Assembly (NCBI RefSeq): GCF_003602095.1
Contig: NZ_RAHH01000002.1
Coordinates: 1 to 64,000, forward strand
Source: Rahnella woolbedingensis
Lineage (GTDB): Bacteria > Pseudomonadota > Gammaproteobacteria > Enterobacterales > Enterobacteriaceae
Direction: 5' to 3'
Length of the DNA stretch: 64,000 nt
The notes beneath the pieces are model-generated. The model was not told the origin of the DNA and did not search any database. It saw nothing but the letters and a program-made list of their open reading frames with translations. Made by a program: the position numbers and the translations under genes. The first letter of the stretch is position 1, and each line of letters opens with the position of its first letter. Positions 1-64,000 of the stretch are shown here, piece after piece.

Positions 1-2
1 GG

Positions 3-20
3 ATTACTTTGCACAAATGA
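3..20 (+). CDS. 3' end of an upstream O-antigen gene (partial)
   Basis: An open frame enters from the left edge and ends at a TGA at 18-20. This overlaps the ATG of the next gene as ATGA, the usual mark of translational coupling in an operon. In the E. coli K-12 cluster the gene before wbbI is wbbH, so the tail of a glycosyltransferase or polymerase gene is plausible. Only five codons are visible, so identity cannot be judged. Confidence 0.35.
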   Translation: MTLHK

Positions 21-1021
21 AAATATATTTTTTGAATGAGCTAAATTTCGTACGTAAAGATGCTGGCTTTAAAGCAAGAAAGGATGCAGTGGATATCATT
101 AGTGAAATGGGGCGTGTTCAGGTAATCAATATACCTCTTTGGGGCTCTTTGTTATCAAGACTAACAAATGGGAGTAAGCTATTTCATTTTTTACTGACGC
201 TAAATCGAACAGATGTTTTTTTATTTAATTTTCCTATGCCTAAACCCTTTTGGCAGGTTTTAACTTTAGCAAGAAAGCTGAAAGGCTTTAAAATAGTGCC
301 GCTGATTCATGATATAGATGCTTTGCGTGGTGGACACGGTAAGGACCCAATAAGGATTTTATCGTGTGATAAAATCATTAGCCATAATAAAAATATGTCT
401 CTGTATTTAAAAAATAAGAGTAGTAAGAAAATTGATATTTCAGAAATCCACGCTTTTGATTATTACTTACCCTATGAAAGCGCTCCTCGTTTGATAAATG
501 ACCAACAAAGAGAAGTTATATTTGCTGGTAACCTTGATAGGGCAAAATGCGGATTTATTTACACCCTTGAAGATGTCGACAACATAAAGCTTTTTGGTGT
601 CAATTATGCAGGCGGAAGCCAAAATTACATGGGTAGTTTTGATTCCCAGTTTCCTGATGCAATCAGACAGCCAGGTATCGTATTTGGCTTGATCTGGGAT
701 GGTGATTCTATTGAAACATGTTCTGGAAGTTTTGGCGAATATTTAAAATTTAATAATCCACATAAAACATCTCTGTATTTATCAATGGGATTACCTGTAT
801 TGATTTGGAAAGAAGCTGCTATTGCAAGTTTTATCATTGATAATAATCTCGGATTTGGTGTTTCGAACATCAAAGAAGCAATGAATATTGTTAATACTAT
901 AAGCTTAGAACAATACCAATTGATTAATTCAAATGTAGAAATAATATCAAAAAAGATAAGGCAAGGTTATTATCTATCAAAGGTTGTTGATGAGGTCATA
1001 GATGATTTTTCGATTCATTAA
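17..1021 (+). CDS. wbbI: Beta-1,6-galactofuranosyltransferase WbbI
   Basis: A cytoplasmic glycosyltransferase expected to add galactofuranose to the lipid-linked O-antigen unit. The 334-residue product matches what I know of E. coli K-12 WbbI (330 aa) over its whole length. Shared stretches include the DAGFKARKDA block near the N terminus, LIHDIDALRGG near residue 100, FGLIWDGDSIETCSG near residue 225 and KFNNPHKTSLYLSMGLPV near residue 250. The ATG overlaps the stop of the preceding gene, and the 3' end overlaps wbbJ by 20 bp, so the genes form a tight operon. The gene is very AT-rich compared with gnd downstream, as is usual for horizontally exchanged O-antigen genes. The transferred sugar is inferred from the K-12 homologue. 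Confidence 0.85.
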   Translation: MKIYFLNELNFVRKDAGFKARKDAVDIISEMGRVQVINIPLWGSLLSRLTNGSKLFHFLLTLNRTDVFLFNFPMPKPFWQVLTLARKLKGFKIVPLIHDIDALRGGHGKDPIRILSCDKIISHNKNMSLYLKNKSSKKIDISEIHAFDYYLPYESAPRLINDQQREVIFAGNLDRAKCGFIYTLEDVDNIKLFGVNYAGGSQNYMGSFDSQFPDAIRQPGIVFGLIWDGDSIETCSGSFGEYLKFNNPHKTSLYLSMGLPVLIWKEAAIASFIIDNNLGFGVSNIKEAMNIVNTISLEQYQLINSNVEIISKKIRQGYYLSKVVDEVIDDFSIH

Positions 1022-1592
1022 GAGATATGGTTTTTTCGGCACTGTTAGACTAGCGAGAGATGTACTAATTACAAAGCTATTTTTCCCAGATAGTTGTCGG
1101 ATTGTACGTTATCCATTTTATATTCGTTGTGATAATAAGATCAGCTATGGAACAAAATTTACCTCTGGTGTTGGTCTTAGAATTGATCTTTTTGGTAGCG
1201 GTACGTTAGTCTTTGGAAAAAATGTCCAGGTCAACGATTATGTTCATTTGGCTGTTATTGATAGCGTTATCATAGGAGACAATACATTAATTGCGAGTAA
1301 AGTGTTTATAACCGATCATAATCATGGCATGATTGGGCAATCAGATAAATCAAGCTCGCCTCTCGTAATACCCTCGCAGCGCCCATTAGTCTCTGCACCA
1401 GTGGTAATAGGTGAAAGAGTTTGGATTGGTGAAAATGTGACAATCTTACCAGGGATTACAATAGGCAATGGTTCGATTATAGCAGCAGGTGCTATTGTAA
1501 CTCATGATATACCTGATAATTCAATTGCTGCAGGTGTGCCAGCCAAAATAGTAAAAACATACAATTTTGAGACTTTTAGATGGGAAAGCTAA
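1002..1592 (+). CDS. wbbJ: O-antigen O-acetyltransferase WbbJ (left-handed beta-helix)
   Basis: A 196-residue acetyltransferase of the hexapeptide-repeat (LbetaH, NodL/LacA-like) family, the same length as E. coli K-12 WbbJ. Hexapeptide turns of the type (I/V)GxxxxI run from about residue 65 to 180. The motif SKVFITDHNHG near residues 100-110 carries the catalytic-type histidines, and the C-terminal AAGVPAKIVK block is typical of acetyl-CoA-dependent members. It probably acetylates a sugar of the O unit. The ATG at 1002 is preceded by GAGG six bases upstream. It overlaps wbbI at its start and wbbK by 13 bp at its end. Confidence 0.85.
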   Translation: MIFRFIKRYGFFGTVRLARDVLITKLFFPDSCRIVRYPFYIRCDNKISYGTKFTSGVGLRIDLFGSGTLVFGKNVQVNDYVHLAVIDSVIIGDNTLIASKVFITDHNHGMIGQSDKSSSPLVIPSQRPLVSAPVVIGERVWIGENVTILPGITIGNGSIIAAGAIVTHDIPDNSIAAGVPAKIVKTYNFETFRWES

Positions 1593-2707
1593 AGTTAGTA
1601 ATTTCTGCCGTTAATTTCACGCATGGTGGTCCCTACACAATTTTAAAGGAAACCTTAAAAGCTGCTTCTGAGCTCGAACATATCGAGGTTGTCGCTCTTG
1701 TTAATAATAGTGATGAACTTAAGCTAAGTTTTCCAAAGATCAAATTCATAGATTTTCCAGAACCCAAAAAATCATGGTTGGCTAGAATCCGCTTTGAGTA
1801 TTTTTCTTGCAGAAAACTTTCTAAAGAATTAAGAGCAACCCATTGGTTTTGCTTACATGACATGACCGCCAATGTCGTGACTAAATACCGGTTTGTTTAT
1901 TGTCATAACCCGGCACCATTTTACCATAGTATAACATTGAGAGAGGTATTTTTAGAGCCAAGTTTTTTCATATTCAAGATGTTATATTCTAAATTCTATG
2001 GTTTTAATATCAAAAAGAATGATGCTGTTTTCGTACAACAACATTGGCTTGCTAATGAATTCAAACGCATTTACCAACTAAAAAAAATTGTCGTTTCACG
2101 ACCGGAATTTGAAGTAAAAGCTCCTCCAAATTCTTCATTGAAAACCAGTGAAAGCAAGAATACCTTTAGCGATAACGATAAGATAATAATATTCTATCCT
2201 GCTGTAAGTCGTGTATTTAAAAATTTCGAGATAATTCTAGATGTTGCTCAAATGATGATTTCAGATCACCGAGTCGAGTTTAGAGTTACCTTTGATGGCA
2301 GAGAGAATAAATACTCTAAATTACTGTTGGAAAAATATGGTGCACTAAGTAATGTCAAATTTTTGGGTTACCTCTCAAAGAAGGATATGACCATTCAATA
2401 TAAAGAGTCTGACATACTTTGTTTCCCTTCTAAACTAGAAACATGGGGCCTGCCGATTTCTGAGGCCAAAATGCATGGCTTATGGATCTTGGCTGCGGAT
2501 CTACCATATGCTCATGAGACATTAGGTGTTTACCCAAAAAAGACTTTTTTCGACCCAAAAAATAGTGATGCTTTACATAACGCAATTCTTTCTTTTTTGA
2601 GTTGTAGATTGCCTGAGATCCATCATGATGATGTACTGGATTGTCAGTGTACTGAAGAAATTATTGGGTTTAATGCACTCATTTCATACATAGTGGATTT
2701 TAAATAG
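1580..2707 (+). CDS. wbbK: O-antigen glycosyltransferase WbbK (GT4 type)
   Basis: A GT-B fold glycosyltransferase of 375 residues, close to E. coli K-12 WbbK (372 aa), which is thought to add glucose to the O16 unit. The N terminus carries SAVNFTHGGPYTILK. The nucleotide-sugar half has FYPAVSRVFKNFEII near residue 205, FLGYLSKKDM, and the family-4 motif FPSKLETWGLPISEAK near residue 290 with its conserved E-x7-E type acidic pair. It begins inside wbbJ and ends one base before wbbL. AT-rich like its neighbours. Confidence 0.83.
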   Translation: MGKLKLVISAVNFTHGGPYTILKETLKAASELEHIEVVALVNNSDELKLSFPKIKFIDFPEPKKSWLARIRFEYFSCRKLSKELRATHWFCLHDMTANVVTKYRFVYCHNPAPFYHSITLREVFLEPSFFIFKMLYSKFYGFNIKKNDAVFVQQHWLANEFKRIYQLKKIVVSRPEFEVKAPPNSSLKTSESKNTFSDNDKIIIFYPAVSRVFKNFEIILDVAQMMISDHRVEFRVTFDGRENKYSKLLLEKYGALSNVKFLGYLSKKDMTIQYKESDILCFPSKLETWGLPISEAKMHGLWILAADLPYAHETLGVYPKKTFFDPKNSDALHNAILSFLSCRLPEIHHDDVLDCQCTEEIIGFNALISYIVDFK

Positions 2708-2708
2708 T

Positions 2709-3500
2709 ATGGTGTATATAATAGTTGTTTCTCATGGTCATGACAATTTTATAAAAAAGCTCTTTAGTGGCTTGAATCTAACCTCTTCATTCTACAAAGT
2801 AATTGTTAAAGATAACCTGAATAATAAAGAGTTACAAAAATACTGTAATGGTCTAGAGAGCGTTGAGTATATTTCTAGTAACATGCAGTATGGTTTTGGA
2901 AAAAACAATAACATAGCAGCAAAGTATGCGATCGAGATACTTCATGCAAATAATAGCGATTATTTTTTAATTCTTAACCCAGATATCTATATTACGGATG
3001 ACGTTTTGGTTGGTTTCATTCAATATAATATAAGACATGACATTCCCTTCTCAACGCTTTGTTTATATAAAAACTTTGAGAAAACAGAACACTATTATTC
3101 AATTCGCAACTTTCCAAATCTTATTGACTTTGCTTCTTCTTTTTTATTAGGAATAAATAAAACAAAATATATCAAAGAAGACATTTCAGAAGAGATTGAG
3201 GTAGATTGGTGTGCTGGCTCATTCATGCTCATTAAAGTAGCACAATATCGTAGCATTAAAGGATTTGATGAAGGTTATTTCATGTATTGCGAGGATATCG
3301 ATATCTCTTATCGTCTAAGTTTATCTGGGAGCCGGCTTCGCTACATTCCTCACTTTGATGCTATTCATTATGCACATCATGATAATCGTAACTTTTTATC
3401 ACAGGCCTTTAGATGGCACCTCAAAAGCATTGGTCGTTATTTGCTCAGAAAAATATTCTTGACCAAGAATAATTTTAGCAGAATTAAGTCATCGCTTTAA
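2709..3500 (+). CDS. wbbL: Rhamnosyltransferase WbbL (GT2), intact
   Basis: A GT2 family glycosyltransferase of 263 residues that in E. coli O16 adds rhamnose to undecaprenyl-PP-GlcNAc, a step without which no O-antigen is built. Visible landmarks are VVSHGHDNFIKKL at the N terminus, LILNPDIYITDD (the DxD-like metal site) near residue 90, DWCAGSFMLI near residue 165, and YFMYCEDIDISYRLSLSG near residue 195 with the ED catalytic pair. The C-terminal YAHHDNR and FRWHLKSI blocks also match K-12 WbbL. The reading frame here is uninterrupted, whereas K-12 wbbL is broken by IS5. It is the last gene of the AT-rich cluster. Confidence 0.87.
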   Translation: MVYIIVVSHGHDNFIKKLFSGLNLTSSFYKVIVKDNLNNKELQKYCNGLESVEYISSNMQYGFGKNNNIAAKYAIEILHANNSDYFLILNPDIYITDDVLVGFIQYNIRHDIPFSTLCLYKNFEKTEHYYSIRNFPNLIDFASSFLLGINKTKYIKEDISEEIEVDWCAGSFMLIKVAQYRSIKGFDEGYFMYCEDIDISYRLSLSGSRLRYIPHFDAIHYAHHDNRNFLSQAFRWHLKSIGRYLLRKIFLTKNNFSRIKSSL

Positions 3501-3670
3501 TTCCTTAAATATTATCAATGCGATAGCTTAGTTAATGTTTTCATTTTTAGTCATATGCTATATGTTGCTCAGACACATATCGTTTACATCCTTAAGATGA
3601 AATAAGAAAGCATTTTTGATATGTTTAACATCCTGATCTACGCAGCAAGTTCACCTGATAGGAGTTTGTA

Positions 3671-5080
3671 ATGTCCAAACAACAGATCGGCGTTGTCGGT
3701 ATGGCGGTCATGGGCCGTAACCTCGCGCTTAACATCGAAAGCCGTGGTTATTCCGTTTCCATTTTTAACCGTTCTGGCGACAAGACTGATGAAGTTATCG
3801 CTGAAAACCCGGGTAAAAATCTGGTTCCGCACTACACCGTCGAAGAATTTGTTGACTCGCTGGAAAAACCTCGTCGTATCTTGCTGATGGTGAAAGCCGG
3901 TGAAGCAACTGATAAAACCATCGCATCCCTGACTCCATATCTGGATAAAGGCGACATCCTCATCGATGGCGGCAACACTTACTATAAAGACACCATTCGT
4001 CGTAACCGTGAACTGTCTGAGCAAGGTTTTAACTTCATTGGCACCGGTGTTTCCGGCGGTGAAGAGGGCGCCCTGAAAGGCCCATCTATCATGCCTGGCG
4101 GTCAGAAAGAAGCGTACGCATTGGTTGCGCCAATTCTTGAGAAAATCGCAGCGCGTGCTGAAGATGGCGACGCGTGTGTAGCGTATATCGGTGCAGATGG
4201 TGCAGGTCATTACGTCAAGATGGTTCACAACGGTATCGAATACGGCGACATGCAGCTGATCGCAGAAGCATATTCTCTGCTGAAACAGTCACTGAACCTG
4301 AGCAACGAAGAGTTGGCTACCACTTTCGCTGACTGGAATAAAGGTGAGCTGAGCAGCTATCTGATCGACATCACCAAAGACATCTTCACCAAAAAAGACG
4401 AAGAGGGTAAATACCTGGTCGATGTGATTCTGGATGAAGCAGCGAACAAAGGCACTGGTAAATGGACCAGCCAGAGCTCTCTGGATCTCGGAGAACCACT
4501 GACTCTGATCACCGAATCCGTTTTTGCACGCTACCTGTCTTCCCTGAAAGACCAGCGCGTTGCCGCTTCTAAAGTCTTGTCAGGCCCGGCAGTTAAACCT
4601 TTCTCAGGCGACAAGGCTGAATTCATTGAGAAAGTTCGTCGTGCTCTGTATCTCGGTAAACTCGTTTCTTATGCGCAGGGCTTCTCACAGCTTAAAGCGG
4701 CTTCAGACGAGAATAACTGGGATCTGAACTACGGTGAGATCGCTAAGATCTTTCGTGCGGGTTGTATCATCCGTGCACAGTTCCTGCAGAAAATTACCGA
4801 CGCGTATGCAGAGAATGCATCAATCGCTAACCTGCTGCTGGCTCCTTACTTCAAAAACATTGCTGACGAATACCAGCAAGCGCTGCGTGATGTGGTGTCT
4901 TATGCTGTTCAGAACGGTATTCCTACACCGACCTTCTCAGCTGCGATCAACTACTATGACAGCTACCGCTCAGCGGTTCTGCCAGCAAACCTGATCCAGG
5001 CACAGCGTGACTACTTCGGTGCGCATACCTATAAACGTACCGATAAAGATGGTGTATTCCATACGGAATGGTTGGATTAA
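3671..5080 (+). CDS. gnd: 6-phosphogluconate dehydrogenase (decarboxylating)
   Basis: Oxidative pentose-phosphate enzyme: 6-phosphogluconate + NADP+ to ribulose 5-phosphate + CO2 + NADPH, a cytosolic homodimer. The 469-residue product has the N-terminal Rossmann motif [14 protein letters not shown] at residues 6-19, [10 protein letters not shown] near residue 100, [12 protein letters not shown] near 125 and the [12 protein letters not shown] active-site helix near 187. AGGAG lies six bases before the ATG at 3671. Base composition switches sharply from the AT-rich wbb genes to typical chromosomal coding here. The gnd locus next to O-antigen genes is a known exchange boundary. No ugd gene follows, unlike E. 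coli K-12, where ugd separates gnd from wzz. Confidence 0.98.
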
Positions 5081-5101
5081 TCTGAGTTAACTAACATATT
5101 A

Positions 5102-5126
5102 ACGCCCCGCAGAGGGGCGTTTTTTT
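5102..5126 (+). terminator. Rho-independent terminator of gnd
   Basis: A 7-bp GC stem (ACGCCCC at 5102-5108 with GGGGCGT at 5114-5120) with a 5-nt loop is followed directly by a run of T residues. It lies 21 bp after the gnd stop codon. Confidence 0.9.
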
Positions 5127-5282
5127 GGACCGGGTTTTTTTCCTCTTAAATCCCCGAGTGATTTTTTTCAGGGAATTCTTACGAAAATCATTGCTTATAA
5201 TCCCAATTTTCTCTGGAAACCTGTCTATAATTGATTGGCACAAATTGCTGATCTAATGTGACTTTTTCTCTCTAGGGTAATC

Positions 5283-6275
5283 ATGAATCAAGATAACAAA
5301 ATGACCAATAATCTGTCTTCGAGACAAAATGAAGAAATTGACCTCATCGACGTCCTTATGCAGTTGTGGCGCGGTAAAATAGTAATCATTACAGTGATGA
5401 TTTTGACAATTATTCTGGCGGTTGTATATTTGTCTGTGGCTAAACAGAAATGGACTTCTGAAGCCATAGTCACATATCCAGATTCAGGGCAAATTGCAAA
5501 CTACAACAACGCCATGAGCGTACTGTATAGCCAGAATCCCGGAAATGCCCCGACAGTTGTCGATGTTCAGCAACGTTTTTTCGGTCGATTCAATTCTGCC
5601 ATTTCTGCATTGTCAGAGCAGCTGGGTAACCAGGCGACTCCAGAAAAACTGACCATCGTACCGGCAGTAAAGGATCAACCTGTTCCCCTTAAAATTAGTT
5701 ATACGGCGGCAAATGCTGCTGAAGCACAAAAAACACTGACAACCTACATTCAGCAGATCAACAAACGCGTTGTCAGCGAGCTGGATAATGACCTTCAAAT
5801 CAGTATCAACTCTAAAATTGAAGATCTAAAAGAAGATTTAGCGACTAAAGAAAAAGTGGCGCAGGAGAAGAAAGATTTACGTTTGAAAATGCTGAATCAG
5901 GCTTTGATTGTTGCACAGGAATCCAATATCAAAGATACCCTGGTACAGCAGGCTGAAACACTTTCTGAAGACACGCTCTTTGTTCTGGGTAGTGATGCTC
6001 TCTCTGCCACCATTAAAAATGAAGCGACGCGTCCTTTGCCCCTGGACAGAACTTACTACAGTGCGCGTCAGTCCCTGCTGGCTATCACCGCGTTAAAATC
6101 TAAGCCTGATTCTACATATGCACTTCGTTATGTCATGAAACCGGATCTGCCAATACACAGAGATAGCCCTAAGAAAGTGTTAATTCTCCTACTCGGTGCG
6201 ATTCTGGGAATTATTGTGGGTTCAGTGATTGTCCTTGGTCGTAACATGGTAAAATCCTACTTACCACGTTCCTGA
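5283..6275 (+). CDS. wzzB: O-antigen chain-length regulator Wzz (PCP1)
   Basis: Inner-membrane polysaccharide co-polymerase that sets O-antigen chain length with Wzy. The 330-residue protein has the family layout. A short cytoplasmic N terminus with IDLIDVLMQLWRGK leads to TM1 at about residues 33-53, a large periplasmic alpha/beta region with a helical stretch near 180-215, and TM2 at about residues 298-318 inside the proline/glycine-rich C-terminal motif. AGGG lies five bases before the ATG at 5283; an in-frame ATG at 5301 is a weaker alternative. It follows gnd directly and converges on the his operon across a shared terminator. Confidence 0.93.
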   Translation: MNQDNKMTNNLSSRQNEEIDLIDVLMQLWRGKIVIITVMILTIILAVVYLSVAKQKWTSEAIVTYPDSGQIANYNNAMSVLYSQNPGNAPTVVDVQQRFFGRFNSAISALSEQLGNQATPEKLTIVPAVKDQPVPLKISYTAANAAEAQKTLTTYIQQINKRVVSELDNDLQISINSKIEDLKEDLATKEKVAQEKKDLRLKMLNQALIVAQESNIKDTLVQQAETLSEDTLFVLGSDALSATIKNEATRPLPLDRTYYSARQSLLAITALKSKPDSTYALRYVMKPDLPIHRDSPKKVLILLLGAILGIIVGSVIVLGRNMVKSYLPRS

Positions 6276-6290
6276 TAAAATTAAATACTA

Positions 6291-6329
6291 AAAAGCCGCC
6301 AATGCTTCTTCAGCAAAGGCGGCTTTTTT
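6291..6329. terminator. Bidirectional terminator between wzz and hisI
   Basis: AAAAGCCGCC at 6291-6300 pairs with GGCGGCTTTT from 6318, with a short inner TGCT/AGCA stem. The hairpin has T-runs on both strands and sits between the convergent ends of wzz and the his operon. Confidence 0.9.
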
Positions 6330-6346
6330 AGGTCCTGAATCTGGCG

Positions 6347-6984
6347 TTATTTCTTATGACGCTGACGCAGATTCTCAATCACAGCACTCAGATTTAAATC
6401 CTGATCCTGCAACAATACCAGCAGGTGATACATAAGATCTGACGCTTCATTCTTCAGTTCAAAGCGGTCATTGACGGTGGCGGCCAGTGCGGTTTCCACG
6501 CCTTCTTCACCGACTTTCTGCGCGATACGTTTGGTGCCGCTGGCATACAGTTTGGCGGTATATGAACTTTCCGGATCGGCTGTTTTGCGCGATGCCAGCA
6601 GTTCTTCCAACTGATATAAAAACGCCCAGTCAGTTTCGGCAGGGTGGAAGCAGCTGTTATTGCCTTTATGGCAAGTCGGGCCGACCGGATTGACCAGTAC
6701 CAGCAGCGTGTCATTATCACAGTCTGGCGTGATGCTGACCACGTTCAGGTAGTTTTCTGATGTTTCGCCTTTGGTCCACAGACGTTCTTTGGTGCGGGAA
6801 TAAAAAGTCACTTTGCCGGAGGATTGCGTAACGCTCAGCGCTTCCTGATTCATATAACCGAGCATCAGTACTTCACCTGATATCGCATGCTGGATGATGG
6901 CCGGCATCAGGTTATCCACTTTTTCCCAGTCCAGCTGGTTAATCTGTTCACCGGTCAGCTGACCGGTTTTTACGTCCTGATTAC

Positions 6985-6988
<4 letters not shown>
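6347..6988 (-). CDS. hisI: Bifunctional phosphoribosyl-AMP cyclohydrolase / phosphoribosyl-ATP pyrophosphatase
   Basis: Carries out histidine biosynthesis steps 2 and 3. The N-terminal cyclohydrolase half (about residues 1-115) has [11 protein letters not shown] and the metal-binding [16 protein letters not shown] region. The C-terminal pyrophosphatase half (about 116-213) has the MazG-like helices with [10 protein letters not shown]. At 213 residues it is a normal hisIE fusion of enterobacteria. It is the last gene of the operon, and its start overlaps the end of hisF by 4 bp. Confidence 0.96.
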
Positions 6989-12598
<5,610 letters not shown>

Positions 12599-12601
12599 GG
12601 C

Positions 12602-13501
12602 TTACTCCATCATTTTTTCGATTGGCAGAACCAGAATGGAGCTGGCGCCCAGCGCTTTCAGTTTCTCCATGGTTTCCCAGAACAGAGTTTCACTGCTGAC
12701 CATGTGCATGGCCACGCGTTGCTGATCGCCCGCCAGTGGCAGAATGGTCGGACGTTCGGCACCCGGCAGCAGGGCCACGATTTCATCCAGACGCTCACTT
12801 GGCGCGTGCAACATAATGTATTTGGATTCACGAGCCTGAATAACGCCCTGAATACGGGTCATCATTTTGTCGATCAGCAGTTGTTTCTCTTGTGGCATTT
12901 CGCCGTCACGCTGGATCAGACACGCTTTGGAGCGGTAAATCACTTCGACTTCGCGCAGTCCGTTGGCTTCAAGCGTTGCGCCGGTAGACACCAGGTCACA
13001 AATCGCATCAGACAAACCGGCACGCGGGGCGACTTCGACAGAACCGTTCAGCAGGCAGGATTTGAAATCGATGCCTTTTTTGTCGAGGTATTGCTTGAGC
13101 AGGTGCGGATAAGAGGTGGCGATACGCGCGTTTTGCAGACTTTGCGGGCCGGTGTACTCGGTGTCCAGCGGCGTCGCCAGCGACAGACGGCAGCCGCCGA
13201 AATCCAGACGACGCAGGGTGAAGTAACGCGGATCTTCGCCCTGGGCGCGACGGCTCAGCAGCTCTTCTTCCAGCACGTTTTCGCCGATGATACCCAGATC
13301 AACCACACCATCCATGACCAGTCCCGGGATATCGTCATCACGTACGCGCAAAATGTCGATGGGCATGTTTTCAGCGAAAGCGATCAGACGCTGTTCCTGA
13401 AGATTGATTTTAATGCCGCAGCGCGCCAGTAATTCGCGTGATTCATCGCTCAGGCGACCCGATTTCTGCATTGCTATCCGTAAACGTGTTTTATCCAGCA
13501 T
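12602..13501 (-). CDS. hisG: ATP phosphoribosyltransferase (long form)
   Basis: First and feedback-inhibited step of histidine synthesis, condensing ATP and PRPP. At 299 residues it is the long HisG form with a C-terminal ACT-like regulatory domain (about residues 225-299), the same length as in E. coli. Motifs include [16 protein letters not shown] at the N terminus and the PRPP-binding [18 protein letters not shown] near residue 170. It is the first structural gene after the attenuator. Confidence 0.97.
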
Positions 13502-13573
13502 GATGACCTCAGTTTCTCAATTATTTATATAAATCGTTTTGTGTAAAATTCTTTCACTTCAATCCGTCAGGCC

Positions 13574-13609
13574 AAAAAAAAGCCCCCGGAAGAAATCTTC
13601 CGAGGGCTA
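13574..13609 (-). terminator. his operon attenuator terminator
   Basis: On the minus strand, downstream of hisL, a 13-bp stem with one mismatch (13597-13609 with 13581-13593, loop AAT) is followed by a run of U residues (13574-13581). This is the transcription attenuator hairpin. The segment between it and the leader peptide (about 13610-13670) would form the competing antiterminator pairings. Confidence 0.92.
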
Positions 13610-13670
13610 TCTCTGCGTTCTGCGCCACTGGAAGATCTAAACAGTCTCCCAGCACCAATCGCCTGAAAGA

Positions 13671-13718
13671 CTAGTCAGGGTGATGGTGATGATGGTGGTT
13701 AATCAGAACGTTTGTCAT
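13671..13718 (-). CDS. hisL: his operon leader peptide
   Basis: A 15-codon reading frame, MTNVLINHHHHHHPD, with six consecutive histidine codons just before the attenuator. Ribosome stalling at these codons when charged tRNA-His is scarce prevents terminator formation and allows hisG to be transcribed. E. coli HisL has seven histidines and the same HPD ending. It is too short for an ordinary ORF search. Confidence 0.95.
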   Translation of the reverse strand: MTNVLINHHHHHHPD

Positions 13719-14022
13719 GTCAGTATCTCGATTCAGTGATTCAGGTGCCGCGTGATTCAGGTTTGAGTCATTAGCCACACATATCAAATTCATTGCTAAT
13801 AAAAGTAAACTATCAGGCGGCGGCGGCGCAACCTTTTTTTCCGATGATGAGTTTTTCTTATCAGCGGAAGGGTTTTCATCTGTAAATTGAATAATCTGTT
13901 AACAGACCCGAAGAAAACCTTACGCAGACTGAACGGGGAAAAGGCGATATTTGCTAGTATAAAGGAAGATATCAGCAGTTGGTGATGTGATGCCAAATGC
14001 CTCTGAACAAACGGAGCAAAGT

Positions 14023-14847
14023 ATGAAGAAGGTTTCGATTATCGGACTGGGCTGGCTGGGAATGCCACTGGCGATGGCGCTGGCGTCAAAAGGTTACGAT
14101 GTGGTGGGCAGCAAAACGACGCCTGATGGCGTGGATGCCGCAAGAATGGTGGGGATCGAATGTTTCCCGCTGGTTTTCGCGCCAGAAATGGAGTGCGAAG
14201 CGGAAGACCTCGACCATCTGCTGAATGTTGATGCCCTGATTATCACTCTGCCTGCGCGCCGGACCGTCGAGGGAAGTGAAGTTTATTTCCAGGCTGTGCA
14301 GCTTTTAACTGACAGCGCACTGGCGCATAACGTCAAACGGATTATTTTCACCAGTTCGACGTCAGTTTATGGCGAAACGGAAGGCACTGTGCGCGAAGAT
14401 TCTCCTCTGGAGCCGGTGACCACGAGTGGCAAAGTGCTTAAAGAGCTGGAGAACTGGTTCCACGGATTACCCAATACTTCAGTCGATGTACTGCGTCTGG
14501 CGGGTCTGGTGGGCGGAGACCGTCACCCCGGGCGTTTCATGGCGGGTAAAACGCAGGTGAAAGGCGGGCAGCACGGTGTCAATCTGGTGCATCAGGATGA
14601 CGTGGTGGCGGCCATCGCGTTACTGCTCAGCCGGCCAAAAGGAGGGCATACCTTCAACTTATGTGCGCCGAAGCATCCTGCTAAAGCCGATTTCTATCCG
14701 GCACTGGCCAGACAGATGGGGTTGCAACCGCCAACATTTGCTGATGAAGCTTCAGCAGGAAAGGGCAAAATAGTAGATGGTGAGCGGATCTGCAAAGAAC
14801 TCGGTTTTGAGTATCAGTATCCGGATCCGCAATCTATGCCTTTTTAA
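14023..14847 (+). CDS. yeeZ: SDR-family NAD(P)-binding protein YeeZ
   Basis: Extended short-chain dehydrogenase/epimerase-like protein of unknown substrate. I start it at the ATG 14023, six bases after GGAG, which gives 274 residues, the length of E. coli YeeZ. The in-frame GTG at 13987 lacks a good ribosome site. The N-terminal Rossmann motif IIGLGWLGMPLA is at residues 6-17, and FTSSTSVYG with the Ser/Tyr region is near residue 115. The YxxxK motif is not in its classical form. As in E. coli, it is divergent from the his operon. Confidence 0.9.
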   Translation: MKKVSIIGLGWLGMPLAMALASKGYDVVGSKTTPDGVDAARMVGIECFPLVFAPEMECEAEDLDHLLNVDALIITLPARRTVEGSEVYFQAVQLLTDSALAHNVKRIIFTSSTSVYGETEGTVREDSPLEPVTTSGKVLKELENWFHGLPNTSVDVLRLAGLVGGDRHPGRFMAGKTQVKGGQHGVNLVHQDDVVAAIALLLSRPKGGHTFNLCAPKHPAKADFYPALARQMGLQPPTFADEASAGKGKIVDGERICKELGFEYQYPDPQSMPF

Positions 14848-14880
14848 TCGTCAAACGGTTTTTGGATAATAATAAGTTAT

Positions 14881-14911
14881 GGCCTGCCTGAAATATCAGC
14901 AGGCCTTTTTT
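14881..14911 (+). terminator. Terminator after yeeZ
   Basis: GGCCTGC (14881-14887) pairs with GCAGGCC (14899-14905), followed by six T residues. It lies 34 bp after the yeeZ stop. Confidence 0.85.
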
Positions 14912-16103
14912 ATTTGCTGTATTAACGTGCAACGACATATCAGATTACTTTGAATGAAAGTAATCACTGTTCAAAAGTATCCTGGAAGCGTATTTCAGGA
15001 ATAAGACAATTGAATGACCTTCACTTTTGCAGGTTATTCACTTATACCTGAAAACCTCTGCGCAAAAGATGTGTTTTATTCGTATTTTGAGTGTGAAACT
15101 AGTCTGGTATAGCTGCGTTGGTAATAAAAATCTTATTCCCACGCTGTTAATTTACGCTTGCGCCACATAAACCACTTTTTTAACCCCAATCGCTAAAGTT
15201 TTACGGAAGAGGTGCCGATAGGTAAGCGCGGCCAAATCCGCTGTTTCATCACTTATCCTTATCAATCTGGTCTTATGACTGGATGTCTCCGCACGCACTG
15301 TAATAAATAATTACAATCATTTTCTTTTTACTTTTGAAACCACGTGGTTGCTCACGATTTCACAACAATCCGCACTTATTTTAAACACAATTCTTTAAGA
15401 TTACTCCCCGAAAACCCCTGCCACGACTGGCTTGTGCATAATTAGCACAATGATCATGCTATTTGAAATTCGCAGCATAAAAAACTGCATGAACTATGAT
15501 TAATTACTGTGTGTGCTAATCATTTGGCTTTAGGTGGTCTTTGTACAAAATGATCTAAAAAAGGCGAAAAAAGACAGTTTGAAGACAGCTTTTTAGACGG
15601 TTTTTTACTTTTGACTTAATTTTACGCAAATCCTCACGATAAATTGCACTTTTGGAGACAAAATAAATTTTAATAATGTGATCTACATCACACTTTATTC
15701 AAAATTCGTCCACGGCAAGATTGTATGTGTAAAGGAAACGGGGTTAGAGTTGCGTCGTAGTAAGATTATTCCTAATAATGTATGTAAAAGCGTTTCACTG
15801 AATGACACGCCATCACAGCAACGGACCCTGCCAGTACATCAAAACTAAAGTGTTTCACTAATACTTAGCAGTGCAATTGTCTCAATTAATTTAGTTTACA
15901 TCAGGAACAACTTTGTATTGGCGGTGAAGTAAATACCGCGGGATAAATCTAATTGTCATCGTGAGATTTATTAAACAGCCAATGATTCAATTGTTTTGAT
16001 AGTAAAAAATACTCCTGTCACGCCGGGTAAAATGCTCGCTGCATGGAATATGTCTATCAATCAGCCACCGTTAAAAGTGGCATCGGTAACGGGGTAGAAC
16101 AGA
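14912..16103 (+). promoter_or_regulatory. Long flhDC upstream control region
   Basis: About 1.2 kb without a convincing gene. It is AT-rich and contains a consensus CRP site (15677-15692) and an inverted pair ATGATTA (15496-15502) / TAATCAT (15517-15523). The flhDC promoter of enterobacteria integrates many regulators (CRP, H-NS, RcsB, OmpR and others) over several hundred bases, so a long control region fits. I did not identify the transcription start with confidence. The distance from the CRP site to the flhD ATG is about 410 bp, which predicts a long 5' UTR. Confidence 0.7.
15677..15692 (+). promoter_or_regulatory. CRP-cAMP binding site upstream of flhDC
   Basis: TGTGATCTACATCACA matches the CRP consensus TGTGA-N6-TCACA exactly. 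CRP activation of flhDC is established in E. coli and related bacteria, so this site probably makes motility respond to carbon supply here too. Confidence 0.88.
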
Positions 16104-16448
16104 ATGTCCGAATTGCTTAAGCACATATATGATATCAACCTGTCATATTTACTGTTGGCGCAGCGTTTGATTAACGACGAGAAAGCCTCAGCGATGTTCC
16201 GGTTGGGAATTGATGACGTCATGGCCGACGCACTAGGCCAGCTGACGTTGCCGCAGATGGTGAAATTAGCTGAAACGAACCAGCTTTTGTGCCAGTTCCG
16301 CTTTGATGACAGCAAAACAATAGAACGCCTGACGCAGGAATCTCGAGTGGATGACTTGCAGCAAATCCATACCGGAATTCTGTTGTCCAGCCATTTGCTC
16401 AAAGGTCTGGCTGCGAAAGATAGCGGCGCGATGAAGAAAAGGGCGTAG
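16104..16448 (+). CDS. flhD: Flagellar master regulator subunit FlhD
   Basis: Forms the FlhD4C2 complex that activates class 2 flagellar promoters with sigma70. The 114-residue product follows E. coli FlhD (116 aa) closely: [21 protein letters not shown] at the start, ASAMFRLGI near residue 32, [21 protein letters not shown] near residue 50 and [13 protein letters not shown] near residue 80. All-helical. It sits 2 bp before flhC, with which it is co-transcribed. Confidence 0.97.
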
Positions 16449-16450
16449 CT

Positions 16451-17059
16451 ATGTCTGGGAAAGATGCGTCAACCAAACCGGCAGAAAAAAGTATCGTTCA
16501 GGAAGCACGCGACATTCAGCTTGCCATGGAATTGATTACGCTGGGTGCCAGATTGCAGATGCTGGAAAGCGAAACGCAATTAAGTCGTGGCCGGCTGATC
16601 AGATTGTACAAAGAACTGCGTGGAAGTCCTCCGCCGAAAGGAATGTTACCGTTCTCGACCGACTGGTTTATGACCTGGGAACAAAACATTCATTCTTCCA
16701 TGTTTTACAACGCGTACTCTTTTCTCTTAAAGAGCGGGCATTGTAATGGGGTGGAAGCGGTGATTAAGGCTTACCGTCTGTATCTTGAACAATGTCCGGA
16801 ACAGCCAGGTGAAGCGCCGATCCTCGCGCTGACACGTGCGTGGACACTGGTCCGTTTCGTCGACAGCGGCATGTTGCAGCTCTCTGCCTGTAACTGCTGT
16901 GACGGTTCATTTATTACCCATGCACACCAGCCCCGCCACGGGTTTGTTTGCAGTCTTTGCCAGCCCCCGTCCCGAGCAGTAAAAAAACGTAAACTTTCCC
17001 CGCAGGTTGCCGATATAACATCTCAAGAGCTGGACGAACAGGTCAAGCGCGCAGTTTGA
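16451..17059 (+). CDS. flhC: Flagellar master regulator subunit FlhC
   Basis: Zinc-binding DNA-contacting partner of FlhD. The 202-residue protein matches E. coli FlhC (192 aa) from [17 protein letters not shown] onward, but has about nine extra residues at the N terminus. The four zinc cysteines are present as CNCC...CSLC near residues 146-168. [16 protein letters not shown] and [12 protein letters not shown] are conserved family blocks. The C-terminal RAVKKRKLS segment is basic. Confidence 0.97.
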
Positions 17060-17086
17060 GATGATTGGGTTGCAGTCAGTCTTTCT

Positions 17087-17106
17087 GAGCGGTGGTAACA
17101 CCGCTC
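17087..17106 (+). terminator. Stem-loop after flhC
   Basis: A perfect 8-bp stem, GAGCGGTG/CACCGCTC with a GTAA tetraloop, lies 27 bp after flhC. No T-run follows, so it may be an RNA-stabilising or attenuating hairpin rather than a full terminator. Confidence 0.55.
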
Positions 17107-17236
17107 ATCAATTTCCTCCCGAACTTCTCAGTCATTATCTGGCACCGTTTATGCACGTTTTAGCTGCATAAATCTGGCAGCAACATGACGTCGCGCTTTT
17201 CCTCGCCCTAAAACCACAACGAATTAAGGATTCATC

Positions 17237-18127
17237 GTGCTAGTGATAATAGGTTACATCGTGGTGTTGGGCTCAGTGTTCGGCGGTTTCATGCTCGTCG
17301 GCGGTGAACTGGGCGCGTTATACCAACCCGCAGAATTACTCATCATCGCCGGTGCAGGCATCGGTGCCTTTTTCGTGGGTAACAACGGTAAAGCGATTAA
17401 ATCCACACTGCGCGCGCTGCCTCAGCTGTTCCGCGCATCAAAATACAACAAAGCGTTGTACATGGATTTGATGGCGTTGTTGTACCGGTTGCTGGCGAAA
17501 TCACGTCAACAGGGGATGCTGTCGCTGGAAAATGACATCGACAATCCCAACGAAAGCGACATTTTCGCTAATTATCCGCGCATCCTTGCCGATAAGCATT
17601 TAGTCGAATATCTGACGGATTACCTGCGCCTGATGGTGAGCGGCAACATGAATGCTTTTGAAATTGAAGCATTGATGGATGAGGAAATCGAAACTTACGA
17701 GCACGAAAGCGAAGTGCCCGCCAACAGCCTGGCGCTGGTGGGTGACTCGCTGCCTGCCTTCGGTATCGTGGCGGCGGTCATGGGCATCGTTCATACCCTG
17801 GCGGCGGCGGATCGTCCGGCAGCAGAACTGGGGGCGTTAATTGCGCATGCGATGGTCGGGACCTTCCTCGGTATCCTTCTGGCGTACGGTTTTATTTCTC
17901 CGCTGGCCAGTGTTCTGCGCCAGAAAAGCGCGGAAAACGCCAAGATGATGCAGTGCATCAAAGTGACATTGCTTTCAAGCATCAATGGCTATGCACCACA
18001 AATTGCCGTCGAGTTTGGCCGTAAGACGTTGTACACCTCTGAGCGTCCTTCCTTTATCGAACTGGAGGAGCACGTTCGCCAGGTTAAGTCACCGGGCCAG
18101 AAACAAACTGAAGAAGAAAAAGTATGA
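17237..18127 (+). CDS. motA: Flagellar stator protein MotA
   Basis: Inner-membrane stator subunit that forms the proton channel with MotB. The 296-residue product has the four-TM layout: TM1 about 2-22, TM2 about 33-51, TM3 about 170-190 and TM4 about 200-222. The cytoplasmic charges Arg90 and Glu98 that contact FliG are both present, and the channel proline lies in [17 protein letters not shown]. Translation starts at GTG, as in E. coli motA. It overlaps motB as ATGA. Confidence 0.97.
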
Positions 18128-19224
18128 AGCATCAGAGCCATCCAATCGTTGTTGTCCGCAGGAAAAAGAGCAAGCACGGCGGAGGGCATCACGGCGGTTC
18201 GTGGAAGATTGCTTACGCTGACTTCATGACAGCGATGATGGCTTTCTTCCTGGTAATGTGGCTGATTTCGATCTCCAGCCCTAAAGAACTGGTGCAAATT
18301 GCCGAATACTTTCGTACACCGCTGGCGGTGGCAATAACCGGCGGGCCGCGCAGCAGTGATGCGACCAGCCCGATCCCGGGCGGCGGGGATGACCCGACCG
18401 TGCAGGACGGTGAAGTGCACAAAATGGATCAGTCGCAGGGCGAGAGCAAACGCGAGGCCGGTGATTTACAACGGTTGCAGCAAAAACTCGAAGACATGCT
18501 GGCGTCCGATCCGCGGCTGAAAGATTTGCGACCGCATCTGATGATCAACCTGACCGAACAGGGCTTACGCATCCAGATTATTGATAGCAAAAATCGTCCG
18601 ATGTTCCAGCTGGGCAGTGCGATTGTCGAGCCGTATATGCGCGATATTCTGCGCGCTATCGGGCCTGTACTGGATGATTTTCCGAACAAAATCAGTCTTG
18701 CGGGTCATACGGACGATATGCCGTATGCGCAGGGCGAACGCGGGTACAGCAACTGGGAACTGTCGACAGATCGTGCGAATGCCTCGCGTCGAGAAATGAT
18801 TATCGGCGGACTCAGCGAAGGCAAAGTGCTGCGCGTGATGGGCATGGGTTCCACCATGCAGTTGAAAAACCATCCGGCGGGCGACGCGATTAACCGGCGC
18901 ATCAGCATTTTAGTTCTTAATAAACACGCTGAAGAAGCCATTGAACGTGAAAACAGCGAGGGCGAGGCGATCACCATCAGTGACGCAGGCGAACTGCAAA
19001 GGGCAGTGCCGGGACGACAGACGGCACCCGCGCTGGCGCCAAAAATAAGCCCGGCTCCGGCATCAGTACCAGCGGCACCTGATTCATCAGCAGCACCAGC
19101 ACCAGTACAGGCACCATCAATACCCGGGATTGAGACGCAGACGCCAGTGACACCATCGGCAGGCGCTCAACCTGCGACGGCAGCTCCGGCTGTCGCGGCA
19201 GGCACGGCACCTGCGACACATTAA
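18124..19224 (+). CDS. motB: Flagellar stator protein MotB with extended C-terminal tail
   Basis: Stator subunit with a single TM helix (about residues 29-49) carrying the proton-accepting aspartate (Asp33 in [16 protein letters not shown]). An OmpA-like peptidoglycan-binding domain spans about residues 150-270 and includes [10 protein letters not shown] and [14 protein letters not shown]. The last roughly 70 residues are a low-complexity proline/alanine/threonine tail with many repeats of the PAPA type, making the protein about 58 residues longer than E. coli MotB (308 aa). It overlaps motA by 4 bp. Confidence 0.96.
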
Positions 19225-19254
19225 CAAGCCGCGATTCACAGCAGAGGTGATCAC

Positions 19255-21279
19255 GTGAGCATGGATATTACTGATTTTTATCAGACATTTTTTGATGAAG
19301 CAGACGAGCTGCTGGCAGACATGGAACAACATCTGTTGTTACTTGATCCGCAGGCGCCTGATGTTGAGCAGCTCAATGCGATTTTCCGCGCAGCGCACTC
19401 AATCAAAGGCGGGGCAGCAACGTTTGGATTTACGGTTTTGCAGGAAACAACGCACTTACTGGAAAACCTGCTCGACGGTGCACGTCGCGCTGAAATGAGC
19501 CTGAGCACCGACATCATCAACCTGTTTCTGGAAACAAAAGACATTATGCAGGAGCAACTCGACGCCTATAAATCTTCCCGGGATCCTGACGCAGAAAGCT
19601 TTGAGTATATCTGTGCAGCCCTGAGACAACTGGCCCTCGACGCACAGGAACAGCGCGAGCCTGCGGCAGATCTTCACGTCGTGGCAGACGAACCCGCCGC
19701 CGCGGCAGCACCGGCACCCGTTGCTCCGACAGCGGGCAGTGGCGGTATGCGTGTCCGTCTTTCCGGGCTGAAAACGCAGGAAGTTCCTGTGATGCTCGAA
19801 GAGCTGGGCAACCTGGGTGAAATCAAAGATCCGGTTCAGACCGCCGACAGCGTGGAAGCCACGCTTATCACCACCGTGACCGAAGATGACATCATTGCCG
19901 TACTCTGTTTTGTACTGGAACCGGAACAAATCAGTTTTACACAGGTGCCTGTTTCCGTGCCTTCCGCTCCTGTTGCGGCCTGCGCACCGGCAGTGGCTGA
20001 AGCCGCGCCGGTCGCCGTGCGCCAGGCTCCGGTTCTGACTGCTGTTCCCAGCAGCGAACCGCCGAAAGCGCGTGCGCCAAAAGCCGCTGAATCGACCAGT
20101 ATTCGTGTCGCCGTCGAGAAAGTGGATCAGCTGATCAACCTGGTCGGCGAACTGGTGATCACCCAGTCGATGCTGGCACAGCGTTCTGATTTGCTGGATC
20201 CGGTGGTGCACAGTGACCTGCTCAACAGCATGGGTCAGCTTGAGCGCAACGCCCGTGATTTGCAGGAATCGGTGATGTCGATTCGTATGATGCCGATGGA
20301 ATTTGTCTTCAGCCGCTTCCCGCGTCTGGTGCGGGATCTGGCCAGCAAGCTGAATAAACAGATTGAACTGACTTTGCTCGGCAGCTCTACCGAACTGGAC
20401 AAGAGCCTGATCGAACGCATTATCGACCCGTTAACGCACCTGGTGCGTAATAGTCTGGATCACGGTGTGGAAACGCCGGAAGTGCGTCTTGCCAATGGCA
20501 AAGAACCGACCGGCAACCTGACGCTGTCCGCCGAACATCAGGGTGGCAACATCTGCATTGAAGTCATCGATGACGGTGCCGGTCTGAACCGCGAACGTAT
20601 TCTGGCGAAAGCCGCGTCGCAGGGCATGAACGTCAGCGAAAACATGAGCGATGAAGAAGTCGGCATGCTTATCTTCGCCGCCGGGTTCTCGACCGCCGAG
20701 AAAGTCACGGATGTTTCAGGCCGTGGTGTCGGCATGGACGTGGTGAAACGTAACATTCAGGAAATGGGCGGCCATGTCGAAATTCATTCCCAACAGGGGA
20801 AGGGGACGACCATCCGTATCCTGCTGCCACTGACGCTGGCGATCCTCGACGGTATGTCCGTCAAAGTCGGCGAAGAGGTCTTTATTCTGCCACTGAATGC
20901 GGTGATGGAATCGCTACAACCGCTGGCTGAAGATTTGCATCCGCTGGCCGGTGGCGAGCGTGTTCTGCAGGTGCGTGGTGAGTACCTGCCGCTGGTAGAG
21001 CTCTACAACGTCTTCGATGTGAAAGATGCGAAAACAGAAGCTACTCAGGGCATCGTAGTGATTTTACAAAGCGCCGGACGCCGCTACGCCTTGCTGGTTG
21101 ATCAGCTGATTGGTCAGCATCAGGTGGTGGTGAAAAACCTGGAAAGTAACTATCGCAAAGTGCCGGGCATTTCCGCTGCCACCATTTTGGGCGATGGCAG
21201 CGTGGCGCTGATCGTTGATGTGTCTGCCTTGCAGGCGCTGAATCGCGACAAACTGGCAACGGGCGTATCTGCCGCATAA
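19255..21279 (+). CDS. cheA: Chemotaxis sensor kinase CheA
   Basis: Histidine kinase that phosphorylates CheY and CheB under receptor control. The 674-residue protein has P1 (HPt) with phospho-accepting His48 in FRAAHSIKGG and P2 near residues 165-235, flanked by Ala/Pro linkers. P3 dimerisation lies near 280-340. The P4 kinase core has the N box HLVRNSLDHGVE near residue 395, the G1 box DDGAGLN near 440 and the G2 box GRGVGMDVVK near 490. The C-terminal P5 is CheW-like. It starts at a GTG at 19255 after a GAGGTGA site, with an ATG two codons later. Confidence 0.97.
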   Translation: MSMDITDFYQTFFDEADELLADMEQHLLLLDPQAPDVEQLNAIFRAAHSIKGGAATFGFTVLQETTHLLENLLDGARRAEMSLSTDIINLFLETKDIMQEQLDAYKSSRDPDAESFEYICAALRQLALDAQEQREPAADLHVVADEPAAAAAPAPVAPTAGSGGMRVRLSGLKTQEVPVMLEELGNLGEIKDPVQTADSVEATLITTVTEDDIIAVLCFVLEPEQISFTQVPVSVPSAPVAACAPAVAEAAPVAVRQAPVLTAVPSSEPPKARAPKAAESTSIRVAVEKVDQLINLVGELVITQSMLAQRSDLLDPVVHSDLLNSMGQLERNARDLQESVMSIRMMPMEFVFSRFPRLVRDLASKLNKQIELTLLGSSTELDKSLIERIIDPLTHLVRNSLDHGVETPEVRLANGKEPTGNLTLSAEHQGGNICIEVIDDGAGLNRERILAKAASQGMNVSENMSDEEVGMLIFAAGFSTAEKVTDVSGRGVGMDVVKRNIQEMGGHVEIHSQQGKGTTIRILLPLTLAILDGMSVKVGEEVFILPLNAVMESLQPLAEDLHPLAGGERVLQVRGEYLPLVELYNVFDVKDAKTEATQGIVVILQSAGRRYALLVDQLIGQHQVVVKNLESNYRKVPGISAATILGDGSVALIVDVSALQALNRDKLATGVSAA

Positions 21280-21362
21280 CAAGCACAGCTTCCGGTGACC
21301 TCAACCGTCGCCGGGTGTGAAAAACTCAGGCCAATTTAAAGATAAAAGCAAAGGTGAAAAAC

Positions 21363-21860
21363 ATGGCAGGACTTGCAACCGTGTCTAAAATTGCGGGCGA
21401 AACAGTAGGTCAGGAATTTCTGATCTTTACTTTAGGCGACGAAGAATACGGCATTGATATCCTGAAAGTGCAGGAAATCCGCGGTTACGATCAGGTAACC
21501 CGCATCGCTAACACCCCTGCGTTTATTAAAGGTGTCACCAACCTGCGCGGCGTGATCGTGCCCATCCTCGACCTGCGTGTGAAGTTCGCGCAGGAAGACG
21601 TGATTTACAATGAAAACACCGTGGTGATCGTGCTGAACTTCGAAAACCGCGTGGTCGGCATTGTTGTCGATGGCGTTTCCGATGTGCTGTCTCTGAGCCA
21701 GGATCAAATTCGTCCGGCACCAGAATTCGCGGTCACCATGTCGACTGAGTACCTGACGGGGCTGGGTTCGCTCGGCGACCGGATGTTGATTCTGGTGGAT
21801 ATTGAGAAGCTGCTGAGCAGTGACGAAATGGCGTTGGTTGATTCGGTAACTAAGATCTAA
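21363..21860 (+). CDS. cheW: Chemotaxis coupling protein CheW
   Basis: Links CheA to receptors. The start chosen is the ATG at 21363 (165 aa), about eight bases after AGGTG; an upstream GTG at 21354 is possible. The sequence [50 protein letters not shown] is close to E. coli CheW (quoted here only as [11 protein letters not shown] and [13 protein letters not shown]). It is the last gene before the accessory region: the next gene in E. coli would be a receptor, but here 16 kb of other DNA follows. Confidence 0.97.
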
Positions 21861-21875
21861 GTCTTTAACGTCAAG

Positions 21876-22192
21876 GTCAACGTCGTGGGCTCGCCGCCCA
21901 CACTGGCCCAGAGACCCGCAATCGCGCGGGCCTCTGGACTCCACGCTCTTATCACTCCGCGCTGTCGCAGGCGCGGGGGACATGTTCTGCTACCACAGCG
22001 TGTGGCGCAAAACCTTTCCGCTTTGTCCTTCTCCGTCTGCGTGGAAGTGGGGTACGTATTTCTCCTTCCCCTGCGAAGGGGAAGGCCGGGATGGGGTATT
22101 AATGGCATCTCTGCAACTTCCTGCAAGCCATAAAAACTCTCTGGAATCAGTATCTCATCTCTGATATTTGCCCATTTTTATTGTGTGGATAC
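21876..22192. repeat. Left copy of a ~317-bp direct repeat flanking the CRISPR-Cas locus
   Basis: This segment recurs at 32369-32684 in the same orientation with roughly 95% identity and one single-base length difference. It begins 15 bp after the cheW stop. It is rich in internal hairpins: GTGGGC/GCCCAC at 21886-21902, a long CCAGAG.../...CTCTGG stem near 21907-21936, and the 22-bp palindrome CCTTCCCC-TGCGAA-GGGGAAGG at 22064-22085. No convincing coding frame or transposase is visible. It looks like a non-autonomous, structured intergenic element. Confidence 0.85.
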
Positions 22193-22450
22193 CCAGTTAT
22201 TGTCTGCTCGCTGCGGCAAAATCCGCAGTCGGGCTTAGGAACCTGTGCATAAAGGTGGCACGTTCATCGTGTCGGCGCTTAGTCTCAACTTTATAAAGTA
22301 GTTTCAATACTGCATTATGACGTTCTGGTGACTCAGGCGGGGCAGCCGTTTGGCTGGTCGGTAACCTTTGGCCGATTCCTAACCTTGTCTGAGTTACCAC
22401 CTGCGAGCTTAGGAACTCCGGTGGTAACAGTTGTTACCTAAAGGAGAATT
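22193..22450 (+). promoter_or_regulatory. Upstream region with clustered GGTAAC operator-like motifs
   Basis: About 260 bp without a gene. GGTAAC or its reverse complement occurs four times within 80 bp (22360-22365, 22393-22398, 22423-22428, 22433-22438). The last two form a small dyad just before the ribosome site of the next gene, and GTTACCAC/GTGGTAAC form a wider inverted pair. This is a plausible operator for a phage-type repressor, perhaps the Ner-like product encoded downstream. The binding protein is inferred. Confidence 0.45.
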
Positions 22451-22454
22451 TGTG

Positions 22455-22847
22455 ATGGAAATACGTACCCCCGAAATATCCCCCGATTCATGGACCATTA
22501 CTGATCGCTGCCGTTTGCTGGCGAATGCGTTGGTGAATCCGCAAAACAGAGGTGCGCAGGATCAGTTGTGCATCATGCTGCACAACGAGCTGGAAATTCT
22601 TGAAGTGGCGCTATCGGAGCCGATTCCCGAGCATCGCAAGAATTTGGGCATCCCGAAGGATGACGGTTTATATGATTACGCCGATTCTGAACCTGATGAA
22701 TTATGCGATCAGTGCATGGCGCTGACCTTCACGCTGATGACGCTGCATGACAAAAAGATAAAAGAAATCATCACGTATATTTTGTGGGAACGGTTCGAGA
22801 TGCTGCGTTGCTCGCTGTATACCTCCTCTGAGGAGCTTGCCGCATGA
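22455..22847 (+). CDS. Hypothetical protein, phage-like
   Basis: A 130-residue protein starting at the ATG 22455 behind AAGGAG; a GTG one codon earlier is also possible. I do not recognise a family. It is acidic overall, has a mostly helical look, and contains a DELCDQCMALTFTLMTLHDKKIKEI segment (quoted in part as DELCDQC) near residue 85. Its stop overlaps the start of the Ner-like gene as ATGA, so the two form an operon. The arrangement resembles small regulatory gene pairs of prophage remnants. Function unknown. Confidence 0.7.
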   Translation: MEIRTPEISPDSWTITDRCRLLANALVNPQNRGAQDQLCIMLHNELEILEVALSEPIPEHRKNLGIPKDDGLYDYADSEPDELCDQCMALTFTLMTLHDKKIKEIITYILWERFEMLRCSLYTSSEELAA

Positions 22848-23062
22848 ACAAAGACTGGCATCAGGCCGATATCATTGCGGCCATTAAAAAGAAGGGCACT
22901 ACGATGGCGGCCGTTTCACGCCGCGCGGGGCTAAGTTCTTCGACGCTTTCGAATGCACTAACCCGCAAATGGCCGAAAGGTGAAAGACTGATCGCAGAAG
23001 CCATCGGCGTGCAAGCCGAAACCATCTGGCCAGGCCGGTACACCGAAATCAAATTCAACTGA
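22844..23062 (+). CDS. Ner/Nlp-family DNA-binding protein
   Basis: A 72-residue helix-turn-helix protein resembling Mu Ner and E. coli SfsB/Nlp. It has DWHQADIIAAIKKKGTTMA at the start, the recognition helix region SRRAGLSSSTLSNALTRKWP at about 25-44, and GERLIAEAIGVQAETIWPGRY near the C terminus, with the characteristic IWPSRY-type ending. Such proteins repress phage early promoters or act as host regulators. It is the only clear phage-type gene left of the CRISPR array and suggests a prophage remnant. It is translationally coupled to the preceding gene. Confidence 0.8.
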   Translation: MNKDWHQADIIAAIKKKGTTMAAVSRRAGLSSSTLSNALTRKWPKGERLIAEAIGVQAETIWPGRYTEIKFN

Positions 23063-23070
23063 GAACGACG

Positions 23071-23122
23071 CCTTCCCCTGCGAAGGGGAAGGCTGGGATG
23101 GGGTATTAATGGCAACTCTGCG
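23071..23122. repeat. Partial third copy of the 317-bp repeat (hairpin segment)
   Basis: The 22-bp palindrome CCTTCCCC-TGCGAA-GGGGAAGG (23071-23092) and the following ~30 bp (GGGATGGGGTATTAATGGCA) match the same part of both long direct repeats. It lies 9 bp after the Ner-like gene. It shows that this segment exists as a separate dispersible unit. Confidence 0.8.
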
Positions 23123-23255
23123 TTTACCCTCTTTTTGGCGTGTTCGCTAACCCTTTGTTTTTTATAAAACACAAACTCCATCAAAAAAAGAGGGTATTTC
23201 CTCCCAAACAGGAATAACCTCTTGTAGTTCAACGCCTGAAACAGAAAATCTAACA
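23123..23255 (+). promoter_or_regulatory. CRISPR leader
   Basis: About 130 bp of AT-rich DNA precedes the first repeat. Repeats 1-6 are identical and repeat 7 and the following unit are degenerate, so the leader end is on this side and array transcription runs left to right. The leader would hold the array promoter and the integration signals used by Cas1-Cas2-3. Confidence 0.75.
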
Positions 23256-23705
23256 GTTCACTGCCGTACAGGCAGCTTAGAAATGTGAGTTTGGCGTTTT
23301 GCCGGTGCAATCAGGTGTTCACTGCCGTACAGGCAGCTTAGAAAGGAAGCATGCGGCAAGAGACATTCTCTACGTAGTTCACTGCCGTACAGGCAGCTTA
23401 GAAACGGATGGGATGCCTTTTGAAATAGAGCGTGAAGTTCACTGCCGTACAGGCAGCTTAGAAAAGTCAATACCGTCATAGCTCAAACTGATGCCGCGTT
23501 CACTGCCGTACAGGCAGCTTAGAAAGAGCGCGGCGGCTGTTGCTAGCATGGTTACCCGTTCACTGCCGTACAGGCAGCTTAGAAACCGTTGCGCCGGCAG
23601 TGGCCTGCGGCGTCAATGTTCACTGCCGTACAGGCCGCTTACAAACACATCATAATTAACTGAGGCTATCAATATAAGTCTACTGCCGCACAGATAGGGA
23701 AACCC
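23256..23705 (+). CRISPR. Type I-F CRISPR array, 7 repeats plus a decayed eighth
   Basis: 28-bp repeats start at 23256, 23317, 23377, 23437, 23498, 23558 and 23618. They begin GTTCACTGCCGTACAGGCAG and end CTTAGAAA, the classical I-F repeat, with a 5-bp CTGCC/GGCAG hairpin cut by Cas6f. Six spacers are 32 or 33 nt (spacers 1 and 4 are 33). Repeat 7 has two changes, and a strongly decayed eighth repeat occurs at 23678-23705, exactly 60 bp on, marking the old trailer end. The array lies upstream of cas1 in the same orientation. Spacer targets cannot be determined here. Confidence 0.97.
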
Positions 23706-23894
23706 TTCTTTAAAATTCACCCTTCAAAAAACTAATTAACCAAATAGCTTATTTGATTATCTAAAATGTATAGTTAAATGGCGGAGTGAAAAAATCAATT
23801 CGAGATTTAGTCCAAAAAAAATAAATTTAATCGTTGATGTTCCGGCTAAAGGGTCTAGTTTAGTTTTGGTCATTTCCAAAGGAAAGAAGCGAAC

Positions 23895-24872
23895 ATGACC
23901 GACACATTGAAACCTGCTGAGCTGAAAACTATTCTCCATTCGAAACGTTCAAATATATATTACCTGCAATATTGCCGCGTGTTGGTCAATGGCGGACGTG
24001 TCGAATATGTCACAGAAGAAGGGAAGTCGTCGCTTTACTGGAATATCCCGATAGCCAATACCACTGTTGTCATGCTCGGCACAGGGACGTCTGTGACGCA
24101 GGCGGCGATGCGTGAATTTGCGCGCGCGGGTGTGCTGGTCGGGTTCTGCGGGGGAGGCGGAACACCGCTTTATTCGGCGAATGAAGTTGAAGTGAATGTC
24201 TCCTGGCTGACATCGCAAAGTGAATACCGTCCGACGGAATATCTTCAGCAATGGGTCAGTTTCTGGTTCGACGAACAGAAAAGGCTGGCCGCGGCGGTGG
24301 CGTTTCAAAAGGTAAGAAGCCAGCAAATTCGTAAACATTGGCTACATGCCACGATGGACAAACAGGAGGAATTTCAACTCGATGTTTTCAAAGTGGAAGC
24401 GGTATTACAGCGGTTTGAGCAAAACCTGCCGCAGTGTCACAACATCAGCGAGCTGATGGCGCACGAAGCGGTGCTGACCAAGGGACTGTATAAACTGGCG
24501 GCCACGGCGGCCCGTTACGGTGACTTCACGCGGGCCAAACGCGGTGGCGGCGTGGACGTGGCGAACCGTTATCTCGACCACGGTAATTATCTGGCTTACG
24601 GACTGGCTGCCACCGCTGTCTGGGTTATCGGTCTGCCACATGGGCTGGCAGTTATGCATGGTAAAACGCGGCGCGGCGGACTGGTGTTTGATGTCGCCGA
24701 TTTAATTAAAGATGCCCTGATCCTGCCCCAGGCTTTTATTGCCGCAATGAACGGCGAAGATGAACAGGAATTTCGTCAGCGTTGTTTAACTAATATCCAG
24801 CGTGCGGATGCGCTCGATATTATGATCGAAACGGTGCAAAACGTCGCACAAACAATAAGCCAGCAAGTATGA
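23895..24872 (+). CDS. cas1: CRISPR integrase Cas1 (type I-F)
   Basis: Metal-dependent integrase that inserts new spacers together with Cas2-3. The 325-residue protein has an N-terminal beta domain with LHSKRSNIYYLQYCRVLV (residues 14-31). The helical catalytic domain has Glu191 in AHEAVLTKGLYK, His255 in AVMHGKTRRGGL and Asp269 in VFDVADLIKD, the E-H-D metal triad. AAAGGA lies upstream of the ATG. It is translationally coupled to cas2-3 by an ATGA overlap. The 190 bp between the array and this gene is AT-rich and probably carries its promoter. Confidence 0.97.
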   Translation: MTDTLKPAELKTILHSKRSNIYYLQYCRVLVNGGRVEYVTEEGKSSLYWNIPIANTTVVMLGTGTSVTQAAMREFARAGVLVGFCGGGGTPLYSANEVEVNVSWLTSQSEYRPTEYLQQWVSFWFDEQKRLAAAVAFQKVRSQQIRKHWLHATMDKQEEFQLDVFKVEAVLQRFEQNLPQCHNISELMAHEAVLTKGLYKLAATAARYGDFTRAKRGGGVDVANRYLDHGNYLAYGLAATAVWVIGLPHGLAVMHGKTRRGGLVFDVADLIKDALILPQAFIAAMNGEDEQEFRQRCLTNIQRADALDIMIETVQNVAQTISQQV

Positions 24873-27800
24873 ATATATTACTGGTCTCGGAATGCAGCAA
24901 AAAAGCGCTGACCGAAACTCGGCGTATTGTCGATCAGTTTGCAGAACGCAAGGGAGAACGGACGTGGCAAACGGCGATAACCCTCGAAGGGCTGAATACA
25001 TTAAGAAGAATACTCAGGAAAACTGCACGCAGAAATACCGCCGTGGCCTGTCACTGGATCAAATCAAATAATCAGACAGAAGTGCTTTGGATTGTCGGTA
25101 ATATTCGCAAGTTTAATTACAAAGGTTCTGTGCCCACCCATTCTACACAAAGGGATATTTTAAAATCGGGCAGCGAAAACACCTTTCACAGTATCAGTAC
25201 TATTGGATTGCTGGCTGCAATCGGCGGGCTATTTCATGATTTCGGCAAGGCCAGTAAGTTATTCCAGAATAAACTTAAAGGGCAGGGGAAAAGCTTCGAA
25301 CCCTACCGGCATGAGTGGATTTCTGTTCGTTTATTTCAGGCGTTTGTCGGCCAGCAAACGGATGAGCAGTGGCTGACCTCATTGCAGAATGTCAGCGCCG
25401 AGGATGAAAAGGTCATGATACAAAATCTGGCCAGCAATAATGTCAGTCACAGTCATAACAGTCCGCTTGAAGGTTTACCGCCCGTTGCCCGGCTGGTAGC
25501 CTGGTTAATTGTTTCTCATCATCGCCTGCCAGTTTATCCGCGACAAAACGACAATTATAACAACCCGCCACAGCTGTCTGAGATTGAGCACTGGCAGGAT
25601 CAACAATTCGCGCCGTGCTGGAATTCCACCAACATGGATGCACCCTGGACATCCCGTGAACAGCTTGCTGTCTGGCAGTTCGTGCACGGCACGCCAGTGC
25701 AGAGCGCAACATGGCGCGGTAAAGCGCAAAAATTCGCTAACCGTGCCCTGCAATTACCGTTATTTACCTCACCATTTGTGACTGCACAACAAAGGTTTAC
25801 CCGTCATCTCGCCCGTCTAGTGCTGATGCTTTCCGACCATCTGTATTCCTCACTGGAAGCCACTGAGGGCTGGCAGGACCCGGATTTTCCGGCCATTGCC
25901 AATACTGACAAAAAGAGCGGTAAACCCAAACAGCATCTTGATGAACACAATATTGGTGTCTGCCAGACTGCGTGGCTGCTGGCGCGAAGTCTGCCATATT
26001 TGCGTGAAACACTACCCGCTATCTCACGGCACAAAGGATTTAAAAAACGCGCTCAGCAGGAGAAATTTCACTGGCAGGATAAAGCATTCGACCTGGCCTG
26101 CGGACTACGGGAAAACACCCGGCAGCACGGATTTTTTGGCGTCAATATGGCCTCGACCGGTTGCGGTAAAACGCTGGCGAATGCGCGGATCATGTACGGT
26201 CTGAGCGATGAAAAACTGGGCTGCCGTTTCTCGGTCGCGCTCGGGCTGCGTACGCTGACCCTGCAAACCGGTGATGCGCTGAGTGAAAAACTGCATCTCG
26301 ATCCCGAAGACCTGGCTGTACTGATAGGTTCTCAGGCCGTGCAACAACTGCATCAGCTCAGTCACGATGACCGGCAGGTTAAGAATACCGGTAGCCAGTC
26401 GGCCGACGACCTTTTTGCTGAACATCAGTATGTGCGATACGAAGGAACCCTGGACACCGGCCGGTTGGGGCAATGGCTCAAAGGCAAAGACGCGCTGCTG
26501 AAACTGCTGAGCGCGCCAGTTCTGGTGACGACGATAGACCATCTGATCCCCGCCTGTGAAAGCCTGCGCGGCGGACATCAGATTGCCCCGATGCTCAGGT
26601 TACTGACTTCTGATCTGGTTCTCGACGAACCCGATGATTTCGACATGGCTGATTTGCCCGCGCTTTGCCGGTTAGTGAACTGGGCAGGAATGCTGGGTTC
26701 GCGGGTTTTACTTTCTTCGGCGACGCTCGCACCGGCGCTGGTTCAGGCATTGTTCAGTGCTTATGTCGCAGGGCGTAATGATTATCAGCAAGCCAACGGC
26801 CAGCCAGGTTTACCGGTGAATGTATGCTGCGCGTGGTTTGACGAATTCCATGTATCAGAAAGCCAGCACATGAGCGGGAAATCTTTCGGCACACAACATC
26901 GGGAGTTTGTGGTAAAGCGGGTGCCTTTATTGCGAAAGGCCAAACCGTTGCGTCAGGCTGTTCTGGTCACGGTGACGCCGGAAACCGCACGCGAGCATGA
27001 CGTACTCAATGCGGTTTCTGCCTGCGTTCATCAGTCACTGCTTGAACTGCACCATGCTCATCACAAAGGCAAAAAGCTGACAGTCGGTCTCATCCGTATG
27101 GCGAATATCGATCCGCTGGTCGCAGTGTCGCAACGCCTTATGACAATGCCGTCTCCGGCAAACATACAAATCCATTATTGCGTTTATCACAGCCAGTATC
27201 CGCTGGCGATGCGGGCACACATCGAAAATCGTCTGGATGCCATGCTGACGCGCAATGATGAAAAGGCAATCTGGCAAGTCGATGAGGTCCGGCGTGCTTT
27301 CGCCGAGTATCCTGAAAAACACCATATCTTTGTTGTGCTCGCCACTTCAGTTGCCGAAATTGGTCGCGATCATGACTATGACTGGGCTATTGCTGAGCCG
27401 AGCTCAATGCGGTCGCTTATCCAGCTTGCCGGACGTGTGCAGCGCCATCGTCAGTCAGCCCCACAAATGCCCAATGTTCATATCCTGCATAAAAATGCCA
27501 AAGCACTGAAAAAGGTGACGCCAGCCTATTGCAAACCGGGCTTTGAAAGCAGAGTTAATCTGCTCAGCAGCCACGATTTGCACGATTTACTCCGTCCGGA
27601 AGAGTATGGCGTCCTCAATGCTATTCCCCGAATACAGGAGCGAGAAACGCCGGATCCGCAGATGAATCTGACCGATATGGAACACGGGCGTTTATGGCCG
27701 GAATTACTTGGACGCAAGCCGTGCGGGGAAAATTATGCCGCGCGCTGGTGGCGCGATCGTGCCGACTGGTGCGGTGAATTACAGCAGCGCACGCCATTCC

Positions 27801-28117
27801 GACAGTCCGCACCAGACAAGCAATATTACCTCTGGCTGGATGAAGAGGGCGAAGAGCCGCGTTTTCGACAACCAGACGAAGGAATTGAAGGCTGGAAAGA
27901 CAGCGGGGGATTTAAAGCCATAACACCAATCTGTGCGCAAGGCGTCAGCCCGTGGATGGAGATGAACTGCGAAACTCTCTATCAGCGGCTTGCCGACGAT
28001 TTCGGCTGGGAGCTCCAACGTGTCAGTAAAACATTTGGGGAAATCTGCTTACCTGAAGACGAAAACAAACGATGGCACTGGCATGAGGCGTTAGGGGTGT
28101 TTGGTGCACTCGACTGA
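24869..28117 (+). CDS. cas3f: Cas2-Cas3 fusion nuclease-helicase (type I-F)
   Basis: Effector nuclease recruited by the Csy complex and also the Cas2 partner for adaptation. The 1082-residue protein has an N-terminal Cas2 domain (about residues 1-95) and an HD nuclease domain with His123-Asp124 in GLFHDFGKASKLF. A superfamily 2 helicase follows with Walker A STGCGKT near residue 428, the DEAD-type box VLDEPDDF near 583 and motif III SSATL near 615. A helicase C domain with QLAGRVQRHRQ near 850 completes it. All key motifs are intact. It is coupled to cas1 and followed by the 356-bp gap that holds the mini-CRISPR element. Confidence 0.97.
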   Translation: MNILLVSECSKKALTETRRIVDQFAERKGERTWQTAITLEGLNTLRRILRKTARRNTAVACHWIKSNNQTEVLWIVGNIRKFNYKGSVPTHSTQRDILKSGSENTFHSISTIGLLAAIGGLFHDFGKASKLFQNKLKGQGKSFEPYRHEWISVRLFQAFVGQQTDEQWLTSLQNVSAEDEKVMIQNLASNNVSHSHNSPLEGLPPVARLVAWLIVSHHRLPVYPRQNDNYNNPPQLSEIEHWQDQQFAPCWNSTNMDAPWTSREQLAVWQFVHGTPVQSATWRGKAQKFANRALQLPLFTSPFVTAQQRFTRHLARLVLMLSDHLYSSLEATEGWQDPDFPAIANTDKKSGKPKQHLDEHNIGVCQTAWLLARSLPYLRETLPAISRHKGFKKRAQQEKFHWQDKAFDLACGLRENTRQHGFFGVNMASTGCGKTLANARIMYGLSDEKLGCRFSVALGLRTLTLQTGDALSEKLHLDPEDLAVLIGSQAVQQLHQLSHDDRQVKNTGSQSADDLFAEHQYVRYEGTLDTGRLGQWLKGKDALLKLLSAPVLVTTIDHLIPACESLRGGHQIAPMLRLLTSDLVLDEPDDFDMADLPALCRLVNWAGMLGSRVLLSSATLAPALVQALFSAYVAGRNDYQQANGQPGLPVNVCCAWFDEFHVSESQHMSGKSFGTQHREFVVKRVPLLRKAKPLRQAVLVTVTPETAREHDVLNAVSACVHQSLLELHHAHHKGKKLTVGLIRMANIDPLVAVSQRLMTMPSPANIQIHYCVYHSQYPLAMRAHIENRLDAMLTRNDEKAIWQVDEVRRAFAEYPEKHHIFVVLATSVAEIGRDHDYDWAIAEPSSMRSLIQLAGRVQRHRQSAPQMPNVHILHKNAKALKKVTPAYCKPGFESRVNLLSSHDLHDLLRPEEYGVLNAIPRIQERETPDPQMNLTDMEHGRLWPELLGRKPCGENYAARWWRDRADWCGELQQRTPFRQSAPDKQYYLWLDEEGEEPRFRQPDEGIEGWKDSGGFKAITPICAQGVSPWMEMNCETLYQRLADDFGWELQRVSKTFGEICLPEDENKRWHWHEALGVFGALD

Positions 28118-28124
28118 GTGCACC
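28103..28124. terminator. Perfect stem-loop at the 3' end of cas2-3
   Basis: GGTGCACTC and GAGTGCACC form a 9-bp perfect stem with a 4-nt loop, overlapping the cas2-3 stop codon. There is no T-run on either strand. It could end or stabilise the cas1-cas2-3 transcript, or bound the 3' end of the antisense-strand mini-CRISPR RNA. Confidence 0.5.
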
Positions 28125-28125
28125 G

Positions 28126-28187
28126 CTGCCTGTGCGGCAGATATGTTACTTATGTAATTTTCTAAGCTGCCTGAAGCGGCAGTTTTA
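28126..28187 (-). ncRNA. Mini-CRISPR guide RNA (CreR/CreA-like) upstream of csy1
   Basis: Read on the minus strand, a first repeat-like unit (28187-28159) has a CTGCC/GGCAG hairpin with a 6-nt loop, followed by CTTAGAAA, identical to the 8-nt 5' handle of I-F crRNAs. An 18-nt spacer follows (28158-28141, beginning ATTACATAAGT). Then comes a second hairpin CTGCC-GCACA-GGCAG (28140-28126) with the normal 5-nt loop but no conserved handle after it. A possible -10 box, TAATAT, lies just upstream of the first unit. The spacer is too short for an immunity crRNA. Its first 11 nt match 28241-28231 behind a CC PAM. This is the form described for Cascade-guided autoregulatory RNAs; expression is inferred. 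Confidence 0.75.
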
Positions 28188-28230
28188 AGATATTACCATT
28201 ACAGTGAATAAAATATCTGAAAAATTTATA

Positions 28231-28243
28231 ACTTATGTAATGG
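28231..28243 (-). promoter_or_regulatory. Target site of the mini-CRISPR guide (PAM + 11-nt seed)
   Basis: On the minus strand, CC (28243-28242) is followed by ATTACATAAGT (28241-28231), identical to spacer positions 1-11; over 18 nt, 15 match. CC immediately 5' of the protospacer is the established I-F PAM. Short seed-only pairing would allow Csy binding without full R-loop formation or Cas3 cutting. The guide's own locus has the handle sequence instead of the PAM, so it would not target itself. Confidence 0.75.
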
Positions 28244-28271
28244 TTGCAATAAAATTCATTGAGTGTAAATT
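28244..28271 (+). promoter_or_regulatory. Candidate promoter of the csy1 transcript
   Basis: TTGCAA (28244-28249) and TAAATT (28266-28271), spaced 16 bp, each match four of six sigma70 consensus bases. The guide target ends at the upstream edge of the -35 element, so a bound Csy complex would cover or abut this promoter. The exact start site is not visible from sequence. Confidence 0.45.
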
Positions 28272-28272
28272 C

Positions 28273-28293
28273 CCCCCTACAATTCTTAGGGGG
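28273..28293 (+). other. Stem-loop covering the ribosome site of the small ORF
   Basis: CCCCCTA (28273-28279) pairs with TAGGGGG (28287-28293). The right arm is the purine-rich ribosome-binding sequence of the ORF at 28300, so the stem would hide it in the mRNA if transcription starts upstream of it. Confidence 0.55.
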
Positions 28294-28299
28294 ATACTG

Positions 28300-28446
28300 A
28301 TGAGCAAAAGCCAAAAGTTACTGATAGGACTTAGTCTGTTTCTAATTTTGATGTTGTTCTCACCCAGAGCAGAAGGGGGAGCAAACGGCATACGGTGGTT
28401 ATCTAAAATCACTAACTTTTCTGATAAACCCCCTACAGGTATTTGA
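28300..28446 (+). CDS. Small hydrophobic protein between guide target and csy1
   Basis: A 48-residue ORF starting at the ATG 28300, six bases after AGGGG. An upstream in-frame GTG at 28204 has no ribosome site. Residues 7-20 form one hydrophobic segment (LLIGLSLFLILMLF), followed by a polar tail ending PPTGI. It uses many codons that are rare in enterobacteria (two ATA, CTA, AGA, two GGA, CGG, two CCC). It lies between the mini-CRISPR target and csy1 and ends 27 bp before csy1. It may be a small membrane toxin of a CreTA-type module, or a leader peptide of the csy operon. I recognise no family. Confidence 0.5.
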   Translation: MSKSQKLLIGLSLFLILMLFSPRAEGGANGIRWLSKITNFSDKPPTGI

Positions 28447-28473
28447 TAGAAGCAGTGGGGAAAGGAGTCTTCA

Positions 28474-29811
28474 ATGGAAACTAATTCCTTAAAAAGATTT
28501 ATAGAGAAATACATTCACGAACGCTGCCAGCTCAAACTTGAGCCCTTTGATAAAGCGACTGACAAGCAACTTTCCGCTGCCAGTGCGGAAGAGAAAGCCG
28601 GGCTTGAGTTGAAATTGTTTGAAGAACGCCGTTCGCTGGAAATGAAATATGATGTCCGCACCTGGCTGACCGATGCCGCCGCGCGCGCGGGGCAAATCAG
28701 CCTGGTAACGCATGCGGTGAAGTATTTTCATGGCGATGCCAAGGGCAGCAGTATTTACAGCGCGGTGAAAAGCCATGAGGCGGCGTATCTTTCAACGACA
28801 ACGTTACATTCCCCTTCCATAGATGCTGTCGGAAATTCAGCGGCGCTTGATGTCGCAAAACTCCTTCAGACTGAACACGAAGGTGACTCTCTGCTTGCCA
28901 GCCTCAAACGCGGTGATTTCTCGGCGCTGGCGGCATTAGCCGAAAATGAAGCACAACTCGCTCAGTGGATGAGCGGGTTTATGCAGGCACTGTCGGATAA
29001 AAGCCTCTCGACACATCAGTTTGCCAAACAGCTCTATTTTCCGGTTTCAGATACAGGTGATTATCATCTTCTCAGTCCGCTCTATTCTTCTTCACTGGCG
29101 CATGCTTTATATCAGCGCATCAGCCATTCCCGTTACAGCGAAGCCTCAGTAGCAGCCCGTAAAGCCCGACGCGAAGGGCTCTGGCATCCCGAAGCCGTAC
29201 AGTATTTCCCTGACCTCGCGGTACAGAATATGGGAGGCACCAAGCCGCAAAATATCTCCTATCTGAACAGCACGCGTGGCGGCAAAAATCACCTGCTGCG
29301 ATGTGCGCCGCCGCAGTGGCAGCAATCCCTTAAGCCGCCTGTTGCCCATAAAACCTTTCTGACGGCGGTTTCTTCCAAAGTCACCCGTGTCGTGACTGAT
29401 CTGCGTCGTTATTTGCACAGCGTTTATAACCTCGAAAACACCATGGAAATCCGCCAGCAACGCGCCGAATATGTAGATGAACTGATCGGCATGATTTTCA
29501 GTTACGCCGCTGAAATCCAGTCGCTGACAACGCTTCAGGGCTGGAGCCTGGATGAAGATTGCCTGCTTAAAACAGCGCACCAGCTTTGGCTCGACCCGTT
29601 GCGTCAACATACCGATCCTGATTTTAAACTCCACCGCGAAAGGGGGGAGTGGATCAGTGAGATTGCTGAGGATTTTGCCCACTGGCTTAACACCCGTCTG
29701 AATAAGGACGAAAAACTGAATATGGGCGCAGTCGAATTTCGTGACTGGTCAGTGTTAATGCGCAGACGTCTGCGGGAATTTGATGCGGCTCAGCAGGAGA
29801 ACTGGCAATGA
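28474..29811 (+). CDS. csy1: Csy complex subunit Csy1 (Cas8f)
   Basis: Large subunit of the I-F surveillance complex, which recognises the PAM and, with Csy2, holds the crRNA 5' handle. The 445-residue protein is close to the family length (about 430). Visible family blocks are the N-terminal FIEKYIHERCQLKL, GGTKPQNISYLNSTRGGKNHLLRCAPP near residue 250 (quoted in part as GGTKPQNISYLN) and RRRLREFDAAQ at the C terminus. AAAGGAG precedes the ATG. It overlaps csy2 as ATGA. Confidence 0.95.
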   Translation: METNSLKRFIEKYIHERCQLKLEPFDKATDKQLSAASAEEKAGLELKLFEERRSLEMKYDVRTWLTDAAARAGQISLVTHAVKYFHGDAKGSSIYSAVKSHEAAYLSTTTLHSPSIDAVGNSAALDVAKLLQTEHEGDSLLASLKRGDFSALAALAENEAQLAQWMSGFMQALSDKSLSTHQFAKQLYFPVSDTGDYHLLSPLYSSSLAHALYQRISHSRYSEASVAARKARREGLWHPEAVQYFPDLAVQNMGGTKPQNISYLNSTRGGKNHLLRCAPPQWQQSLKPPVAHKTFLTAVSSKVTRVVTDLRRYLHSVYNLENTMEIRQQRAEYVDELIGMIFSYAAEIQSLTTLQGWSLDEDCLLKTAHQLWLDPLRQHTDPDFKLHRERGEWISEIAEDFAHWLNTRLNKDEKLNMGAVEFRDWSVLMRRRLREFDAAQQENWQ

Positions 29812-30761
29812 GTTATCTGATTGTTCTGCCCCATATTCAGGTCGAAAACGCTAATGCGATTTCCGGCCTGACTTACGGTTTTCCGGCGATAACCCACTTT
29901 TTGGGATTCACACATGCGCTTTCACGACAGATTCAGCAAAGCCATGGGCTGAGATTCACCGGCTGCGGTGTGGTGAGCCATCAGCATCAGATTCAGGCCT
30001 ACCAGGCTAATGATCGCGGCGACCATTATTTTGCGCAGACGCGTAACCCGCTGACCAAAGAAGCGAAAACCGCGCCTTTTAATGAAGAAGGCCGGATGCA
30101 CATGACTGTTACGCTGTTCATAGAGTGTGAAGGCAGTCTTGCACATGGAGATGCGGGAGCCAGAGATCTGGAAAAACTTCTTCAGTCGCTGTGTGTTACC
30201 CAACGTCTGGCGGGCGGCACGGTGATTTCGATGAAACCCGTTCGGGTCAGGGCGTTACCCCAAAATACAGATGAACTTGCAGATGTCACCCGCCGCGAAA
30301 TGTATCGCGCGTTGCCGGGTTTCGCGCTGATTGACCGCTCTGAACTGCTGGTGCAGCACTTCGCTGAGCGACAGGCGCAGGATCCGCAGACGGAAATGAT
30401 CGACGCCTGGCTGGATTTCGCCACGATTTCCTACCGGGCAATTCAGCCAGAAGGCGGCACCGTTGAATGGCAATACCAGCCAAAACCTGTGAAAGGCTAT
30501 CTGGTACCGCTGATGGTAGGATTCACTCCGATCTCGCCGTTATATGCCGCAGGTGAAGTGGCAAGGACCCGTGATACCACGTCGCCTTTCCGTTTTGTCG
30601 AGGCTACTTATGGCGTTGGCGAATGGCGCAGCCCGCACCGCGTCAACGATATTCATCAGCTCATCTGGCGTTACCCCAGCAATCCCGGAAATTACCTCTG
30701 TAGCCACACTATACCGCTGCAGGAAGCCGACTTAACTGAACAAGAACACTCAGATTTCTAA
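29808..30761 (+). CDS. csy2: Csy complex subunit Csy2 (Cas5f)
   Basis: Pairs with Csy1 at the 5' end of the crRNA. The 317-residue RAMP-fold protein has the N-terminal strand YLIVLPHIQVENANAISGLTYGFPAITHFLGF (quoted in part as NANAISGLTYGFPA) and a central HMTVTLFIECEG block. The C-terminal half has VPLMVGFTPISPLY near residue 230. It overlaps csy1 by 4 bp and lies 22 bp before csy3. Confidence 0.95.
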   Translation: MSYLIVLPHIQVENANAISGLTYGFPAITHFLGFTHALSRQIQQSHGLRFTGCGVVSHQHQIQAYQANDRGDHYFAQTRNPLTKEAKTAPFNEEGRMHMTVTLFIECEGSLAHGDAGARDLEKLLQSLCVTQRLAGGTVISMKPVRVRALPQNTDELADVTRREMYRALPGFALIDRSELLVQHFAERQAQDPQTEMIDAWLDFATISYRAIQPEGGTVEWQYQPKPVKGYLVPLMVGFTPISPLYAAGEVARTRDTTSPFRFVEATYGVGEWRSPHRVNDIHQLIWRYPSNPGNYLCSHTIPLQEADLTEQEHSDF

Positions 30762-30783
30762 TCATTGAAATAAGGAAAGTACA

Positions 30784-31803
30784 ATGACAAAAACGACTGT
30801 TACGACGGCCAGCGTTCTGGCTTTTGAACGCAAACTGGCGAATTCCGATGCGCAGATGTTTGCCGGTGACTGGCATGACTGCAACGAACCGGCAAAATGG
30901 ACGCCGGTTGAAGTCAAAGAAAAGGCCGTCCGTGGCACTATCTCTAACCGGATGAAGAATGGAATAGCCACCGATTCGGGAAAACTGGATGCTGAAATCC
31001 AGAAGCCTAATCTCCAGCGAGTGGATGTCGCCGCGCTGCCCTTTGATGCTGATACGCTGAAACTCCGTTTTACCTTGCGCGTGTTGGGTAACCTTTCTTC
31101 GCCATCAGTGTGCAACGATCAGGATTATCAGGCAGCGCTGGCCGCAGTCATTGACGGTTATCGTCAGGAACATGGCTTCAGCACGCTGGCTGCGCGATAT
31201 GCAGAAAACCTCGCCAACGGGCGCTTTCTCTGGCGTAACCGCATCGGCGCAGAAGGCATCGCCGTGCACGTCACGCACAATAATCACTGCTGGATATTTG
31301 AGGCGGACGGATACAATCTGCGTGAGTTCAGCAAACCTGCGGGCGACCTGGCTGCGCTGGCCGCGGTGATTGAAGAAGGGCTGAGTGGCAATGCTTCGGT
31401 ATTTCTTAGCGTGGAAGCCTTTGCGCGACTCGGCGCGGGTCAGGAAGTTTTCCCGTCGCAGGAACTGGTTCTGGACTCAAGCCGCGACAGTAAAAAAAGT
31501 AAAATCCTCTATCAGACCGGCGGCGTCGCGGCATTACATTCGCAGAAAATTGGCAATGCGCTGCGCACGGTTGACGACTGGTATCCGCAGGCATCAGAGT
31601 TTGAACTCGGACCTATCGCCGTCGAGCCTTATGGTTCGGTGACCAGTAAAGGCAGAGCGTATCGCCAGCCAGGGCAAAAAGTGGATTTCTACACTTTGCT
31701 GGATAACTGGGTGACGAAAGACAAAAAGCCGGATGCCGGACAGCAACATTACGTGATGGCGACGCTTATACGCGGCGGCGTATTTGGTGCAAAAGGCGAG
31801 TAA
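30784..31803 (+). CDS. csy3: Csy complex backbone subunit Csy3 (Cas7f)
   Basis: Six copies form the crRNA-binding backbone. The 339-residue protein (P. aeruginosa Csy3 is 342) begins [20 protein letters not shown] and has [23 protein letters not shown] (quoted in part as [13 protein letters not shown]) near residue 145. VFPSQELVL lies near residue 220, and the C terminus has [26 protein letters not shown] lies upstream of the ATG. Confidence 0.96.
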
Positions 31804-31812
31804 GGGGCAAGC

Positions 31813-32367
31813 ATGGAAAGTTACCAGGAAATCCGCATTCTTCCCAATCTTGAATTTGATACTGAACTGCTGATGGCCGCGTTGTTTGCTAAATTACATC
31901 GTGCGCTGGGCCAGCATGCAGCAGGGAAAATTGGCGTGAGCTTTCCGCATTACGCCCGCAAGCCAGGTGATGTCATTCGCCTGCACAGTACCGCGGCTGC
32001 GCTGAACGCTTTTAGCCAGACGTCATGGCTAAAAGGTCTGAATGACTATGTTGATATCAGCGAAATACGTAATGTTCCGGCAGGTGCGAAACATTGCTGT
32101 TTCAGCCGGGTACAGGTCAAAAGCAGCGCGGAAAGGCTGCGCAGACGCTCAGTTAAAAAAGGCTGGTTAAGCGAAGCAGAAGCGCTCGAACGCATCCCTG
32201 ACAGCAAATCACAAACGACAGCACTGCCGTTTATTAAGGTAAAAAGTCTGTCCACCGGCGAGGCATTCCGATTGTTTATCCGGCGCGGAGCGTTGCAAGT
32301 TGATCCTGCAGGAGGAGAATTTGGTGCATATGGATTAAGCGCAGTGGCGACAGTGCCGTGGTTCTAG
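31813..32367 (+). CDS. csy4: CRISPR RNA endonuclease Csy4 (Cas6f)
   Basis: Cuts the repeat hairpin after its last G and stays bound to the 3' end of the crRNA. The 184-residue protein has the catalytic His29 in LFAKLHRAL, the same position as in P. aeruginosa. The arginine-rich helix includes SSAERLRRRSVKKGW near residue 107, and the C terminus has the family ending YGLSAVATVPWF. It is the last gene of the csy operon; the right direct repeat starts one base after its stop codon. Confidence 0.96.
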   Translation: MESYQEIRILPNLEFDTELLMAALFAKLHRALGQHAAGKIGVSFPHYARKPGDVIRLHSTAAALNAFSQTSWLKGLNDYVDISEIRNVPAGAKHCCFSRVQVKSSAERLRRRSVKKGWLSEAEALERIPDSKSQTTALPFIKVKSLSTGEAFRLFIRRGALQVDPAGGEFGAYGLSAVATVPWF

Positions 32368-32368
32368 C

Positions 32369-32684
32369 GTCAACGTCGTGGGCTCGCCGCCCACACTGGC
32401 CCAGAGACCCGCAATCGCGCGGGCCTCTGGACTCCACGCTCTTTTCACTCCGCGCTGTCAAAGGCGCGGGGGACATATTCTGCTACCACAGCGTGTGGCG
32501 CAAAACCTTTCCGCTTTGTCCTTCTCCGTCTGCGTGGAAGTGGGTTCGCATTTCTCCTTCCCCTGCGAAGGGGAAGGCCGGGATGGGGTATTAATGGCAT
32601 CTCTGCAACTTCCTGCAAACCGTAAAAACTCACTGGAATCAGCATGTCATCTCTGATATTTGCCCATTTTTATTGTGTGGATAC
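32369..32684. repeat. Right copy of the ~317-bp direct repeat
   Basis: Matches 21876-22192 in the same orientation with scattered substitutions and a one-base length difference. The palindrome CCTTCCCC-TGCGAA-GGGGAAGG lies at 32556-32577. The copy starts immediately after the csy4 stop, while the left copy starts 15 bp after the cheW stop, so both are strictly intergenic. Recombination between the two would delete about 10.5 kb, including the array and all cas genes. Confidence 0.85.
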
Positions 32685-32808
32685 GCGTATCGAACGCACT
32701 CAGTATACCGGTCCTAGTTGGGGGGGCATAAACGAGTGGTACATTATATGTCATTAGAGTACGTGATTGTATAACATGGAGTTTAGTTAAGGTTATTAAT
32801 GTCCTTGC

Positions 32809-33813
32809 CTAAGGGTTTTTGCTATTTACTGGGTAAGTTAGAAGGAATTTTAAATTTAGTTTTTGTACTAGCCAATAAAATAGTATAGGAACAAATACTC
32901 CTGCTATAGTCCCAGCAATGATGTGTAAGTACCAGTTACTAAGCCCAAATACTTTACTCAGAATTATCCTTGTGCCACTCGCACAGAGTATGTGCACAAG
33001 GAAAATAACCATACTGTCATTTCCTATCTTACTCAGTAAATCAACCTTTATTGAACTAAGAGTCAGAGATAAAACATAAATGAAGAATATTGAAATCATA
33101 GCAACAACAAATGTTGAAATACCTATTCTGTTATAGAGCATGCCATCAATAAAATGAAATTTATATTGAACAAGAAGGAACGTTAATGCTGATATAAGTA
33201 AGGTGTTTACGTTTATTTTTGTAACCAATCGGTCTAATTGCAAAGTGCTAAAAACACATCCTAAAAAGAAAAATACAATATTATTTGTTATGAAATTTAA
33301 GTGGAGTGAATCACCGATATTTAAACTGTAAAGATATAATAAAAATGAAACCACTGTTATTATTGGTAGTTGAGTTGTAAAATTTCTTTTGTTATATATT
33401 AAGCATGACACTATAAAAATCATAAACAAAGCATAGAGAAACCAGAACTGACCGGTTGGTTGATATGGGAAAGCAAGAACAGACATGAAATCTGTTTTTT
33501 TATTTGTAAAGTTTGAAAGCAATACACCGATAGATCCTTGAATGACTGACCATATAACATAAGGATATGCTATAGTGGCTATCTTCTTCTTAATGAATTC
33601 GGTCTTATTGTTTTTTTGTATAGATTTTATAAAGAAAAGTCCTGAAAGAAAGAAAAATAAAGGCATGTGAAAGGTATAAATGATGCTGTCGAACATTCTA
33701 AAAAAAGGTTCTGATATATATATATCAGCGCTATGTAGCCCTCTATTGACGTGTCCGATGACAACCAATATTATACCTATGCCTTTAGCATAATCTACCC
33801 ACTGCTCTCTCAT
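32809..33813 (-). CDS. Acyltransferase 3 family membrane protein
   Basis: An integral-membrane acyltransferase of 334 residues, probably acetylating a sugar of a surface polysaccharide. The family signature is at the N terminus: WVDYAKGIGIILVVIGHVNRG with the conserved His, then FHMPLFFFLSGLFF near residue 50. About ten hydrophobic segments follow. The closest type is the OafA / fucose-O-acetylase-like group. The gene is much more AT-rich than the chemotaxis genes and stands alone, which points to acquisition by transfer. Substrate unknown. Confidence 0.85.
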   Translation of the reverse strand: MREQWVDYAKGIGIILVVIGHVNRGLHSADIYISEPFFRMFDSIIYTFHMPLFFFLSGLFFIKSIQKNNKTEFIKKKIATIAYPYVIWSVIQGSIGVLLSNFTNKKTDFMSVLAFPYQPTGQFWFLYALFMIFIVSCLIYNKRNFTTQLPIITVVSFLLYLYSLNIGDSLHLNFITNNIVFFFLGCVFSTLQLDRLVTKINVNTLLISALTFLLVQYKFHFIDGMLYNRIGISTFVVAMISIFFIYVLSLTLSSIKVDLLSKIGNDSMVIFLVHILCASGTRIILSKVFGLSNWYLHIIAGTIAGVFVPILFYWLVQKLNLKFLLTYPVNSKNP

Positions 33814-34456
33814 TTTTAAATGCCTATTTAATATATGGATTATCTAATTTAATTATTACACCAGTAATTTCGACAGAAGTTAAAAGCCCATTCACCCTCC
33901 TCCAGGAACATAACCCCGCTTGCGATATACCTAACCTAAAATCAACACCAACGATGGCGATAGCTTCAAGAAACAGATGCCACAACTCCTTAATTCATCC
34001 TCTATATTCATCACATCAAAGTCAATAGTTTTTATGTGTTAGACCCTGCTGCTAATAACTTAACAATAGTAACAACATAAATATTCAGATATTGGTAGTG
34101 CATTTATATTAATATTTACAGAGTCTCAGCTTAGTTAGGAGGCTGTGCGGAACGTTTCTTTTTCTGGGTCAGAAGAGGGAGTACTTCATGACTTTTAGCT
34201 TCGGATGGTTTTAAGTTACTGATTTATAGATATTAAAATACAAATTTAAATTATGAAGTTTTGGCGTAACTCTATGGACCATAAAAAACTACGCAGGATT
34301 TAAAATCCCTTGCGCAAGCTCCCGGACATCTAAAAAACCCTCCGGTAAACCATTTTAAATAATATGAAATGATTTTATTTAATGTTTAGAAAATATGTCT
34401 CTTGAAGGGGTGATGTGATTTATATGTTATTTTTTAAGGTTTAAGTTTAGTTTTCT
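33814..34456. other. AT-rich intergenic DNA without a recognisable gene
   Basis: About 640 bp between the acyltransferase gene and the CRISPR relic. It is AT-rich and has no long open frame with coding character, no tRNA and no clear repeat. It probably holds the acyltransferase promoter near its left end and decayed accessory DNA. Confidence 0.5.
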
Positions 34457-34540
34457 CATTGCTGCCGTAGAGGCAGCTCAGAAATAATCTAACTGATAAA
34501 GCGCGCCGCCGTACATGTTCACTGCCGACAGGCATAACCG
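34457..34540 (+). CRISPR. Relic of a second type I-F CRISPR array
   Basis: A repeat-like unit at 34457-34484 has the intact hairpin CTGCC-GTAGA-GGCAG and a handle CTCAGAAA (one change from CTTAGAAA). A second unit starts at 34517 with GTTCACTGCCG and then decays after ACAGGCA. The two starts are exactly 60 bp apart, leaving a 32-nt spacer (34485-34516), the I-F geometry. It lies 2 kb downstream of csy4 and outside the direct-repeat pair, just beyond the stop of the next gene. Confidence 0.75.
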
Positions 34541-34549
34541 CCGCCTGCT

Positions 34550-35557
34550 TCATCCTACCAAACTTCTCTCCATAAACTCTTTGCGCCATTGAGTCGGCGT
34601 TGTCCCCATCCGGTGACGGAAGTGATGCCGCAGCGTTTCAGGTGATCCAAATCCTGCTTGTTCAGCGACGCGGTCAATACTCAGTTTCCCGTTTTCCAGC
34701 AGGGCGCAGGCTTTTTCCAGCCTGACGCCCAGCATCCATTCGCCGGGCGTTGTGCCGGTGGCATCGTGAAAACGGCGTAAAAAAGTGCGACGACTCATGC
34801 CTGCCTGTGTGGCGAGTTGCTCAATCACCAGCGGCGTATTGAGATGACTGCGCAAATCGTCCAGCATGGGGGCGAGCGTTTTGGTCTGATGACGCGGAAC
34901 CGGCTGCTGGATAAGCTGCGCCTGATTTCCCTCACGCAGCGGCGGTGTCACCATCCGGCGTGCCGTGCGGTTCGCGACTTCAATGCCGTAATCGCGTCGG
35001 ATCAGATGCAGACACAAATCGACACCCGCCGCGCCACCGGCAGAGGTGATGATGCTGCCTTCATCGACATAAATCATGCCGTGCTCGACCTGAACGTTTG
35101 GAAATCTCTGCGCCAGTACATCGGTGCTGTTCCAGTGCGCGGTGGCGCGTTTGCCGTCCAGTAAACCGGCAGCGCCGAGCACGAAGCTTCCCGCACAGAT
35201 CGACACAATTCTCGTCCCGTTTTGATGCGCTTTTTGCAGTGCCGTCATCAGCCGCTCAGAGGCCGGTTCGTGAATGCTGCGCCAGCCGGGGATCACAATC
35301 GTTCCCGCGTCTTCCAGCAATTCCAGTCCGCCATCAACCACCAACCGAACGCCGCCTTGTGCGCCGAAGGTACCTTCTTCTACTGACGCTACGGATAACT
35401 CGTAAAGCGGTTCGCCAGTGAGTTCATCGGCGCGGCCGAAGGCTTCAACCGCAATGCCGAATTCAAAAGTGCACAGACATTCATAAGCCAGCAAAACCAG
35501 ACGCCGGTTTTTCGGGGCATGCGCAGAGGCAATCGCCGTCATTTCAGGTTTGAGCAT
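34550..35557 (-). CDS. GlxA/FtrA-type AraC-family transcriptional regulator
   Basis: A 335-residue regulator. The N-terminal DJ-1/PfpI-like amidotransferase-fold domain (about residues 18-205) has VSICAGSFVLGAAGLLDGKRATAHW (quoted in part as SICAGSFVLGAAGLL) near residue 116. A C-terminal AraC-type double helix-turn-helix (about 232-330) has MSRRTFLRRFHDATGTTPGEW and VAEQAGFGSPETLRHHFRHRMG. It belongs to the FtrA group. It is divergent from the DHA2 transporter gene and probably controls it. Ligand unknown. Confidence 0.85.
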   Translation of the reverse strand: MLKPEMTAIASAHAPKNRRLVLLAYECLCTFEFGIAVEAFGRADELTGEPLYELSVASVEEGTFGAQGGVRLVVDGGLELLEDAGTIVIPGWRSIHEPASERLMTALQKAHQNGTRIVSICAGSFVLGAAGLLDGKRATAHWNSTDVLAQRFPNVQVEHGMIYVDEGSIITSAGGAAGVDLCLHLIRRDYGIEVANRTARRMVTPPLREGNQAQLIQQPVPRHQTKTLAPMLDDLRSHLNTPLVIEQLATQAGMSRRTFLRRFHDATGTTPGEWMLGVRLEKACALLENGKLSIDRVAEQAGFGSPETLRHHFRHRMGTTPTQWRKEFMERSLVG

Positions 35558-35671
35558 TAACGTGAACCCTCATATTGGCACGATCTTGACGATACATGGC
35601 ATCCGGCCTGATTTCTACAACCCGCGCAATCTTACATGCTGTTGTTCTCTGAACATTTGCAGGAATACAGT

Positions 35672-37144
35672 ATGAAGAACACCCTGGCACTGATGGCGGT
35701 TTGTCTGGCAGCCCTGATGTCCGGACTGGAAATCTCCAGCGTTCCGGTGATATCGCCGGTACTTGAACAGCAGTTACATGCCAGCTTTCGTGAGCTGCAG
35801 TGGATTATGAATGCCTACACGCTGGCCTGTACGACGGTACTGATGGCGACCGGTACACTGGCTGACCGCTATGGTCGCAAACGGGTATTTATTATCAGTA
35901 TTGCTGCCTTCGGGCTGACGTCTCTGATGTGCGGTCTGGCAGCCAGCGCAGCCTGGCTGATTACCGGAAGGTTTCTGCAGGGGCTGAGCGGCGGGGCAAT
36001 GCTGACGTGTCTGATTGCGATTTTATCGTCGCAATTTCCGCAAGGAAAGGCACGCAGTCAGGCATTTGCCGCATGGGGGATTACCTTCGGTTTCGGGCTG
36101 GGGTTTGGGCCGGTGATCGGCGGCGTGCTGGTGGCGTGGATGAGCTGGCATTGGGTATTTCTGATCCACGTATTTATCGCCATCATCACGCTGATTCTGG
36201 CGCTGACCAACGTTGTGGAGTCAAGGGACATGCAGGCGAAAAAGCTCGATGTCGGGGGGCTGCTGACGCTTTCTGCTACGGTGCTTGGCGCGACGTATCT
36301 GATCACGCAGGGAAGTGTTCTTGGCTGGAGCAGCGCGCTGGCACGGACATTATTGATGCTCACTTTGCTCAGCGCATTGTTGTTTGTGGTGATAGAAAAA
36401 TGGCATCCGCACCCGATGTTTGATTTTTCAGTCTTTCGCATCCGGCCATTCTCCGGGGCGCTGATGGGGTCGGTTGGCATGAACTTCAGCTTCTGGCCGC
36501 TGATGATTTATCTGCCGGTGTATTACCAGAGCGGGCTGGGCTATGACAGCGTTTCAACCGGCCTGGCATTACTGGCGTATACCTTGCCAACATTACTGAT
36601 GCCGCCGCTGGGCGAAAAGCTCACTTCACGGTTTGGTGCCGCACGTATTATTCCGCTGGGACTGTTCACGATTGGAGCGGGCTTTATGCTGATGCAAATG
36701 GCTGTCATTTATCATCTAAGCCTGCTCCCCGGTGCATTGCTGGCGGGCGCTGCGCTCGGCATGACCAATACACCCGTCACCAATACAACAACCCGTTCGG
36801 TACCCGGCAGTCGCGCGGGCATGGCCTCGGGAATGGATATCAGTGCACGGCTGATTACGCTGGCTATCAACATTGCGCTGATGGGCAGTCTTCTTGTGAC
36901 GGGTATAGCCGAAAGTTTGAAGAAAATAATGCCCGGCGCGGCACAAAGTTATGCGCTGGCTGAACGTATTGCAGGGGGCAGCGAAGTGGCATTAGCGCAT
37001 AGTCAGGTTGAACAGGTACTGACCGCGGGATTTGCCGGAATTCTGATGTATGGCGGGATGGGTGTCTGGATCCTGGCACTGATGAGTTATTTATTGTTTA
37101 ACGTCAGAGGGCGGTGCAGGACTGCATCCTGCGAGCCGTACTGA
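35672..37144 (+). CDS. MFS transporter, DHA2 (14-TM drug:H+ antiporter) family
   Basis: A 490-residue inner-membrane transporter starting at the ATG 35672 behind CAGGAA; the frame is open further upstream. It has about 14 hydrophobic segments, the motif LQWIMNAYTLACTTVLMATGTLADRYGRKRVF (quoted in part as TGTLADRYGRKRVF, motif A) near residue 70, and FGFGLGFGPVIGGVL (motif C, the antiporter signature) near residue 150. EmrB/QacA-like. No membrane-fusion partner gene is adjacent. Regulated, by inference, by the divergent FtrA-type gene. Confidence 0.85.
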   Translation: MKNTLALMAVCLAALMSGLEISSVPVISPVLEQQLHASFRELQWIMNAYTLACTTVLMATGTLADRYGRKRVFIISIAAFGLTSLMCGLAASAAWLITGRFLQGLSGGAMLTCLIAILSSQFPQGKARSQAFAAWGITFGFGLGFGPVIGGVLVAWMSWHWVFLIHVFIAIITLILALTNVVESRDMQAKKLDVGGLLTLSATVLGATYLITQGSVLGWSSALARTLLMLTLLSALLFVVIEKWHPHPMFDFSVFRIRPFSGALMGSVGMNFSFWPLMIYLPVYYQSGLGYDSVSTGLALLAYTLPTLLMPPLGEKLTSRFGAARIIPLGLFTIGAGFMLMQMAVIYHLSLLPGALLAGAALGMTNTPVTNTTTRSVPGSRAGMASGMDISARLITLAINIALMGSLLVTGIAESLKKIMPGAAQSYALAERIAGGSEVALAHSQVEQVLTAGFAGILMYGGMGVWILALMSYLLFNVRGRCRTASCEPY

Positions 37145-37342
37145 TTTGTAAATTCAGCGTTGCATTTCATGCAGCGCGTTTTAGCGTAATGTCTTCCATT
37201 TACCTGAAATATAATCATTTTTCCTGCGCATCTTTTTGCGGAATATGGCGTGATACTCCGGCAGGACGGGGCTTCACGGATACAGACGTGATGCAAAATG
37301 ATAATTTGATTAAGTACGACAACTGGCGTACATTGAGGCCAC

Positions 37343-37639
37343 ATGAGTTTCAGAGAGATCAAATGGAAGGTGATCGAATGTTTAAAGAATGGAAATATTG
37401 AATTTGAGGCAAGACGCGAGATTCAGCTCAAGAATCTGTTAAGCACAGGAGACATCTCGCCCTTTGAAGTGGCGGCCTTAATCGGCAGGGCATCCGGGGA
37501 TAATCATCAGGTTCGCCCCCACCATTTCGACAGCAGTATTGATGTTCACATTATCACTGTCATGCGTGCCGGAACTGAGTGGTACATCAAGTGGTACTTT
37601 ACAGACCCAATCAGTGTTTTCATCAGCGTTCATCATTAA
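37343..37639 (+). CDS. Putative MqsR-like toxin
   Basis: A 98-residue protein, the same length as E. coli MqsR, an mRNA interferase of the RelE-like fold. The C-terminal half, with HHFDSSIDVHIITV and WYIKWYFTDPISVFISVH, has the alternating strand pattern of MqsR-type toxins, but overall identity to MqsR looks low. It ends 8 bp before a gene for a protein with an MqsA-like zinc-binding N terminus, in toxin-then-antitoxin order as in mqsRA. The assignment rests on length, context and pattern rather than clear homology. Confidence 0.5.
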   Translation: MSFREIKWKVIECLKNGNIEFEARREIQLKNLLSTGDISPFEVAALIGRASGDNHQVRPHHFDSSIDVHIITVMRAGTEWYIKWYFTDPISVFISVHH

Positions 37640-37647
37640 GGAATAAT

Positions 37648-38241
37648 ATGATTATTTATAAAGTAGGGGATGAGAAAAAGGCGGTGTGCAGCGTCTGTGA
37701 GGCTTTACGGACTGTGAGTTATCAGCTGCGCGACGTGCCGTTTGATGACGGCAGCGGTAGGGTAAAAGATGTCATCGCGGGTGTGTGTAAAACCTGCGAC
37801 AGTGTCGCGGTGATCCCTTTTCAGTCTGTGCCTGCCATCAAAAAGCAGTTGCAGATACAGCGTAAGGCTGTTGAAAGCCGCGTGCCTGCGCACATGATTG
37901 ATCTCTTGAATCTGGCGAGTGCACAATTAGGCGCAACGCCTGATTTCGTGCCGTTGCTGCTCAAATACTACATTCATCAGCTGGCATCAAACCCTGAAGC
38001 TGCCAGACGTCTGGTGACATTTATGACATCCGAACTGGCTACCGGCCTGGCGAATAAACGCCTTTCCCTGAAGGGGCGTGAAATCGGCAATGATATCGAT
38101 AAACTCAAAACCCTTTCCCAAATCAATAACACCACTGAATTACTGAAAGGCGTAGTGCTGACCATCCACAACGACCTGCTGGTGAACCCTGACGTACAAC
38201 GCATCGCGCTGTTGAAGAGTTTTGTCGCCACGGTTGCCTGA
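37648..38241 (+). CDS. Putative zinc-ribbon antitoxin (MqsA-like N terminus)
   Basis: A 197-residue protein starting at the ATG 37648, with AAGGA overlapping the stop of the preceding gene. The N terminus has two CxxC pairs, CSVC near residue 12 and CKTC near residue 50, separated by about 35 residues including YQLRDVPFDDG. This resembles the zinc-binding, toxin-neutralising domain of MqsA. The C-terminal 130 residues are helical and not a recognisable Xre domain. It is co-transcribed with the putative toxin. A different function for the pair is possible. Confidence 0.5.
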   Translation: MIIYKVGDEKKAVCSVCEALRTVSYQLRDVPFDDGSGRVKDVIAGVCKTCDSVAVIPFQSVPAIKKQLQIQRKAVESRVPAHMIDLLNLASAQLGATPDFVPLLLKYYIHQLASNPEAARRLVTFMTSELATGLANKRLSLKGREIGNDIDKLKTLSQINNTTELLKGVVLTIHNDLLVNPDVQRIALLKSFVATVA

Positions 38242-38281
38242 CCCCCCGATTCCCCTCTAAAAAAATCCGATCCTCATCACA

Positions 38282-38308
38282 TAAAGTTCCCGCACTTTCT
38301 GCCGATAA
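38282..38308 (+). promoter_or_regulatory. FliA (sigma28) promoter of the receptor-che operon
   Basis: TAAAGTTC (38282-38289), an 11-bp spacer and GCCGATAA (38301-38308) match the flagellar sigma28 consensus TAAAGTTT-N11-GCCGATAA in 15 of 16 bases. It lies 35 bp before the first receptor gene, as upstream of tar in E. coli. Confidence 0.93.
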
Positions 38309-38343
38309 CTGTTCCAGATAAATCCAATTCAAAAAGGAACAAC

Positions 38344-40038
38344 ATGTTTAACCGTATGAGAGTGGTCACGGGAATCGTGATCTTACTGGTGGTCTTCGGT
38401 GCTTTACAGTTGGTATCCGGAGGCTTGTTCTTTAAGTCTTTAAAGACAGATAAAGACAACTTCACGACTTCTCAGCAGATTCGTTTACAGCAGGCAGAAT
38501 TCAATGCCAGCTGGATCTACCTGCTCCAGACCCGTAACACCTTAAACCGTGCGGGTATTCGTTTCATGCTCGACGCGAACCAGATGGGCAGCGGTGCCAC
38601 GGTCAAAGAGCTGATTGATACGGCGACGAAAGACTTGCAAATCGCCGATCAGCATTTCGCCAATTATCAAAAAATCCCGGTGGATGCCAGCCAGAATCCG
38701 CAGTACGCCGCGGATGCCAAAAAGCAGTATCAGGTTCTGCATGATGCGCTTTCTGAACTGATTGAGCTGATCGGTCTGGGGCGCATTAACGACTTCTTCG
38801 AACAGCCTACGCAGCAATATCAGGACAACTTCGAAAAAGCGTTCGTGACCTATATCGACCAGAACGATCATCTCTACAACGATGCGGTGAAAGTGAGTGA
38901 AAACTCCTTCACACATGCGATATGGATGCTCGGTACGGTCCTGATTGTATTGCTGGTGTTCATCATTCTGGCGTGGACCGGCGTGCAGCGCATCCTGATC
39001 CATCCTCTGAAAAATATGGTCGATACCATCCGCAAAATTGCAACCGGTGATCTCACGCACGAAATAGTCGTGAAAAGCCGTAATGAAATCGGCCAGCTTG
39101 CCGATAGTCTCAGGTACATGCAGGACGAACTGATCCGCACGGTATCCGGCGTGCGTCACGGTGCTGATGCGATTTACAGTGGCGCGAGCGAAATCTCGGC
39201 GGGTAACAGCGATTTGTCTTCGCGTACCGAACAGCAGGCATCTGCGCTGGAAGAAACCGCAGCCAGCATGGAACAGCTGACCGCAACGGTGAAACAGAAC
39301 GCCGAAAACGCCCGTCAGGCCAGCCAGCTGGCACTCAGCGCGTCAGAAACCGCGCAGAAGGGCGGCAAAGTGGTGGCTAACGTGGTGGATACCATGAATG
39401 ACATCGCCAGCAGCTCGAAGAAAATCACCGATATTACCGGTGTTATCGACGGGATTGCCTTCCAGACCAATATTCTGGCGCTGAATGCCGCGGTAGAAGC
39501 TGCCCGTGCAGGCGAGCAGGGGCGTGGGTTTGCGGTGGTGGCCGGTGAAGTTCGTACCCTGGCGCAGCGCAGCGCGCAGGCTGCAAAAGAAATTAAAGGG
39601 CTGATTGATGATTCTGTCAGCCGCATTAATACCGGTTCAGTACTGGCAGAAAGTGCCGGTGAAACCATGAATGACATGGTGAACGCCGTCACACGTGTGA
39701 CCGACATTATGGGCGAAATCACGTCGGCATCTGATGAACAGAGCCGCGGGATTGAGCAGGTTGCACAAGCCATTACTGAAATGGATCGGGTGACGCAGCA
39801 GAACGCCTCACTGGTTGAAGAATCCGCTTCCGCTTCGGCGGCACTGGAAGAGCAGGCCAGCCTGCTGACGCAATCTGTGGCGGTCTTTACGCTGAGTCAG
39901 ACCACAAATAACAACGTGCGCCAGAGCCCGGCATCTTCGGCAAGACTGCCTCTGTTGACTCCGAACCTTTCAGGTTCTAAAGCCGGAAAAGGTGGAGCAC
40001 AAAGTACAGATTTAACCGAAAACTGGGAAACCTTCTGA
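38344..40038 (+). CDS. Methyl-accepting chemotaxis protein, Tsr-like
   Basis: Transmembrane chemoreceptor of 564 residues: TM1 about 7-28, periplasmic four-helix ligand domain to about 190, TM2 about 192-213, HAMP about 215-267 and a cytoplasmic signalling helix. The hairpin tip has [21 protein letters not shown] (quoted in part as [17 protein letters not shown]). The ligand domain has [14 protein letters not shown] and NDFFEQPTQ, matching the serine-contact residues of E. coli Tsr (Arg64, Asn68, Phe151, Phe152, Thr156). The protein ends in NWETF, the CheR/CheB docking pentapeptide. It sits where tar is found in E. coli. Confidence 0.95.
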
Positions 40039-40070
40039 GCCACGTACATCGCAAGCTTTATAGGCAATAT

Positions 40071-40092
40071 TGTGCCGGTCAGGGCCGGCACA
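40071..40092 (+). terminator. Stem-loop between the two receptor genes
   Basis: TGTGCCGG (40071-40078) pairs perfectly with CCGGCACA (40085-40092) around a 6-nt loop. There is no T-run, so it may reduce or stabilise read-through into the second receptor gene. Confidence 0.5.
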
Positions 40093-40107
40093 TAAAAGAG
40101 GTTATCC

Positions 40108-41778
40108 ATGTTTAAGCACATCCGTGTGTCCACCTGCATGTTTTTGTTATTGATCGTGTTTTTTGTGATGCAACTGGTGAGCAGCGGCTTATCACTGTAT
40201 GCCGCCCACACGGATAAAATGAATTTTGAGCAGATATCCAACACCGCTGAGCAGCGTGATGCGCTCAGCCAGAGCTGGTCTTATCTGCTGCAAACCCGCA
40301 ATACCCTTAACCGCGCGGCCACGCGCCTGGCGCTGAAACAGCCTCAGGAAACCGTCACACAACTGATGGCCGATGCGAAAAACAGCCTGAAAAGTGCTGA
40401 AGATTCCTATGCAGCTTTCCTGGCTCTGCCACGCAGAACCGAAAAGGCTGCACAGCTGACTGCCGTTAACAAGGCCAGTTACGAAGCACTGCACGGTATG
40501 TTGCAGGTGCTGATTGATTCATTATCGCGTGGTGACATGGATGCGTTTCTCGCCAGCCCGACGCAAAAATATCAGGATCAGTTCCAGCAGGATGTCGGCA
40601 ATTATGTCGCGTATGTCGGCGGTCGTTTCCAGCAGGCGCAGACCCAGACTGCGGCGTCTTATCAGAGCGTGATAATCAACACCACGGTGATCACCCTGTT
40701 GTTGCTGGCGCTGACGGCACTGGCGCTGGTGGTGACCCGCCGGATCCTGTTCCGCCCGCTGACCACTATGCGTGCCCATTTTGACCGCATCGGCTCCGGC
40801 GATATTTCTGCGCCAATTGCCGTAGAAGGGCGCTACGAAATCAAAGTGATGCTCGAAAGCCTGCAACAGATGCAGACCTCGCTGGCAGAAACGGTACGAA
40901 CCGTTCGTCACGGGGCAGACACTATGTTTGCTGGCCTGAAAGGTATCGCAACAGGCAACACCGATTTGTCTTCTCGCACCGAACAACAGGCTTCGGCGCT
41001 GGAAGAAACGGCTGCCAGCATGGAACAGCTGACCGCCACCGTGAAGCAAAATGCTGAGAACGCCCGTCAGGCAACTCAGCTGGCGCGCGATGCGTCGAAT
41101 ACCGCTGAAAAAGGCGGCGAACTGACCGGCAATGTGGTGAAAACCATGAATGACATTGCGGGCAGCTCGAAAAAAATCAGCGCCATTACCAGCGTGATTG
41201 ATGGCATCGCATTCCAGACCAACATTCTGGCGCTGAACGCCGCCGTCGAAGCTGCCCGCGCGGGTGAGCAGGGACGTGGATTTGCGGTTGTCGCCGGTGA
41301 AGTGCGCAGCCTTGCACAGCGCAGTGCTCAGGCCGCGAAAGAAATTAAGGCGCTGATTGATGAATCGGTCAGTCGCGTCAGCCAGGGTTCCGTGCTGGTG
41401 GAATCCGCCGGTAACACCATGGATGACATCGTTCGCGCCGTGACCCGCGTGACCGACATTATGGGCGAAATCGCTTCAGCCTCTGACGAACAGAGTCGTG
41501 GCATCGAACAGGTTTCTATTGCCGTGACGCAGATGGATCAGGTGACACAGCAAAATGCCACACTGGTTCAGCAGGCCGCCTCCTCCACGCACGCACTGGA
41601 AGCGGAATCTGAAAACCTGACCCGCGCGGTTTCGGTGTTCCGTCTTGCCACCGCCCATGGCGCATCGCCTCGCCATAACGGTCTGGCTCAGGGCTTTGCA
41701 CCACGCCAGGTGGCTCAACCTGCGTTAATTGCAGCCCCCGCGCGAGCAGGCTCTGCGGATAACTGGGAAACTTTCTGA
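40108..41778 (+). CDS. Methyl-accepting chemotaxis protein, second receptor
   Basis: A 556-residue receptor with the same layout as the preceding gene. It is nearly identical in the signalling hairpin ([20 protein letters not shown]) but diverges in the periplasmic domain. It keeps [14 protein letters not shown], but the second ligand motif is DAFLASPTQ, with Leu in place of one Phe, so specificity may differ from serine. It ends in NWETF and is therefore a full-length, adaptation-competent receptor, unlike E. coli Tap. The pair probably arose by tandem duplication. Confidence 0.94.
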
Positions 41779-41845
41779 CAGGTCAATCCGATGAAGCGTC
41801 AATTGGGTACATGTAACACCCCCTGTCCATTAATGGAGCTGCACC

Positions 41846-42718
41846 ATGAATCAACCAGGCTCGCCATTGAGTGCTGATAACACTTCGATCATGGCTCAGA
41901 TGATCCAGCGTTTACCGCTGTCAGATACCCATTTCCGCCGGATAAGTGAACTTATCTATCAGCGTGCGGGAATTGTACTGGCAGACCATAAACGTGAAAT
42001 GGTCTACAACCGCCTGGTCCGGCGGTTACGTATCCTCGGCCTGAATGACTTTGGCAGTTATATGGCGCTGCTGGAAAGTGACAGCAACAGTCCGGAGTGG
42101 CAGGCATTTATTAATGCGCTGACGACCAACCTGACGGCGTTCTTTCGCGAAGCGCATCACTTTCCGATCCTGGCGGAACATGCCCGTTCGCGCCCGAATA
42201 ATTACAGTGTCTGGAGCACGGCGGCGTCGACCGGTGAAGAGCCGTATTCCATCGCCATGACGCTCAGCGAAGCGCTCGGCCCGCGTATGGCCAGCTGCCG
42301 TATTCAGGCCAGCGATATTGATACGCAGGTACTGGAGAAAGCCACGGCCGGTGTTTACCGGCTGGAAGAGCTGCGCACGCTGAGCCCGCAACAATTACAG
42401 AAATTTTTCCTCAAAGGCACCGGCCCTCACAGCGGCCTGGTGCGGGTGCGTCCTGAGCTGGCGCAGATGGTGGCTTTCCAGCAACTGAATTTGCTGGCGA
42501 ATCAGTGGCAGCTGAACGGTCCGTTTGATGCGATTTTCTGCCGTAATGTGATGATTTATTTCGATAAAGAAACACAGGAGAAAATTTTACGCCGATTTGT
42601 TCCGTTACTTAAACCGGGTGGCCTGATGTTTGCCGGACACTCCGAAAACTTCAGCCAAATCAGCCGGGAATTTTATTTGCGCGGCCAGACTGTCTACGGC
42701 CTCGCCAAGGAGAGGTAA
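41846..42718 (+). CDS. cheR: Chemoreceptor methyltransferase CheR
   Basis: Methylates receptor glutamates using S-adenosylmethionine. The 290-residue protein has the N-terminal helical CheR domain (about 20-75) and a Rossmann methyltransferase domain with [16 protein letters not shown] near residue 125. [12 protein letters not shown] lies near residue 152 and [18 protein letters not shown] near residue 225. It overlaps cheB by one base (TAATG). Confidence 0.97.
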
Positions 42719-43767
42719 TGAACAAAATCAGAGTGTTGAGCGTCGATGACTCGGCGTTAATGCGCCAGCTCATGACCGAAATCATTAACAGCCATCCGGA
42801 TATGGAAATGGTGGCAACCGCGCCGGATCCGCTGGTGGCGCGCGATCTCATCAAGAAATTCAATCCGGACGTGCTGACGCTGGATGTCGAAATGCCGCGC
42901 ATGGACGGACTGGATTTTCTGGAAAAACTGATGCGCCTGCGCCCGATGCCGGTGGTTATGGTGTCGTCGCTGACCGGTAAAGGGTCTGAAATCACCCTGC
43001 GTGCGCTGGAGCTTGGGGCGATTGATTTCGTCACCAAACCGCAGCTCGGTATCCGCGAAGGCATGCTGGCTTACAGCGAAATGATTGCCGACAAAATCCG
43101 CACTGCGTCAAAAGCGCGTCTGAATAAAAGCGTGAATACCGAACAGCCGCGCATTCTCAGCCATACGCCGCTGCTGAGCAGTGAAAAGCTGATTGCGATC
43201 GGCTCATCAACCGGGGGCACCGAGGCTATCCGCCACGTGCTGCAACCGCTGCCGCCGACTTGTCCGGCACTGATGATTACCCAACATATGCCACCGGGTT
43301 TTACCCGCTCGTTTGCAGAACGTCTGAACAAGTTGTGTCAGATAACCGTGAAAGAGGCTGAAGACGGCGAACGCGTTTTGCCAGGGCATGCCTATATCGC
43401 ACCGGGCGACCGGCATATGGAACTGGCGCGCAGCGGCGCCAACTATCAGGTTAAGTTGAACGACGGTCCGGCGGTGAACCGCCATCGCCCGTCGGTTGAC
43501 GTGTTATTCCGTTCGGTGGCGCAGTTCGCCGGACGCAATGCCGTCGGGGTGATCCTGACGGGAATGGGCAATGACGGTGCCGCCGGCATGCTCGAGATGC
43601 ACCGCGCAGGGGCTTACACCCTTGCACAAAACGAAGCCAGCTGTGTGGTTTTCGGTATGCCTCGTGAGGCTATCGCCACCGGTGGCGTAAACGAAGTGGT
43701 GGATCTGAGCCAAATCAGTCAGCGCATGCTGGCACAAATATCAGCCGGTCAGGCATTACGTATTTAA
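42718..43767 (+). CDS. cheB: Chemotaxis response regulator / protein-glutamate methylesterase CheB
   Basis: Removes receptor methyl groups. The 349-residue protein has an N-terminal receiver domain with the phospho-accepting Asp56 in [13 protein letters not shown]. The C-terminal esterase domain has the Ser-His-Asp triad in [24 protein letters not shown] and [10 protein letters not shown]. Coupled to cheR by a one-base overlap. Confidence 0.97.
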
Positions 43768-43813
43768 TTTTTCAGCCTTGAGCTGGGTAGCAAACCTTAG
43801 GAGTAAATAAAAC

Positions 43814-44203
43814 ATGGCCGATCCAAATCTGAGATTTCTGGTAGTAGACGACTTCTCTACCATGCGTCGTATCGTGCGCAACCTGCTGAAAGAGCTGGGC
43901 TTCAACAATGTTGAAGAAGCGGAAGACGGCGTTGATGCGCTGAACAAACTGCGTTCTGGCGGTTTTGACTTCGTGGTATCTGACTGGAACATGCCAAATA
44001 TGGACGGTCTGGACCTGCTCAAAACCATCCGTGCTGATGGCGCACTGGCTAAATTGCCGGTGCTGATGGTGACGGCAGAAGCGAAGAAAGAAAACATCGT
44101 TGCAGCCGCGCAGGCCGGTGCCAGTGGTTATGTTGTAAAACCATTTACCGCTGCCACGCTGGAAGAAAAACTGGGCAAAATCTTCGAAAAACTGGGCATG
44201 TAG
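43814..44203 (+). CDS. cheY: Chemotaxis response regulator CheY
   Basis: Single-domain receiver of 129 residues that, when phosphorylated, binds FliM and switches rotation. The acidic pocket (Asp12, Asp13), phospho-acceptor Asp57 in [13 protein letters not shown], the Thr in [11 protein letters not shown] and the conserved Lys in YVVKPFTA are all present. TAGGAG lies eight bases before the ATG. Confidence 0.98.
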
Positions 44204-44213
44204 GAGCACACCT

Positions 44214-44858
44214 ATGGCAGAGATACCAATGCCTGCAAATGATGCAGCAACCGCGGGCGATATTATCGCCCGCATTGGGCAACTGACCCGTATGTTGCGT
44301 GACAGTATGCGTGAACTTGGCCTGGATCAGGCCATTGCTCAGGCAGCCGAAGCGATCCCGGATGCCCGCGATCGTCTCGATTATGTGGTCACCATGACAG
44401 CTCAGGCCGCCGAGCGCGCCCTGAACTGTGTGGAAGCCGCGCAACCTCGTCAGAACAAACTTGAATCTGCCGCGAAGAAACTTGATAAGCGTTGGGATGA
44501 GTGGTTTGAGAGTCCGATTGAATTGTCGGATGCCCGCGAACTGGTGACGGACACCCGCAGCTATCTGAAAGAAATCCCTGAGCACACCAGTTTTACCAAT
44601 GCTCAGCTGATGGAAATCATGATGGCGCAGGACTTCCAGGACCTGACCGGTCAGGTGATCAAACGCATGATGACCGTGGTGCAGGAAATCGAAAATCAGC
44701 TGTTAATGGTGCTGATGGAAAATATTCCTGAACAACAGGTTAAGCAGAAACGCGAAACCGAAAGCCTGCTCAACGGCCCGCAGCTCGATGCCAATGGCGT
44801 AGGCGTAGTCGCCTCGCAAGAACAAGTCGACGATCTGCTGGATAGCCTGGGATTCTAA
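44214..44858 (+). CDS. cheZ: CheY-P phosphatase CheZ
   Basis: A helical dimer of 214 residues that removes phosphate from CheY. The active-site helix [17 protein letters not shown] near residue 145 carries the catalytic Gln of the family, and the C-terminal peptide [10 protein letters not shown] is the CheY-binding tail. It is the last gene of the receptor-cheRBYZ transcript, 10 bp after cheY. Confidence 0.97.
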
Positions 44859-45169
44859 AGGGCTATCTGACTTGCCATTTTGAACCCGGGCAGTGCCCGG
44901 AACCGTCACGTACTACGTGTACGCTCCGGCTCCTGTGCGCTGTCCGAGTCCAAACTGCCTGCGACGAAAACGCCCCGACTCTTGTGTCGCTCTCTTTCCT
45001 GAGGGGCGTATTTCCCTATCTGCAATTTTAATTCTGGCATTCATCTGCTGAATAGCCGCTATTTTTCCTCTTTAATTCACCCATCGGACTTCACCACTTT
45101 TGTCATGCTATCCCTGAAATTGTACCCGCTGCGTTTTACATGCCGGGTAAATGCTGACAGGAACCGCCG
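44859..45169. other. cheZ-flhB intergenic region with several hairpins
   Basis: A 311-bp gap without a gene. It contains a CCGGGCA/TGCCCGG stem near 44887-44901, a GC-rich stretch around 44908-44965 that looks like a dispersed intergenic element, and a long-loop stem ACGCCCC (44970-44976) / GGGGCGT (45003-45009) followed by ATTT. The last could end the che transcript. The flhB promoter, expected to be FlhDC-dependent, must lie in the right half; no clear site was identified. Confidence 0.55.
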
Positions 45170-46324
45170 GTGGCTGAAGAAAGCGATCTCGAAAAAAGTG
45201 AGGCCCCCACCGCACACAGGCTTGAAAAAGCGCGTGAAGAAGGGCAAATCCCGCGTTCGCGCGAACTGACCTCCGTGCTGATGCTCGGCGGCGGTTTAAC
45301 GCTGCTGTGGATGTCCGGCGAATCAATGGCGCGGCAACTTGGCGTGATGATTTCTCAGGGGCTGAAATTCGATCACGGCATGGTCAGCGATGACCGTCAG
45401 GTTTTACAGCAGATGGCCACTTTAGTTGGTCGCGCCGTCTGGGCGCTATTGCCGGTGATTGGCGGTCTGGTGCTGATCGCACTCGCGGCGCCGTTACTGC
45501 TCGGCGGGCTGATGTTCAGCGGCAAATCCTTTGAATTCAAATTCAGCCGGATGGATCCGATTGCCGGTTTCAAACGTTTATTTTCCGGACAGGTGCTGGC
45601 GGAGCTGCTGAAGGCCATCCTCAAAGCGTTACTGGTTGGCACCGTCGCCGGATTGTATTTGTGGCATAAATGGCCGGATATGATGCGCCTTCTGGCACAA
45701 CCGACTATTCCGGCGCTCGGTGAAGCGCTGAATATGGTGGTGTTCTGCGGGCTGATGGTGGTACTCGGGTTGACGCCGATGGTCGGATTCGACGTGTTCT
45801 GGCAAATCTGGAGCAACCTGAAAAAACTGCGCATGAGTAAGCAGGATATCCGCGACGAACATAAAAGTCAGGAAGGCGACCCGCACGTTAAGGGGCGTAT
45901 TCGTCAGCAGCAACGTGCCATGGCAAAACGCCGCATGATGGCCGATGTGCCGAAAGCGGACGTGATAGTCACCAACCCGACGCACTACGCGGTGGCGTTG
46001 CAGTATAGCGAAAACAAAATGAGTGCGCCGAAAGTTTTGGCGAAAGGTGCCGGAGAAGTGGCGCTGCGCATCAAAGAACTCGGTGCTGAACACAAAATTC
46101 CGATGCTGGAAGCGCCGCCTCTGGCACGTGCGCTTTACCGGCACAGTGACATCGGTCAGCAGATCCCGGCGGCATTATATGCGGCTGTGGCGGAAGTGCT
46201 GGCCTGGGTTTATCAGCTCAAACGCTGGAAGCGTGAAGGCGGACTGATCCCGAAAAAACCTCAACATTTGCCAGTGCCTGACGGCCTGGATTTTGCAGCA
46301 GGAGAGAGTGATACCCATGGCTAA
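45170..46324 (+). CDS. flhB: Flagellar export gate protein FlhB
   Basis: Inner-membrane protein of the flagellar type III export apparatus that switches substrate class. The 384-residue protein starts with GTG behind CAGGAA. It has four TM segments between about residues 30 and 210 and a cytoplasmic domain that cleaves itself at NPTH (Asn269-Pro270 in VIVTNPTHYAVAL). The N-terminal motif SEAPTAHRLEKAREEGQIPRS is the family signature. It overlaps flhA by 8 bp. Confidence 0.97.
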   Translation: MAEESDLEKSEAPTAHRLEKAREEGQIPRSRELTSVLMLGGGLTLLWMSGESMARQLGVMISQGLKFDHGMVSDDRQVLQQMATLVGRAVWALLPVIGGLVLIALAAPLLLGGLMFSGKSFEFKFSRMDPIAGFKRLFSGQVLAELLKAILKALLVGTVAGLYLWHKWPDMMRLLAQPTIPALGEALNMVVFCGLMVVLGLTPMVGFDVFWQIWSNLKKLRMSKQDIRDEHKSQEGDPHVKGRIRQQQRAMAKRRMMADVPKADVIVTNPTHYAVALQYSENKMSAPKVLAKGAGEVALRIKELGAEHKIPMLEAPPLARALYRHSDIGQQIPAALYAAVAEVLAWVYQLKRWKREGGLIPKKPQHLPVPDGLDFAAGESDTHG

Positions 46325-48401
46325 TCTGGCCGCGATACTGCGTTTACCCGCCAACTTTAAGTCCGGACAATGGCAGGTGCTGGCAGGTCCAATCCTTATC
46401 CTGATCATCCTGTCGATGATGGTGCTGCCGTTGCCACCGTTCATCCTCGACTTGCTGTTTACCTTCAACATCGCGCTTTCCATCATGGTGCTGCTGGTGG
46501 CGATGTTCACCCAGCGTACGCTGGACTTTGCCGCGTTCCCGACTATTCTGCTGTTCTCAACCTTACTGCGGTTGTCGCTGAACGTGGCCTCGACGCGTGT
46601 GATCTTAATGGAAGGTCACACCGGCGGCGCGGCGGCAGGGCGGGTGATCGAAGCCTTCGGCCACTTCCTGGTCGGCGGCAACTTCGCCATCGGTATTGTG
46701 GTGTTTATCATCCTCGTGCTGATTAACTTCATGGTTATCACCAAAGGTGCCGGGCGTATCGCCGAAGTGGGCGCACGTTTCGTGCTCGACGGGATGCCGG
46801 GCAAACAGATGGCGATTGATGCAGATCTCAACGCCGGTCTGATTGGCGAAGACGAAGCAAAAAAACGCCGCAGCGAAGTCACGCAGGAAGCAGACTTCTA
46901 CGGTTCGATGGACGGTGCGAGTAAGTTCGTCCGCGGAGACGCCGTTGCTGGCCTGATGATCATGATCATCAACGTTGTCGGCGGCCTGCTGGTTGGTGTG
47001 TTGCAGCACGGTATGGATCTCGGTCATGCCGCTGAAAGTTACACCCTGCTGACCATCGGTGACGGTCTGGTCGCGCAGATCCCCGCGCTGGTTATCTCCA
47101 CTGCTGCCGGTGTGATCGTGACCCGCGTCGGGACTAACGAAGACGTCGGCGAGCAGATGGTGACCCAGCTGTTCCGCAACCCGCGCGTGATGATGCTCAG
47201 TGCCGGTGTTCTGGGCTTACTCGGTATGGTGCCGGGGATGCCAAATCTGGTGTTCCTGATGTTCACCGCCGGTCTGTTAGCGCTGGCGTGGTGGACGCGC
47301 GGACAGGAGCAGAAAAAACCTGCGGCGAAAGAAGACATCCCGGCTACGGCTGACAGCGGCAAACAGATGGTTGAAGCCAGCTGGCAGGACGTGCAGCTGG
47401 AAGACCCGCTGGGGATGGAAGTCGGTTACCGCCTGATCCCGATGGTGGATTTTGCTCAAAACGGCGAGCTGCTCGGGCGTATCCGCAGTATCCGTAAGAA
47501 ATTTGCACAGGAAATGGGTTATCTGCCGCCGGTCATTCATATCCGTGACAACCTTGAACTGCCGCCTGCGGGCTACCGTATTCTGATGAAGGGTGTGGAA
47601 ATTGGCACCGGTACGGCGCATCCGGGACGCTGGATGGCGATTAATCCGGGCAGCGCGATTGGCGAACTGCCGGGCGAACCGACGGTGGATCCGGCCTTCG
47701 GACTGGCGGCGGTATGGATTGAACCGGCCATGCGCGAGCAGGCACAAATTCAGGGCTTCACCGTGGTGGAAGCCAGTACCGTGGTGGCGACGCACCTCAA
47801 TCACCTGATAAGCCTGCACGCCAGAGAACTGTTTGGCCGTCAGGAAACGCAGGAACTGATGGAGCGCGTGACCAAAGAAATGCCGAAGCTGACGGATGAT
47901 TTCATTCCGGGCGTCATTTCCCTGACCAACATGCACAAAGTGTTGCAGAACTTGCTTTCGGAGCGGGTCTCTATCCGCGACATGCGTACCATCGTCGAAA
48001 CGCTGGCGGAGTACGCACCGAATCAGCCGGATCCTAACGAACTGACCTCCGTGGTCCGCGTTGCGCTGGGCAGGGCGATCACTCAGCAGTGGTTCCCGGG
48101 CAATGGCGAAGTGCAGGTCATCGGCCTCGATACCTCGCTGGAACGTCTGCTGTTACAGGCATTGCAAAGTGGTGGCGGCCTCGAACCGGGTCTGGCCGAC
48201 AGGTTGCTGACACAATCTGAAGCCGCGTTGCAGCGTCAGGATATGCTTGGCGCACCGCCGGTTCTGCTGGTAAATCACGCGCTGCGTCCGCTGTTGTCAC
48301 GCTTCCTGCGCCGCTCGCTGCCCAATATCGTGGTGATGTCGAATCTGGAAATGACCGACAGCCGCCAGATCCGCATGACTGCGACGATCGGCGGCGAATA
48401 A
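46317..48401 (+). CDS. flhA: Flagellar export gate protein FlhA
   Basis: Largest component of the export gate; proton-driven export and docking platform for chaperone-substrate complexes. Started at the ATG 46317 (694 aa; E. coli 692), which gives MANLAAILRLPANFKSGQW like E. coli. Eight TM helices lie within about residues 20-320. The FHIPEP-family signature region is GKQMAIDADLNAGLIGEDEAKKRR (quoted in part as GKQMAIDADLNAGLI). A large cytoplasmic domain ends RQIRMTATIGG. An open frame extends eight codons upstream into flhB. Confidence 0.97.
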   Translation: MANLAAILRLPANFKSGQWQVLAGPILILIILSMMVLPLPPFILDLLFTFNIALSIMVLLVAMFTQRTLDFAAFPTILLFSTLLRLSLNVASTRVILMEGHTGGAAAGRVIEAFGHFLVGGNFAIGIVVFIILVLINFMVITKGAGRIAEVGARFVLDGMPGKQMAIDADLNAGLIGEDEAKKRRSEVTQEADFYGSMDGASKFVRGDAVAGLMIMIINVVGGLLVGVLQHGMDLGHAAESYTLLTIGDGLVAQIPALVISTAAGVIVTRVGTNEDVGEQMVTQLFRNPRVMMLSAGVLGLLGMVPGMPNLVFLMFTAGLLALAWWTRGQEQKKPAAKEDIPATADSGKQMVEASWQDVQLEDPLGMEVGYRLIPMVDFAQNGELLGRIRSIRKKFAQEMGYLPPVIHIRDNLELPPAGYRILMKGVEIGTGTAHPGRWMAINPGSAIGELPGEPTVDPAFGLAAVWIEPAMREQAQIQGFTVVEASTVVATHLNHLISLHARELFGRQETQELMERVTKEMPKLTDDFIPGVISLTNMHKVLQNLLSERVSIRDMRTIVETLAEYAPNQPDPNELTSVVRVALGRAITQQWFPGNGEVQVIGLDTSLERLLLQALQSGGGLEPGLADRLLTQSEAALQRQDMLGAPPVLLVNHALRPLLSRFLRRSLPNIVVMSNLEMTDSRQIRMTATIGGE

Positions 48402-48402
48402 T

Positions 48403-48819
48403 ATGCGCCGTGTGGTGATAGTGCTGCTGGGAACATTGAGTCTGTCTGCGATGGCCGCGTCAGGCTCATGGTCTGACACCCGCCACGGCGTCACGCTACA
48501 AAATCGTGGTGTGATGATGTCATCGGCGGCGCTGGCAGCGACAAATTCCGCACCGGTCAGGCAGCGGACTTCAGCGACCATCACCAGCATCAGCTGGAAG
48601 TACGAACTGCTCGGCGCAAGACCGGCGGGATTGCAGGTGCAATTGTGCAATACGCACAATCACTGCGTCGCGCTGGACGCCGAAGGCGGAATGACGAAAT
48701 CTTTTTATGGTCAGGTCGCGATTTCTCCGCTGAGATTCGTGTATTTCGTGCCCGGTGCGGGCGCGCTGAATACGCCACTGCGGGTGGTCAGTAATCAGGT
48801 GATTGTGAACTATCAGTAA
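48403..48819 (+). CDS. flhE: Flagellar protein FlhE
   Basis: Periplasmic protein of 138 residues, found in enterobacteria downstream of flhA and thought to limit proton leakage or act in late export. It has a signal peptide at about residues 1-18 (RRVVIVLLGTLSLSAMAA) and a mature beta-rich domain with a CNTHNHC disulphide-capable pair. It starts one base after the flhA stop. Confidence 0.93.
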   Translation: MRRVVIVLLGTLSLSAMAASGSWSDTRHGVTLQNRGVMMSSAALAATNSAPVRQRTSATITSISWKYELLGARPAGLQVQLCNTHNHCVALDAEGGMTKSFYGQVAISPLRFVYFVPGAGALNTPLRVVSNQVIVNYQ

Positions 48820-48996
48820 CCCAGGACGCAGTAACGCAGGGCGCATTTCGGTGCGCTGTCGTAACTTCCCCATTTCTCTGCTGTACTCTCTTAATCTATT
48901 TTCCTGAAATACATAGCGTTATTTCATGGTTCTGGCGGTGCCGCCGACACTCTACACTCGAAAAAATAGCCTTTTCACCTGTGGAGTATGACCTCA

Positions 48997-50574
48997 ATGA
49001 ACGTCCGTGTTCCTTCCCTGTTATTTTTGCTCATGATGGCAGTCACCCGAGTGGACGCCGCCACACCCGCCGATACGCTGGTAGTGGCCGGTTCACTCGA
49101 AGGTATTATCAGCCTGGATCCGGCTGAAAGTTTTGAAACGGTCAGTTCCGGCAATCTGGTGAATCTGTATCAGCAACTGGTGGTTTCTGACCGTCAGCAT
49201 CCTGATAAATTGGATCCCGATGCGGCCGCCAGCTGGCAGCCGGGGCCGGACGGTCATAGCCTGATTTTCACCCTCAAACCCGGCCAGAAATTTGCCAGCG
49301 GGAATCCTCTGACCGCAGACGACGTCATTTACTCTTTTACCCGCGTGGTGAAACTCAATAAAAGCCCGTCATTTATTTTGGGGGAACTGGGCTGGACGCC
49401 GGAAAACGTCGACGGCAACCTGAAAAAACTGAGCGATGATAAGGTGCAGCTTAGCTGGCCTGCGGATATCGGCAGCGGCTTAGTACTGAGCATCTTATCC
49501 GCGCCGGTCGCCGGAATAGTTGACAGCAAACTGCTGAAAGAACATGTCGAACAGAACGATTTCGGCAACAGCTGGCTGCGTTCGCGCTCGGCAGGCAGCG
49601 GTGCGTTTGAGGTGCGCAATTATGTGGCGCATGAAGCCTTAATCTTTAAACGTAATCAGAACGCCAGACCTTTAGCCAAGCTGGAAAACGTGTTGTTTAA
49701 AAACGTCGGTGACCCGTCCACCCGCCGGTTGCTGGTGCTCAATGGTGATGCTGACGTGGCGTATGATCTCGGTGCCGACCAGTTCAGCTCGCTGCAAAAA
49801 GAGAAAGGCGTGCATGTCGCGCAGTTCCCGGCGGCGAAAGTGTTCTATCTGGCGTTTAACGTCGGCGATACCACACAACCGGCGCTGGCGAATCCGGCAT
49901 TATGGGAAGCGGCACGCTGGCTGGTGGATTATCAGGGGATTTCGACTGACCTGCTCAAAGGCCAGTACGGCATTCATCAGACCTTCCTGCCTGACGGTCT
50001 GGCCGGTGCGATTGACGACCAGCCTTTCAAATATGATGTGGCGAAGGCCAAAGCCATTCTCAGCAAAGGGGGGATCGCCCCGGGCACTAAAATTGATTTA
50101 ATCGTCATTAACCAGCCGCCATATTCTGATATCGCGCAGGCATTACAGGCCAGTTTTGCCAAAGCCGACATCAATTTAGTGGTGCATCCGCTGGTAGAAA
50201 GCGATGTGCTGACCCGTATGCGGGCGCACAAATTCCAGTCCATCTTTACCTACTGGGGCGCGGATTATCTGGATCCGAATACCAACGCCAGCACCTTTGC
50301 GTATAACGTGCCGAATGGACCGAAAACGCTGGCTCAGCGTATTCAGTGGAATATTCCCGACATCAGCAAACAGACACGTGCCGCTGCCGCAGAATCCGAT
50401 CCGGTAAAACGCAAAGCGCTGTATGCCGATTTACAACGTGAGCTGCAAAAAAGCTCGCCATTCGTGGTGGCGTTGCAAAGCAAATTGCTGGTGGCAATTC
50501 GTGACAACGTAAAAGGCGCGAGCCAGAACGTGGCGGGAAGTCAGCTGTATCTTGATACGGTGAGCAAGGAATAA
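48997..50574 (+). CDS. ABC transporter solute-binding protein, peptide type (SBP_bac_5)
   Basis: Periplasmic binding protein of 525 residues of the DppA/OppA family. The second ATG (48997) is preferred because GGAG lies ten bases before it and only one base before the first ATG. A signal peptide ends near residue 23. Family features are SLDPAESFETVSSGNLVNLYQQL near residue 40 (quoted in part as SLDPAESFETVS), FTLKPGQKFASGNPLTADDVIYSF near 90 (quoted in part as ADDVIYSF) and YLDPNTNASTFAYN near 420. No permease genes are adjacent, so it must share a transporter or is an orphan. Ligand unknown. Confidence 0.85.
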   Translation: MNVRVPSLLFLLMMAVTRVDAATPADTLVVAGSLEGIISLDPAESFETVSSGNLVNLYQQLVVSDRQHPDKLDPDAAASWQPGPDGHSLIFTLKPGQKFASGNPLTADDVIYSFTRVVKLNKSPSFILGELGWTPENVDGNLKKLSDDKVQLSWPADIGSGLVLSILSAPVAGIVDSKLLKEHVEQNDFGNSWLRSRSAGSGAFEVRNYVAHEALIFKRNQNARPLAKLENVLFKNVGDPSTRRLLVLNGDADVAYDLGADQFSSLQKEKGVHVAQFPAAKVFYLAFNVGDTTQPALANPALWEAARWLVDYQGISTDLLKGQYGIHQTFLPDGLAGAIDDQPFKYDVAKAKAILSKGGIAPGTKIDLIVINQPPYSDIAQALQASFAKADINLVVHPLVESDVLTRMRAHKFQSIFTYWGADYLDPNTNASTFAYNVPNGPKTLAQRIQWNIPDISKQTRAAAAESDPVKRKALYADLQRELQKSSPFVVALQSKLLVAIRDNVKGASQNVAGSQLYLDTVSKE

Positions 50575-50617
50575 ACCTCCGGTCAGTTCCCGACGGGTTC
50601 CAGACATTAATACACAC

Positions 50618-50646
50618 AGGGAGGACATGGGTCCTCCCTCTTTATT
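50618..50646 (+). terminator. Terminator after the solute-binding protein gene
   Basis: AGGGAGGAC (50618-50626) pairs with GTCCTCCCT (50631-50639) around ATGG, followed by CTTTATT. It lies 43 bp after the stop codon. Confidence 0.85.
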
Positions 50647-50694
50647 GCGTGATTTCCGCTACTATTACCTCACCGCAATATCACTAAGACTCTC

Positions 50695-51357
50695 ATGCAC
50701 ATTTCATCTGAAGAGCAGAAAACGTCATCGAAAGGACAGAAAACGGGCGCGCTGTGTTTTGCGGCGGGCGGGCTGATTTATTTGCTGGCGGAAAAAATCA
50801 GCGCATCGGGCTGGCGCAGTCCGGCCTATTCCTACCTGCATAATTACATCAGCGATTTGGGCATCGCGTCCTGTGGTGCAACGCCTGACGGCAGGGATAT
50901 TTGTTCGCCCCTGCACAATGTGATGAACGCCGGTTTTGCGGCAGAAGGCGTGCTGTTTTTTCTGGCCTGCTGGTTATTACGTCCGGTTTTTAAAGGGCAG
51001 GGAGAACGTGCGTTTGTCTTTTTCGGGCTGCTGCATGGTAGCGGCGGCGTGATGATTGCTGCTTTTCACAGCGGGGGAGGAACAGGCGGAATAACGGTTC
51101 ATCAGACCGGCGCCGTGCTGGCGATTGCGGGCGGGAATCTGTGCTTACTGTCGGCGGGATGGATAAAACGTCAGCACGATGGCTGGCGGGGATTTTCGCT
51201 GCTGAGTCTGATCCTGGGCAGCCTCGGGCTGATCAGCATGGTCACTATTTCGTTCGATGTTTTACCGGTCGGAATCATCGAGCGTCTTTCAGTCTACACC
51301 ATCACCGGCTGGCAAATCGGCACCGGACTATGGCTCAGAATGCAGACCCGGACCTAA
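50695..51357 (+). CDS. DUF998 family membrane protein
   Basis: A 220-residue integral-membrane protein with six hydrophobic segments. It shows the DUF998 pattern YSYLHNYISDLG near residue 45 and SPLHNVMNAGF near residue 72, where conserved Asn/Asp/Gly residues follow the first helix. Function unknown. It has no obvious ribosome site and is monocistronic between two terminators. Confidence 0.8.
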   Translation: MHISSEEQKTSSKGQKTGALCFAAGGLIYLLAEKISASGWRSPAYSYLHNYISDLGIASCGATPDGRDICSPLHNVMNAGFAAEGVLFFLACWLLRPVFKGQGERAFVFFGLLHGSGGVMIAAFHSGGGTGGITVHQTGAVLAIAGGNLCLLSAGWIKRQHDGWRGFSLLSLILGSLGLISMVTISFDVLPVGIIERLSVYTITGWQIGTGLWLRMQTRT

Positions 51358-51361
51358 AGAA

Positions 51362-51407
51362 ACGTGTTACTTGCGCAACAGTCAGCGCAAGGAACACGTG
51401 GGGTTTT
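51362..51407. terminator. Convergent terminator between DUF998 gene and putA
   Basis: ACGTGTT-A-CTTGCGC (51362-51376) pairs with GCGCAAG-G-AACACGT (51385-51399), a 14-bp stem with one mismatch and an 8-nt loop, followed by GGGGTTTT. It lies between convergent genes and may serve both. Confidence 0.75.
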
Positions 51408-51426
51408 CCTGAAGTTTTACCAGTGG

Positions 51427-54400
51427 TTAACCGATGGTCATCAGGCTCGCATTTCCGCCTGCCGCCGCAGTGTTGACGCTTAATGAGCGCTCATGCAGCA
51501 GACGCTCGAGCAGAATGTTATCCTCACCGCGCGCAAAACCCTGCACCGAGATAATCGCGCCGGAACGCTGGGCAATGGTCTGACACAGTTCGCGCAGCTG
51601 ATCGGCATCACCGTGATAAATCACCGCATCGAATACCGGTTCTGCATTCTGCCAGTCCTGGGTGAAATCCACGCGCTCCTGCACGGCTTTTGGCAGCAGG
51701 TTGAACAGGTCACGCTGCAATGGCGCTTCCGGCCACATAATGCGGCAACCGGTGGCGGTGACTGCCGCCAACTGGGTCAATGCATCGTCCTGATTATCGG
51801 CCAGCGCCAGAACACGTTCACGCGGGAGCAATGCGTAAGTGTTACGCTCGCCGGTCGGCCCCGGCAGGGTGCGCAATGTGCCGCCCTGGCTGGACTGAGC
51901 GAAACGCTCGCAAACTGCGACCAGCTCCTCACGATGTTTCTGTCCGGTAGCCCATTTTTGCAGCGCGCGGTGCGGTGCCAGCAGGGCTTCACGCACGGAC
52001 GTATCCAGCGGCAGTTCACGGTCCTGACGCAGCAACGTTTGCTGCACGGCATCCTGCGGACGGCTGCTCAGCAGGCGATAAAGATACAGCGGGCCACCGG
52101 CTTTGGGTCCGGTCCCGGACAACCCTTCGCCACCGAACGGCTGGACGCCAACGACCGCGCCGACCATGTTGCGGTTCACGTACATATTGCCGACGTGCGC
52201 CTGCTGTGTGACACGATGAATGGTTTCATCGATGCGGGTATGAATCCCCAGCGTCAGGCCATATCCGGCTGCATTAATCTGACCGATCAGCTTATCCAGA
52301 TCCTGACGGGCATAACGCACCACGTGCAACACCGGCCCGAAGATCTCTTTTTTCATCTCATCAAAGCTATCAAGTTCGATAAGCGTAGGTTTCACAAAGG
52401 TGCCGTGCGCCCATTCCTGCTGATCGGCAGTGAATTCCTGCGTCGCCTGATAAACGGTGCGACCTTTGGCGCGCATGTCATCGATGTGTTTTTCGATACC
52501 CGCTTTGGCTTCGGCGTCGATCACCGGCCCGATATCGGTACACAGGCGCTCAGGATTACCCATGCGACATTCCGCCATCGCACCGCGCAACATTTGCAGC
52601 GTGTGATCGGCGACGTCGTCCTGAATACACAGCACGCGCAGGGCGGAACAACGCTGACCGGCGCTGTCGAAAGCTGATGCGACCACATCGGTCACCACCT
52701 GTTCGGTCAGTGCGGAGGAATCAACAATCATCGCGTTCAGACCGCCGGTTTCTGCGATAAGCGGCGTCGGACGCCCTTGCGGATCCAGACGTCCGGCAAT
52801 GTTACGTTGCAAAATTCCCGCGACATCCGTCGAGCCGGTAAACAGCACGCCACGCACGCGTTCGTCATTCACCAGTTGCGAACCGACGGTTTCACCCTGA
52901 CCCGGCAGCAACTGCAATACGCCCGCCGGAACACCAGCTTCATGCAGAATACCCACGGCCAATGCCGCAATCAGCGGCGTCTGTTCCGCAGGTTTTGCCA
53001 GCACGCTGTTACCGGCGGCGAGGGCGGCCGCAATCTGACCGGTGAAAATGGCCAGCGGGAAGTTCCACGGGCTGATACACACCACCGGCCCGAGCGGACG
53101 GTGCGTGTCGTTGGCGAAATCTTCACGGATCTGACCGGCGTAATAATGCAGGAAGTCCACGGCTTCACGCACTTCGGCGATGGCGTTATTAAAGGTCTTT
53201 CCGGCTTCGCGCACCAGCACGCCGAGCAGGTTTTGCAACTGCGCTTCCATCAGTTCTGCACCACGTTGCAAGATTGCGGCGCGCTCTTCGGGAGGCGTCG
53301 CAAACCAGATAGCTCCGGCGGCGGCAGAAGCGTCCAGCGCACGGCTGATTTCTGCTTGTGTGGCTTCGCGGACATACCCGACGATATCGTTGCTCTGTGC
53401 CGGGTTAATCACCGGCAGGAACTCGCCTTCGTCAGTCTGAGCATCAATAATTGGCTGTGCTTTCACCGGATGGGTGGCGCTTTGCAGCAGGGCGCTGGAA
53501 AGGGAAGCCAGACGATGCTCGCTGGACATATCCAGACCGGAGGAATTCACGCGCTTGTCACCGTACAAATTACGCGGCAGGGCGATACGCGGATGCGGCA
53601 ATCCGACCTGACCTTCGCTGGCGGCCAGCGCTTCGACAGCCAGAACCGGATCGGCAACCAGTTCTTCGATAGGCAGTGTGGCATCGGCGATACGGTTAAC
53701 GAATGAGGTGTTGGCGCCGTTTTCCAGCAGGCGGCGGACCAGATATGCCAGCAGCGTTTCGTGGGTGCCGACCGGTGCATAAATACGGCAAGGGCGGTTC
53801 AGTTTGCCCTCGGAAATCTTGCCGACAACCTGCTCGTACAGTGGTTCACCCATGCCGTGCAGGCACTGGAACTCGTACTGACCCGGATAATAGTTATTGC
53901 CCGCCAGCTGATAAATAGCGGCCACGGTATGGGCGTTGTGTGTCGCGAACTGCGGGTAGATCAGGTTCGGCATCGCCAGCAGTTTGCGGGCGCACGCCAG
54001 ATAAGACACGTCGGTGTAAACCTTGCGGGTATAAACCGGATAATCTTCCAGACCTTCCACCTGCGCGCGCTTGATTTCGCTGTCCCAGTACGCGCCTTTC
54101 ACCAGACGGATCATCAGGCGACGGCGGCTGCGTTGCGCCAGATTAGTCAGGTAATCAATCACCATCGGGCAGCGCTTCTGGTAAGCCTGAATGACGAAAC
54201 CGATGCCATTCCAGCCCGCCAGTTCCGGTTCGAAACAGAGTTTTTCCAGCAGGTCGAGAGAGATTTCCAGACGATCCGCTTCTTCGGCGTCAATGTTAAT
54301 GCCGATATCATAACTGCGCGCCAGCAACGTCAGGGAAAGCAGGCGCGGGTATAACTCTTCCATCACACGTTCGTATTGCGCGCGGCTGTAACGCGGATGC

Positions 54401-55401
54401 AGGGCGGAAAGTTTGATGGAAATACCGGGGCCTTCATAAATCCCGCGACCGTTCGAGGCTTTGCCAATCGCGTTGATCGCCTGCTGATAAGACTGCAAAT
54501 ACGCCTGCGCGTCTTTTTCGGTCAGCGCCGCTTCACCCAGCATGTCGTAGGAATAGCGGAAACCTTTTTCTTCATGCTTACGGGCGTTCGCCAGCGCTTC
54601 TGCGATGGTTTCGCCGGTCACGAACTGTTCGCCCATCAGGCGCATCGCCATATCCACGCCTTTGCGGATCAGCGGCTCGCCACTTCTGCCGATAATGCGG
54701 TTCAGGGATTTCGACAGGCTGGCTTCGTTATGTGTCCCGACCAGTTTACCGGTGAACAGCAAACCCCAGGTGGCGGCATTGACGAACAATGAAGGACTGC
54801 GGCCGAGATGTGAATGCCAGTTACCGTTGCTGATTTTGTCGCGGATTAATGCGTCACGCGTGGGTTTATCAGGAATACGCAGCAGCGCTTCGGCCAGGCA
54901 CATTAGCGCCACGCCTTCCTGCGAGGAAAGGGAGAACTCCTGCAACAGGCTTTGCACCATACCGGCGCGGCCATTTGCACTCTTCTGGTTACGCAGTTTA
55001 GTGGCGATATCGGCGGCCAGTTTCAGCGCAGCGTCGCCGAGCGGGGCAGGTAAACGAGCCTGTTCCAGCAGCATGGATACGGCTTCAGGTTCCGGGCGAC
55101 GATAGGCGGCAGTAATAGCGGAACGGCTGACCGACTGCGGCAAAATCTGCTCGGCAAAATCAAGGAATGGCTGGTGCATTTCCTGAACCGCCGGTAACGC
55201 GGCATCTTCGCTTTCGCCAGCGGCAGCGCCGTTCAGCGCCGGAATTTCCGGCAACGCATCGCCGTTTTCCAGACGTTCCAGATAGGAAAAAATCGCCTGC
55301 TTAATCAGCCAGTGCGGCGTGCGGTCAATTTTATGCGCCGCCTCTTTTAGCCTGTCGCGTGTGCCTTCGTCCAGCTTCACGCCCATCGTTGTCATACCCA
55401 T
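51427..55401 (-). CDS. putA: Trifunctional PutA: proline dehydrogenase / P5C dehydrogenase / repressor
   Basis: Converts proline to glutamate in two steps at the membrane and represses the put genes when proline is absent. I start it at 55401 (1324 aa, E. coli 1320), nine bases after GGAG; the frame stays open to 55464. Domains: an N-terminal ribbon-helix-helix DNA-binding domain (about 1-50, TTMGVKLDEGTRDRLKEAA), an FAD-binding proline dehydrogenase barrel (about 260-610, with RLVKGAYWDSEIKRAQ) and an aldehyde dehydrogenase domain (about 650-1120). The last has the Glu in AETGGLNAM and the nucleophile Cys in SAGQRCSALR. A C-terminal domain ends NASLMTIG. Divergent from putP. Confidence 0.97.
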   Translation of the reverse strand: MGMTTMGVKLDEGTRDRLKEAAHKIDRTPHWLIKQAIFSYLERLENGDALPEIPALNGAAAGESEDAALPAVQEMHQPFLDFAEQILPQSVSRSAITAAYRRPEPEAVSMLLEQARLPAPLGDAALKLAADIATKLRNQKSANGRAGMVQSLLQEFSLSSQEGVALMCLAEALLRIPDKPTRDALIRDKISNGNWHSHLGRSPSLFVNAATWGLLFTGKLVGTHNEASLSKSLNRIIGRSGEPLIRKGVDMAMRLMGEQFVTGETIAEALANARKHEEKGFRYSYDMLGEAALTEKDAQAYLQSYQQAINAIGKASNGRGIYEGPGISIKLSALHPRYSRAQYERVMEELYPRLLSLTLLARSYDIGINIDAEEADRLEISLDLLEKLCFEPELAGWNGIGFVIQAYQKRCPMVIDYLTNLAQRSRRRLMIRLVKGAYWDSEIKRAQVEGLEDYPVYTRKVYTDVSYLACARKLLAMPNLIYPQFATHNAHTVAAIYQLAGNNYYPGQYEFQCLHGMGEPLYEQVVGKISEGKLNRPCRIYAPVGTHETLLAYLVRRLLENGANTSFVNRIADATLPIEELVADPVLAVEALAASEGQVGLPHPRIALPRNLYGDKRVNSSGLDMSSEHRLASLSSALLQSATHPVKAQPIIDAQTDEGEFLPVINPAQSNDIVGYVREATQAEISRALDASAAAGAIWFATPPEERAAILQRGAELMEAQLQNLLGVLVREAGKTFNNAIAEVREAVDFLHYYAGQIREDFANDTHRPLGPVVCISPWNFPLAIFTGQIAAALAAGNSVLAKPAEQTPLIAALAVGILHEAGVPAGVLQLLPGQGETVGSQLVNDERVRGVLFTGSTDVAGILQRNIAGRLDPQGRPTPLIAETGGLNAMIVDSSALTEQVVTDVVASAFDSAGQRCSALRVLCIQDDVADHTLQMLRGAMAECRMGNPERLCTDIGPVIDAEAKAGIEKHIDDMRAKGRTVYQATQEFTADQQEWAHGTFVKPTLIELDSFDEMKKEIFGPVLHVVRYARQDLDKLIGQINAAGYGLTLGIHTRIDETIHRVTQQAHVGNMYVNRNMVGAVVGVQPFGGEGLSGTGPKAGGPLYLYRLLSSRPQDAVQQTLLRQDRELPLDTSVREALLAPHRALQKWATGQKHREELVAVCERFAQSSQGGTLRTLPGPTGERNTYALLPRERVLALADNQDDALTQLAAVTATGCRIMWPEAPLQRDLFNLLPKAVQERVDFTQDWQNAEPVFDAVIYHGDADQLRELCQTIAQRSGAIISVQGFARGEDNILLERLLHERSLSVNTAAAGGNASLMTIG

Positions 55402-55926
55402 GCGCAACCACTCCATATGAAAAGGTTCAGGTGAGTTCATTAACTTTATAGCAAGCAATATCATCTATGTTGCAACCTTGTGCAACCTTGTTAATGCAGG
55501 AAGTATGCCTGATGTGATTTATTTGGCATTTTTAACAAACAGCGGCGCCTGAAAAAGCAATTTTTAGCCGATAACGCAATAGACAGAAGGGTTGCAGCGG
55601 GTGCAACTGACAGAGTTGCAACGTGCAACCCGGATACAAGATAACTGTGATGAAGCGTGAGTTTTAGGTATCAAAATTGTTAAAACAATTGAAAACTCAT
55701 CACCGCTGGACCAGTATCCGGCACGACAGGTTTTTTGAACAATAACCAAACTATTGACGCTGACTATTGAAGCGCAAATATAAAAAACATGGAGAGTAAT
55801 GCTGAAACTACAGCCGGTTTCAGCCATCATCTCGCCCCGGCAGGTTTTGACCGTCCTATAAGAGCAGGGCGTCAGGACAGACAGATGCCGGACAACATCG
55901 CAAATAAGAAGAAAGTGGAGAATAGA
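55402..55926. promoter_or_regulatory. putA-putP control region with PutA operator motifs
   Basis: A 525-bp divergent promoter region. The PutA-binding core GTTGCA or its complement TGCAAC occurs at 55469-55474, 55481-55486, 55591-55596, 55602-55607, 55615-55620 and 55624-55629, in two clusters about 110 bp apart, one near each promoter. E. coli PutA is known to bind several GTTGCA sites in the put intergenic DNA. An open frame continues upstream of putP from 55789 but is not needed for the protein. Confidence 0.85.
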
Positions 55927-57411
55927 ATGACAATGGGCACACCGATGCTGGTGACGTTTTGTGTTTATATTTTCGGGATGATTTTAATTGGGCTCATCGC
56001 GTATTTACGAACCAAAAACTTTGATGACTATATTCTGGGCGGACGCAGTTTAGGCAGCGTGGTGACGGCGCTTTCTGCCGGTGCTTCAGATATGAGCGGC
56101 TGGCTGCTAATGGGTTTACCGGGCGCGATTTTCATTTCCGGAATTTCCGAAAGCTGGATTGCGATTGGTCTGACGATCGGCGCTTACCTGAACTGGAAGC
56201 TGGTCGCGGGGCGGTTGCGTGTCCATACCGAAGCCAATAATAACGCGCTGACGCTACCGGATTACTTCACACATCGTTTTGAAGATTCCAGCAAACTGCT
56301 GCGTATTATCTCCGCGATTGTGATCCTGGTGTTCTTCACCATTTATTGTGCGTCCGGCATTGTCGCCGGTGCACGTCTGTTTGAAAGTACCTTTGGCATG
56401 ACGTACCAGACCGCACTGTGGGCCGGTGCGGCAGCGACCATCCTCTATACCTTTATTGGCGGTTTCCTGGCGGTCAGCTGGACGGATACCGTGCAGGCCA
56501 GCCTGATGATTTTCGCCCTGATCCTCACGCCGGTGATCGTCATCCTCGCGGTCGGTGGCATTGATACCTCCATGATGGTGATCCACGCTAAGAATCCTGA
56601 ATACACCGACATGTTTAAAGGCATGAATCTGGTGGCGATCTTGTCACTGCTGGGCTGGGGACTGGGGTATTTTGGTCAGCCACACATTCTGGCGCGTTTT
56701 ATGGCGGCTGATTCCCATCACACCATCCGCAGCGCACGCCGGATCAGTATGACCTGGATGATTCTGTGTCTGGCAGGCACCATCGGGGTGGGCTTCTTCG
56801 GGATTGCGTACTTCAGCAATAATCCGGGCGAAGCAGGCAACGTGACGCAAAACGGGGAGCGCGTGTTCATTGAGCTGGCGAAAATCCTGTTCAATCCGTG
56901 GATTGCCGGTATTTTGCTGTCCGCCATTCTGGCGGCGGTGATGAGTACGCTAAGCTGTCAGCTGCTGGTGTGTTCGAGTGCGATAACGGAAGACTTGTAC
57001 AAAGCGTTCCTGCGCAAAGGGGCAAGTCAGCGTGAGCTGGTGTGGATTGGTCGTCTGATGGTGCTGGTGGTGGCACTGGTGGCGATTGCGCTGGCGGCAA
57101 ATCCTGAGAACCGCGTGCTGGGTCTGGTGAGTTACGCATGGGCTGGTTTCGGTGCGGCATTTGGTCCGGTTATCCTGATTTCGGTCATGTGGAAACGCAT
57201 GACGCGCAACGGCGCGCTGGCAGGCATGATCGTCGGTGCGGTGACGGTTATCCTGTGGAAGCAATACGGCTGGACGGAACTGTACGAAATCATTCCGGGC
57301 TTTATCTTCGCCTCGCTGGCTATCTGGATTGTCAGCCTGATGGGACGCAAACCTTCTGCTGCGGTGGAAGAGCGCTTCATCAACGCAGAAGCGGAATATA
57401 ATACCATCTGA
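55927..57411 (+). CDS. putP: Sodium/proline symporter PutP
   Basis: SSS-family inner-membrane transporter that imports proline with Na+. I start it at the ATG 55927 behind GTGGAG (494 aa; E. coli 502). The N terminus TPMLVTFCVYIFGMILIGLIA, the Na+/proline site region GGRSLGSVVTALSAGASDMSGWLLMGLPGA (quoted in part as SAGASDMSGWLLMGLPGA) near residue 50 and GFGAAFGPVIL near residue 410 are conserved. About 13 TM segments. Controlled, by inference, by PutA through the shared region. Confidence 0.97.
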   Translation: MTMGTPMLVTFCVYIFGMILIGLIAYLRTKNFDDYILGGRSLGSVVTALSAGASDMSGWLLMGLPGAIFISGISESWIAIGLTIGAYLNWKLVAGRLRVHTEANNNALTLPDYFTHRFEDSSKLLRIISAIVILVFFTIYCASGIVAGARLFESTFGMTYQTALWAGAAATILYTFIGGFLAVSWTDTVQASLMIFALILTPVIVILAVGGIDTSMMVIHAKNPEYTDMFKGMNLVAILSLLGWGLGYFGQPHILARFMAADSHHTIRSARRISMTWMILCLAGTIGVGFFGIAYFSNNPGEAGNVTQNGERVFIELAKILFNPWIAGILLSAILAAVMSTLSCQLLVCSSAITEDLYKAFLRKGASQRELVWIGRLMVLVVALVAIALAANPENRVLGLVSYAWAGFGAAFGPVILISVMWKRMTRNGALAGMIVGAVTVILWKQYGWTELYEIIPGFIFASLAIWIVSLMGRKPSAAVEERFINAEAEYNTI

Positions 57412-57438
57412 TAAACCTCTGTTCAGAGGTCGCACATT

Positions 57439-57462
57439 ACGGGGTCTTCCTGACCCCGTTTT
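57439..57462 (+). terminator. Terminator after putP
   Basis: ACGGGGTC (57439-57446) pairs with GACCCCGT (57452-57459) around a 5-nt loop and is followed by TTT. It lies 27 bp after the putP stop. Confidence 0.85.
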
Positions 57463-57585
57463 GCCACATTTCCCGACACGTTGCCCGCAAGTTTCTCGCC
57501 ACAGAACGCTCCCGCCTGACTTTTCATGCGCATTTGCGCAGACATCTTCAAAAAAGAAACGGTTACCTCTTGTATTTCTTTTTGC

Positions 57586-57604
57586 AAGAATGATAATCAC
57601 TATC
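57586..57604 (+). promoter_or_regulatory. Fur box of the efeUOB operon
   Basis: AAGAATGATAATCACTATC matches the 19-bp Fur consensus GATAATGATAATCATTATC at 16 of 19 positions. It lies 70 bp upstream of efeU, so the operon should be repressed when iron is abundant. Confidence 0.85.
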
Positions 57605-57673
57605 GTTTCCTTTTACTTTTCTTTACAGAGACCTTACAGTTTTTGCCGATCAACGGGGTCAGGAGTTTGCGCT

Positions 57674-58525
57674 ATGTTCGTTCCGTTTCTCATTATGTTT
57701 CGCGAAGGGCTGGAAGCGGCGCTGATTGTCAGCCTGATCGCCAGCTATCTAAAACGGACGCAACGCGGGCAGTGGCTCGGTGTGGTCTGGATTGGCGTGT
57801 TCGTCGCTGCGGCGTTATGTCTGGCGCTGGGGATTTTCATCAACGCCACTACCGGTGAATTTCCGCAAAAACAGCAGGAATTATTTGAGGGGATTGTCGC
57901 CGTGGTCGCGGTGTGCATTCTGACCTACATGGTGTTCTGGATGCGCAAAGTGTCCCGTTCAATCAAAGTGCATCTGGAAGGCGCGATTGATAATGCGCTG
58001 AATTCCGGACGCGGGCAGGGCTGGGCACTGGTGGCGATGGTGTTTTTTGCCGTCGCGCGTGAAGGCCTGGAATCGGTATTTTTCCTGCTGGCAGCCTTTC
58101 AGCAGGACGTGGGAATTGCAGCACCTGTTGGCGCAATGCTCGGGCTGGGCGCTGCCATCGTGCTGGGTTTCCTCATCTACTACGGCGGTGTGAAACTGCA
58201 TCTGGCCAAATTCTTCAAATGGACCAGCCTGTTTATTCTGTTCGTTGCAGCCGGTCTGGCAGCGGGCGCTGCCCGCGCGTTTCACGAAGCGGGATTATGG
58301 AACGGTTTGCAGGATATCGCGTTTGATTTAAGCAATACGCTCTCCACGCATTCTCTGTTCGGCACCCTGCTGGAAGGGATGTTTGGTTATCAGGAAGCGC
58401 CAAGCGTCAGCGAAGTGCTGGTCTATTTCCTGTACCTGATCCCGGCGCTGTTCTTCTTCTTTATGCCTCAGGGGAAATCCTCTGTGGCTGGCGCGGCCTC
58501 TGCCGGGCAAAAAACACAACGTTAG
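57674..58525 (+). CDS. efeU: Iron permease EfeU (FTR1/OFeT family)
   Basis: Inner-membrane high-affinity iron transporter. Started at the ATG 57674 behind AGGAG, giving 283 residues (E. coli 276); the open frame runs further upstream but has no signal. About seven TM segments. The two iron-binding REGLE motifs are present as MFREGLEAALI at residues 8-18 and VAREGLESVFF near residue 135. First gene of an intact efeUOB operon. The gene is intact, unlike the frameshifted copy in E. coli K-12. Confidence 0.94.
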   Translation: MFVPFLIMFREGLEAALIVSLIASYLKRTQRGQWLGVVWIGVFVAAALCLALGIFINATTGEFPQKQQELFEGIVAVVAVCILTYMVFWMRKVSRSIKVHLEGAIDNALNSGRGQGWALVAMVFFAVAREGLESVFFLLAAFQQDVGIAAPVGAMLGLGAAIVLGFLIYYGGVKLHLAKFFKWTSLFILFVAAGLAAGAARAFHEAGLWNGLQDIAFDLSNTLSTHSLFGTLLEGMFGYQEAPSVSEVLVYFLYLIPALFFFFMPQGKSSVAGAASAGQKTQR

Positions 58526-58598
58526 TTGTTTAAAGTTAAGTGTTTGAAGTTAATTGTTTAAACCTGTTTATCACTTTGCCTTTGTCATGGAGTTGTAC

Positions 58599-59726
58599 AT
58601 GCCACATTTTCGCCGTAAAGCTTTACAGATTGCACTGCTGTCTCTGCCAGCTTTTGCGCTGAGCGCTAACGTACTGGCAGCCGACGTTCGTCAGGTCAAA
58701 ATTACTGTGAACGATAAACAGTGTGAACCGATGGCGCTGAGCGTGCCGGCCGGTAAAACACAGTTTGTTATCCACAATGACAGCCAGAAAAACCTGGAAT
58801 GGGAAATTCTGAAAGGCGTGATGGTGGTGGAAGAGCGTGAAAACGTCGCACCGGGCTTCACTCAGAAAATGACTGCCAATCTGGAGCCGGGCGAATATGA
58901 CATGACCTGCGGCCTGCTGAGCAATCCGAAAGGCAAACTGACCGTGACCGCAGAAGGCGCGGCGGTTTCGGCTAAGCCGGACGCGATGGCGCTGGTCGGG
59001 CCGATTGCAGAATATAAAGTGTATGTTACACAGCAGGTTGCTGAACTGGTATCACACACCAAAGCCTTCACTGACGCGATTAAGAAAGGCGACCTGGCGA
59101 AAGCGCAGTCCCTTTACGCTTCGACCCGCGTTTATTACGAGCGCATCGAACCGATTGCTGAACTGTTCTCTGATCTCGACGGCAGCATCGATGCGCGTGA
59201 AGACGATTTCGAGAAAAAAGCGGAAGATCCGAACTTCACCGGTTTCCACCGTCTGGAGAAAATCCTCTTCGCCGATAAAACCACCCAAGGCGCGGAGCCT
59301 TTCGCTGACAAGCTTTACACCGACACGGTCGATCTGCAAAAACGCATCACTGACCTGACCTTCCCGCCAGGCAAAGTGGTCGGCGGCGCGGCAGGGCTTA
59401 TCGAAGAAGTGGCAGCCAGCAAAATCAGCGGTGAAGAAGACCGTTACAGCCGCACAGACCTGTGGGATTTCCGCGCTAACCTCGACGGCGCACAGAAAAT
59501 CGTTAACCTGCTGCGTCCGCTGTTGGAAAAAGCCGACAAACCGCTGCTGGATAAAATCGACGCAAACTTCAAAACGGTTGATACCCTGCTGGATAAATAC
59601 AAAACCAAAGACGGTTATGAGAATTACGAAAAACTGTCCGATGCAGACCGTAACGCCATGAAAGGCCCGATCACCACGCTGGCCGAAGATCTGGCCAAAC
59701 TGCGCGGTGTGTTAGGTTTAGATTGA
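58599..59726 (+). CDS. efeO: Periplasmic iron-uptake protein EfeO (cupredoxin + M75)
   Basis: Periplasmic component of the EfeUOB ferrous-iron system. Started at the ATG 58599 six bases after GGAG, giving 375 residues, equal to E. coli EfeO. A signal peptide covers about residues 1-28. The N-terminal cupredoxin-like domain has [18 protein letters not shown] and [15 protein letters not shown]-terminal peptidase-M75 domain has the metal motif [26 protein letters not shown] (quoted in part as [12 protein letters not shown]) and [22 protein letters not shown] (quoted in part as [16 protein letters not shown]). Confidence 0.96.
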
Positions 59727-59732
59727 TAAGAA

Positions 59733-59758
59733 CTCCTCCCCCTTCGCAGGGGGAGGAG
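59733..59758. repeat. Palindromic intergenic hairpin, efeO-efeB
   Basis: CTCCTCCCCC and GGGGGAGGAG form a 10-bp stem around TTCGCA. The core TTCGCA is the reverse complement of the TGCGAA core in the 61080 copy and in the long direct repeats. Located 6 bp after efeO; probably an mRNA-stabilising or REP-like element. Confidence 0.75.
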
Positions 59759-59778
59759 CGTAATACTGAGGCATAGCA

Positions 59779-61074
59779 ATGAGTCACAAAAACAATAATC
59801 AGGATGACGTTTCTTCTTCCCGTCGCAGCTTATTAAAAGGCGTGGGATTGTTAGGCGGGGCATTTGCCCTGGGCGGCGCAGCCACTGCGCAGGCTGAAAA
59901 AACACCCGGAGCAAAAAAAGAATACACGCCAGGCACCGTTTCCCCGGACGAACGCTGGGGCAAACAGCCGTATTATGGCGAACATCAGGCGGGCATTTTA
60001 ACGCCACAACAGGCCTCGATGATGCTGGTGTCCTTTGACGTGCTGGCGACTCATAAAGCTGATCTGGAGCGTCTGTTCCGTCTGCTGGATTCCCGTTTTG
60101 CTTTTCTGACCACCGGCGGCACCCCGCCATCACTGGATCCGAAATTCCCGCCGATGGATTCCGGGGTTATGGGCGCAGAAATTTACCCCGACAACCTGAC
60201 GATGACTCTCTCCGTTGGCGAATCCCTGTTTGATGAGCGCTTTGGTCTGGCACCGCACAAACCGCTGAAATTAAGCCGCATGACGCGTTTCCCGAATGAT
60301 TCACTCGACGCGAAACTGTGTCACGGCGATCTGTCTCTGCAAATCTGCGCCAACAACAGCGACACCGTGGTTCACGCACTGCGTGACATTATTAAATACA
60401 CGCCGGATTTGCTCAGTGTGCGCTGGCGTCGTGATGGTTTTATTTCTTCCCATGCCGCGCGCAGTCAGGGCAAAGAGACGCCGGTTAACCTGCTGGGCTT
60501 CAAAGACGGCACGGCCAATCCCGATTCCAAAGACAAACCGCTGATGGATAAAACCATCTGGGTGACGCCAGATCAGTCAGAACCGGCCTGGACAACAGGG
60601 GGCAGCTATCAGGTTACCCGACTGATCCCGTTCAAAGTGGAATTCTGGGATCGCACGCCGTTGCAGGAACAGCAATCCATTTTTGGCCGCCATAAAGCTA
60701 CCGGCGCGCCACTGGGCATGGAAAAAGAACACGATGTGCCCGATTACACCAAAGATCCCGAAGGCAAAGTGATCCCGCTGGACGCGCATATCCGGCTGGC
60801 CAACCCGCGCACTAAAGAGACCGACGACAACCTGATGCTGCGACGGGGCTACAGCTATTCGCTGGGTGTGACGAATTCCGGACAACTGGAGATGGGACTT
60901 GTCTTTGTCTGCTATCAGCATGATCTGGAGAAAGGATTCCTGACGGTGCAAAAACGCCTGAACGGTGAAGCGCTGGAAGAATATATCCGGCCAAATGGCG
61001 GCGGTTTCTTCTTCACGCTGCCGGGGAATAAAGATGAAAGTCATTACCTCGGACAATCGTTAATCGAAGCCTGA
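59779..61074 (+). CDS. efeB: Dye-decolorising haem peroxidase EfeB (Tat-exported)
   Basis: Periplasmic DyP-type peroxidase of the EfeUOB system, implicated in ferrous iron oxidation or haem iron release. The 431-residue protein has a twin-arginine signal ([15 protein letters not shown], Arg15-Arg16) ending near AQAE. The DyP GxxDG motif GFKDGTANP lies near residue 237, and the C-terminal haem-binding half has [22 protein letters not shown] (quoted in part as [10 protein letters not shown]). GAGG lies seven bases before the ATG. Confidence 0.96.
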
Positions 61075-61079
61075 CATGA

Positions 61080-61106
61080 CTCCTCCCCCTGCGAACGGGG
61101 GAGGAG
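61080..61106. repeat. Palindromic intergenic hairpin, after efeB
   Basis: CTCCTCCCCC (61080-61089) and GGGGGAGGAG (61097-61106) form a 10-bp stem around TGCGAAC. It has the opposite core orientation to the copy at 59733, so efeB is bracketed by an inverted pair. It lies 5 bp after the efeB stop. Confidence 0.75.
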
Positions 61107-61244
61107 CAAATCCAGAAATCCTTTTTACGCTTCGTTACGCAATTCACGACCTGTTAATACTCCGCTTCATCCATAAAAATCTCCGTAATGTCATGATGAT
61201 AAATCGCGAAAATGATTTATCACGATGCCTGCCCTGAGATTGCT

Positions 61245-62402
61245 ATGACCATTAACCATGCCCGCAGAAAACTGCTGATTTTCGGTATCGGACTGTCTCT
61301 GACCGCGCCACGGCTTTATGCCGCCCAAAAGGCGGCGCGCATCACGATGACGTCGGATGCCGGCCAGATCCACCTGGCATTACCGGCAGCCGATAAGCGT
61401 TGTCGCGTGTTTGTGCTCAGTGCGCCGGAGCGGGTGGTTATCGATATGCCGATGACGTCATTTCCGCCTGAACTGGAGCATGCGCTGACCGTGGTGCGGC
61501 AGAAATTTCCGTGGGTGGCAGAAGGGCGTCTTGCTCATTTCAGCCCGGACGTGGCGCGTATTGTGTTGCAGGTGAAGGGTAAACCGGTCATTACACGCAG
61601 CACAGAGAATGGCGTGCTGAAAGTGTCGATCACAGAACAGAGTGCCGCGCAGGATGTGCCGCAGGCGATCCCGGTGACCACCACCACACCGCGCGCAGAG
61701 AAACCGCTGCTGGTGATGATCGATCCCGGTCACGGCGGTAAGGATCCGGGGGCAATCGGCAATGAAGGCACTTACGAAAAGCATGTGGTGTTGCACATCG
61801 CCCAACGGCTGCAAACATTGCTGGATGAACAGCACGGTATTCACGCGGTACTGACGCGTCAGGATGACGTTTTTATCCCGCTGTATCACCGCGTCAGTCT
61901 GGCGCATCAGCACGAAGCGGATCTGTTTATCTCCATTCACGCCGACGGATTCACCAACGATGAGGTGTCAGGCGCATCGGTTTTTGCGCTGTCGGAGCAC
62001 GGCGCAGGCAGCGCGATGGCGCGGTATTTATCGCAAAGTGAAAACAGTGTCGATGTGCTGTACGACAACGATTTTAAGACTGACGATCAATACCTTAAAG
62101 AAACGCTGTTTGATCTCGATCAGCACGAAACCATTCACCGAAGCATGGATTTTGGCAGTCATCTGGCGGCGAATATCATCAAAGTGCATCACATGCACAG
62201 CCCGCATCCGGAACAGGCCGGTTTCGCAGTTTTAAAATCGCCCCGCATTCCCTCGGTGCTGGTGGAGACGTCTTTCATCACCAATAAACAGGAAGAGAAA
62301 TTGCTCGGCGAACCGGTCTTCCAGGAGAAAATGGCGCGTGCGCTGGCTGAGGGGATTAACAGTTACTTCATCAATGAAAAGAAAAATAATCTGCTGAGCT
62401 GA
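61245..62402 (+). CDS. N-acetylmuramoyl-L-alanine amidase, AmiC-like
   Basis: Periplasmic zinc amidase that cuts septal peptidoglycan cross-bridges. Started at the ATG 61245 (385 aa); an in-frame ATG at 61212 is also possible and neither has a strong ribosome site. The N terminus (NHARRKLLIFGIGLSLTAP) is Tat-like with one twin-arginine. An AMIN domain spans about residues 30-130. The Amidase_3 domain has the zinc ligands in IDPGHGGKDPGAIG, EKHVVL and SIHADGF and the catalytic Glu in VLVETSFITN. It is not obviously E. coli AmiC itself, which lies elsewhere in that genome, so a paralogue is likely. Confidence 0.85.
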   Translation: MTINHARRKLLIFGIGLSLTAPRLYAAQKAARITMTSDAGQIHLALPAADKRCRVFVLSAPERVVIDMPMTSFPPELEHALTVVRQKFPWVAEGRLAHFSPDVARIVLQVKGKPVITRSTENGVLKVSITEQSAAQDVPQAIPVTTTTPRAEKPLLVMIDPGHGGKDPGAIGNEGTYEKHVVLHIAQRLQTLLDEQHGIHAVLTRQDDVFIPLYHRVSLAHQHEADLFISIHADGFTNDEVSGASVFALSEHGAGSAMARYLSQSENSVDVLYDNDFKTDDQYLKETLFDLDQHETIHRSMDFGSHLAANIIKVHHMHSPHPEQAGFAVLKSPRIPSVLVETSFITNKQEEKLLGEPVFQEKMARALAEGINSYFINEKKNNLLS

Positions 62403-63075
62403 GGAGAATTAAGCGCGCTTGCGCAGGATCTGAAAAAGATCCGCATGATCCTGTTGACGCCGGACACAAATTTTTTTACATTTTGGTAACGCAATTATTT
62501 CAGCTGTCATTATACTGAAATTATAAAGCGATAGTTTTTAAGATGTACAAGACAAGTTTTCACAAGGTGTACGGCAGGTGCCGTTAATAACACTGCGGGG
62601 AGCGCGAATGGTAAAGTCCATGTTTGGGCTGGTGATAGAAAATAACAGGCTTCACTCATTCACTCGTTGTTGTCGCTTAAAAGCAAACGAGGGCAAGGCT
62701 TCCGACTCTCCAATATTCACGCAACCATTTTCAGTTTATTCCTACCGTTTTTTACAGATGTTTTCATCCACGCTACAGCAACCCTGTTCTTTAACTGACC
62801 TCTTAATTACTGCTAAAACTCATGCGAAAAGCATTGGCTATTATTCTGGCAATTTCATTGTTTGGGTCAGCGGTTTGTCATTATTGACAATGCCTCCTTG
62901 TGAACAGAAAGCAGCCAAAAGATTATTGCCTAATCGCTTTGGTCTATTTTCCTCTTCACGTTATTCATTGGCTCTACTTGGTCTAAAAGGAGACCAAAAC
63001 CTCATTTGTTAGTGAAACATAACCGTGCGGGCATTATGCCTTAGCGTTAAGTGAATCAAACTGTAAGGTGCCACT
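62403..63075 (+). promoter_or_regulatory. Long phoH upstream region
   Basis: About 670 bp. A GCGCGCTTGCGC inverted stretch and GGATC-TGAAAAA-GATCC hairpin near 62413-62443 may end the amidase transcript. A Pho-box-like site is at 62504-62521. The remaining 550 bp before phoH has one open frame (62578-63012) of non-coding character. I see no other gene. Confidence 0.5.
62504..62521 (+). promoter_or_regulatory. Candidate Pho box upstream of phoH
   Basis: CTGTCAT (62504-62510) and CTGAAAT (62515-62521) are two PhoB-type heptamers whose starts are 11 bp apart, the spacing of a Pho box. The first is perfect and the second matches five of seven. E. coli phoH is PhoB-activated, which supports the reading; the distance to the phoH start (about 555 bp) is unusually long. 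Confidence 0.5.
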
Positions 63076-63864
63076 ATGGGAAGACAGAAAGCAGTGATCA
63101 AAGCTCGTCGTGAAGCAAAACGTGTTATTCGTAATGATTCACGCAGTCACCGCCAGCGCGAGGAAGAATCTGTGACGTCATTGGTACAGATGGGCGGTTT
63201 GGAATCGATCGGAATGGCTCGCGACAGTCGCGATACTTCCGTCATCGAAGCGCGTACTGAAGCTCAAGGTCATTACTTATCAGCCATAGAGAATAAGCAG
63301 TTAATTTTTGCCACCGGCGAAGCGGGCTGCGGCAAAACATTTATCAGTGCTGCGAAAGCGGCAGAGGCATTAATTCACAAAGAAATCGACAGAATTATTG
63401 TGACGCGTCCGGTATTACAGGCCGATGAAGATCTCGGTTTCTTACCCGGCGATATTTCGGAAAAGTTCGCGCCTTATTTTCGTCCGGTCTACGACATTTT
63501 ATTACGTCGCCTGGGCTCATCATTCCTGCAATATTGCTTGCGACCGGAAATAGGCAAGGTCGAAATCGCGCCATTCGCTTATATGCGCGGGCGTACTTTT
63601 GAAAACGCGGTGGTTATTCTGGATGAAGCGCAGAATGTCACGGCCAGTCAGATGAAAATGTTCCTGACCCGTCTCGGTGAAAACGTGACGGTCATTGTTA
63701 ACGGTGATATTACCCAGTGCGATTTACCACGCGGCGTAGTATCGGGGCTCAGCGATGCAATGTCCCGCTTCGAAGAAGACGAGATGATTGGCATCATTCA
63801 GTTTGGCAAAGAGGATTGCGTGCGTTCAGAACTGTGTAAACGTACTTTGCACGCCTACTCTTAA
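63076..63864 (+). CDS. phoH: PhoH family ATPase
   Basis: Cytosolic P-loop ATPase induced by phosphate starvation; a role with RNA is suspected for the family. The 262-residue protein has Walker A GEAGCGKTFIS near residue 81, the PhoH signature RPVLQADEDLGFLPGDISEK (quoted in part as ADEDLGFLPGD) near 112, Walker B VVILDEAQN near 180, and NGDITQCDLP near 213. AAGGTG lies upstream of the ATG. Synteny putA-putP-efeUOB-phoH matches E. coli except for the inserted amidase gene. Confidence 0.95.
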   Translation: MGRQKAVIKARREAKRVIRNDSRSHRQREEESVTSLVQMGGLESIGMARDSRDTSVIEARTEAQGHYLSAIENKQLIFATGEAGCGKTFISAAKAAEALIHKEIDRIIVTRPVLQADEDLGFLPGDISEKFAPYFRPVYDILLRRLGSSFLQYCLRPEIGKVEIAPFAYMRGRTFENAVVILDEAQNVTASQMKMFLTRLGENVTVIVNGDITQCDLPRGVVSGLSDAMSRFEEDEMIGIIQFGKEDCVRSELCKRTLHAYS

Positions 63865-63893
63865 TTCCCCTGTGTTAAGCTAAGATTGGTTAC

Positions 63894-63927
63894 AAAGGCC
63901 GCTCCTCTGATGGGCGGCCTTTCTTTC
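63894..63927 (+). terminator. Terminator after phoH
   Basis: AAAGGCCGC (63894-63902) pairs with GCGGCCTTT (63914-63922) and is followed by CTTTC. It lies 30 bp after the phoH stop. Confidence 0.85.
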
Positions 63928-64000
63928 TGTCAGTTCAGACACGCTTAGACATTCTCAGATAATCCACAAATAAAACAGTCTGATAAAACACTCTGACTGA

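Follow-up and report, generated by a model that had tools for sequence, protein, structure and literature searches.

A conserved self-guide in the cas2-3–csy1 gap of a Rahnella woolbedingensis type I-F CRISPR-Cas locus and its possible control of a membrane peptide and the csy genes

Introduction

Among CRISPR subtypes, type I-F has been widely studied, and it is the one at which the known anti-CRISPRs are mainly directed. A type I-F locus of Rahnella woolbedingensis is compared here with three described kinds of CRISPR-like guides, and also with the type I toxin-antitoxin toxins TisB and Hok, which are small, have a basic start and one hydrophobic helix, and are silenced by antisense RNA.

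CreTA was reported from three Acinetobacter type I-F loci, namely WCHA45, LoGeW2-3 and ANC3789; further homologues are listed in the supplement, and the guide pairs with its target except at positions 6, 11 and 18 (PMC10097628). CreR (Liu et al. 2023) was described for the I-B, I-E and V-A subtypes, and as described in these sources it has in general no toxin gene coupled to it (PMC13131331, PMC12737573). In CrePA (Shu et al. 2025), the protein CreP typically has a KilA-N domain and acts on FtsZ (PMC12737573).

Results and discussion

The type I-F locus and its self-guide

The window is the whole stretch of 64,000 nt analysed here (contig NZ_RAHH01000002.1, positions 1 to 64,000). It contains a complete type I-F locus, including the array, cas1, cas2-3, csy1, csy2, csy3 and cas6f (Table 1). 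The array has six clear spacers of 32-33 nt, and one more stands ahead of a further degenerate repeat. The gap between cas2-3 and csy1 is 356 nt, and the guide element lies directly 3' of cas2-3, tail to tail with it. All the elements that the earlier note had read on the minus strand were found, namely the I-F-type hairpins around an 18-nt spacer and the repeat-identical handle. Two degenerate repeats around a spacer-like sequence beside cas genes are also the mark of CreTA/CreA of type I-F. The fold of the guide RNA gave a z of -5.67 against shuffles, to which the hairpin at the cas3 end contributes, and the predicted minus-strand guide RNA would begin with CUUAGAAA at 28166. The Rfam family CRISPR-DR4 gave no report of the repeat pair in the window even at E ≤ 1, and no Rfam family reported the element.

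The spacer is mismatched to the target at positions 12, 14 and 16. The word ATTACATAAGT occurs at two sites only in the window, 28148-28158 in the guide and 28231-28241 in the target. With position 6 left free, CC followed by spacer positions 1-11 was found at one site in the whole 5.46-Mb genome, which is the target; the reversed pattern, as a control, gave 4 matches. CC with the exact 11-mer appeared in 0/20,000 mononucleotide-shuffled gaps, and the guide-target score of the window was reached by 0/200 dinucleotide shuffles. The earlier note had claimed that positions 1-11 recur behind CC at the target and that chance hardly explains the match; the sole genomic site bears out the former, and the shuffles together with the recurrence in relatives (below) bear out the latter. 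The self-guide is real and conserved. A partial match at a PAM-flanked site is also found in CreTA/CreA of type I-F, and the promoter status of the site is weak in the window. A CC seed target within the window was found for none of the 7 spacers of the array, and the cas2-3–csy1 gap of the window had no match in E. coli.

The 9-bp hairpin behind the guide may possibly serve as a terminator on either strand. It is retained in Rahnella sp. AA with a paired base change, and the terminator scan found no T-tract terminator there. The array and the cas genes are flanked by a repeat of some 320 bp whose copies are 95-98% identical, at 21876-22192 and 32369-32684 with a third part at 23071-23121. A degenerate I-F repeat pair around a 32-nt spacer stands alone 3' of the cas genes (34457-34527 of the window); it has no CC seed target anywhere in the genome, and it looks like the remnant of a second array.

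Table 1. Features of the type I-F locus and of its cas2-3–csy1 gap in the window
Feature	Positions	Strand	Remarks
CRISPR array	23256..23645	+	7 repeats, last degenerate
cas2-3 (I-F Cas2-Cas3 fusion)	24869..28117	+	Pfam Cas3_I-F_Cas2, Cas3-like_C_2
9-bp hairpin	28103..28124	.	overlaps cas3 stop and guide 3' end; minus-strand fold
Second degenerate repeat hairpin psiR2 CTGCCGCACAGGCAG	28126..28140	-	
18-nt spacer (guide) ATTACATAAGTAACATAT	28141..28158	-	
5' handle CTTAGAAA	28159..28166	-	identical to 3' end of local array repeat
First degenerate repeat hairpin psiR1	28167..28182	-	6-nt loop (array repeat: 5-nt)
Guide target	28224..28241	-	positions 1-11 (28241-28231) identical, then 4/7; unique in genome
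CC PAM	28242..28243	-	
Candidate -35 TTGCAA, peptide-csy promoter	28244..28249	+	abuts PAM; second-best match in window
Candidate -10 TAAATT	28266..28271	+	putative, weak; 16 nt past -35; aligns with TATTAT of Rahnella sp. AA
Shine-Dalgarno GGGGGA of peptide	28289..28294	+	within right arm of CCCCCTACAATTCTTAGGGGG
48-aa peptide frame	28300..28446	+	one hydrophobic segment; ends 27 nt ahead of csy1
csy1 (Cas8f)	28474..29811	+	Pfam Cas_Csy1; ATG 27 nt past peptide stop
csy2 (Cas5f)	29808..30761	+	Pfam Cas_Csy2
csy3 (Cas7f)	30784..31803	+	Pfam Cas_Csy3
cas6f (csy4)	31813..32367	+	Pfam Cas_Csy4; presumed guide processor

Comparison with known systems

The Acinetobacter CreTA shares with the window the I-F subtype, the place in the cas3-csy1 gap, the minus-strand psiR1-psiS-psiR2 order and the CC PAM, and also the skipped position 6, the promoter-side target and a frame open towards csy1 (PMC10097628). 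The published LoGeW2-3 CreTA was found again by the same guide method, with mismatches at 6, 12 and 14. The Acinetobacter system has a 33-bp mini-ORF and its harm is ascribed to the RNA; whereas the window has a 48-aa membrane-peptide frame, and co-regulation of csy1 is not described in sections 6 and 15 of that source (PMC10097628). The published CreT mini-ORF RNA is not what the window has at this place, since the same kind of scan gave there a frame other than the LoGeW2-3 mini-ORF frame. The 48-aa frame with its Shine-Dalgarno lies 3' of the target and divergent from the guide, i.e. in the position of the CreTA toxin gene, and it is a candidate toxin.

CreR is also a mini-CRISPR guide with a limited match to a cas promoter (PMC13131331, PMC12737573); however, the subtypes named for it omit I-F, and in the window the peptide frame stands between target and csy1. 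CrePA resembles the mechanism proposed here in that a protein product is repressed by a CreA-guided effector and anti-CRISPRs are sensed; whereas a KilA-N protein is used there, and the window has a one-helix peptide without a family match (PMC12737573). No KilA-N protein was found under the guided promoter, where the 48-aa peptide has no Pfam family. The window peptide is similar to TisB and Hok in build, but the silencing proposed for it is transcriptional and by a crRNA-like guide. In the literature searched, which included few subscription journals, neither the membrane peptides nor, apart from the Acinetobacter CreTA, any guide in an I-F cas3-csy1 gap was reported.

Guides in the cas3-csy1 gaps of relatives

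The csy1 loci were gathered from whole genomes and named contigs. From 208 loci, csy1 was located in 194 and cas3 upstream of it in 179, which gave 145 distinct loci. Their gap lengths were bimodal (70 below 100 nt, 75 longer). Guides were chosen by handle and hairpin alone, without demanding a PAM, in gaps of 100-1500 nt, and 2 gaps above 1500 nt were excluded. Such structure-only guides were present in 47/73 long gaps versus 1/70 short ones, where 500 nt around the junction were scanned. In 42 of the 47, the 17-nt site in the rest of the gap that matched the guide best stood behind CC; the other five were L082, L104, L178, L195 and L197. Over the 42 loci, the mismatches at positions 1-13 were 0, 1, 0, 0, 1, 21, 0, 4, 0, 3, 0, 31 and 4, with peaks at positions 6 and 12 (21 and 31) and 0-4 at every other position, and pairing weakened from position 14 on (10, 20, 14 and 8 mismatches). 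The sixth positions are those left unpaired in I-F guides, as known from Csy structures. Handle and match are kept among related loci (47/73 guides, CC in 42/47); the earlier note had named the loss of both in relatives as refuting the guide.

A PAM-demanding survey, in which the sixth positions were omitted and a pass was a score of 11 reached by ≤ 2/200 shuffles, gave a candidate in 56/75 long gaps, of which 50 passed, and none in 19. When the guides of 35 spacer clusters were placed in the gaps of other clusters, a score of 11 was reached in 14/1190 guide-gap pairs. In a held-out class-level set, 7 structural candidates were found in 6/28 loci. A CC target was present in 5/28 (L259, L270, L274, L275 and L281), and all five had a mismatch at position 6; no CC target was found for L278 or for the other candidate of L259. 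An early survey of 17 guides picked by eye, all 17 with a CC target, was superseded by the automatic choice, since hand-picking is biased.

The cassette of guide and peptide frame varies within genera. In the genus g175 (Pectobacterium, judged by L022 and L167), the whole cassette was found in 5/14 csy1 loci, and the cas3-csy1 gap was 23-35 nt in 9. Among the five Rahnella csy1 loci, two have the cassette, two have a gap of 13 nt and one is cut by the contig end. Two neighbouring plasmid I-F loci have annotated cas3-csy1 gaps of 33 and 15 nt. Gaps matching the Escherichia locus were found in 237/5,426 complete E. coli genomes, and the guide was read in 7 of these.

Some loci differ in orientation. 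The target is on the opposite strand in L191 (Cedecea neteri), where CC and the sixth-position mismatches are kept; among the well-scoring Enterobacterales cases, only L191 and L164 have such a target. Plus-strand guides that point towards csy1 occur in an order-level family, f27 (L102, L103, L104, L105, L108, L109, L115 and L125). A KEVEYLIKKL-type motif marks the protein frame of 104-110 aa that stands behind the target in these loci (99 aa in L125 if counted from the first Met). The protein of L103 had no Pfam, PADLOC or NCBIfam match above the cut-off. Such proteins may be a further payload of this architecture.

Co-change of guide and target

The Escherichia sample included 11 loci, 7 of which came from the 237 E. 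coli genomes with a match. At positions 1-5 and 7-11, guide and target had the same letters in 11/11 loci. Position 5 was G in both guide and target (8 loci) or T in both (3), and position 6 was free. The spacer past position 11, CCGGATACGGACTTGT, is invariant in these loci (L212-L216, L188, L203, L205, L060, L210 and L211) yet unmatched to the target. In Photorhabdus L135, L138 and L149, positions 1, 7 and 9 differ alike in guide and target; L232 has one uncompensated change. The set that includes L232 had 31 loci, of which 5 without cas3 found were dropped. The covariation of spacer and target for which the earlier note proposed to look in other I-F gaps is thus seen in Escherichia and Photorhabdus, and such co-change, which leaves the sixth positions free, is evidence from nature for the I-F guide geometry.

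The membrane-peptide frame

The 48-aa peptide of the window had no match in Pfam, PADLOC or NCBIfam; one peptide that was searched in plasmids had no match either. Its length, single hydrophobic segment and position between target and csy1 are those used for comparison with relatives, where comparable loci had a minus-strand guide and at least 180 nt from target to csy1 (plus-strand guides and gaps above 1500 nt were excluded). A hydrophobic frame of 35-80 aa was found between target and csy1 in 26/29 such roomy loci, against 5% in shuffles, and in 0/12 loci with less than 180 nt, where both the 180-nt cut and the hydropathy cut were set after data inspection. Four of the 26 frames are doubtful, being far from csy1 or odd (L200, L164, L186 and L195).

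A pattern common to many of the frames is a basic start, a helix, KP and a SIFSITIN-like end, and it was found in Pectobacterium, Dickeya, Yersinia pekkanenii, Serratia grimesii, Cedecea and Leclercia; the betaproteobacterium Stenoxybacter has a family member by profile. A profile built without the window peptide did not find it at E ≤ 10, and the same profile also missed L183, L136, L069, L160, L161 and L168. In position and character the window peptide resembles the KP...SIFSITIN family; in sequence it does not. It has 8/22 residues in common with the peptide of Rahnella sp. AA over the helix. In 392 genomes the profile gave 9 matches below 1e-7. All 9 lay immediately upstream of csy1, and most were among the sources of the profile; 6 further weak matches were elsewhere.

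Synonymous change per site exceeded nonsynonymous change in five distinct peptide pairs, for example 0.20/0.05 and 0.24/0.06. Fisher tests on four pairs gave 0.007, 0.002, 0.003 and 0.054, the first two belonging to the pairs just named. This purifying selection was seen in Pectobacterium and Photorhabdus. The frame of the window is probably a toxin-like payload of the promoter. The inverted repeat CCCCCTACAATTCTTAGGGGG at 28273-28293 contains the peptide Shine-Dalgarno, and an inverted repeat of different sequence spans that of Rahnella sp. AA; translational control by such a repeat is possible.

Promoter candidates

The target faces the csy genes 230 nt ahead of csy1, and no terminator was detected between target and csy1 in the window. 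With offsets set after data inspection, the best csy-side -35 was within -3..+4 of the PAM in 15/27 loci (shuffles 8.9%), and the -10 of the guide promoter was 27-32 nt ahead of the handle in 19/27 (shuffles 8.4%). The window shows neither of these two positions, and a scan of 28050-28500 for promoters gave a single site, as many as in shuffles (1.0). In E. coli LF82, csy1 and cas2/3 are not co-transcribed, which fits a promoter within the cas3-csy1 gap (PMC3506596).

Association of guide and peptide

A peptide was accepted when it lay ≤ 130 nt from csy1 or matched the profile, which gave 24 loci. A guide was present in 24/24 of them; that of L183 was weak (score reached by 10/200 shuffles), and that of L145 was recognised on second look. 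L183 and L145 were also the only two with a clear peptide among the 25 long gaps without an accepted guide, and both had a guide on closer look. The other 23 showed no clear peptide, L154 having a shortened one. L030 has a 34-aa hydrophobic frame 159 nt ahead of csy1, without a guide. Thus no clear case of a peptide without a guide was found among the surveyed loci, and the hypergeometric p of the association was about 2e-5 with kinship ignored. Guides without a peptide do occur. A toxin-antitoxin pair would give such a one-sided association, which is indirect evidence for it.

In eight loci (L090, L084, L098, L092, L099, L086, L174 and L089) the target is 29-124 nt ahead of csy1 and no peptide frame is present; these look like plain CreR in type I-F. 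One such locus is in Desulfamplus, outside the Gammaproteobacteria. Escherichia looks similar: the target is 152-155 nt from csy1 in four loci with short frames only, and none of the 11 loci read had a peptide-side frame above 27 aa, if any. The window does not belong to this plain kind. Since guide-target pairs also occur where the peptide is lacking, the peptide is not needed for guide retention.

Proposed mechanism and alternative explanations

The earlier note had read the element as a CreR-like guide aimed at the csy1 promoter. The guide, the PAM, the orientation, the csy1-facing target region and the co-change hold. A plain CreR acting simply on csy1 was not supported in that form, since the membrane-peptide frame intervenes and the nearest published case in the same place is the toxin-antitoxin CreTA; the first reading had omitted both that Acinetobacter case and the frame at 28300-28446. 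We consider it fairly probable that a CreA/CreR-type guide has the Csy complex repress one promoter for the peptide and csy1-csy2-csy3-cas6f, which would combine autoregulation with a toxin lock. The guide would be transcribed from the minus strand, and Cas6f would cut this RNA into a short crRNA-like guide with an 8-nt handle and a spacer of ≤ 18 nt. The guide would then load the Csy complex, which would bind the CC-flanked seed copy beside the -35 box and block RNA polymerase. The blocked promoter would drive the 48-aa membrane peptide and then, co-transcribed with it, csy1-csy2-csy3-cas6f without a terminator between. One guide would thus have two jobs, throttling the Csy genes as CreR does and silencing a probably toxic peptide as CreA does. 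The spacer and the pairing would be too short for cutting by Cas2-3; in I-F1, Cas2/3 is not triggered by R-loops below wild-type length, which fits guide binding without cutting the own genome (PMC7296934). As long as the cell has a functional Csy complex, the peptide would stay silent. Loss of Csy, or its inhibition by an anti-CRISPR, would raise the peptide and the Csy proteins together; new Csy could silence the promoter again, whereas lasting failure would stop the cell.

It seems unlikely, at perhaps one chance in a few, that the csy operon is all that the guide represses, with the small frame acting as a leader or being a passenger. The eight peptide-less loci with short distances, the Escherichia loci that retain guide and target with reduced or missing frames, and the separate transcription of csy1 and cas2/3 in E. 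coli LF82 (PMC3506596) would suit such a guide; however, the membrane frame recurs in 26/29 roomier loci against 5% in shuffles and is under purifying selection in Pectobacterium and Photorhabdus, with no clear guide-less case. An Acinetobacter-like CreTA with an RNA toxin, where the harm would come from translation of a short frame off a very strong Shine-Dalgarno and not from the peptide, is improbable. The frame of the window has 48 codons, not 10, and related frames conserve amino acids rather than DNA, even though place, orientation and guide design are the same as in Acinetobacter (PMC10097628) and AGGGGGATACTGATG of the window looks like AGGGGGGTAACGATG ahead of the LoGeW2-3 mini-ORF.

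There is very little probability that the element is a decayed array fragment, with a spacer once taken from the promoter and no present function. Its repeats are degenerate, and the spacer of Photorhabdus L149 matches on after a one-base shift, like a captured piece of promoter; but decay would not account for the co-change of guide and target, the drift at sixth positions only and the same architecture across genera. Hardly any weight is left for a transcription-factor site present twice, or for chance. The word TTACTTATGTAA in the spacer is palindromic, as a factor site might be; whereas the repeated word varies by locus and the CC flank, the handle and the hairpins stay constant. Both chance and twin factor sites were refuted in the main by the structure-only survey, with CC in 42/47.

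The repression of a joint peptide-csy promoter, if true, would mean that many I-F systems, that of E. coli included, regulate themselves by their own effector and that many link this to a membrane peptide. It would bear on the change in csy expression when Csy is deleted or inhibited. The peptides would form a family without a match in the libraries searched, and anti-CRISPR sensing in type I-F would be accessible to a simple reporter. With somewhat less than even confidence, we suggest that the I-F systems of many Enterobacterales, and of scattered relatives outside that order, may carry a loseable self-guarding cassette, in which guide and toxin head the csy operon and act as a timer that forgives short dips of Csy and punishes lasting ones; where the peptide was never acquired or has since decayed, as in Escherichia, the same kind of guide would act as a plain CreR.
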